DNA from: a virus | Length of the DNA: 30,657 bases | Virus record (IMG/VR): IMGVR_UViG_3300022905_000043 | Location: 1-30,657 of that record | Strand: one strand, 5' to 3' | Shown here: positions 1-30,657 of the stretch, one piece after another | How the letters are laid out: every line of letters begins with the position of its first letter | How positions within the stretch are numbered: the first letter of the stretch is position 1 | The notes under the pieces: model-generated | The model's input: only the letters and a program-made list of their open reading frames with translations | Database searches by the model: none | Told to the model about the DNA's origin: nothing | Position numbers and translations under genes: made by a program

Positions 1-1617
1 CCATTCTGAAACAGTATTAGTGAATATGTTATCGTGTGTAATTAGATCTGCAATAGATTGTGCAGAATCTGCAAGTGCTGCACCAGTTGCAGCAGGTCCA
101 TTTAAGTGTATGTTAGGACTTGCTGACATAATAATATCGCCGCCGGCTGCAACTTCTGTGTTTGCACCTGAAGTAAGATAATTATATCCGCCTGTGTTTA
201 TATCCCAATTGGCTTGTGTATCTGACCTGTCACCTATTGTGTTTATATCTGTTGTGCCACCGATAGTATGTCTATAATTTCCTGCAACAAGAATATCTAA
301 ATCACCACTTGTTGGAACTTCTTCTTGATTCTCATACAAGCGTGTTTCAATCCTTCCATTTGCACCTATCAGTATGTTTGTGTTAAATGCACTTTCAATT
401 TGTATTCTACCACTTTCAATTTCATCGCCATCAACAATTTTAGGAATAACTTTTGTATCTCCTTCTGCTCTGCGGTGTAATTCATCAGGAGAAACATACT
501 CAGCAGTCGCTTTCATATTGATGTTTCTACCTGCTTCTATGTTTACATCTCTGTCTGCTCTTATGTTGAGATCATTTTCACTATGCACACTAATACTATC
601 TGCACCGTAAATATCTATTTTACCATTACTGGTCATTTCGATCCAAGCCGTGCCGCCTGAATTTGTAAGATAAATTAGGTCCTCAGAATTGTGTAGTAAT
701 AATTGATGTCCTGTACGTGTTCTAAGTCTTGTGTATTCGTTGTACGGAAGATCAGGTATGCCTTTTTCTCCTGCATTAATATCTGCATATTCTACAGGAC
801 CTACACCGGGTGCAGTTTTACGTTGATATCTATCATCTCCATCATCCATTACAAATTGTGTACCACCTAGTCTACTGATAGGAATAGGAGTAGGTGTTTG
901 CGATTCTGCAGGTCCAATTGCCATACGCTTACTGCCTTGACTGTAATCTAACGGACCTGGTGTAGAAATACCAAATACTGTATTTGGCACTTGACGTCTA
1001 GCACTACTTACACTAGGACCTCTTACATCATCTTCGATAGTACCTTGTCTTAAAAATCTATCTGCAATAGGATGAACAGGTTTTTTAATTTTTTCAGCAT
1101 CAATTTCTAAATTGCCTTTTTCACTAGAATTAAAAGTTTTATTAATTTCTCCTACCGGTAACGGTTGATCTGTGTTGTATCTTTTTTTATCTTCCGGTGA
1201 TATTGCAACATTTGTTGTTGCACCTATTGCAGGTACCATATGATTAGCAAAATTAGGCGGAACACAAGCGAACCAATAACCCCTTCCAGGATCACCATCT
1301 GCAAACAGAACAAGAACTCTTACACCAACGTCTGGTGGAATAGCCCACATACCATATGACTTTTGTGTATCATTAAAATCATTTTCATTGAGACCCATTC
1401 CTTCGAATGGTGTTACTCCAAAAAACGGTGAAGCGTAATTTACAAGATAGGTTTGATTTTCTGTACCTACATCGTTACCTTGCGCTTTCAATAAAGTTAC
1501 TTTAAGTCTGCCGTTAAATGTAGGATCCATTGTACTAACAACTTTAGCAACATAGACTCCGGAGCCTAATCCAACACCACGTGTTCTATCATATCTAGTT
1601 CTTTTATCTTGTGCCAT
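1..1617 (-). CDS. 5: gp5-like baseplate hub / central spike protein (partial, C-terminus beyond window)
   Basis: The frame is open from the ATG at 1617 down to base 1, giving 539 codons with no stop, so the C-terminus lies outside the window. Residues about 20-130 look like the gp5 OB-fold domain, with GVYVAKVV and DPTFNGRLKV near the start and an ASPFFG stretch around residue 60. The last 200 residues have the short repeated polar/aliphatic pattern of a VgrG/gp5 triple-stranded beta-helix (for example ISVHSENDLNIRADRDVNI). In T4 this protein is the trimeric needle under the tail tube. Between the OB fold and the helix I see no T4-lysozyme-like domain, only a Pro/Ser-rich linker. The start directly follows the TAG of the 921-aa gene, so the two are translationally linked. 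Assignment rests on fold pattern plus gp53/gp48 neighbours. Confidence 0.8.
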   Translation of the reverse strand, partial: MAQDKRTRYDRTRGVGLGSGVYVAKVVSTMDPTFNGRLKVTLLKAQGNDVGTENQTYLVNYASPFFGVTPFEGMGLNENDFNDTQKSYGMWAIPPDVGVRVLVLFADGDPGRGYWFACVPPNFANHMVPAIGATTNVAISPEDKKRYNTDQPLPVGEINKTFNSSEKGNLEIDAEKIKKPVHPIADRFLRQGTIEDDVRGPSVSSARRQVPNTVFGISTPGPLDYSQGSKRMAIGPAESQTPTPIPISRLGGTQFVMDDGDDRYQRKTAPGVGPVEYADINAGEKGIPDLPYNEYTRLRTRTGHQLLLHNSEDLIYLTNSGGTAWIEMTSNGKIDIYGADSISVHSENDLNIRADRDVNIEAGRNINMKATAEYVSPDELHRRAEGDTKVIPKIVDGDEIESGRIQIESAFNTNILIGANGRIETRLYENQEEVPTSGDLDILVAGNYRHTIGGTTDINTIGDRSDTQANWDINTGGYNYLTSGANTEVAAGGDIIMSASPNIHLNGPAATGAALADSAQSIADLITHDNIFTNTVSEW

Positions 1618-4383
1618 CTAGTTTTCGTAAATCCTTAATATATTACCATCTGCATCTGTTGTATCGGTAAATGGTTTTGTTCTGTCAATGTTAAAATTAA
1701 CAAGTGTACCGTTAGATTGTCTTCTTCTTTCAGTAATGACAGGTCCTTCAGGTACTTTGGGTTTGTCTGCAGGACCTGCAGGATATTTTTCTTGTAATTC
1801 TTTTATACTTTCTAGACCAAATATCTCTGCAAGTTTATTAGACATTGGAAGTTCTTGTGATACATTTGTTTTATTTTCTTTTTCTGGTCCTATTTTACTT
1901 GCAAGTGCATTAGTTCCGGCTTCTTCTTTGACTGCGTCTCCATCAAAATCTTCTTCTTGACCTTGCATTCTTACACAACTTAATACTTGTGTAAACAGTC
2001 CACCGCTAAATTCATTCTCAAGTTTAAAAACTCTATATATTCCGCTAAACGGACTTAGTGTAGTTGCTTTGCTAAATGAATAAAGTCCATCTGGTTTATC
2101 TCCAGTGCCAGCGGCTCCGTTTACATCTATAGGAGTTCTAAAATTAATTCTTATGAATACATCGTTGCCTTCATAATTACAAGTTCCGTCTGCCATATAT
2201 TGGGATGCTGGTGCTGCTTGTACAAAGTAATTACTTAATCCACTTTCAACTAACCAAAAAGTATCTCCTAATATTTTTAAATCAACTTTAATAAGATCAG
2301 CACTTGCATTTTTTATTAATGCATTGTGAAAGTTTTCAGCAACTCTTTGTTCAACAGATTGTGTACCTGAACCACCTTTCAGAACATTAAACATATCAGG
2401 ATCTTTTTTGGCTTTTGTTTTTCCTAAATTAGCAACCTGTGCTTTTTTGTCTGTGCCGGTAGTGGCCGAAACATCTTTGGTTTTGTCAGTGCCTGTACCG
2501 CCGCCATCGTTGTCGCTTTGACTTTGTGTGTTACCTTCAACAGCAGGATTTATACCAGTATAAAATAAATTGTTAATTTTGATATCAAAGTCTATTATAT
2601 CTGCATTCTGTCCTGTGTAAATGTAATTGTATTCTTTTACAATTTGTTTTTTTAATTCTTTTTGACCTGGTGGTTTAGCAGTGCTGTTTCCAAACACACT
2701 AGCGTGAGCTAGATATGGTACAACTCTATATGTGTATTTTTTAGCATAATCGCCAATGCTGTCGTCATAATCTAAAAATTCAATCTGCACATCTATTCTA
2801 AACCAATTAACATAACCTTCTGCTGTTAATGGTAGTTCGCCATTTACTGCTCTTGCACTTTGTTCACTGCTTAAAATAGTCTGTGTGATAATATCACTTA
2901 ATTTCATTTTCTGAGAAAAGTTAAACACACGTTCTTTAGGATTAATTGTTAACTTACCTCTTTCAATTCTGCCAGTTTCTTCATTAACTACATCATCTTC
3001 TTTTCTAAAAGCAAAGTTACCGCCTTTTTTAGGACTGTAATCAAATGTACTTTCGCCTATAGGATTTTTACCAGCATCTACGAAACCTTGACCAGCAGCA
3101 CCTTTGCCACCTACACTTTGCTTCACAGGATCTCCATACGGATCAAAACTTACGTTATCTTCCTTTTTAGTTGGCAATATTCCTTTAAAGTCGTATGTTC
3201 TTTCAGGAAACTGTATTTCGTACTGATCTTTAATTTTATACTTTCCTTGATTTACTAATTTTTGTTCATTATCATTTAGAGTACGAACTAAACTTTTAGG
3301 ATTATCTGGATCACCTAATATACTATAAACTGTTGCCTCTTTGTCAGGTTCAGGAGCAATACTAATATCTTGCCATAACATATCTACTGTGTCAGCAAAG
3401 CCTTGGTGATTATAAGGATATGCTTGTACAGAATATTGACTACCACCTTCAGAAACATTGAATTCAACTTTTTTAAATTTTAAAACAAAGTGTTTAGGTT
3501 TTAAACTTTTAATAATCCTGCCTCTTTCATCGTATCCTTTGAAATCTAATCTAAGTAAAAACGGAGCCATTAGATAATCTGGATATCCTGCTTTTAGCGA
3601 AGCACTTTGCATACTTTGTAAAAGTAATCCCATACTATAAGGTTCCATTACATCAAATTCAAAACTTATTGCGTTAGTGTTTCCTGTTGCAGGTGTAGGT
3701 GCAACTACTGACATCATTTTAAAATTATCAATATAGTATTCAGGTGAAGCAACACCAAATACTTTTGCACGAGTGTTATCAGCCCTACCAGCACTTGAAA
3801 ATATAATAGAACTTTCTAAGTCTATTACTGTTTCTATATTTTGATCATCTTTGCCTGCCGCAACACGTCTTGGATCTGTCTGTTCTGCAAAACTAAGGTC
3901 GTCTGTTCTGTATTCTGACGGTTTATTAAATTGTTTAGGAGTAAGCACTGCCAACGTCCATAAAGGAACCATTGATGCAAATTGTTCTAGTGGATTTGGA
4001 AATTTACTTGGACTATTTCCTAATTGTTTTTTCCTAGATAAATTATCTAAATTTTCAACAAGTGCATCTATACTAAAATCTTCAGGAAGAGCAGAATTAA
4101 AATCTGCAAAGTCATCCACTAATGGTACTGCTTCTGTAATTTTTGTTTTTGCATCTTTTACTAATGCTTTACCTGTATTAACTTTTGTTTTAATAGAGCC
4201 TGGTAACGCTGCTGTACCATCTGGTTTTTTGTTTTGATATCTGTCTAGTTGTTCCTGCGTTCCGTATATTCTTTGAGTTTGGCCGTTCTTCTGAACATCA
4301 ACATACGGCTGGCTTCGGTCAATATTAAAATTGACAGTGTTACCATTGCTTTGTATTCTGCGTTCAGTGAATTCGGCAGCCAC
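1618..4383 (-). CDS. large baseplate/virion structural protein (921 aa), possible hub component
   Basis: I do not recognise a named T4 homologue. It lies between gp53 and gp5 in a baseplate operon with almost no spacing, so a baseplate role is likely. The protein is acidic-polar with several beta-rich blocks and a Ser/Gly/Thr/Lys linker around residues 640-690. The segment after the linker (about 700-830, with SGIYRVFKLENEFSGG) resembles the closing part of gp27/gpD-type hub domains; this is a weak, visual judgement. Oddly, its two ends carry the same motif of about 38 residues: N-terminal TERRIQSNGNTVNFNIDR and C-terminal TERRRQSNGTLVNFNIDR, each followed by a similar tail ending in RIY. It could be the functional stand-in for gp27, which T4-like marine phages often lack in recognisable form. 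That is inference. Confidence 0.6.
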   Translation of the reverse strand: MAAEFTERRIQSNGNTVNFNIDRSQPYVDVQKNGQTQRIYGTQEQLDRYQNKKPDGTAALPGSIKTKVNTGKALVKDAKTKITEAVPLVDDFADFNSALPEDFSIDALVENLDNLSRKKQLGNSPSKFPNPLEQFASMVPLWTLAVLTPKQFNKPSEYRTDDLSFAEQTDPRRVAAGKDDQNIETVIDLESSIIFSSAGRADNTRAKVFGVASPEYYIDNFKMMSVVAPTPATGNTNAISFEFDVMEPYSMGLLLQSMQSASLKAGYPDYLMAPFLLRLDFKGYDERGRIIKSLKPKHFVLKFKKVEFNVSEGGSQYSVQAYPYNHQGFADTVDMLWQDISIAPEPDKEATVYSILGDPDNPKSLVRTLNDNEQKLVNQGKYKIKDQYEIQFPERTYDFKGILPTKKEDNVSFDPYGDPVKQSVGGKGAAGQGFVDAGKNPIGESTFDYSPKKGGNFAFRKEDDVVNEETGRIERGKLTINPKERVFNFSQKMKLSDIITQTILSSEQSARAVNGELPLTAEGYVNWFRIDVQIEFLDYDDSIGDYAKKYTYRVVPYLAHASVFGNSTAKPPGQKELKKQIVKEYNYIYTGQNADIIDFDIKINNLFYTGINPAVEGNTQSQSDNDGGGTGTDKTKDVSATTGTDKKAQVANLGKTKAKKDPDMFNVLKGGSGTQSVEQRVAENFHNALIKNASADLIKVDLKILGDTFWLVESGLSNYFVQAAPASQYMADGTCNYEGNDVFIRINFRTPIDVNGAAGTGDKPDGLYSFSKATTLSPFSGIYRVFKLENEFSGGLFTQVLSCVRMQGQEEDFDGDAVKEEAGTNALASKIGPEKENKTNVSQELPMSNKLAEIFGLESIKELQEKYPAGPADKPKVPEGPVITERRRQSNGTLVNFNIDRTKPFTDTTDADGNILRIYEN

Positions 4384-4384
4384 G

Positions 4385-4684
4385 TTAGACTCCTAAATAT
4401 TTTTTAAGATTTGAATCTTTTGGAATCTGTATTTGAACTCCGGTTTCAAAATCATATATTGGATCTTTAAGAATTTCCATATTTCTTTGCACAAATACCC
4501 ACCAAAGTTTTTCATTCCCATAAAGATCATATGCTAATAAATCTGGACGATGATTGTATTGGCTTTCAATAGTATATACAAAATCATCCGCTTCTCTGGG
4601 TACTGGTCTGGCTTGGAATAAGTCTAAATAGAAACCTTTTGTTGGAGTGTTACTATAGTGTGATGCATTATCGTATTTTGCCAT
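4385..4684 (-). CDS. 53: gp53-like baseplate wedge subunit
   Basis: This 99-aa protein has the hallmark of the gp53 baseplate wedge family in its second half: a YDLYGNEKLWWVFVQRN stretch followed by ILKDPIYDFE and a short IQIPKD tail, a LysM-like layout. In T4, gp53 joins the wedge to the hub; T4 gp53 is nearly twice as long, and marine relatives are usually short. The start ATG at 4684 overlaps the gp48 stop codon by one base (TAATG), so it is probably translated by re-initiation after gp48. It is followed after one base by the 921-aa baseplate gene. I am fairly sure of the family, less so of the exact wedge contacts. Confidence 0.8.
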   Translation of the reverse strand: MAKYDNASHYSNTPTKGFYLDLFQARPVPREADDFVYTIESQYNHRPDLLAYDLYGNEKLWWVFVQRNMEILKDPIYDFETGVQIQIPKDSNLKKYLGV

Positions 4685-5856
4685 TAGAAGTATCCTACTC
4701 CGCCTTTACCAGACATCTGTCCAGCGGCGTATTGTTGTAAACTGAATTTTCTCATACTTGCTCTGTTGTAGATAGGTTGTACTTCAGCAGTTACATTACT
4801 CTTGATAGGAACCCAAGTAGGTCTATCACTGTTTGTAAGGTTTGGACTTACTTTAATATAGTTAACATCGTTAGGCATACTAACAGAAAAACTTTTTACT
4901 ACTACCGGAGTATTATGAAACATCATACTACCATAACCGTTTAACATACATACCGGCGGAGGATTACCTGTGTTTTCTCCTTGGCCATAAAACATTTTAG
5001 TGACTGTTCTAAAGAATGTTGTTGCTGCAATCCAATATGCTGCATCTTGTTCAGTTTCACAAATAAAGTCACCACTAATACTAATTGCGTCCACTTGTGA
5101 GTTCTTGTAAGCAAGATAAGGATAATTATTATGTACTGGTGCTAATTCTGAATAGTTTGCGGTTGTTCTAATTTCCATTGTAGGTAATACTGGCCAAGTA
5201 ACACCTCCAGTTTTTTCTAAAACTGAAAACAATGGACTATTAAATATCTTCCAATTACAACTAATTTTTACACGCCAGTCATTTTCGGCACTAGGGTTAA
5301 GTTTAATCTTTTCACCTGCTGTAGTAAACAATTCACCACCTGGAGGTAAGTTGGCGCCACGTTTTAAACTTAAAATATCATTCAAGTTGCCGGCAGTTTG
5401 CCCAATGGCACTTGCAATGTCTTTAAAGCCGCCTGCTAAGTCCCCGCCAGTCAATTTGGTAAGAGCACCGGAAATATCTCCCGCTGTTTGCTCAATTGTT
5501 GATGCTACACCGCCAAACACATTACTTACATTAGATAGAGAGCCAACTGCTTCTGCTGCATTTCCAAGTGCGTTTGAACCAACGGCTGATGTAATTGTTT
5601 TACCAAGACCTGTTTGCATCGCAGATTCTGCGCCGCCAAGTAAGCCTGCAACGTTTGCACCTGCTGCTGCTTGGTTGAGACCACTGGTAACACCACCTGC
5701 TAATTGGTCAATCTTTCCATCAAGTGCAATTTTATCTTGCAAATTGCCTGCAACTGCTATAGCACCTTTTGCTTTTTGTGTTGCAGCAGCGATATCAGCC
5801 GCAATGGAACTGTTGACTTGTGTGGTTAATTTTGCTAACGGATTAATATTTAACAT
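4684..5856 (-). CDS. 48: gp48-like baseplate tail-tube cap
   Basis: The 390-aa protein begins with an Ala/Gly-rich helical region (residues about 1-165) and continues with a beta-rich domain typical of gp48: WRVKISCNW near 195, YPYLAYKNSQVDAISISG about 245-262, then MFYGQGENTGNPPPVCMLNG near 290-310 and a C-terminal FSLQQYAAG. In T4, gp48 sits on top of the hub and, with gp54, starts tail-tube polymerisation. It is the first gene of the leftward baseplate operon, with an AAGGA ribosome site before the ATG and a late-promoter sequence just upstream. gp54 is related in sequence, so this single protein might cover both roles; no second copy is visible here. Confidence 0.8.
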   Translation of the reverse strand: MLNINPLAKLTTQVNSSIAADIAAATQKAKGAIAVAGNLQDKIALDGKIDQLAGGVTSGLNQAAAGANVAGLLGGAESAMQTGLGKTITSAVGSNALGNAAEAVGSLSNVSNVFGGVASTIEQTAGDISGALTKLTGGDLAGGFKDIASAIGQTAGNLNDILSLKRGANLPPGGELFTTAGEKIKLNPSAENDWRVKISCNWKIFNSPLFSVLEKTGGVTWPVLPTMEIRTTANYSELAPVHNNYPYLAYKNSQVDAISISGDFICETEQDAAYWIAATTFFRTVTKMFYGQGENTGNPPPVCMLNGYGSMMFHNTPVVVKSFSVSMPNDVNYIKVSPNLTNSDRPTWVPIKSNVTAEVQPIYNRASMRKFSLQQYAAGQMSGKGGVGYF

Positions 5857-5883
5857 TTTGGTAAAATTTCCTTATTATAACTC

Positions 5884-5891
5884 TATTTATT
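5884..5891 (-). promoter_or_regulatory. late promoter for the gp48-gp53-gp5 operon
   Basis: Read on the minus strand this is AATAAATA, matching the T4 late core TATAAATA. With T4 spacing the transcript would start near 5878 and give a 22-nt leader carrying AAGGA before the gp48 ATG at 5856. T4-type late promoters are read by gp55-loaded RNA polymerase; gp55 is encoded immediately across this divergent gap. Confidence 0.65.
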
Positions 5892-5903
5892 TCAAGAGAA
5901 ATG

Positions 5904-5912
5904 TGCTATTAT
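5904..5912 (+). promoter_or_regulatory. possible extended -10 promoter for gp55
   Basis: TGC followed by TATTAT fits an extended -10 element (TGn plus a five-of-six -10 hexamer), about 27 bases before the gp55 ATG. There is no convincing -35. The ribosome site AGGAG lies just before the start. An early or middle promoter is expected here, because gp55 must be made before late transcription begins. Confidence 0.35.
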
Positions 5913-5938
5913 ATTAATTCATACAGGAGAATAAAAAT

Positions 5939-6781
5939 ATGGCAAAACGAACAAACTATTTGACGAATAAGGACCTACTTGCTGAAATACACCGCAGTAA
6001 GAACACATTCTGTTCATTTGTCGACCCTGATTACAACCAATACGACTTAATTGTACCAAGTCTTGAAAAAATTAACATTAGAACTACAGCAGAAGCAAAA
6101 CGTAACCGTGCAGCCAGATTAGCAAAACAAGCACACGCTGACGCAGTTGAAGCAGCCGGTAAGAAGATACCAGCAAAACAGTTTGAAATTGATTATAGAA
6201 AGATTGCAAAAGAAGATGTAGTTTTCAGAGTAATGACATTTGAACACGTACCAGAAGATTTAACACGCAAGAAAACAAAAAAGACTGTGGCAGATCATCA
6301 CGTAAAAGTAAACTTTCCACCTTTCCAACATTGGAAGTTTGATGAAAAGGGTAACTTAATCTGTGTAGGAAAAAGCCATTGGGTTGGAGGAATGGAAAAC
6401 GGATACTTTGACGGAAAATGTGGCAAAGCGACAAATGATCTTGCAAGGATGTGGATGAAGTTGTGTGATAGATATGCAACACGTGGTAATGTACGTGGTT
6501 ACACTTACAATGACGAAATGAAAGGCCAAGCAATATTACAGTTGGCACAGATAGGACTACAGTTTGATGAATCTAAGAGTAATAATCCTTTTGCTTACTA
6601 TACCGCTGCTGTTACTAATAGTTTTGTACGTATCATCAATATCGAAAAACGTAACCAAAATATTAGAGACGATATTTTAGAAATGAATGGAATGAATCCA
6701 AGTTGGACTAGACAAGAGCAAGGTAGAGGTGACAGTCAGAATCCACCCAAAGCAGTGCCTGCACCTAAGAAAAAGTCTTGA
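5939..6781 (+). CDS. 55: gp55-like late-transcription sigma factor
   Basis: gp55 replaces the host sigma factor on RNA polymerase and recognises late promoters. The C-terminal third (residues about 180-245) matches T4 gp55 closely: RGYTYNDEMKGQAILQLAQ, then GLQFDESKSNNPFAYYTAA, then NSFVRIINIEKRNQN, the sigma region-2-like helices. The N-terminal YLTNKDLLAEI also matches T4. At 280 aa it is about 100 residues longer than T4 gp55. The extra part, about residues 30-165, is basic and contains conserved-looking aromatic segments (FPPFQHWKF, GKSHWVGGMENGY). The tail (RQEQGRGDSQNPPKAVPAPKKKS) is Pro/Lys-rich; T4 gp55 uses its C-terminus to touch the sliding clamp, but I see no clear clamp motif here. 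It stands alone between divergent gp48 and the gp47 promoter. Confidence 0.9.
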   Translation: MAKRTNYLTNKDLLAEIHRSKNTFCSFVDPDYNQYDLIVPSLEKINIRTTAEAKRNRAARLAKQAHADAVEAAGKKIPAKQFEIDYRKIAKEDVVFRVMTFEHVPEDLTRKKTKKTVADHHVKVNFPPFQHWKFDEKGNLICVGKSHWVGGMENGYFDGKCGKATNDLARMWMKLCDRYATRGNVRGYTYNDEMKGQAILQLAQIGLQFDESKSNNPFAYYTAAVTNSFVRIINIEKRNQNIRDDILEMNGMNPSWTRQEQGRGDSQNPPKAVPAPKKKS

Positions 6782-6806
6782 CTTATGAACAAAACTACTA
6801 TAAAAT
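6778..6806 (+). promoter_or_regulatory. sigma70-like promoter for the gp47-gp46 operon
   Basis: TTGACT (6778-6783) and TAAAAT (6801-6806) are separated by 17 bases. The -35 overlaps the gp55 stop codon. An AGGAG ribosome site lies at 6814-6818 before the gp47 ATG at 6825. There is no late-promoter core in this gap, consistent with early or middle expression of recombination genes. TACTA/TAGTA (6796-6812) could form a small hairpin over the -10, so part of the signal may be structural. Confidence 0.55.
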
Positions 6807-6824
6807 GTAGTATAGGAGTAAAGA

Positions 6825-7835
6825 ATGCCGTTATTTAAGAAAGCAGCCTGCTTCACAGATATTCACTTTGGAATGAAAAGTGGTAGTAGGACTCACAATA
6901 TGGATTGTGAGGAATTTGTAAAATGGTTTTGTGAAGAAGCAAAAGCCGCTGGTGCTGAGACTTGTATATTTTTAGGTGATTGGCATCATAACCGTGCGAC
7001 AACAGATGTCAGCACAATGAACTATACAGTTTCTAATCTAGAAAGACTAAACGAAACATTTGAGAAAACTTACTTTATGGTAGGTAATCACGATTTATTC
7101 TATAAAGACAAACGTGAAATCAATAGTGTTGAGTTTATGCGACTATTTCCTAACATTGTTCCTATTACTGAACAACTAACAGAAGGCGATGTTACACTGT
7201 TGCCTTGGCTTGTTGGAGAAGAATGGAAAGCAGTAAAGAATATAAAAAGTAGATACGTGTTTGGTCACTTCGAACTGCCATACTTTAAAATGAATGCAAT
7301 GGTTGAGATGCCTGATCACGGAGAACTGCAACCTGATCATTTTGTCAATCAAGAATATGTGTTTAGTGGACACTTTCATAAACGGCAAACAAAAGGCAAT
7401 GTAACGTATATTGGTAATGCATTTCCACACAACTATGCAGATGCGTGGGATGACGAACGTGGTATGATGTTCTTAGACTGGGGCGGAGTGCCTGAATATA
7501 AAACTTGGCCTAAGCAACCTGTGTTTAGAACATTTAGACTAAGTCAACTTTTAGAAAAGCCAGAAGATCATCTAAAAGAAAATATGCACTGTCGAGTTAC
7601 TATTGATGTGCAGATTACTTTTGAAGAAGCAAACTTTATCAAGGAACAGTTTATTCCACAATTTAAACTACGTGAACTTATGTTGATTCCAGAAAAAGTA
7701 GAAGTGGAATCAAATATCGATCCTATCGATTTGTCATTTGAAAGTGTTGATACTATTGTAATGAATCAAATCGAACAGTTAGACAGCGACTCTTATGACA
7801 AGCGTATGCTTACGGAGATTTATCGAGACCTATGA
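6825..7835 (+). CDS. 47: gp47 recombination nuclease subunit (Mre11/SbcD-like)
   Basis: A 336-aa metallophosphoesterase with all the expected motifs in order: DIHFG at residues 12-16, GDWHHN at 51-56, GNHD at 87-90, GHF near 149 and GHFHKR near 185. These residues bind the two metal ions of Mre11/SbcD/gp47 nucleases. With gp46 it forms the nuclease-ATPase that resects double-strand breaks and feeds recombination-dependent replication. Length matches T4 gp47 (about 339 aa). The stop overlaps the gp46 start (ATGA), which implies coupled translation and equimolar production. No key residue appears missing. Confidence 0.95.
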   Translation: MPLFKKAACFTDIHFGMKSGSRTHNMDCEEFVKWFCEEAKAAGAETCIFLGDWHHNRATTDVSTMNYTVSNLERLNETFEKTYFMVGNHDLFYKDKREINSVEFMRLFPNIVPITEQLTEGDVTLLPWLVGEEWKAVKNIKSRYVFGHFELPYFKMNAMVEMPDHGELQPDHFVNQEYVFSGHFHKRQTKGNVTYIGNAFPHNYADAWDDERGMMFLDWGGVPEYKTWPKQPVFRTFRLSQLLEKPEDHLKENMHCRVTIDVQITFEEANFIKEQFIPQFKLRELMLIPEKVEVESNIDPIDLSFESVDTIVMNQIEQLDSDSYDKRMLTEIYRDL

Positions 7836-9610
7836 TAAAAATTAAAAATATAACAGTTAAAAACTTTATGAGTGTAGGTAATCAAACTCAAGCAATTGAT
7901 TTTGACAAAGGAGAACTTACACTAGTGCTAGGTGAAAATCTAGACTTAGGCGGAGACGATAGCGGTTCCAGAAACGGCACTGGTAAAACAACTATCGTCA
8001 ATGCACTAAGTTATGCAATTTACGGCAATGCACTTACTAATATTAAGCGAGATAATCTTATTAACAAGATTAATGGCAAAGGAATGTTAGTTAGTATTGA
8101 CTTTGAAAAGAATGGCGTTGATTATTCTATTCATAGAGGACGTAAACCAAATATTCTTAAATTTGTAGTTAACGGCACAGAACAAGATCCTAGTGATCTT
8201 AATGAAGCGCAAGGCGACAGTAGAGAAACACAAAAGTCAATTGAAGACTTGTTTGGTATGAGCCACGATATGTTCAAGCATATTCTAGCACTTAACACTT
8301 ACACAGAGCCGTTCTTAAGTATGAAGAATAATGACCAACGTAACATTATTGAGCAGTTGCTAGGTATTACTATGCTTTCTGAGAAAGCAGATCAACTTAA
8401 AGAAAAAATGCGCATTAATAGAGATGCAATAAATGCAGAGAACACAAGAATAGAAACTGTAAAAGCATCTAATGAAAGAATACAAGCAAACATCGAAAGT
8501 TTAGAACGCAAACAAAAGATGTGGGAAGATACTAAACTTACAAATATTACAGAACTAGAAGCAGGAATTGCTAAACTAGAAAAGATTGACATTGAAGCAG
8601 AGATTGAAGCACACAAATGTTGGGAAGCATTTAATGATAAGAAACGTTCGTTGGAAGAAGCACAACGTTGGATGGCAAATATTACTGCTGACAATCAAAA
8701 ACAAGAAAAAGTAATTAATAAACTAGACAAAGAAATTGCTGATCTTAAAGATCACAAGTGTTATGCTTGTGGACAAGAATTACACGATGACAAACAAGAC
8801 GAAATACTGAAAAGTAAAGAAGCATTGCTACAAGAAGCAGCACAACAAATAGTGTCAAATGAAACACAGTATCAAGAACACGCAAAAGTAGTTGCTGATA
8901 TCGGTGAACTAGAAGCGTGTCCTACAACACAATATGATAGTGTTGAAGAAGCATACAATCATCGTAACACAGTTGAAAGTTTACAGAAAGAATTAGAACA
9001 AAAGAAGGCAGAAGAAAATCCATATCTTGAACAGATTGATGATTTAAAAGAAACTGCATTACAAGAAGTAAGTTTTGAAGAACTTAATGATCTAAGCAAA
9101 GTAAAAGATCATATGGATTTCTTATACAAACTTCTTACAAACAAAGATAGTTTTGTTCGTAAAAAGATTATTGAACAGAACTTAGCATATCTAAATCAAC
9201 GCTTAACTTACTACTTGGCAAAGGTAGGATTACCGCACATTGTAGAGTTTCAGAACGATTTAACGGTGGTTATTACACAACTAGGACAGGACTTAGACTT
9301 CGATAACCTCAGTAGAGGTGAGCGAAATAGACTCATTTTAAGTCTAAGTTGGGCATTTAGAGACGTTTGGGAATCATTATATCACGGCATTAATTTATTG
9401 TTTATTGATGAACTTGTTGATAGTGGTATGGATAGTGCTGGTGTAGAAAGTAGTATTAGTATTCTTAAGAAAATGACACGTGAACGTAACAAAAATGTAT
9501 TTTTGATCTCGCATAGAGATGATTTAGCAGGTCGTGTTAATCACGTATTGAAAGTTATTAAAGAGAACGGCTTTACAAGTTACTCAAATGATGTAGAGAT
9601 TGTGCAATGA
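7832..9610 (+). CDS. 46: gp46 recombination nuclease subunit (Rad50/SbcC-like ATPase)
   Basis: This 592-aa SMC-like ATPase carries a Walker A loop (GSRNGTGKTT, residues 45-54), long heptad-rich coiled-coil arms on both sides of a zinc hook (CYACGQ, near 308-313), an ABC signature (NLSRGERNRL, near 490) and a Walker B (LLFIDELVDSGMD, near 525) followed by an ISHRDD D/H-loop. It pairs with gp47 for DNA end processing. The N-terminal loop before Walker A has an acidic insertion (LGGDDSG). It begins inside the gp47 stop codon and its own stop (ATGA) overlaps the start of the oxygenase gene, so all three form one translational unit. Confidence 0.95.
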   Translation: MIKIKNITVKNFMSVGNQTQAIDFDKGELTLVLGENLDLGGDDSGSRNGTGKTTIVNALSYAIYGNALTNIKRDNLINKINGKGMLVSIDFEKNGVDYSIHRGRKPNILKFVVNGTEQDPSDLNEAQGDSRETQKSIEDLFGMSHDMFKHILALNTYTEPFLSMKNNDQRNIIEQLLGITMLSEKADQLKEKMRINRDAINAENTRIETVKASNERIQANIESLERKQKMWEDTKLTNITELEAGIAKLEKIDIEAEIEAHKCWEAFNDKKRSLEEAQRWMANITADNQKQEKVINKLDKEIADLKDHKCYACGQELHDDKQDEILKSKEALLQEAAQQIVSNETQYQEHAKVVADIGELEACPTTQYDSVEEAYNHRNTVESLQKELEQKKAEENPYLEQIDDLKETALQEVSFEELNDLSKVKDHMDFLYKLLTNKDSFVRKKIIEQNLAYLNQRLTYYLAKVGLPHIVEFQNDLTVVITQLGQDLDFDNLSRGERNRLILSLSWAFRDVWESLYHGINLLFIDELVDSGMDSAGVESSISILKKMTRERNKNVFLISHRDDLAGRVNHVLKVIKENGFTSYSNDVEIVQ

Positions 9611-10155
9611 AGGTAAGTTACTTTTGTTCACCAGATGCACACCCACAAGAACAACTACCACAACTGGTTGAAACGTTCAAAAGCAAGATTGTAAATGATG
9701 GATTTGACGAACCTGCTGACGGTGTTAAGAAAACAAGTCGTGTAGGTGTAATGCAATATGGTGAATTGAAACAAGATGTAGATAGAATTGTAAACATTGT
9801 TTACGATATTAACAAATACAACTTTGGATTTGATTTGTATCAACCAAATAACTTCACTACAATGCTTTACAATGAATATGATGCATACTACAAAGGCGAA
9901 TATAGTTGGCACGGCGACGGTGTATTAGAAGAACAGTATGATATTAAGTTAACTGCCCTATTAAACTGTAGCGACACAGAATATGAAGGCGGAGAATTCA
10001 AACTTTTTATAAATGGAGAGTGGCCAATTCCAGAATTTAACAAACCAGGATCACTTTTAGTGTTTCCTAGTTGGATACAGCATAAAGTAACTCCAGTAAC
10101 TTCTGGTATTAGGAAGTCAATGGCATTATTTTTTACAGGCCCAAATTTAAGATGA
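9607..10155 (+). CDS. 2-oxoglutarate/Fe(II)-dependent oxygenase
   Basis: The 182-aa protein has the double-stranded beta-helix signature of 2OG-Fe(II) oxygenases: the iron-binding HxD is H102-G-D104 in SWHGDG, the distal histidine is H159 in WIQHKVTPV, and the 2-oxoglutarate-binding arginine is R169 ten residues later. YEGGEF (126-131) and PGSLLVFPSW also fit PKHD-type hydroxylases. Such genes are common in marine T4-like phages, but the substrate is unknown; protein, nucleic-acid or small-molecule hydroxylation are all possible. It is translationally coupled to gp46 upstream and to the small basic protein downstream, which suggests a role during DNA metabolism rather than in the virion. Confidence 0.85.
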   Translation: MKVSYFCSPDAHPQEQLPQLVETFKSKIVNDGFDEPADGVKKTSRVGVMQYGELKQDVDRIVNIVYDINKYNFGFDLYQPNNFTTMLYNEYDAYYKGEYSWHGDGVLEEQYDIKLTALLNCSDTEYEGGEFKLFINGEWPIPEFNKPGSLLVFPSWIQHKVTPVTSGIRKSMALFFTGPNLR

Positions 10156-10409
10156 GTACAGACAGTCACGACGAAATGATTGAAGCGTTTCAAAACTACT
10201 TTAAGTGGCAAGATCGGTTTGAATATAAAGGAAGTGACGAAGCAGGCATTAAGGCAAGATTTTGGTTATCAGAAATTAGGCGACACGCAAGTATAAGACG
10301 TAACGAAATACAATCAAAGAGGCAAGATCGTAAACAAGCCAGAAAAGGCAAGGTAGGAAGACCATCAAAAGTAAGTAAGAGTGATGGAGAATCCGAGTTG
10401 GACATTTAA
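10152..10409 (+). CDS. small basic protein of unknown function (85 aa)
   Basis: The start overlaps the oxygenase stop (ATGA). The N-terminal half is amphipathic helical with an aromatic motif (FQNYFKWQDRFEYKG). The middle is very rich in Arg, Lys and Gln (EIRRHASIRRNEI, then KRQDRKQARKG), followed by VGRPSK, which resembles an AT-hook core, and an acidic end. A nucleic-acid-binding helper of the recombination operon is plausible. I cannot name a family; I have the impression that similar small proteins occur near gp46 in marine myoviruses, which a search would test. Confidence 0.7.
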   Translation: MSTDSHDEMIEAFQNYFKWQDRFEYKGSDEAGIKARFWLSEIRRHASIRRNEIQSKRQDRKQARKGKVGRPSKVSKSDGESELDI

Positions 10410-10833
10410 TAACAAACCCCTAGATAGTATTCCTGACGAATATGAAGGGTTTGTATACCTAATTACCAACAAGACCAACAATAAAAAATACATAGGCAAA
10501 AAACTAGCCAAGTTTAAAACTACAAAGCCACCACTAAAAGGCAAAAAAAACAAGAGACGCGGATACAAAGAAAGTGATTGGAAGGACTATTGGGGTTCGT
10601 CTGATAAACTTCAAGCAGATGTAGACGCATTAGGGCCACAAAATTTTACTAGAGAAATATTATACCTATGTACAGGCAGGGGCGAAATGTCCTATCTCGA
10701 GGCTAGAGAACAATTTGACCGTAGAGTATTAGAATCAGAAGAGTACTATAACGGAATTATCAACGTTAGAGTAGGCGGTTCAGACAAACTACGGCAGGCA
10801 CTTCTAGAACGACACATCAAAAACAAGGCTTAA
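10384..10833 (+). CDS. GIY-YIG-type endonuclease
   Basis: With the ATG at 10384 (a GTG lies just before) the product is 149 aa. It has the GIY-YIG core near the N-terminus: GFVYLITN at 22-29 and KKYIGKK at 34-40. A basic loop (KGKKNKRRGYKESDW) follows, then YWGSSDKLQADV and a Glu-containing helix (MSYLEAREQF) that would supply the metal-binding glutamate. T4-like phages carry free-standing GIY-YIG (Seg/Hef-like) homing nucleases and repair-type nucleases; size and compactness fit a single catalytic domain without an obvious DNA-binding extension. It overlaps the preceding small gene by 26 bases and ends the recombination operon. Confidence 0.8.
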   Translation: MENPSWTFNNKPLDSIPDEYEGFVYLITNKTNNKKYIGKKLAKFKTTKPPLKGKKNKRRGYKESDWKDYWGSSDKLQADVDALGPQNFTREILYLCTGRGEMSYLEAREQFDRRVLESEEYYNGIINVRVGGSDKLRQALLERHIKNKA

Positions 10834-10854
10834 TCAATTTTACATAGCAACAAA

Positions 10855-11285
10855 GTTTGGTCGGGGATGCTCGACTCGTCTTGAGGAACGGTGAAATACC
10901 CGGTTCAGATACTGGCGTGTTGCAAGGACAATGCTAACTTAGGCATAAAAGATGTGGCGCTGTGAAAAAGATACAACCACAAAGCAAGTAATTTCGACTG
11001 TTAGGGATTAACTGCTTTCCGCGGATATTGCGAATGCTGAAGTAGGGGGTTGACGGTCTGCCGCCTCCGTACATATTATATGTAATCTTCTTTAACAGGT
11101 GTGGCGACGATAACTCAGATGATGTTATCCACACTTATTCGTCCGGCAACGGGCGAATTGTGGCTCAAATATCTAGATGATGCTAAAAAATTACTTCGTA
11201 ATTTAAATAATACAACTACACAAACGTTTAGGGAAGAAAAAGCGTTGAGCGTTAGCGAAAACGCTAGAGATCTTTAGATCTCTTT
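10855..11285 (+). ncRNA. candidate structured noncoding RNA of unknown family
   Basis: The stretch 10834-11346 holds no plausible gene. Compared with its neighbours it is richer in G+C and dense in inverted repeats: CCGGT/ACTGG at 10900-10915; AAAGCA/TGCTTT at 10981-11018 enclosing GTTA/TAAC at 11000-11012; GGGGG/CCTCC at 11045-11068 enclosing CGG/CCG; TACATA/TATGTA at 11070-11084; GATAAC/GTTATC at 11109-11129; a 14-bp bulged stem at 11129-11163 capped by a GCAA tetraloop; AAATTAC/GTAATTT at 11188-11204; AGCGTT/AACGCT at 11248-11265; and an 8-bp palindromic hairpin at 11266-11283. Boundaries, strand and promoter are uncertain. I assign plus strand because the GNRA loop and the flanking genes read that way. 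I could not match it to tmRNA, RNase P RNA, SRP RNA or a group I intron. Confidence 0.5.
11266..11283 (+). terminator. possible weak terminator hairpin
   Basis: AGAGATCT, two bases, then AGATCTCT form a perfect 8-bp hairpin just after the 6-bp hairpin at 11248-11265. The following bases (TTAAACG) are not a proper U-tract, so efficient intrinsic termination is doubtful. It may instead be the 3' end stabiliser of the RNA above. Confidence 0.3.
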
Positions 11286-11300
11286 AAACGATTGATTAGA

Positions 11301-11308
11301 AATAAATA
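11301..11308 (+). promoter_or_regulatory. late promoter before the 305-aa gene
   Basis: AATAAATA matches the late core; with T4 spacing transcription would start at A11314 and give a leader of about 33 nt, with GAGAG as the likely ribosome site before the ATG at 11347. Confidence 0.6.
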
Positions 11309-11346
11309 ACACTAAGTAAAAGTATAGCACTTACGAGAGAATTATA

Positions 11347-12264
11347 ATGCGTCTTAATGAGATTTTAGTAGAAACAGATCGTCTAGATGAAAAACCCAAG
11401 GGCTTTTTATCCACGATTAAAGACAAGGCACTTGCAAAAGTAGGCAGTGACAAAGCAGCAGGACGTCTTGAACTTGGCAAAGAAGCCAACTTAATGAAAA
11501 AAGAATTTATGAAGTACCTAGGAACTCAAGATAAGGGTGAAGGTGCAACGCCTGATATGGTACTAAACTGGCTTGCTAAAAATGGTTATCCTACAGATAG
11601 TGCTAAAGAAGCAATGAAAAAGGTTACAACAGGTGCTAAAGTAGGCTCCGCTTTAGGAAAAGCGGCGGCTGCGCCGGTTAAGGCCGTTGGCGCTCTTGGC
11701 AAAGGTATTGCAGCAGCAGGAAGTGCAGTTGCAGGTGCCGCTGCTAACCTTAAGAAAACAAATACAGATAATAAAGCAGATGCAACACAACAACCAGCAG
11801 ATGCACAGAAAACTGCGCCTAATACAGACGCTAATACACAGAAAACTGCGCCTCAGGGTGCAACAACTACTGCACCAACTACAACAGAACCTGATCCTAA
11901 AGACGCCGTAAATGTAAAAAGTATGGGCAAAAAGAAAATTGTACCACCAAGTGGTAACAAGGCTGTAGTAAATCAAAGCATAGATTTTTCAAATGTAGGT
12001 ACACTGATGGAAGGACTGTCAAGTGGACAACTTGACGATGTATTTTATGCAGCAGTGCAAGATGCTATTGCACGTGATCAAGGTGGACAAGCAAAAACTT
12101 CTGATACTAGTTTTGACGGACAAGCAGCGTCAGGTGGACTAGCAGGATTTGCTAAAGGTGCAGCCGCAGGTGCTATGGGTGCTAAAATGATTCCAGCGGA
12201 TATACAAAAACAACTAGACACACTTACGCCAAGACAGAAAATTGAACTAGGAAAAATGCTATGA
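11347..12264 (+). CDS. late low-complexity protein, probably virion-associated (305 aa)
   Basis: No named family recognised. The order is: a helical N-terminal domain (residues 1-95, with a WLAKNGYPTDS motif near 78-88), an Ala/Gly-rich stretch (about 100-135) that could be membrane-active or flexible, a Thr/Gln/Asp/Pro low-complexity linker (about 137-190), and a C-terminal domain with LSSGQLDDVF near 224-233 and a closing LTPRQKIELGKML. A late promoter precedes it and its stop overlaps the start of the next gene (ATGA). The next protein shares its PTDS and LS-x-x-Q-I/L-x-x-x-F motifs, so the two are probably partners or diverged relatives. An ejected or internal virion protein is a reasonable guess from the composition, not proven. 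Confidence 0.7.
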   Translation: MRLNEILVETDRLDEKPKGFLSTIKDKALAKVGSDKAAGRLELGKEANLMKKEFMKYLGTQDKGEGATPDMVLNWLAKNGYPTDSAKEAMKKVTTGAKVGSALGKAAAAPVKAVGALGKGIAAAGSAVAGAAANLKKTNTDNKADATQQPADAQKTAPNTDANTQKTAPQGATTTAPTTTEPDPKDAVNVKSMGKKKIVPPSGNKAVVNQSIDFSNVGTLMEGLSSGQLDDVFYAAVQDAIARDQGGQAKTSDTSFDGQAASGGLAGFAKGAAAGAMGAKMIPADIQKQLDTLTPRQKIELGKML

Positions 12265-14738
12265 GACTAAGTCAACTGCAAAAAAGAACACTGATCAGTG
12301 AAGGTTGGAATGATCCTGCATTTACTTTATTTGAACAAAAGACTATTCAGCCTTGGGTAGCAGATGTTGAAAGATACGTTACTGAAGCAGCACTTTCAAA
12401 ACAGCAAATTACACAACTGTTTACCAGCATTGAAAAAGGTGCTGACGAAGCAGGCGACAACAGAACTGGTGTTGGTAAAGCAAAAGACATTGCAGGCTTA
12501 CCTGTTGAAGCACTTAAATGGATTGACGGAAAAATTAATGAACTGGGCAGAGCAGTTCAACAAGCAGGACCTGTTAAAAATGCAGATCAAAAATTTGATG
12601 AACTAAAAACAAAAATTGGTGCAAAAGATTCTAAAGTAGTAAACGCTGTGAAAGCAGTAAGTGATTGGGCAAAAGCCAATCCAGGCAAAGCAAGTATTGC
12701 TGTTGGTATTCTTACAGCAGCGGCTGCTATTGCAGGTGGACCATTAGGCGGTGCTGTTGCAGGTTTCCTTGCTAGAGCAACAAAAGATTTACTACAAGGT
12801 GAAAAACTATCAACAGCAGTTGGTAAGTCAGTTAAAACAGCAGCATATGGTGCTCTTGCTGGCGCAGCAATCCAAGGTATTACAGACAACATTATTGACA
12901 ACATTGCCGCAGGTAGTGAAGCAGAAGCAACTGCAATGATGGATGGTTTTGAAAAAGCCAACTTTACAGCAGCAGTGGACAAAGCAGTAGCAGATGCAGG
13001 ATTTGATTCGGGTGTACTTGACGGTGCTCAGAATTTAAAAATGTCAGGTAACATCAACGGCTTCTATTACAATTATGATTTAACAATGACTCCTGAGCAG
13101 GTAGCACAATATAAAGCATTATCAGATGCAGCAAACAGTGCAAAAACTTTTAGTCCAGAATATTATGAAGCAGCAGGTAAGTTACACGGATTCCTATCAA
13201 CAACACAAGATGCAAATGAAAGTTTAACAGCACTTGCAAAAACAGTTGGTGATATACCAAGAGATGCACTAACAAGTGATCAACTAGAACAAGCGATGGC
13301 TGTGCTTGATAATGCAGATGCAGCAATTGAAAAAATTATGGATGTAGGCGGACCTGTAGCCGCAGCAGCACAGGGTGCTTTACAAACAGTTGATGACAAC
13401 GCTAAGAACAAGCACAATGCAAAACCTGTAAGTCCAGAACAAAAAGCAGAACTAACTGGCGAAGCACCAGCACAAGAAAGCAAAACATACACAGGTACAA
13501 AACTTTCAGAAGGACAGATTTATTTACTGTTCAATAAAATTACACAAGTAAATGATCATATGCTAGAAAACAAGTTGATGTTTGAAAGTGTATTTGATGC
13601 AGTGGCATATTATAATAGACAGACTATTAACGAAGCACCTGGAATTCTTAAAAAAGCAGCAGGCGCTATAGGTAAAGGTGTAGGTGCTATTAAACAAGCA
13701 GGTAGAAACTTAACTGCAAAAGTTACAGCAGACAAACTTATGAAGGCTTGGCAAAAAGCAGGTGAACCTACAGACTCAAACGAAATTGCAGACCAAGTTT
13801 TAAAACCAGCAGGTGTAGCAGATGATGTAATTAAAGGCACTTATGATGCAATGAAGATTGAACTTCCAACTGCACAAGAGCCAGCCGCTGATGCTGCACA
13901 AGATACAAGTGCAACTGACACTGCAACTGATGCAGGTGCTACAGATACAGCAACTGACACAGCGACAGATACAGCAACTGATGCAGGCGCTACAGATACT
14001 GATGCGCCAACTGATGATGCAGCAGCAACAGGGGATACTGCTACAACAAGTGCCACTCCAACAACAGGTGGTACTACATCAAGTAAAGATGAAAGATACT
14101 ATCTACAGAAAAATACAAAAGACGAAACAAAAGTAGACATTATTGATAAGCAAACTAGTAAGCCTATTAAGGATGGCGTAGGACTTGCTCCTGAAAAAGC
14201 AGAACCTATGAGTGATAAAATGAATAAAGAAGCAGGTAAGTTTGAACCACAAGAAGGTGATAAATTTATTATGCAACCAAATGCACAAAATCCAAAAACC
14301 TATGACGTTTTGGACACACAGACAGATCAACCTGTTGAAAAAGGTGAAGCATTACAACCTGGTGAAGCAGAAGAACTACGTGACAAATTGAATACTCAAG
14401 CAACTACTTCAACTACTAGCACTACAACATCAAAAGATGGCGCAACAGACGCGAATACAGCGTCAACAGCAGGTGATCAAGGTGCTGATGCTACAACTAC
14501 ACCACAAGATGCAGAAACACCAGCACAAGACGCTACAAGCACAGATACACAACCAGATGCAGCAGCCAATCCAGGCGAAGAGCCGTACGCTGCTCCTGAT
14601 AGAACACAAGGACAGAAAGATTATAATCCTACCCAAAAGACACCGGCAGCACCGGTTAATATGGGAGATTTGGTTGTGCAGATTAAGAAACTAAAACCAG
14701 AAGTACAAGCAATTATTAAGAAAGAACTTGCCGCTTAG
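12261..14738 (+). CDS. large modular low-complexity protein, probably virion-associated (825 aa)
   Basis: No named family recognised. Visible parts: LSKQQITQLF at residues 45-54; a hydrophobic Ala/Gly segment about 143-175 (SIAVGILTAAAAIAGG) that could cross or insert in a membrane; a second Ala-rich helix near 190-210; a second copy of the first motif (LSEGQIYLLF) near 415-424; a KAWQKAGEPTDS segment near 495; a Thr/Asp/Ala repeat region about 545-605; then two copies of a module of about 50 residues beginning at 610 and 666 (YYLQKNTKDETKVDIID and FIMQPNAQNPKTYDVLD); and a final low-complexity linker before a short helical end. It overlaps the preceding gene by 4 bases and meets the gp26 extension tail to tail, the stop codons overlapping. 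A pilot/ejection role is inference. Confidence 0.7.
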   Translation: MRLSQLQKRTLISEGWNDPAFTLFEQKTIQPWVADVERYVTEAALSKQQITQLFTSIEKGADEAGDNRTGVGKAKDIAGLPVEALKWIDGKINELGRAVQQAGPVKNADQKFDELKTKIGAKDSKVVNAVKAVSDWAKANPGKASIAVGILTAAAAIAGGPLGGAVAGFLARATKDLLQGEKLSTAVGKSVKTAAYGALAGAAIQGITDNIIDNIAAGSEAEATAMMDGFEKANFTAAVDKAVADAGFDSGVLDGAQNLKMSGNINGFYYNYDLTMTPEQVAQYKALSDAANSAKTFSPEYYEAAGKLHGFLSTTQDANESLTALAKTVGDIPRDALTSDQLEQAMAVLDNADAAIEKIMDVGGPVAAAAQGALQTVDDNAKNKHNAKPVSPEQKAELTGEAPAQESKTYTGTKLSEGQIYLLFNKITQVNDHMLENKLMFESVFDAVAYYNRQTINEAPGILKKAAGAIGKGVGAIKQAGRNLTAKVTADKLMKAWQKAGEPTDSNEIADQVLKPAGVADDVIKGTYDAMKIELPTAQEPAADAAQDTSATDTATDAGATDTATDTATDTATDAGATDTDAPTDDAAATGDTATTSATPTTGGTTSSKDERYYLQKNTKDETKVDIIDKQTSKPIKDGVGLAPEKAEPMSDKMNKEAGKFEPQEGDKFIMQPNAQNPKTYDVLDTQTDQPVEKGEALQPGEAEELRDKLNTQATTSTTSTTTSKDGATDANTASTAGDQGADATTTPQDAETPAQDATSTDTQPDAAANPGEEPYAAPDRTQGQKDYNPTQKTPAAPVNMGDLVVQIKKLKPEVQAIIKKELAA
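13923..14000 (+). repeat. in-frame tandem-like repeat coding Thr-Asp-Ala
   Basis: A block starting GCAACTGATGCAGG and running on to GCTACAGATAC occurs at 13923 and again 51 bases later at 13974, with shorter ACAGATACAGCAACTG units between. The spacing is a multiple of three, so the frame is kept. It encodes the flexible Thr/Asp/Ala linker of the 825-aa protein and could expand or shrink by slippage. Confidence 0.7.
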
Positions 14739-14965
14739 AAAAACGGCAGTTTGGTTTTCTTTGTAGTTTCTAAATTATCTTTGATAATATCGTTGATTAT
14801 TTCACGTTCTTCAAAAGACATATTCGCAAGTTCACTGTAAGAAAGACCTCTCATATACCAACACATTTTAAGAAGTTCTCTCTTCAGATTCCTCGCCTCT
14901 TTATCTAGTTTTTCGGCTTCACGCAAAATCTCAGGACGAGAAAGGGTTAAGATTTTGCTCCGAAA
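14735..14965 (-). CDS. -1 frame extension of gp26 (predicted frameshift-only domain)
   Basis: A 76-codon open frame, one base back from gp26, takes over at the slippery site and ends at the TAA at 14735. If used, the fusion would be about 378 aa. The extension is helical: ILREAEKLDKEARNLKRELL, then MCWYMRGLSYSELANMSFEE and a tail ending TKLPFF. It has no credible start of its own: the only upstream ATG in frame (15011-15013) is deep inside gp26 without a good ribosome site, and the first internal ATG would discard the first helix. Its stop overlaps the convergent 825-aa gene's stop by two bases. Short helical extensions of this kind (lambda T, P2 E') bind the tape measure. That comparison is structural analogy, not sequence homology. 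Confidence 0.7.
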   Translation of the reverse strand, partial: FRSKILTLSRPEILREAEKLDKEARNLKRELLKMCWYMRGLSYSELANMSFEEREIINDIIKDNLETTKKTKLPFF

Positions 14966-14971
14966 AAATTT
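14923..14971 (-). promoter_or_regulatory. programmed -1 ribosomal frameshift signal in gp26
   Basis: On the minus strand the gp26 codons read GCA AAT TTT TTC, giving the X-XXY-YYZ heptamer A-AAT-TTT at 14971-14965. Six bases later begins GCAAAATCT (14958-14950), which pairs perfectly with AGATTTTGC (14931-14923). Two more pairs (one U-G, one A-U) extend the stem to 11 bp with a loop of about 14 nt. The gp26 stop codon lies in this hairpin. Heptamer, frame, spacer and stem all match the classical rules for -1 frameshifting. Confidence 0.75.
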
Positions 14972-15870
14972 GCTTGATCCATTGTCAATGCAACATCGAA
15001 CTCGTGTTCGCAATCACCACACTTAACTTTTTTAGTTTTAAGTTCAAGGTTAGCAGCAACACTTTGAAGATGTTCACTAAGGCTTTTAAATATTTCTTTA
15101 TCAGCATTAGTAATAAAGTCTGCTATCATATCTTTATCTGTTACAGTACCTTGCGGTGATGTAATTGAAGCAATACTATGAACAACTACAGCAACAGTCA
15201 TTTCTGTTAATTTAATAAAACTAGAACCAAATCTTTCAAGTTTTTCTTCTTCCGACATTTTTTCGTCATTGATAACTTGGAAAATTCTTTCTTGTTCCAT
15301 TTGTTGTAATTGTTTAGACGTTACTTCTTTGTAGTTGTAAGGCTTCAAAGTAAAGTTAAGGTCGCCGATTGTATACTGTTCTGGATATTGAAATCCACTA
15401 ATTCTTTCTAAATGCTCACTTAGCATATAGTCATAATTTTGTTGTTCTTTACAAGCAGGACACGTTGTTGTAATTTCCATCTTCTCACCGTAAGTTGCAA
15501 TTCTAATAGCAACTAAACAAGCGTCTACATCAAGTGTAGGCATTTTCCACGGTTCTCTGATTGCAGGAATACAACTTTTTATAACTTCTGTTGTTGCTGC
15601 ACCATTCATTAAAGCGTCTGGTGTCTTATACATTAATTCGTCTTTTGCTGTCATTGCGTACACAGCATATTGTCCATCTTCACTTACATCGAGTGTGCCT
15701 TCTTGATACCATTTGCCACCACTTGGCAATCTTAGGTAAACTTTAGGCTGTCTATAATAGCCGGCTAACGGATTGACAGGAGCCGCTGGAGTCGCTGCCT
15801 GTTGGGGTGCGCCACTAGTAGCAGGCTGCCCGGCAATTTCAACCTTTGGCATTTCTGTATTTTCATCCAT
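14947..15870 (-). CDS. 26: gp26-like baseplate hub / tail-assembly protein (zero-frame product)
   Basis: The 307-aa protein resembles the T4-type gp26 baseplate family of marine myoviruses: a Pro/Ala-rich N-terminus, then KVYLRLPSGGKWY (43-55) and MTAKDELMYKTPDALMNG (73-90), which is the family's most recognisable stretch, and an all-helical second half. Two CxxC pairs, C137/C140 and C284/C287, could bind one zinc ion. Its late promoter lies at 15915-15922 with a CGGAG ribosome site. Immediately before its stop there is a slippery AAATTTT and a hairpin that would move some ribosomes into a longer frame (separate entries). That layout, next to a probable tape-measure gene, is how tail-assembly chaperones are organised in other tailed phages. 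The gp26 family call is from memory of the motif. Confidence 0.75.
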   Translation of the reverse strand: MDENTEMPKVEIAGQPATSGAPQQAATPAAPVNPLAGYYRQPKVYLRLPSGGKWYQEGTLDVSEDGQYAVYAMTAKDELMYKTPDALMNGAATTEVIKSCIPAIREPWKMPTLDVDACLVAIRIATYGEKMEITTTCPACKEQQNYDYMLSEHLERISGFQYPEQYTIGDLNFTLKPYNYKEVTSKQLQQMEQERIFQVINDEKMSEEEKLERFGSSFIKLTEMTVAVVVHSIASITSPQGTVTDKDMIADFITNADKEIFKSLSEHLQSVAANLELKTKKVKCGDCEHEFDVALTMDQANFFGAKS

Positions 15871-15880
15871 ATTTTTCTCC

Positions 15881-15888
15881 GATAAATA
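15881..15888 (+). promoter_or_regulatory. late promoter for the tape-measure-like gene
   Basis: GATAAATA on the plus strand; predicted start at G15894, leader about 55 nt. No strong ribosome site is visible, only GGGA about 11 bases before the ATG at 15949. Confidence 0.55.
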
Positions 15889-15914
15889 ACATTGTTGTAT
15901 ATATTTACAATAAC

Positions 15915-15922
15915 TATTTATG
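15915..15922 (-). promoter_or_regulatory. late promoter for gp26
   Basis: CATAAATA on the minus strand; predicted start near 15909, leader about 39 nt with CGGAG before the gp26 ATG. It lies to the right of the plus-strand promoter at 15881, so the two transcripts overlap at their 5' ends. Confidence 0.55.
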
Positions 15923-15948
15923 TGCGCATATTTCTGGGAATATAATTA

Positions 15949-18588
15949 ATGGCCGACGTAACGGGACAAATTGGTAATGAAGAAGTAGTACTTAACAATG
16001 CTGCGACTGAAGCCACTCTAAAGCAACTACTTGCTGCTATGACCGCTATGGCTAAAGCCCAGGGCGTAGAGTTTAAAAATGTAGGACAAGTTGACAAAGA
16101 CCTAGGTAAACTAGGAAAACAGACTGAAAATGCTGTAAGAAGCGGCAGAAAATTCCAAAGATCACAAGAGGGATCAGCAAAATCCGCAGATGGATTAAGT
16201 GAATCTCTTGATGATGCAGCAGAAAGCACAGATAGTTGGGGACAAGGACTAAAAGACAGTCTTAACCTTGTTGGCAAAATGGGCCAACAAGTTCAAAAGG
16301 CTATTGACTTTATTGGAGGTTCATTATCTAGTATCTCCGGAATGGGCGATAGCATTACAAGCGCCACAGATACATTAGGTAACATTCCATTAGTTGGCGA
16401 TGCAATTAAAGGTGTTTATGGACCTGTTGCAGGTGCAGTAGAAACACTACAAACACAGTTCCAGGCAGCAGCATCAGTAGGTGCTAACTTCGGTGGTAAC
16501 ATAGCAGAATTTAGTAAAGCGGCGGGCGGCGCTGGTATGACTATGGAACAGTTTGCCGGAGTAGTACAAAAGAATTCACAAGGCTTAATGTTCCTCGGTG
16601 GTACTACAGCAGACGGTGCTAAACGTTTAGCCGATCTAGGTAAACAAATTAGAAAGTCGCAGGTTGGTGATGAACTAGCAAGATTAGGTTTTAGCACAGT
16701 TGATATTAACAACGGACTTGCAGAATATTCAGGTAGACTTGCAAGAAGTGGCAGAGCTGAACAATTGAGCAATAGGCAACTGATTAATCTTACTGGTCAG
16801 TATATGAAAAACCTAGATGCTGTTTCAAAGTTAACTGGTAAATCTAAAGAAGCTCTACAAGCAGAACAAGACGCTAGAATGGCAGATGCACAGTATCGTA
16901 TAATGCGTTCTAAACTAGATCCTAAACAACAGGCCGAAATGGATAAACTTATGGATTCAATTCCTAAGGCACACCAAGTTGGTATTAAGGAAATTTTAGC
17001 GACAGGTACTGCAACATCTGATGAAGGTGTCAAGGCAATGGCTTTCCTAAGAGAGTCTGGCGGAGCAGCACAAGAAATATTTAAGAAGATTCAAAGCGGT
17101 CAAGGGTTAGAAGAAGGGTTTGCTAGTGAATTTTATGATACCTATGCAGCAGAAGCCAAGAAGTTTGCTGAATCGCCCATTGGTGAAACTGTAGGTAAAT
17201 TTGATGCGTCTATGAATGACTTCTTCGTTGCAGCAGCAGACGTAGCAGAAAGAAATAAAACACTTGGCGAAGTAACAAAACAAATTCAAGACGATCTAGA
17301 TAAAGCAAAAGAAGATATTAAAAAAGGTACTGAAGGCGTAATTGATCCAGCATCAATTAAAACGTTCAAAGAAAATATTGCAGAAGCAAGTACTGCATTT
17401 ACAACAATGCTTGGTAGCGTTGATCTTGCACCGTTAGAAAAAGTATTTAATAAAGCACTAGATGCTGCTGAGAAATATCTAGTGCCAGCTCTTAATATGG
17501 CAGCAAATAATTTTGACAAATTCTTAATAGCAATGGGTGGAGCAAATGCTGCACTTAAAGCACTAGAACTTGCAGCAGGCGCAGCGGCCGCAGCACAAAT
17601 GCTAGGCCTAAGAGGCCGTCCTGGTACAGCCGGTGCAGGTGCAGGAGCAGGTGCTACTGGACAAAAACCAAAACCAGGTGCTACTGGCGGCGGCGGTATG
17701 AAAGGTGCTGCTAAAGGTATTATGAAACGTGCAGGTCCGTTAGGATTATTATACGGATTGTATGAAGGTTATCAGTCGATGAATCAAATCGACCAAGATC
17801 TTGAAGCAGGAAATATCACATCAAACGAAGCAAGTGTAGACAAAGCAGAAGTAACAGGCGGTGTTGTAGGCGGTACTGGCGGAGCAATGGCTGGCGCAGC
17901 AGCAGGTGCTGCATTAGGTTCGGTTGTTCCTGTAGTTGGTACGCTAATAGGTGGTGTAATTGGAGGTGCTGTTGGATATTGGGCAGGATCGTCAGCAGGT
18001 GAAGCAATTGGTGAACAGATTGGAGAAGCACTAGTTGGTCCTGAAGATATTGCAGCCATTGAAGCAAAAATTAAAGCAGAAGAAGAACGTATTAAACGTT
18101 CAGAAGCAGGTGTAAACGAATATTGGGGCAGAGAATCAAAAGGTAGAGAAGAATCACAGAAACAGATTGAGCAATACAAGAAAGATCTAGAATTAATCAA
18201 TAAACGTAATGCCGAAATAAAAGCAGAAGAAGCCAAAGCAGAAGAAAAGAAAAATGAAGTACCTGGTAATCCAGAAGAAAAAACAACAGATACTAATGAT
18301 GCTCAAAAAACACTAGAACAAAAAGCAGAAGAAGAAAAGAAAAAAGCAGAAGCAGAAAAGAAAAAAGCAGAAGAAGAACAGAAAAAGAAAGACGCAGAAG
18401 GTACTACTAACCCAGACGGAACACCAATGAGTAGCAACACTACTCAGAAAACACCAGATCAGTTGTTAGGTGAATTAAATACTAGTATGAATCAACTTGT
18501 CCAATTGGCAACAACACAAACTATGTTAGCCAAAAAACAACTTGGTGTTAGTGGTGAAGCAGTTGGAGATTTATATTCTTCTGTATAA
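15949..18588 (+). CDS. probable tail tape-measure protein (879 aa)
   Basis: Composition and layout suggest a tape measure rather than a direct match to T4 gp29. A helical N-terminal region (1-100, KQLLAAMTAMAKAQ) is followed by Gly/Ala/Ser-rich helices, a long helical middle (about 200-540), a glycine-zipper hydrophobic domain near 630-705 (GAAAGAALGSVVPVVGTLIG and GGVIGGAVGYWAGSSAG), and a Lys/Glu/Ala coiled coil near 750-825 before a short C-terminal domain. Tape measures often carry such hydrophobic segments for membrane penetration on ejection. It is divergently transcribed from the gp26/frameshift gene, the likely chaperone pair. At 879 aa it is longer than T4 gp29 (590 aa), which would imply a longer tail or extra domains. 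Another large internal virion protein is the alternative. Confidence 0.6.
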   Translation: MADVTGQIGNEEVVLNNAATEATLKQLLAAMTAMAKAQGVEFKNVGQVDKDLGKLGKQTENAVRSGRKFQRSQEGSAKSADGLSESLDDAAESTDSWGQGLKDSLNLVGKMGQQVQKAIDFIGGSLSSISGMGDSITSATDTLGNIPLVGDAIKGVYGPVAGAVETLQTQFQAAASVGANFGGNIAEFSKAAGGAGMTMEQFAGVVQKNSQGLMFLGGTTADGAKRLADLGKQIRKSQVGDELARLGFSTVDINNGLAEYSGRLARSGRAEQLSNRQLINLTGQYMKNLDAVSKLTGKSKEALQAEQDARMADAQYRIMRSKLDPKQQAEMDKLMDSIPKAHQVGIKEILATGTATSDEGVKAMAFLRESGGAAQEIFKKIQSGQGLEEGFASEFYDTYAAEAKKFAESPIGETVGKFDASMNDFFVAAADVAERNKTLGEVTKQIQDDLDKAKEDIKKGTEGVIDPASIKTFKENIAEASTAFTTMLGSVDLAPLEKVFNKALDAAEKYLVPALNMAANNFDKFLIAMGGANAALKALELAAGAAAAAQMLGLRGRPGTAGAGAGAGATGQKPKPGATGGGGMKGAAKGIMKRAGPLGLLYGLYEGYQSMNQIDQDLEAGNITSNEASVDKAEVTGGVVGGTGGAMAGAAAGAALGSVVPVVGTLIGGVIGGAVGYWAGSSAGEAIGEQIGEALVGPEDIAAIEAKIKAEEERIKRSEAGVNEYWGRESKGREESQKQIEQYKKDLELINKRNAEIKAEEAKAEEKKNEVPGNPEEKTTDTNDAQKTLEQKAEEEKKKAEAEKKKAEEEQKKKDAEGTTNPDGTPMSSNTTQKTPDQLLGELNTSMNQLVQLATTQTMLAKKQLGVSGEAVGDLYSSV

Positions 18589-18599
18589 CAAAAAAGAAC

Positions 18600-18627
18600 T
18601 TGCTTTTATAGCAAAAGGATGTATAAT
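18600..18627 (+). promoter_or_regulatory. possible sigma70-like promoter before gp20
   Basis: TTGCTT (18600-18605) and TATAAT (18622-18627) are spaced by 16 bases. The expected start would fall at or within one or two bases of the gp20 ATG (18635), giving essentially no leader. AAAGGA lies about 15 bases before the ATG, far for a ribosome site. Readthrough from the tape-measure transcript is an alternative way to express gp20. Confidence 0.35.
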
Positions 18628-18634
18628 ATAAGAT

Positions 18635-20341
18635 ATGAGTTGGAAAAAATACTTTACACCAGTTAACGCTGATAATACAGGCGGAAGTTACAGCCCAATT
18701 AGTGGCGGCGGACGTCCCGGCCCTGCACGAGCAAACTATAGTTCATATTTGCCAGATGTATATGCAGGTGCACCAAATCGTATCGAACGTTATATGCAGT
18801 ACGATACAATGGATATGGATTCAGAAGTAAATGCTGCATTAGATATTCTTGCAGAATTTTGTACAGATAAAGATAGAGAAAACGCAACACCGTTTCATTT
18901 CCATTTTAGACAGCAGGCAACTAATGTAGAAACTAGACTATTAAAAGATGCGCTACAAAAATGGACCAAATTAAATCAAATTGACAAACGAATTTTTAGA
19001 ATTGTAAGGAACACATTTAAATATGGAGACTGTTTTTTCATTAGGGATCCAGAAACTAAAAAACTTTTATACGTGGATCAAACCAAAGTCACAAAAATTA
19101 TTGTTAACGAATCCGATGGAAAGATTCCCGAGCAGTATGTTGTAAGAGATATTAATTTTAATTTTAAAGATTTAGTAGCAACGACTCCACATAATACAAC
19201 TAACACTTCACCTAGCGGAACGAGTTCTTATACTTCCGGGGGTGGATTTGGTAGAGGAATGGCAGGTCAAGTTCCAACACCATCAGGCACTAGGTTTCAA
19301 AGAGAAGCAAATGAAATTGCTGTAGATGCAAAACATATGGTACACATTTCATTATCAGAAGGATTAGATCAAAATTATCCTTTTGGTAATTCACTTTTAG
19401 AAAGTGTTTTTAAAGTATACAAACAAAAAGAGTTATTAGAAGATGCGATTATTATCTATCGTATTCAACGTGCGCCTGAACGTAGAATTTTTTACGTTGA
19501 CGTAGGTAATATGCCTGCGCATATGGCAATGAGCTTTGTTGAAAAAGTTAAAAACGAAATACAACAAAGACGTATTCCAAGTGCAACAGGTGGAGGTACA
19601 AGTGTTATTGATGCTAGTTACAATCCACTATCAACTAATGAAGATTACTTCTTTCCGCAAACAGCAGAAGGACGTGGCTCTAAAGTTGAAACACTACCAG
19701 GCGGAACTAACCTAGGTGAAATTACTGACCTACGTTATTTTACTAATAAATTATTCCGTGCTTTACGTATTCCAGCAAGTTACTTGCCTACAGCAATTGA
19801 CGAACAAGCAAATACAGTAAGTGACGGTAAAGTAGGAACTGCTTATATTCAAGAATTACGTTTTAACAAGTATTGTGAAAGACTTCAAGCAAACATTGTA
19901 GAATCATTAGATTTAGAATTTAAAATGTGGTTAGACAGTGCAGGTGTTAACATTGACCCTAGTATGTTTGAACTAAAATTTAATCCACCACAAAACTTTG
20001 CTGCGTATCGTCAAGCAGAACTTGATACTACTAGAGCAAACATCTTTGGTGCGATACAACAAGTTCCACACTTGTCTAAACGTTTTGCACTAAAACGTTA
20101 TCTTGGTTTAACAGCAGAAGAAATTGCTGAGAACGAGAGAATGTGGAAAGAAGAAAATGCAGGCAACTTACAACCACCTACTGATGCAGCAGGCGAGTTG
20201 CGAGGAGCAGGTATTACTCCAGGCGGTATGGAGACAGATATGGGAGACCAGACTGCACAAGCGCCTGAAGATATGGCAGCAGCGGCTGAACCAGCAGGCG
20301 GAGAAGGGGATGCGGCAGGCGGCACAGAAACTCCTGCCTAG
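18635..20341 (+). CDS. 20: gp20-like portal vertex protein
   Basis: The 568-aa protein matches the T4 portal family: the N-terminal region with DVYAGAPNRIERYMQYDTMD and VNAALDILAEFCTD, then FKYGDCFFIRD (about 130-140), the crown/stem region with EGLDQNYPFGNSLLESVFK and IYRIQRAPERRIFYVDVGN, and VSDGKVGTAYIQELRFNKYC. The portal is the dodecameric ring through which DNA enters and leaves the head and on which the prohead is built. Length is slightly above T4 gp20 (524 aa); the extra part is a Gly/Ala/Glu-rich C-terminal tail and a Thr/Ser/Gly loop near 190-215. It is followed directly by a late promoter and head-core genes, as in T4. Confidence 0.95.
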   Translation: MSWKKYFTPVNADNTGGSYSPISGGGRPGPARANYSSYLPDVYAGAPNRIERYMQYDTMDMDSEVNAALDILAEFCTDKDRENATPFHFHFRQQATNVETRLLKDALQKWTKLNQIDKRIFRIVRNTFKYGDCFFIRDPETKKLLYVDQTKVTKIIVNESDGKIPEQYVVRDINFNFKDLVATTPHNTTNTSPSGTSSYTSGGGFGRGMAGQVPTPSGTRFQREANEIAVDAKHMVHISLSEGLDQNYPFGNSLLESVFKVYKQKELLEDAIIIYRIQRAPERRIFYVDVGNMPAHMAMSFVEKVKNEIQQRRIPSATGGGTSVIDASYNPLSTNEDYFFPQTAEGRGSKVETLPGGTNLGEITDLRYFTNKLFRALRIPASYLPTAIDEQANTVSDGKVGTAYIQELRFNKYCERLQANIVESLDLEFKMWLDSAGVNIDPSMFELKFNPPQNFAAYRQAELDTTRANIFGAIQQVPHLSKRFALKRYLGLTAEEIAENERMWKEENAGNLQPPTDAAGELRGAGITPGGMETDMGDQTAQAPEDMAAAAEPAGGEGDAAGGTETPA

Positions 20342-20342
20342 T

Positions 20343-20350
20343 CATAAATA
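20343..20350 (+). promoter_or_regulatory. late promoter giving a predicted leaderless mRNA
   Basis: CATAAATA starts two bases after the gp20 stop. Counting T4 late spacing (last A at -6), +1 is the A of the ATG at 20356. Confidence 0.55.
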
Positions 20351-20355
20351 GTAGT

Positions 20356-20595
20356 ATGCTTCTAAGAGAATTTTTATATTTTAACGATGAGATTAATGAC
20401 TTTGCAGTTGACCGTAGATACGACAACAGCAAAGACAGTTCTGTATTGCAACGTGACGATACAAGAAAGATCAGACTAACTCTTAGACAGATCAACGAAA
20501 TTAGAATGCAGGCTGAAGCACACGCTGCCGAGAAAGAATCGGAACTAAATTTTATTAGGCAGATGTATGCAGCACCAGTTGAACCACAAGAGTAA
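20356..20595 (+). CDS. small head-cluster protein of unknown function (79 aa)
   Basis: A short charged helical protein: MLLREFLYF at the start, then RDDTRKIRLTLRQINEIRMQ and AEKESELNFIRQMY. In T4 the small prohead-core genes 67 and 68 lie at this position after gene 20; from memory, marine relatives have a similar small protein here with an RDDTRK-LTL-QIN motif, sometimes left unnamed. A prohead-core role (gp68-like) is plausible but I cannot prove it. There is no ribosome site because the late promoter abuts the ATG. It overlaps the next gene by 29 bases. Confidence 0.75.
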   Translation: MLLREFLYFNDEINDFAVDRRYDNSKDSSVLQRDDTRKIRLTLRQINEIRMQAEAHAAEKESELNFIRQMYAAPVEPQE

Positions 20596-21232
20596 CCGAA
20601 AAAGATTTCAAAATGATGCTGCTTTCGTTCTAGGTAACGGAAACAGTAGACTTGCAATTGATTGCCCTAGTTTAATAAACAAAGGTACAGTCTACGGTTG
20701 CAACGCACAATATAGAGAATTTGATCCACACTTTTTAATAGCAGTTGACGTTAAGATGGTTAACGAATTAATTGATGCTGACTATCATAAAAAAGGAACT
20801 ATTTGGACAAATCCTAACAAAGGCATAAAAACAAAATCAAATATTAACTTATTTTCACCACACAAGGGTTGGTCAAGCGGCCCTACTGCATTATGGTTTG
20901 CTGCTAGTAATGGACATAAAAACATTTATATTATTGGATTTGACTATGCAGGAGTCAAAGGCAAATTCAACAATGTATACGCAGATACGTTCAATTATAA
21001 GAAAAGCAGTGATGCAGCAACGTTTTTTGGTAACTGGCTAGGACAAACAGAGAAGGTTATTAAGGAGTTTAGACACACTAAATTCTTTAGAGTTGTTGAA
21101 GAAGGCGGCTTTATACCCGATAAATTAGGTCCTCAGCACGGAAATTTGACACATATTAGTAAGGAAGAGTTTGATAGCACGTTTCCGGAAAGTATATATC
21201 AAAGCAAAACGAATCAAAAAACTACCATTTAA
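20567..21232 (+). CDS. Rossmann-like protein of the GT42 sialyltransferase / MptE-like (DUF115) type
   Basis: The 221-aa protein has the layout of the GNGPSL group of sugar-nucleotide or pterin enzymes: FVLGNGNSRLAIDCPSL near residues 20-36, a Cys-Asn pair in YGCNAQY (43-49), a DPHFLIAVD strand, then WSSGPTALWFAASNGHKNIY (about 104-123) followed by IIGFDYAG. This order closely parallels Campylobacter Cst-type sialyltransferases (GNGPSL, CNQFY, SGVYMCAVAIALGYKEIYL, GIDFY). The usual Pro of GNGPS is Asn here. It could modify a glycan or capsid component, or have lost catalysis. No T4 counterpart exists at this place, so it looks like an insertion into the head operon. The ATG start overlaps the previous gene; no better in-frame start is visible. 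Confidence 0.65.
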   Translation: MQHQLNHKSNRKRFQNDAAFVLGNGNSRLAIDCPSLINKGTVYGCNAQYREFDPHFLIAVDVKMVNELIDADYHKKGTIWTNPNKGIKTKSNINLFSPHKGWSSGPTALWFAASNGHKNIYIIGFDYAGVKGKFNNVYADTFNYKKSSDAATFFGNWLGQTEKVIKEFRHTKFFRVVEEGGFIPDKLGPQHGNLTHISKEEFDSTFPESIYQSKTNQKTTI

Positions 21233-21252
21233 CCCCATTTTTATAAGTAAAA

Positions 21253-21260
21253 TGTAAATA
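21253..21260 (+). promoter_or_regulatory. late promoter for gp67-gp21-gp22-gp23
   Basis: TGTAAATA, a variant of the late core, with predicted start at A21266 and a 39-nt leader ending in a strong AGGAG before the ATG at 21305. Confidence 0.45.
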
Positions 21261-21304
21261 CATTAACAAACAGCCTTACGATAATCAATTTATAGGAGAA
21301 TAAA

Positions 21305-22249
21305 ATGGCAGATCAAAAAACAACATTAGAACAAATGCTTGAGCATTTGGTTAATGACAATACTGCAAAAGCAGAAGAATTATTCCACGAATATGTGGTA
21401 ACAAAATCAAGAGAAATCTACGAAAACCTTATCGAAGAAGAAATGGAAGAAGATGAGGACGTAAAAGAAGATTCAAAAGACGAAGAAGTTGATGAGGCTT
21501 CTAAAGATGCTGATTCAGAAGAAGATAAAGTAGACGAAGCAACTGACGAAGAAGTTGACGAGTCATCTAAAGACGAAGAAGTTGATGAATCTGCAGACGA
21601 CGAAGAAGTAGAAGAAGAATTTGAAGAAGTTGCTGTAGAAGGCGACGACGAAGATCCAATGGATGCTATGGGCGGAGACGCTGGTGATGACTTAGAATCA
21701 GACATTACAGGCGATGACGAAGACGGCGAAAAAGAGCCAGAAGAGTTATTCCAAGATTTAGATTCAATTGTTGACGAACTTCAAGCAAAATTTGACGAAA
21801 TCAAAGGCGGCGACGATGCTGGTGACGAAATGGGCGACGAAGAAGAAAAAGACGAAATGTTTGCTCCAGAGTCAAGCGAAGAAGCAGTTGCTGAGCCAAA
21901 AGATGAGTTAGAAACAATGCGTGAGTATGTTGAAAAAGTAGCAGGCGGACACGGTGCTGAATCAAAAGGTGCTGCAGAAGGTGCTGACAACAAAAAATCA
22001 GTTGTTGACAATATGAAAAACGATATGGGCGGTACTACTGCTAACATCGCAAAAGGCGGTGAAGCGTCAGAGAAAAATGACGGTGGATTAGCAGATATTA
22101 ACGCTAAAGAAGAAAATGCTGGCAACGTTAACGTTCCAGGCGCTAAAGGTGCAACTAAGATGTCCCCAGAAAAAGGACACGGTGCAGAAAAGAAAGGCGC
22201 TGGCGAAAACGCTGATAACAAGCAATCAATTTTCCGTGGCCGTAGATAA
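21305..22249 (+). CDS. 67: gp67-like prohead core protein, enlarged (314 aa)
   Basis: The first 45 residues (LEHLVNDNTAKAEELFHEY and then EIYENLIEEEMEEDED) parallel T4 gp67 (helical N-terminus with KLFAEAM, then an acidic tail). T4 gp67 is only 80 aa; here the acidic tail is greatly extended (residues about 42-215, mostly Glu/Asp with DEEVDE repeats), followed by a Gly/Ala/Lys/Asn-rich C-terminus. The C-terminus holds two copies of one motif: GHGAESKGAAEGADNKKS (about 214-231) and GHGAEKKGAGENADNKQS (about 290-307), ending in a basic RGRR. As a prohead-core component it would help set head shape and be removed by gp21. Position right before gp21 matches T4 gene order. Confidence 0.75.
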   Translation: MADQKTTLEQMLEHLVNDNTAKAEELFHEYVVTKSREIYENLIEEEMEEDEDVKEDSKDEEVDEASKDADSEEDKVDEATDEEVDESSKDEEVDESADDEEVEEEFEEVAVEGDDEDPMDAMGGDAGDDLESDITGDDEDGEKEPEELFQDLDSIVDELQAKFDEIKGGDDAGDEMGDEEEKDEMFAPESSEEAVAEPKDELETMREYVEKVAGGHGAESKGAAEGADNKKSVVDNMKNDMGGTTANIAKGGEASEKNDGGLADINAKEENAGNVNVPGAKGATKMSPEKGHGAEKKGAGENADNKQSIFRGRR

Positions 22250-22264
22250 TAGAGGGTATATAGG

Positions 22265-22891
22265 TTGAAAACTACACTAGCAGAACATCTGAGCTTCGAT
22301 CAGGCTAAAATCGTAATTGAGCGTGATGAAGGCGAGGGTAAAACATTACATTTGAGTGGTATCTGTATTCAAGGTGACATTCGTAATGCTAACCAGCGTG
22401 TTTATTCTTCGCAAGAAATTGATAGGGCTGTCAAAACGCTCAACGAACAGATTTCTGGGGGGTATTCAGTGCTTGGTGAAGTAGATCATCCTCAAGATTT
22501 AAGAATAAACCTCGACCGTGTGTCCCATATGATCACAAAGATGTGGATGGACGGTCCTAACGGTTACGGAAAACTTAAGATGCTTCCAACACCAATGGGA
22601 CAATTAGTGTCCACGATGTTGGAAAGCGGAGTTAAACTTGGAGTTAGCTCAAGAGGTTCAGGAGAAGTAGACGGAGAAGGTAACGTAAACGGTTTTGAAA
22701 TCATTACTGTTGACGTTGTTGCACAACCAAGTGCGCCGGGTGCTTATCCTACACCAGTTTATGAACACCTTATGAATGAAAAAGGTGGTTTCCAGGCGTT
22801 TAAATTAGCACAAGAAGTACAAGGCGACCCACAGGCACAGAAGTATATTGCAGAGTCCTTGAAGAAAATCATTTCAGGATTAAATCATTAG
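22265..22891 (+). CDS. 21: gp21-like prohead core protease
   Basis: The 208-aa protein aligns by eye with T4 gp21: GICIQGDIRNANQRVY (32-47), LGEVDHPQ with the likely catalytic His75, the RINLDRVSHMI segment, and GVSSRGSG (126-133) with the catalytic Ser128 or Ser129. It matures the prohead by cutting core proteins and gp23 after Glu. The only sensible start is TTG at 22265, with AGAGGG a little upstream; the first in-frame ATG would fall past the catalytic His. A rare start may keep protease levels low relative to gp22/gp23. It lies between gp67 and gp22 as in T4-type phages. Confidence 0.93.
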   Translation: MKTTLAEHLSFDQAKIVIERDEGEGKTLHLSGICIQGDIRNANQRVYSSQEIDRAVKTLNEQISGGYSVLGEVDHPQDLRINLDRVSHMITKMWMDGPNGYGKLKMLPTPMGQLVSTMLESGVKLGVSSRGSGEVDGEGNVNGFEIITVDVVAQPSAPGAYPTPVYEHLMNEKGGFQAFKLAQEVQGDPQAQKYIAESLKKIISGLNH

Positions 22892-22902
22892 GAGAATCAC
22901 AG

Positions 22903-24000
22903 ATGTTAGATTTTGTAAAACAATTGTTTGAAAACAATGTGATTTCCGAAGAAGTCAAGTCGGAAATTGAAACCGCTTGGGAAACCGCAGTTCAAGAAAA
23001 CCGTGACACAGTCGCAACTGGTTTACGTGAAGAATTTGCACAGAAGTACGAACACGATAAAGCTCAAATGGCAGAAGCAGTAGAGAAGATGCTTTCAGAC
23101 AGAATTACTGCTGAATTATCTGAATTTGCTGAAGACCGTCAGGGACTTATCGAGGCTAGAGCCAAGTATGCTAAGAAAATGAAGAAAGATTCTAAAGCAA
23201 TGGAATCATTCGTTCTTAACAACTTGAAAAAGGAACTAGACGAACTTCGTGAAGATCGTAAGTCAGCAGCGGGCAATGTTGCTAAATTAGAATCTTTTAT
23301 CGTGGATGCATTAGCGAAAGAAATCGCAGAATTCCACTCTGATAAAAAAGATCTTGCTGAAACCAAAGTTAAATTGGTACGTGATAGCAAGGCTAAATTC
23401 GAAGCAATCAAGAAAGACTTTATTGACAGAGCTTCAACAGTAGTTGAAACAACTGTACGTAAAGGCTTGAAAGCAGAGATGGGTCAGTTAAAAGAAGATA
23501 TTGAAGCAGCTCGCAAAAACGATTTTGGTCGCAGAATTTTTGAAAGTTTCGCAAGTGAGTATGCAGCAAGTCATCTAAACGAAAAATCTGAAACAGCAAA
23601 ACTTCTTAAAGTTGTAAAACAAAGAGAAGAAGCAGTTAAAGAAGCCAATGCGAAAGCAGAGGAAGCAGAGAAGTTGACTGAAAGCAAAGACGCAGAAATT
23701 GCTCGTATGCAAGATGCAGCTCAGCGTAAAGAAGTAATGGCAGAATTGTTATCACCTCTAAACAAAGAAAAGCAAGAAGTAATGAGTGAACTTTTAGAAT
23801 CTGTCCAAACAGATAAACTACACGCAACATTCGACAAGTATATTCCAGCCGTAATGGATGGAAAATCTACTAAGAAAGTAGCGTTGAACGAGGCTAAGGA
23901 AGTAACAGGCGATAAAGAAACACAGGCACATATCAACGGTCAAGAGAATAAGACCGCTGAGATATTTGACATCCGCAGACTTGCGGGACTTAAAATTTAA
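22903..24000 (+). CDS. 22: gp22-like prohead core scaffold
   Basis: A 365-aa, nearly all-helical, highly charged protein with long heptad patterns, as expected for the major scaffold around which gp23 assembles. The ordered start (MLDFVKQLFENNVISEEVKS) and the C-terminus (INGQENKTAEIFDIRRLAGL) resemble gp22 of marine T4-like phages. Several Leu-x-Glu sites (for example LLES near 300) could be cut by gp21 during maturation. A strong AGGAG precedes the ATG, and gp23 follows 13 bases after the stop. Confidence 0.9.
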   Translation: MLDFVKQLFENNVISEEVKSEIETAWETAVQENRDTVATGLREEFAQKYEHDKAQMAEAVEKMLSDRITAELSEFAEDRQGLIEARAKYAKKMKKDSKAMESFVLNNLKKELDELREDRKSAAGNVAKLESFIVDALAKEIAEFHSDKKDLAETKVKLVRDSKAKFEAIKKDFIDRASTVVETTVRKGLKAEMGQLKEDIEAARKNDFGRRIFESFASEYAASHLNEKSETAKLLKVVKQREEAVKEANAKAEEAEKLTESKDAEIARMQDAAQRKEVMAELLSPLNKEKQEVMSELLESVQTDKLHATFDKYIPAVMDGKSTKKVALNEAKEVTGDKETQAHINGQENKTAEIFDIRRLAGLKI

Positions 24001-24013
24001 GGAGATAAACAAA

Positions 24014-25186
24014 ATGTCACAATTATTAGAGTCACGCTGGTCGGAAACCAAAGGCGCACTTTTAGAAGGGCTCCAAGGTAACAAGCGTTCTGTAATGGAG
24101 GCAACTCTCGAGAATACCCGTAAGTATTTGTCAGAGAGTGCTACAGCAGGCGCCACTTCCGCTGGCAACGTTGCAACACTAAATCGTGTGATCCTACCAG
24201 TGATCAGACGTGTAATGCCAACAGTCATTGCAAATGAACTTGTTGGTGTACAACCAATGACTGGACCAGTTGGCCAAATCCACACATTACGTGTAAGATA
24301 TGCTGACGATTTTTCATCTAGCTCAGGCACAGGTGCCACAGCAGGTGAAGAGGCACTAAGCCCATTCAAGATTGCTGAAGGTTATTCAGGTAACGACGAT
24401 ATTAAAGCAGGTTCAACTGCTTCATTAGAAGGCGCTGCTGGTAACAGACTTTCAATTCAAATCTTGAAACAAACTGTAGAAGCAAAAACTCGTAAGTTAT
24501 CAGCTCGCTGGACTTTTGAGGCTGCTCAAGATGCTCAAGCACAACAAGGTATTGATGTTGAAGCAGAAATTATGGCTGCGTTAGCGCAGGAAATTACTGC
24601 TGAGATCGACCAAGAAGTTATTACTTCTTTATCAACACTTGCTGGCACAGCAGCACTTACATACGACCAAGGCGCAGTATCAGGTACTGCTACTTTCGTT
24701 GGTGACGAACACGCAGCACTTGCTGTTCAAATCAACAGAGTTAGCAACTTGATTGCACAGCGTACACGTCGTGGTGCTGGTAACTGGGCTGTTGTATCAC
24801 CAACTGTATTAACATTATTACAGTCTGCTACAACTTCAGCATTTGCTAGAACTACAGAAGGTACATTTGAAGCACCAACAAACACTAAGTTTGTAGGAAC
24901 TTTAAACAGTGCTATGAAAGTATACGTAAACGGCTATGCTACATCAGACGATGTACTTGTTGGTTACAAAGGATCTTCAGAATCAGATGCGGCAGCATTC
25001 TATTGCCCATACATTCCTTTAATGTCATCTGGTGTTGTACTTGATCCAGGTACTTTTGAGCCAGTAGTTTCGTTTATGACAAGATATGGTTATGTAGAGT
25101 TAACAAACACTGCATCATCTCTTGGTAATGCGGCTGACTACTTGGGTAAAGTTGCTGTAACATCAGCAAACTTACGTTTTGCGTAA
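24014..25186 (+). CDS. 23: gp23 major capsid protein (390 aa, short form)
   Basis: The ATG at 24014 is preceded by AAGGAG; an alternative ATG-type extension at 23966 lies inside gp22 and has no ribosome site. Family signatures: VILPVIRRVMPTVIANELVG then VQPMTGPVGQIHTLRVRYAD (about 57-96), ARWTFEAAQDAQAQQGIDVE (about 157-176), EITAEIDQEVI, and the C-terminal SFMTRYGYVE. T4 gp23 is 521 aa and cyanophage forms are about 450-470; the shortening here falls mainly after residue 100, where the insertion domain would be. gp21 cleavage could occur after Glu41 (LSE-S) or Glu18 (LLE-G), both matching the Leu/Ile-x-Glu rule; Glu41 is nearer the T4 position. The gene ends the head operon at a strong terminator. 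Confidence 0.95.
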   Translation: MSQLLESRWSETKGALLEGLQGNKRSVMEATLENTRKYLSESATAGATSAGNVATLNRVILPVIRRVMPTVIANELVGVQPMTGPVGQIHTLRVRYADDFSSSSGTGATAGEEALSPFKIAEGYSGNDDIKAGSTASLEGAAGNRLSIQILKQTVEAKTRKLSARWTFEAAQDAQAQQGIDVEAEIMAALAQEITAEIDQEVITSLSTLAGTAALTYDQGAVSGTATFVGDEHAALAVQINRVSNLIAQRTRRGAGNWAVVSPTVLTLLQSATTSAFARTTEGTFEAPTNTKFVGTLNSAMKVYVNGYATSDDVLVGYKGSSESDAAAFYCPYIPLMSSGVVLDPGTFEPVVSFMTRYGYVELTNTASSLGNAADYLGKVAVTSANLRFA

Positions 25187-25208
25187 GCCAACTCATTAGA
25201 GTATTTAG

Positions 25209-25238
25209 AAAGGGCGGTGGAAACACTGCCCTTTTTTT
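25209..25238 (+). terminator. strong intrinsic terminator after gp23
   Basis: AAAGGGCGGTG and CACTGCCCTTT pair over 11 bp (one G-T) around a GAAA tetraloop, followed by seven Ts in all. This is the clearest intrinsic terminator in the window, 23 bases after the gp23 stop, and would isolate gp23 transcripts and perhaps protect their 3' end. Confidence 0.92.
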
Positions 25239-25257
25239 ATGACTTGACTTTCTGATT

Positions 25258-25265
25258 GTTAAATA
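25258..25265 (+). promoter_or_regulatory. late promoter giving a predicted leaderless mRNA
   Basis: GTTAAATA, with T4 late spacing putting +1 exactly at the A of the ATG at 25271. TTGACT at 25244-25249 is also present but lacks a -10 at the right distance. Confidence 0.5.
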
Positions 25266-25270
25266 GCAAT

Positions 25271-25543
25271 ATGGAAAAGATTACAAGTTACAGAGATTTT
25301 CCTAAACTTAGAGATCAATTACAAAAGTGGCGGAAACGTTTTCCTATGTTTGCTCACGATGTTAAAACATTTGATAAAATGTTAGAAAAGCATATGAAGG
25401 AACATATGGAGCATATTATAAAATATAAGCAAACAAAACGCACAACTTATCTAGAAAAAGCACAAGAAGAATTAGACCATATTAATCGCATACTTACTGC
25501 TATTAGTAAAGTAGAGCTTATGGCTTTATTATCTAAAAGATAA
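25271..25543 (+). CDS. small charged helical protein of unknown function (90 aa)
   Basis: I start it at the ATG at 25271; a TTG at 25256 would add five residues but would lie upstream of the predicted transcript start. The protein is basic and helical (SYRDFPKLRDQLQKWRKRFP, then HMKEHMEHIIKYKQTKRTTY and a C-terminal EELDHINRILTAIS). No family recognised. It sits alone between the gp23 terminator and the next late promoter, whose core overlaps its stop codon. No ribosome site precedes the ATG. Confidence 0.7.
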   Translation: MEKITSYRDFPKLRDQLQKWRKRFPMFAHDVKTFDKMLEKHMKEHMEHIIKYKQTKRTTYLEKAQEELDHINRILTAISKVELMALLSKR

Positions 25544-25546
25544 ATA
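25539..25546 (+). promoter_or_regulatory. late promoter with structured leader
   Basis: GATAAATA overlaps the stop codon of the 90-aa gene. Predicted start G25552, followed by a 93-nt folded leader before the ATG at 25645. Confidence 0.6.
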
Positions 25547-25551
25547 CTTGT

Positions 25552-25644
25552 GTCAGATAGCGAGCCGCAAGGCGGACTTATGCTGTTTAACCCACAGCGT
25601 ACCGGATAGAACCCGGATTGGACTACTTATATAGGAGAAAACAA
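25552..25644 (+). promoter_or_regulatory. structured 5' leader
   Basis: Three consecutive hairpins can be drawn: GCC/GGC with a GCAA tetraloop (25564-25573), ATGCTGT/ACAGCGT with a 7-nt loop (25580-25600) and CCGG/CCGG with a 7-nt loop (25602-25616). An unpaired stretch with AGGAG at 25633-25637 follows, then the ATG. No coding function is seen. It could stabilise the late mRNA or regulate translation. Confidence 0.5.
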
Positions 25645-26094
25645 ATGGGAAGACCACTAAACAAAAGATTATTCGGAGAGCCAACAGCGGCTGGATCTGA
25701 AATCAAAGTAAACTTTCATAACGACACAGCAGTTAAAGAAGGTTATATCGTAAAGCAAAAAGGTTCAAAGAAATTTGTATGCGAAGAAATTGAAACAGCA
25801 GGCGAATATACTTGTGTACTAACAACTGGTAAATTGCCAGCAAACTTAGCAGCAGGTGAAATGTGTATTTCGTTTAAAATGGACGACAGTGAAACTTATC
25901 TAGTAAGTAAAATTGCTGGAAAGAAAGCAACACTATCAGCACCTACAGCAACAGGTTCAAACGCATATGACGGTTTGACTGTTCCTTGGAACTTTGCAAC
26001 ATCTACTTCAGATGGCGCAGCACAAGTTGAAGAAGCAGGTGATGACAATACCTTAACTGGTACTGATGACGACGACTTCACTGAAGACGCTTAA
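25645..26094 (+). CDS. probable virion structural protein, MGRPLNKR type (149 aa)
   Basis: The ATG at 25645 follows AGGAG; a longer frame from TTG at 25618 would translate the leader hairpins and is rejected. The start MGRPLNKRLFG is, from memory, a recurring N-terminus of small virion proteins in marine T4-like phages. The rest is beta-rich (EIKVNFHNDTAVKEGYIVKQ, ISFKMDDSETYLVSKIAGKK) and ends in a Thr/Asp/Glu acidic tail. Its place directly after gp23 suggests a head-associated or decoration protein, but this is inference from position. Confidence 0.7.
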   Translation: MGRPLNKRLFGEPTAAGSEIKVNFHNDTAVKEGYIVKQKGSKKFVCEEIETAGEYTCVLTTGKLPANLAAGEMCISFKMDDSETYLVSKIAGKKATLSAPTATGSNAYDGLTVPWNFATSTSDGAAQVEEAGDDNTLTGTDDDDFTEDA

Positions 26095-26106
26095 GGATAA
26101 CTGAGG

Positions 26107-26469
26107 ATGGAACCACCAATTAATGTATTTTGGGATTTTTTAAAAAATCTAAAAGACTTGGTTGTTTCGGTTAAAATTGAAAGTGCTAAGGCGTGCCATA
26201 ACGGTAACGTCTTAGCACAAATTTCAAACTCAGAGTTTAAGGTAGAAGATAGAGAAGGCAACGTAGGCATTTGTAAACTTGTTAAAAAACAAGTAAGCGA
26301 ACTAGAAGATAATGAAATGTCATTATCCGGATTAGTTTTAGAATCAAGTGTTTGGGTTTTTATAAAAGAAATAGTTGATAACGTGATGAAAGATTTTACA
26401 AATAAAAATTATAGTTGGGAAGTAGATGATGATTCATCTCAACGTATAGTTTTGCTAAAGGGAATATAG
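26107..26469 (+). CDS. unknown protein in virion operon (120 aa)
   Basis: No family recognised. Mixed alpha/beta protein with FWDFLKNLKDLVVSVKIESA at the start, a beta segment (NSEFKVEDREGNVGICKL) and a helix near the end (WVFIKEIVDNVMKDF). AAGGA lies about nine bases before the ATG, 12 bases after the previous stop; the stop is followed directly by the next ATG. It travels in one late operon with the structural proteins around it. Confidence 0.65.
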   Translation: MEPPINVFWDFLKNLKDLVVSVKIESAKACHNGNVLAQISNSEFKVEDREGNVGICKLVKKQVSELEDNEMSLSGLVLESSVWVFIKEIVDNVMKDFTNKNYSWEVDDDSSQRIVLLKGI

Positions 26470-27441
26470 ATGGCACAGTTTTTACAAACTAACGGTGACT
26501 ACACTATAAAGACATACGAAGGTGGTGTTATTACTCTTGATACTGGTCCAAGAATAGGCCAGATTAAAGTTACAGGTAACCTTGTTGTTGAAGGTGATAC
26601 ACTTACTGTTAGTGCAGAAAACTTAGATGTTCAAGATAATATCATCAGATTAAACGTTGGTGAAACAGGCGCAGGAGTATCATTAAGATATTCAGGTTTA
26701 GAAATTGATAGAGGTACATCAGAACCAGTATCATTCTTTTATGACGAAAATGATGATGCATTTAATATTGCTATAGGCTCTGTTGAAGGCGGAGCAGTTA
26801 ACTATGCTACGTCTAAATTAAGACTTAGAAGTATTTTAACTAATTCAGATACAGACTCAGGTGATTTAACACTTATTGGTACCGGTGGCGGTGTTGTTAA
26901 AGTTAGCGGTACAACAAATTACGAACAACAAATTACAGACGATGACGATATTCCTAACAAAAAATATGTTGATGACAGCATTAGAGATAATCCAACATTC
27001 CAAATTATTGATGACAACACAAGAGTTATCATTAGTGAGAAAGACGTAACTGGTTCATTACAATATTTAGAAGATGAAACAGGTTACAGTACATTTGGAG
27101 AAAGTGGAGTATCAGTTTTAGTTGACGGTATTTTAAATACACAATTTTACACAAATAGAACTGTAATTCAAGATATAGAAATTATAGGTAACGAACTTAC
27201 AAATAACGATACAAACGCTAACGTGTTTGTAAGAACACAAGGAACAGGTAAATTACAAACTAACTATGCAATTGAATTAGAAGAGATTGCTGTAACACCT
27301 GCATTTGTAAACGGTTCTACTATTATACACGCTTGTACTCCAGGCATAGGCGGGTCAGGGATTGTGTTCGTAGGCTCCAATGGTGTTAGTGACGAATTGA
27401 TAAGTAAAAACAAAGCATTATTATTAAGTATGCTATTTTAG
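26470..27441 (+). CDS. beta-rich virion protein, fibre-like (323 aa)
   Basis: The N-terminal third carries a motif common in T4-like fibre or structural proteins: VTGNLVVEGDTLTV, LDVQDNIIRLNVGETG, GVSLRYSGLEIDRG, and SFFYDENDDAF. The middle and end are short beta repeats with many Asn/Thr/Asp, and LTLIGTGGGVVKVSG and VRTQGTGKLQT look like repeated beta turns. A collar, whisker or side-fibre role is plausible; no receptor-binding domain is recognisable. The stop-start gap to the next gene is nine bases with an AGGAT ribosome site. Confidence 0.65.
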   Translation: MAQFLQTNGDYTIKTYEGGVITLDTGPRIGQIKVTGNLVVEGDTLTVSAENLDVQDNIIRLNVGETGAGVSLRYSGLEIDRGTSEPVSFFYDENDDAFNIAIGSVEGGAVNYATSKLRLRSILTNSDTDSGDLTLIGTGGGVVKVSGTTNYEQQITDDDDIPNKKYVDDSIRDNPTFQIIDDNTRVIISEKDVTGSLQYLEDETGYSTFGESGVSVLVDGILNTQFYTNRTVIQDIEIIGNELTNNDTNANVFVRTQGTGKLQTNYAIELEEIAVTPAFVNGSTIIHACTPGIGGSGIVFVGSNGVSDELISKNKALLLSMLF

Positions 27442-27450
27442 GATAAAGAG

Positions 27451-27828
27451 ATGATAACAAATACATTAAGCACATCAACAGACGTAACAGTTCCGGTTAA
27501 GGTATTTACAAGTAGTACAACGGGCGCACCGATTGGCGGTGCAGTTACAGGACAGCGTAATGCTATTACTACAATGGCGTTATGTAATACAGGTACACTT
27601 GATATTACTGACGAATCAGTTAACACAATTGTTGCAACTATTCATATTGTTCCTAGCGGTGATTCACCTAGTGCTGCAAACACTGTTGTAAGTAGATTAA
27701 CAGTGCCAGCAGGAGAAACAGTATTTTTCAGCGATGAAAAAATTGTTTTAGACGAAGGGGATGAAGTTTGGGTAGCAACTAGTGCTTCAGGATTACTTGC
27801 TGTAACTATTAGTACGTTACCGGTTTAA
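27451..27828 (+). CDS. small beta-sandwich-like virion protein (125 aa)
   Basis: No named family. The composition is almost entirely Thr/Ser/Val/Ala beta strands (TTMALCNTGTLDITDES, TIVATIHIVPSGDSP, VVSRLTVPAGETVFFSDEKI, DEVWVATSASGLLAVTIS), which has the look of a small beta-sandwich or head-decoration or fibre-tip domain. It lies in the late operon between two fibre-like proteins and the methyltransferase. Confidence 0.65.
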   Translation: MITNTLSTSTDVTVPVKVFTSSTTGAPIGGAVTGQRNAITTMALCNTGTLDITDESVNTIVATIHIVPSGDSPSAANTVVSRLTVPAGETVFFSDEKIVLDEGDEVWVATSASGLLAVTISTLPV

Positions 27829-27837
27829 GGATTTATT

Positions 27838-28485
27838 ATGGGATATCCATTAGAAGCCACACATTGGGACACTTGGAGTTATAAACCTGAATGGTTTGAT
27901 ACTGACTTCTTTTATAGTCCTGATGGTATTAAGGAGTTCCCAGATCATCACTGTAAGCAAACATACATATTAAGCAAGCCTTACATTAAAAATTATCGTA
28001 ATGCTATTGATATTGGATGTAGAGACGGTGAATTTTCAAGATACTTACAACACGATTTTGAACACGTATTTTGTTTTGATCAAAGATGTAGAAAGTTTTT
28101 TCCCTACAATGTAGCACAAGATAAAGTAACACACTTTCATTGTGCAGTAGGACAAGAAGCAGAAAAAATGAGGTTCCGTTTAAGAGCAAAAATACACCCT
28201 AGTCAAATTTACTATGCAATTGACGATTTTGATTTTGAAAATATAGATTACATTAAGATTGATTGTGATGGCGGAGACTGGGATGTGCTTGTAGGAGCAA
28301 CAGAAACAATAAAAAAACATAAGCCTCTTTTAATTGTAGAAGATGCTAGTTGGGATACTTCATTACCTGAAAGATTTAGTTGGCAAAAGTTTGCTTTAGA
28401 ATATGCTATTGAGGAACTAAATTACAAAGTAGTAGAAGTATGTTCACGTAATATTGACAGGGTAATGATACCAAACGAAGGATAG
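27838..28485 (+). CDS. FkbM-type SAM-dependent methyltransferase
   Basis: The 215-aa protein has the SAM-binding motif I as AIDIGCRDGEFSRYL (residues 56-70) and the FkbM-family acidic strand and following segment, DYIKIDCDGGDWDVLVGA (about 138-155), then KHKPLLIVEDASW. FkbM-type enzymes usually O-methylate sugars or other small metabolites. Here it sits inside a late structural operon (AAGGA ribosome site; next gene starts three bases after its stop), so it may modify a virion glycan or a host-surface molecule. The substrate cannot be read from the sequence. No T4 equivalent is known to me at this place. Confidence 0.8.
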   Translation: MGYPLEATHWDTWSYKPEWFDTDFFYSPDGIKEFPDHHCKQTYILSKPYIKNYRNAIDIGCRDGEFSRYLQHDFEHVFCFDQRCRKFFPYNVAQDKVTHFHCAVGQEAEKMRFRLRAKIHPSQIYYAIDDFDFENIDYIKIDCDGGDWDVLVGATETIKKHKPLLIVEDASWDTSLPERFSWQKFALEYAIEELNYKVVEVCSRNIDRVMIPNEG

Positions 28486-28488
28486 ATA

Positions 28489-29016
28489 ATGAAGTTTTTA
28501 AAAGCACAAAATACATCAAAGTACAGTCCAAGCGATAACACTATTAGTGTAAATCCATATGGTCGAGTTGTGATGGATGCAAACGGTGCTTTGTTAATGC
28601 CTAAAGGCACAACAGCACAAAGACCACAAGTGTCTGGCGTGAGACAACCTACAGATGCTAATGGGTCAATTCGTTATAATACAGATACAAACGAAATTGA
28701 AGGATATGTTGGAAACAATTGGGAAACAATTAGAGCAGCAGGTGCAAGTGCAATTAGCATTGAATCTTTTGGTCCTGGCGATGCTGTTGAAACAGTATTT
28801 GGTCCTTTAGCAAATATTCCTGCAAGTGCAAATAATGTTATTGTGCTTGTTGAAAACGTAATGCAAATTCCAACAACTAACTTTACACTAGAACAAAGTT
28901 CAAGCGGAAGTTTATCAGGACCTGGAGCACCATATGCAGATGGTTGGTATTTAAAATTTACTAGTCCAGTACCTTTTAGTAAAAATATTACAGTATTTTT
29001 TGGATTTGCAAACTAA
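28489..29016 (+). CDS. fibre-like virion protein (175 aa)
   Basis: The central stretch, RPQVSGVRQPTDANGSIRYN followed by TDTNEIEGYVGNNWETI (about 45-82), is the familiar fibre/adhesin motif in which a short beta hairpin ends in an aromatic-rich turn. The remainder is beta-rich (ASANNVIVLVENVMQIPTTN, SKNITVFFGF). A related motif (RPSVPEIGDTRWNTDGQRLE) occurs in the next protein. Probably part of a fibre or whisker assembly. Confidence 0.7.
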   Translation: MKFLKAQNTSKYSPSDNTISVNPYGRVVMDANGALLMPKGTTAQRPQVSGVRQPTDANGSIRYNTDTNEIEGYVGNNWETIRAAGASAISIESFGPGDAVETVFGPLANIPASANNVIVLVENVMQIPTTNFTLEQSSSGSLSGPGAPYADGWYLKFTSPVPFSKNITVFFGFAN

Positions 29017-29026
29017 GGAGAAGTAG

Positions 29027-30418
29027 ATGGCTCAATTGGGGCGAATTGGCGGACACTTACTCAACTCTACTCTTACAAGAGAAGGAGTAAATCTTGCTTT
29101 TAAAAATACTACGTTTGATGCAACACCAATATTACAATTTGATGTTGAAAACGGTCTTATAGGTATTAAGACTGACGCTCCTTTATATGATTTAGATGTA
29201 AGAACAGATGTAAAGACAACTAATGCTTCTGTAACACAAAATGCAAAAATAGATAATGTAACTGTTGACGCAGATACAGCAAAATTTAGTTCCGTTGTAG
29301 GACCTATCAACATTATGTTAAATGGCGGTATGGGTACTATTGTAATGGAACGTATGCGTACAGACGATTTACAGTTTACTGACAATGTAATAAGCAGTAA
29401 TAATTCAGCAACAGCAGTAGAACTAAGTGCAAGTGGCACAGGTATTGTAGACGTACAATCAGCAGGAAGTTTTTTAGGTAATATGAATGTTACAGGTAAT
29501 GTAACAGTTGATGGTAATCTTACAAAATATTCAAATATAATTTTAGGTGACGAACTTTACAATCCAGATACACCTGGTGGCGACACTATAGAAATTATTC
29601 CAGATTTTTCACAATCAATTATTCCAGGCGATGACGACCAGTATGATTTTGGTACAGGAAATATTGTTGATAGTACTGTAAGAAGATGGAACAGTATGTA
29701 TACACCAGACTTAACAAATGTTGAAACTAACAGACCTAATGCAGTTAAAGTTAGTGATCAGATGTGGTTAAATGGTGTAAGCAATCAATTATTTGGTTTA
29801 CAATCAGATGATGATTTTTTCCTTTCGCCTGATACAGGTATTACACATATTGAAGGGTTTGATTTTCAAAACAATGATATAACAAATATGTCAGCAACTG
29901 AGCCAGTCAAAATGCGTAATACAGGAATTGGATATCTTAGATTTATGGGTACAAATGCATTTAAGATTCCAGCAGGTGACGATAGCACTAGACCTAGTGT
30001 ACCAGAAATTGGCGATACAAGATGGAATACTGACGGACAGCGTTTAGAGTGTTTTGCCGGACAAGTTGAAGCAGTAACAATTGCAAGTAGCAATATATCA
30101 GGTTTAGTAGATCAAATTATTAATAGTGGACCTACATCTACCAACGGTTTTGGTAATGGGTTTGAGTGTAGATTAACTATTGCATCAGGCGTTCTAAGCG
30201 TCGAAATTACCGAAGAAGGAATTGGTTATAATGCAACTAATTCCATTACTATTTCAGGAGCAGTTTTCCTAGGCGGCACAGATGCTGTCAACGATGTTAC
30301 CCTTACAGTAGGCTCTCAAACTACAGCAGGATATAGGGTTGCAACAGGTGGTGGTGCTGAAGTAGACATTAATCTTATGGAAGATTTAGGTAACGAATAC
30401 AGCCTTATACTCGGCTAA
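29027..30418 (+). CDS. fibre/structural protein (463 aa), paralogue of the next gene
   Basis: Begins MAQLGRIGGHLLNSTLTREG then VNLAFKNTTFDATPILQFDV; the next gene starts with a clearly related sequence, so the N-terminal domain is duplicated in tandem. Long beta-rich body (MNVTGNVTVDGNLTKYSNII, RRWNSMYTPDLTNVET), then the RPSVPEIGDTRWNTDGQRLE motif near 325-345 and a Gly/Thr/Val-rich C-terminal domain. Similar N-termini are, from memory, widespread in marine T4-like structural proteins. Strong AAGGAG before the ATG. Which virion part it forms is not certain. Confidence 0.75.
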   Translation: MAQLGRIGGHLLNSTLTREGVNLAFKNTTFDATPILQFDVENGLIGIKTDAPLYDLDVRTDVKTTNASVTQNAKIDNVTVDADTAKFSSVVGPINIMLNGGMGTIVMERMRTDDLQFTDNVISSNNSATAVELSASGTGIVDVQSAGSFLGNMNVTGNVTVDGNLTKYSNIILGDELYNPDTPGGDTIEIIPDFSQSIIPGDDDQYDFGTGNIVDSTVRRWNSMYTPDLTNVETNRPNAVKVSDQMWLNGVSNQLFGLQSDDDFFLSPDTGITHIEGFDFQNNDITNMSATEPVKMRNTGIGYLRFMGTNAFKIPAGDDSTRPSVPEIGDTRWNTDGQRLECFAGQVEAVTIASSNISGLVDQIINSGPTSTNGFGNGFECRLTIASGVLSVEITEEGIGYNATNSITISGAVFLGGTDAVNDVTLTVGSQTTAGYRVATGGGAEVDINLMEDLGNEYSLILG

Positions 30419-30430
30419 TTTTTCCTTTTG

Positions 30431-30438
30431 GCTAAATA
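30431..30438 (+). promoter_or_regulatory. late promoter with structured leader
   Basis: GCTAAATA, 12 bases after the previous stop. Predicted start is G30444, which is exactly the first base of a perfect 7-bp stem. Confidence 0.55.
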
Positions 30439-30443
30439 CTATT

Positions 30444-30533
30444 GTTAACGAAGACCAACGTTAACCTTTTACTGTGGTCAACTCGCAATGTAAGGTAGTT
30501 GGAGGGACAGGATCCCCGTGTTAAGGAGAGCAA
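30444..30533 (+). promoter_or_regulatory. structured 5' leader with possible pseudoknot
   Basis: GTTAACG (30444-30450) pairs perfectly with CGTTAAC (30459-30465) around AAGACCAA. The loop GACCA (30453-30457) can pair with TGGTC (30475-30479), an H-type pseudoknot. CAACT/AGTTG (30479-30501) and GGGA/TCCC (30504-30516) form further hairpins. AAGGAG at 30523-30528 and the ATG at 30534 follow. Confidence 0.5.
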
Positions 30534-30657
30534 ATGGCAATAGGTCGTATAAGTGGGCCGCTCTTGAAAGCAAATCTGGTTAGAGATAACGTAGATTTAT
30601 CTTTCAGAAATGGAGCAACAGACCCAGATATTTTGTATATTGATGTAAACAATGCTC
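30534..30657 (+). CDS. fibre/structural protein, paralogue of the preceding gene (partial)
   Basis: Open from the ATG to the window end (41 codons). MAIGRISGPLLKANLVRDNV and the following DLSFRNGATDPDILYIDVN match the 463-aa protein's N-terminus position by position (GRI-G-LL, V-L-F-N, ILxxDV-N). It is driven by its own late promoter and structured leader rather than by readthrough alone. The C-terminus is outside the window. Confidence 0.8.
   Translation, partial: MAIGRISGPLLKANLVRDNVDLSFRNGATDPDILYIDVNNA

Follow-up and report, generated by a model that had tools for sequence, protein, structure and literature searches.

A predicted −1 frameshift extending gp26 and its conservation among T4-like phages

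Near the 3' end of a gene 26 homologue on the minus strand of IMG/VR record IMGVR_UViG_3300022905_000043, a T4-like marine phage of which a stretch of 30,657 nt (the window) was analysed, lies what is almost certainly a genuine −1 programmed frameshift signal, judging from the sequences of this gene and of its relatives. The frameshifting gene is very probably a tail assembly chaperone (TAC). The original prediction, of a −1 frameshift extending gp26 in the manner of tail assembly chaperones, is supported by comparative checks in these relatives. What is added to the prior literature is an exact, testable slip site, a covarying and putatively stimulatory stem, and an account of why cyanophage 'gp51' is truncated. 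The result corrects a common annotation error, in which the small open reading frame (ORF) following gp26 is recorded as a 'hypothetical protein' in jumbo phages or as 'gp51' in cyanophages and pelagiphages, the latter two being among the most abundant viruses of the sea; this ORF is most likely one half of a fusion protein. It also unites the two-gene solution of T4 and the frameshift solution in a single family.

Features of the gp26 locus, with the corresponding annotated ORFs of four relatives (positions with an L prefix refer to the loci of those relatives)
Feature	Position	Strand	Evidence
gp26 homologue, 307 aa, TAC-N (putative short form)	14947..15870	-	PF12322 6.5e-15, phrog_150 2.8e-17, 80 relatives
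U_UUU_UUC, conserved candidate slippery heptamer in gp26 frame	14962..14968	-	kept across environmental, jumbo and Kyanoviridae loci
A_AAU_UUU, overlapping heptamer, clade-specific	14965..14971	-	71/80 environmental loci
Predicted stem-loop 3' of slip site, arms 14949-14958 and 14923-14932, 16-nt loop	14923..14958	-	inverted repeat, folding, covariation
Predicted −1 extension (TAC-C domain), 75 aa + stop, RSKILTLSRPEIL...NLETTKKTKLPFF	14735..14962	-	open frame, dN/dS, helical model
Tape-measure-like neighbour, 879 aa, divergent	15949..18588	+	phrog_794 tail length tape measure 6.8e-16
−1 extension annotated as separate 'gp51 baseplate hub assembly catalyst', P-SSM2	L104:1218-1391
The same, Syn9	L105:1249-1392
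The same, S-PM2	L106:1191-1364
The same, HTVC008M	L107:867-1004

The slip site and its conservation

Read on the minus strand in the zero frame, gp26 ends ...GAT CAA GCA AAT TTT TTC GGA GCA AAA TCT TAA, and within GCA AAT TTT TTC there are two overlapping heptamers of the X_XXY_YYZ type. Neither is rare in the window, there being 24 matches to TTTTTTY against 54 expected and 14 to AAATTTT against 25 expected (no excess in either case), so that chance could not be set aside from a single sequence and it is the relatives that decide. The evidence for the slip site is accordingly its position and conservation, not the heptamer count.

Scanning IMG/VR with the gp26 protein yielded 80 environmental loci, 51-100% identical, which were compared alongside those of eleven isolated jumbo phages (Phosso, Atu_ph07, MIJ3, BF, GAP32, RaK2, SCTP-2, 121Q, Vibrio 2.275, XacN1 and RAS14) and four Kyanoviridae (P-SSM2, S-PM2, Syn9 and HTVC008M). 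The slip had originally been placed on A_AAU_UUU, which is indeed present in the gp26 frame, but this heptamer is kept in only 71 of the 80 environmental loci, whereas U_UUU_UUC, one codon downstream, is kept in frame in every one; in the nine lacking the former, GAT, ACT or AGT precedes TTT TTC. In all eleven jumbo isolates the heptamer, either U_UUU_UUC or U_UUU_UUU, leads into a −1 extension of 70-80 residues, and all four Kyanoviridae have one or other form in the gp26 frame, again followed by a −1 extension. Hence the in-frame heptamer is found at 95 of 95 loci, spanning environmental sequences, jumbo phages whose hosts belong to eleven genera, cyanophages and one pelagiphage.

That the heptamer is kept merely for the two phenylalanines it encodes, with the −1 ORF resulting from decay or a frameshift error in sequencing, has next to no probability. 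The Phe-Phe is invariant in the gp26 protein alignment, and T4 gp26, which ends GAG TTC TTT GAG with neither a slip site nor a −1 extension, retains it nonetheless. However, the synonymous choice is fixed as TTT TTC throughout the environmental loci, and the preceding base is T whatever the residue: the codon before the pair may be AAT, GAT, ACT, AGT, CAT, CGT, GCT, TAT or TCT, but always ends in T, against a background in which T-ending codons make up 65% of two-fold codons and TTT 77% of Phe codons. This invariant T is needed by the predicted heptamer, and not by the protein. The rival is contradicted both by this fixed codon choice and by the selection on the −1 frame described below, and independent assemblies and isolates repeatedly show the same arrangement, which speaks against a sequencing error.

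The −1 frame

The gp26 stop codon lies at 14949-14947, and the −1 frame continues beyond it to its own stop at 14737-14735. The frame is thus open, as had been claimed, although it adds 75 residues after the slip and not the 76 codons first given. In every one of the 80 loci it is open to its end or to the contig edge, reaching 68-71 codons beyond the gp26 stop unless the contig edge comes first; extensions in the +1 frame of these loci are short, and their length varies.

For 41 non-redundant loci, the region 3' of the gp26 stop is free of stops in the −1 frame, where the median dN/dS is 0.12, only a rough figure because many pairs were excluded for synonymous saturation; each of the remaining frames has a value of about 1.6 and about five stops. 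Diversities of 0.25, 0.155 and 0.513 at the three codon positions agree with these ratios. Purifying selection acts on the −1 frame, which is not what would be expected of a decayed ORF. The −1 C domain (14738-14962, minus strand; alignment A3) is conserved as well as or better than gp26, and ends in a near-invariant NLETTKK..PFF. The extension also meets a convergent 825-aa gene (12261-14738, plus strand) in a four-base overlap of the stop codons, at 14735-14738.

It is very improbable that the small ORF is simply a gene in its own right, with a start codon from which it is translated through reinitiation or coupling. It is annotated as its own CDS in public records, both in jumbo phages and as the cyanophage 'gp51'; an ATG lies right after the slip in P-SSM2 and S-PM2, and in 25 of the 80 loci a start codon of some kind occurs further up the −1 frame. 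Yet 55 of the 80 have none as far as the slip, and in 28 no ATG, GTG or TTG is found anywhere from the preceding stop to 60 nt beyond the slip, bearing out the earlier statement that this frame has no credible start of its own. A Shine-Dalgarno-like motif accompanies just two of the 16 candidate starts checked. As start codons are missing from so many loci, a separate small gene is unlikely, and for such a gene the invariant in-frame heptamer would be needless.

Under the preferred reading, that of a frameshift, a ribosome on gp26 would arrive at AAU UUU UUC near the 3' end, with tRNA-Phe on UUU in the P site and on UUC in the A site, and a fraction would slip by −1 onto UUU UUU, probably aided by the stem-loop starting 3-6 nt downstream. 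Translation would then go on in the −1 frame over a further 75 codons, and the rate of slipping would be such as to give much gp26 (the 307 aa TAC-N) and less of a TAC-NC of about 380 aa, which adds a helical C domain.

The stem-loop

A perfect 9-bp stem had been proposed downstream of the heptamers, and the inverted repeat is present as described (14958-14950 with 14931-14923), its arms lying 18 nt apart; the predicted stem-loop overlaps the gp26 stop codon. The 6-nt spacer given for AAATTTT is likewise correct (TTCGGA); counted from U_UUU_UUC, the full stem is just 3 nt away, and the part of it that is strictly conserved 6 nt. Slip site and stem together fold better than shuffled sequences (z -2.98; 2/200). 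An alignment of gp26 loci had been suggested as a check, and in it the heptamer is conserved along with the stem and the open −1 frame, and the stem covaries: across the ten-pair stem, 90.9% of cells are paired in a gapless alignment of 45 non-redundant loci (A1), and 46 cells show double changes, where shuffling gives 12.8 (0/500) and sliding the partner never more than 15. According to the gp26 protein tree, the pair at offsets 14 and 41 has changed from GC to AU or back on four independent occasions, each time on both sides. These offsets fall on third bases of Lys and Ile codons and are synonymous in the −1 frame, hence amino acid constraint does not account for the linkage.

RNAalifold recovered just the 5-pair core of the stem from the alignment. 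Strong stems are found at other positions in P-SSM2 (z -3.6) and S-PM2 (z -6.0), while the stem is weak or absent in Syn9, HTVC008M, BF, GAP32 and the relative L072. The stem therefore cannot be essential everywhere; on these sequences the heptamer is the constant element of the predicted signal and the stem a putative helper at the level of lineages. In L072 (3816-3884) the slip site and the −1 frame are kept and the conserved stem is missing. A second perfect inverted repeat, of 8 bp, joins 14909-14916 to 14960-14967, such that the U run of the slip site pairs with CCGAAAAA; this may be a chance match or an alternative structure.

Tail assembly chaperones and the T4 gp26/gp51 pair

Phage lambda (gpG/gpGT) and P2 (E/E') make a short and a long chaperone by −1 frameshifting close to the 3' end of the gene for the short form, which adjoins that of the tape measure protein. 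The window gene resembles these in arrangement, having its predicted −1 signal near the end of the short gene and a tape-measure-like gene adjoining; the 879-aa neighbour was rightly considered tape-measure-like (see table), and an open frame of more than 400 codons is conserved in this divergent position in 79 of the 80 relatives. Unlike in lambda and P2, gp26 is divergent from this gene, and does not lie just upstream of it on the same strand. If the pair works like lambda gpG/gpGT, its N domain would coat the tape measure protein, and tail tube subunits would be recruited by the C domain.

In protein comparisons, gp26 scores 55.9 bits against PF12322 (cut-off 24.5), which matches at one place in the record, although this is a 30.7-kb fragment and a second, in-frame long copy could lie outside it. 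The gp26 model (pLDDT 79) resembles other phage gp26 models. No solved structure was matched by sequence, and a Foldseek search of the PDB with this model returned nothing below an E value of 1; the HK97 tail assembly chaperone 2ob9_A aligns with it at a background level (Z 5.6, rmsd 4.8, 101/107 residues, rank 43 among unrelated rows). The C domain is modelled as all-helical (pLDDT 91.9), but by itself gave no convincing sequence match in Pfam, PHROG or the PDB. Its best hit in a fold search of viral models was an uncharacterised phage protein (E 0.004); a 'tape measure chaperone' of phage Moogle, at rank 12 in this search, has an E value of 1.6 and was discounted as evidence.

The C domains of the window clade and of the jumbo phages are homologous (E 1.5e-21). 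Weaker links join those of jumbo phages and cyanophages (0.0015) and cyanophages and the T4 gp51 C terminus (1.4e-4), the direct comparison of window and cyanophages giving 0.22; hence the window domain reaches the C terminus of T4 gp51 just through a chain of pairwise matches. Cyanophage gp51 was reported by Sullivan et al. 2010 (PMC3037559) to lack the first ~200 aa and to resemble the C terminus of T4 gp51, and was described as a reduced gene, in a text where frameshifting is not mentioned. From the sequences compared here, the truncated cyanophage 'gp51' is most likely the −1 extension of gp26, and the ORFs annotated as gp51 in P-SSM2, Syn9, S-PM2 and HTVC008M are most likely the C-terminal part of the frameshift product.

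T4 itself has two genes, 26 and 51, in place of the frameshift signal of the window gene, with the N and C domains of gp51 in a single frame. To judge from sequence, this is what the arrangement would look like if a second gene had replaced frameshifting. Vladimirov and colleagues are said to have found frameshifting conserved in several T4-like groups.

The original prediction held that no frameshift had been described in a T4-type tail gene, which does not stand: Vladimirov, Gautam & Davidson 2022 (Virology 566:9-15, doi 10.1016/j.virol.2021.11.003) is cited in PMC10885494 and PMC12846349 as having identified the tail assembly chaperones of T4-like phages, and in the latter for poly-T frameshift signals in their TAC-N genes. 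The mechanism is thus known in kind. As stated in PMC10885494, some T4-like phages have one short and one long gene in place of frameshifting. A parallel in another family is the TAC locus of phage Adele (Vandenendeviridae/Andersonviridae), which according to PMC12846349 also has a conserved −1 extension misannotated as a separate gene. Its poly-T motif at the end of TAC-N, GTTTTT, differs from U_UUU_UUC, and the available sections of PMC12846349 mention no covarying stem.

It is unlikely, if less so than the rivals above, that the frameshift is real and its product pair serves baseplate hub assembly, rather than chaperoning of the tape measure. Phrog_150 and the T4 records label gp26 as baseplate hub and gp51 as hub assembly, and since hub and tape measure jointly initiate the tail the roles may overlap. 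However, a short and a long product made by frameshifting beside a tape measure gene form the pattern of tail assembly chaperones, to which the T4-like proteins were assigned in the citations of Vladimirov et al. 2022 given above. With the chaperone role as the preferred reading, we lean slightly towards a scheme in which the stem-loop would be a lineage-specific stimulator, kept by covariation over both frames, that tunes the ratio of short to long product and with it tail assembly; −1 frameshifting on U_UUU_UUY would be ancestral in the gp26 family, and the T4 26/51 pair a later duplication replacing it.

Elsewhere in the window, the 825-aa protein convergent with the −1 extension gave no convincing match in Pfam or PHROG, and contains a long low-complexity stretch rich in Thr, Asp and Ala. 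A SegE-like GIY-YIG endonuclease (10381-10833, plus strand; PF19835, 3.8e-36) is found among the structural genes, and its best PHROG, 447, carries the label 'NAD synthetase', which is apparently wrong.
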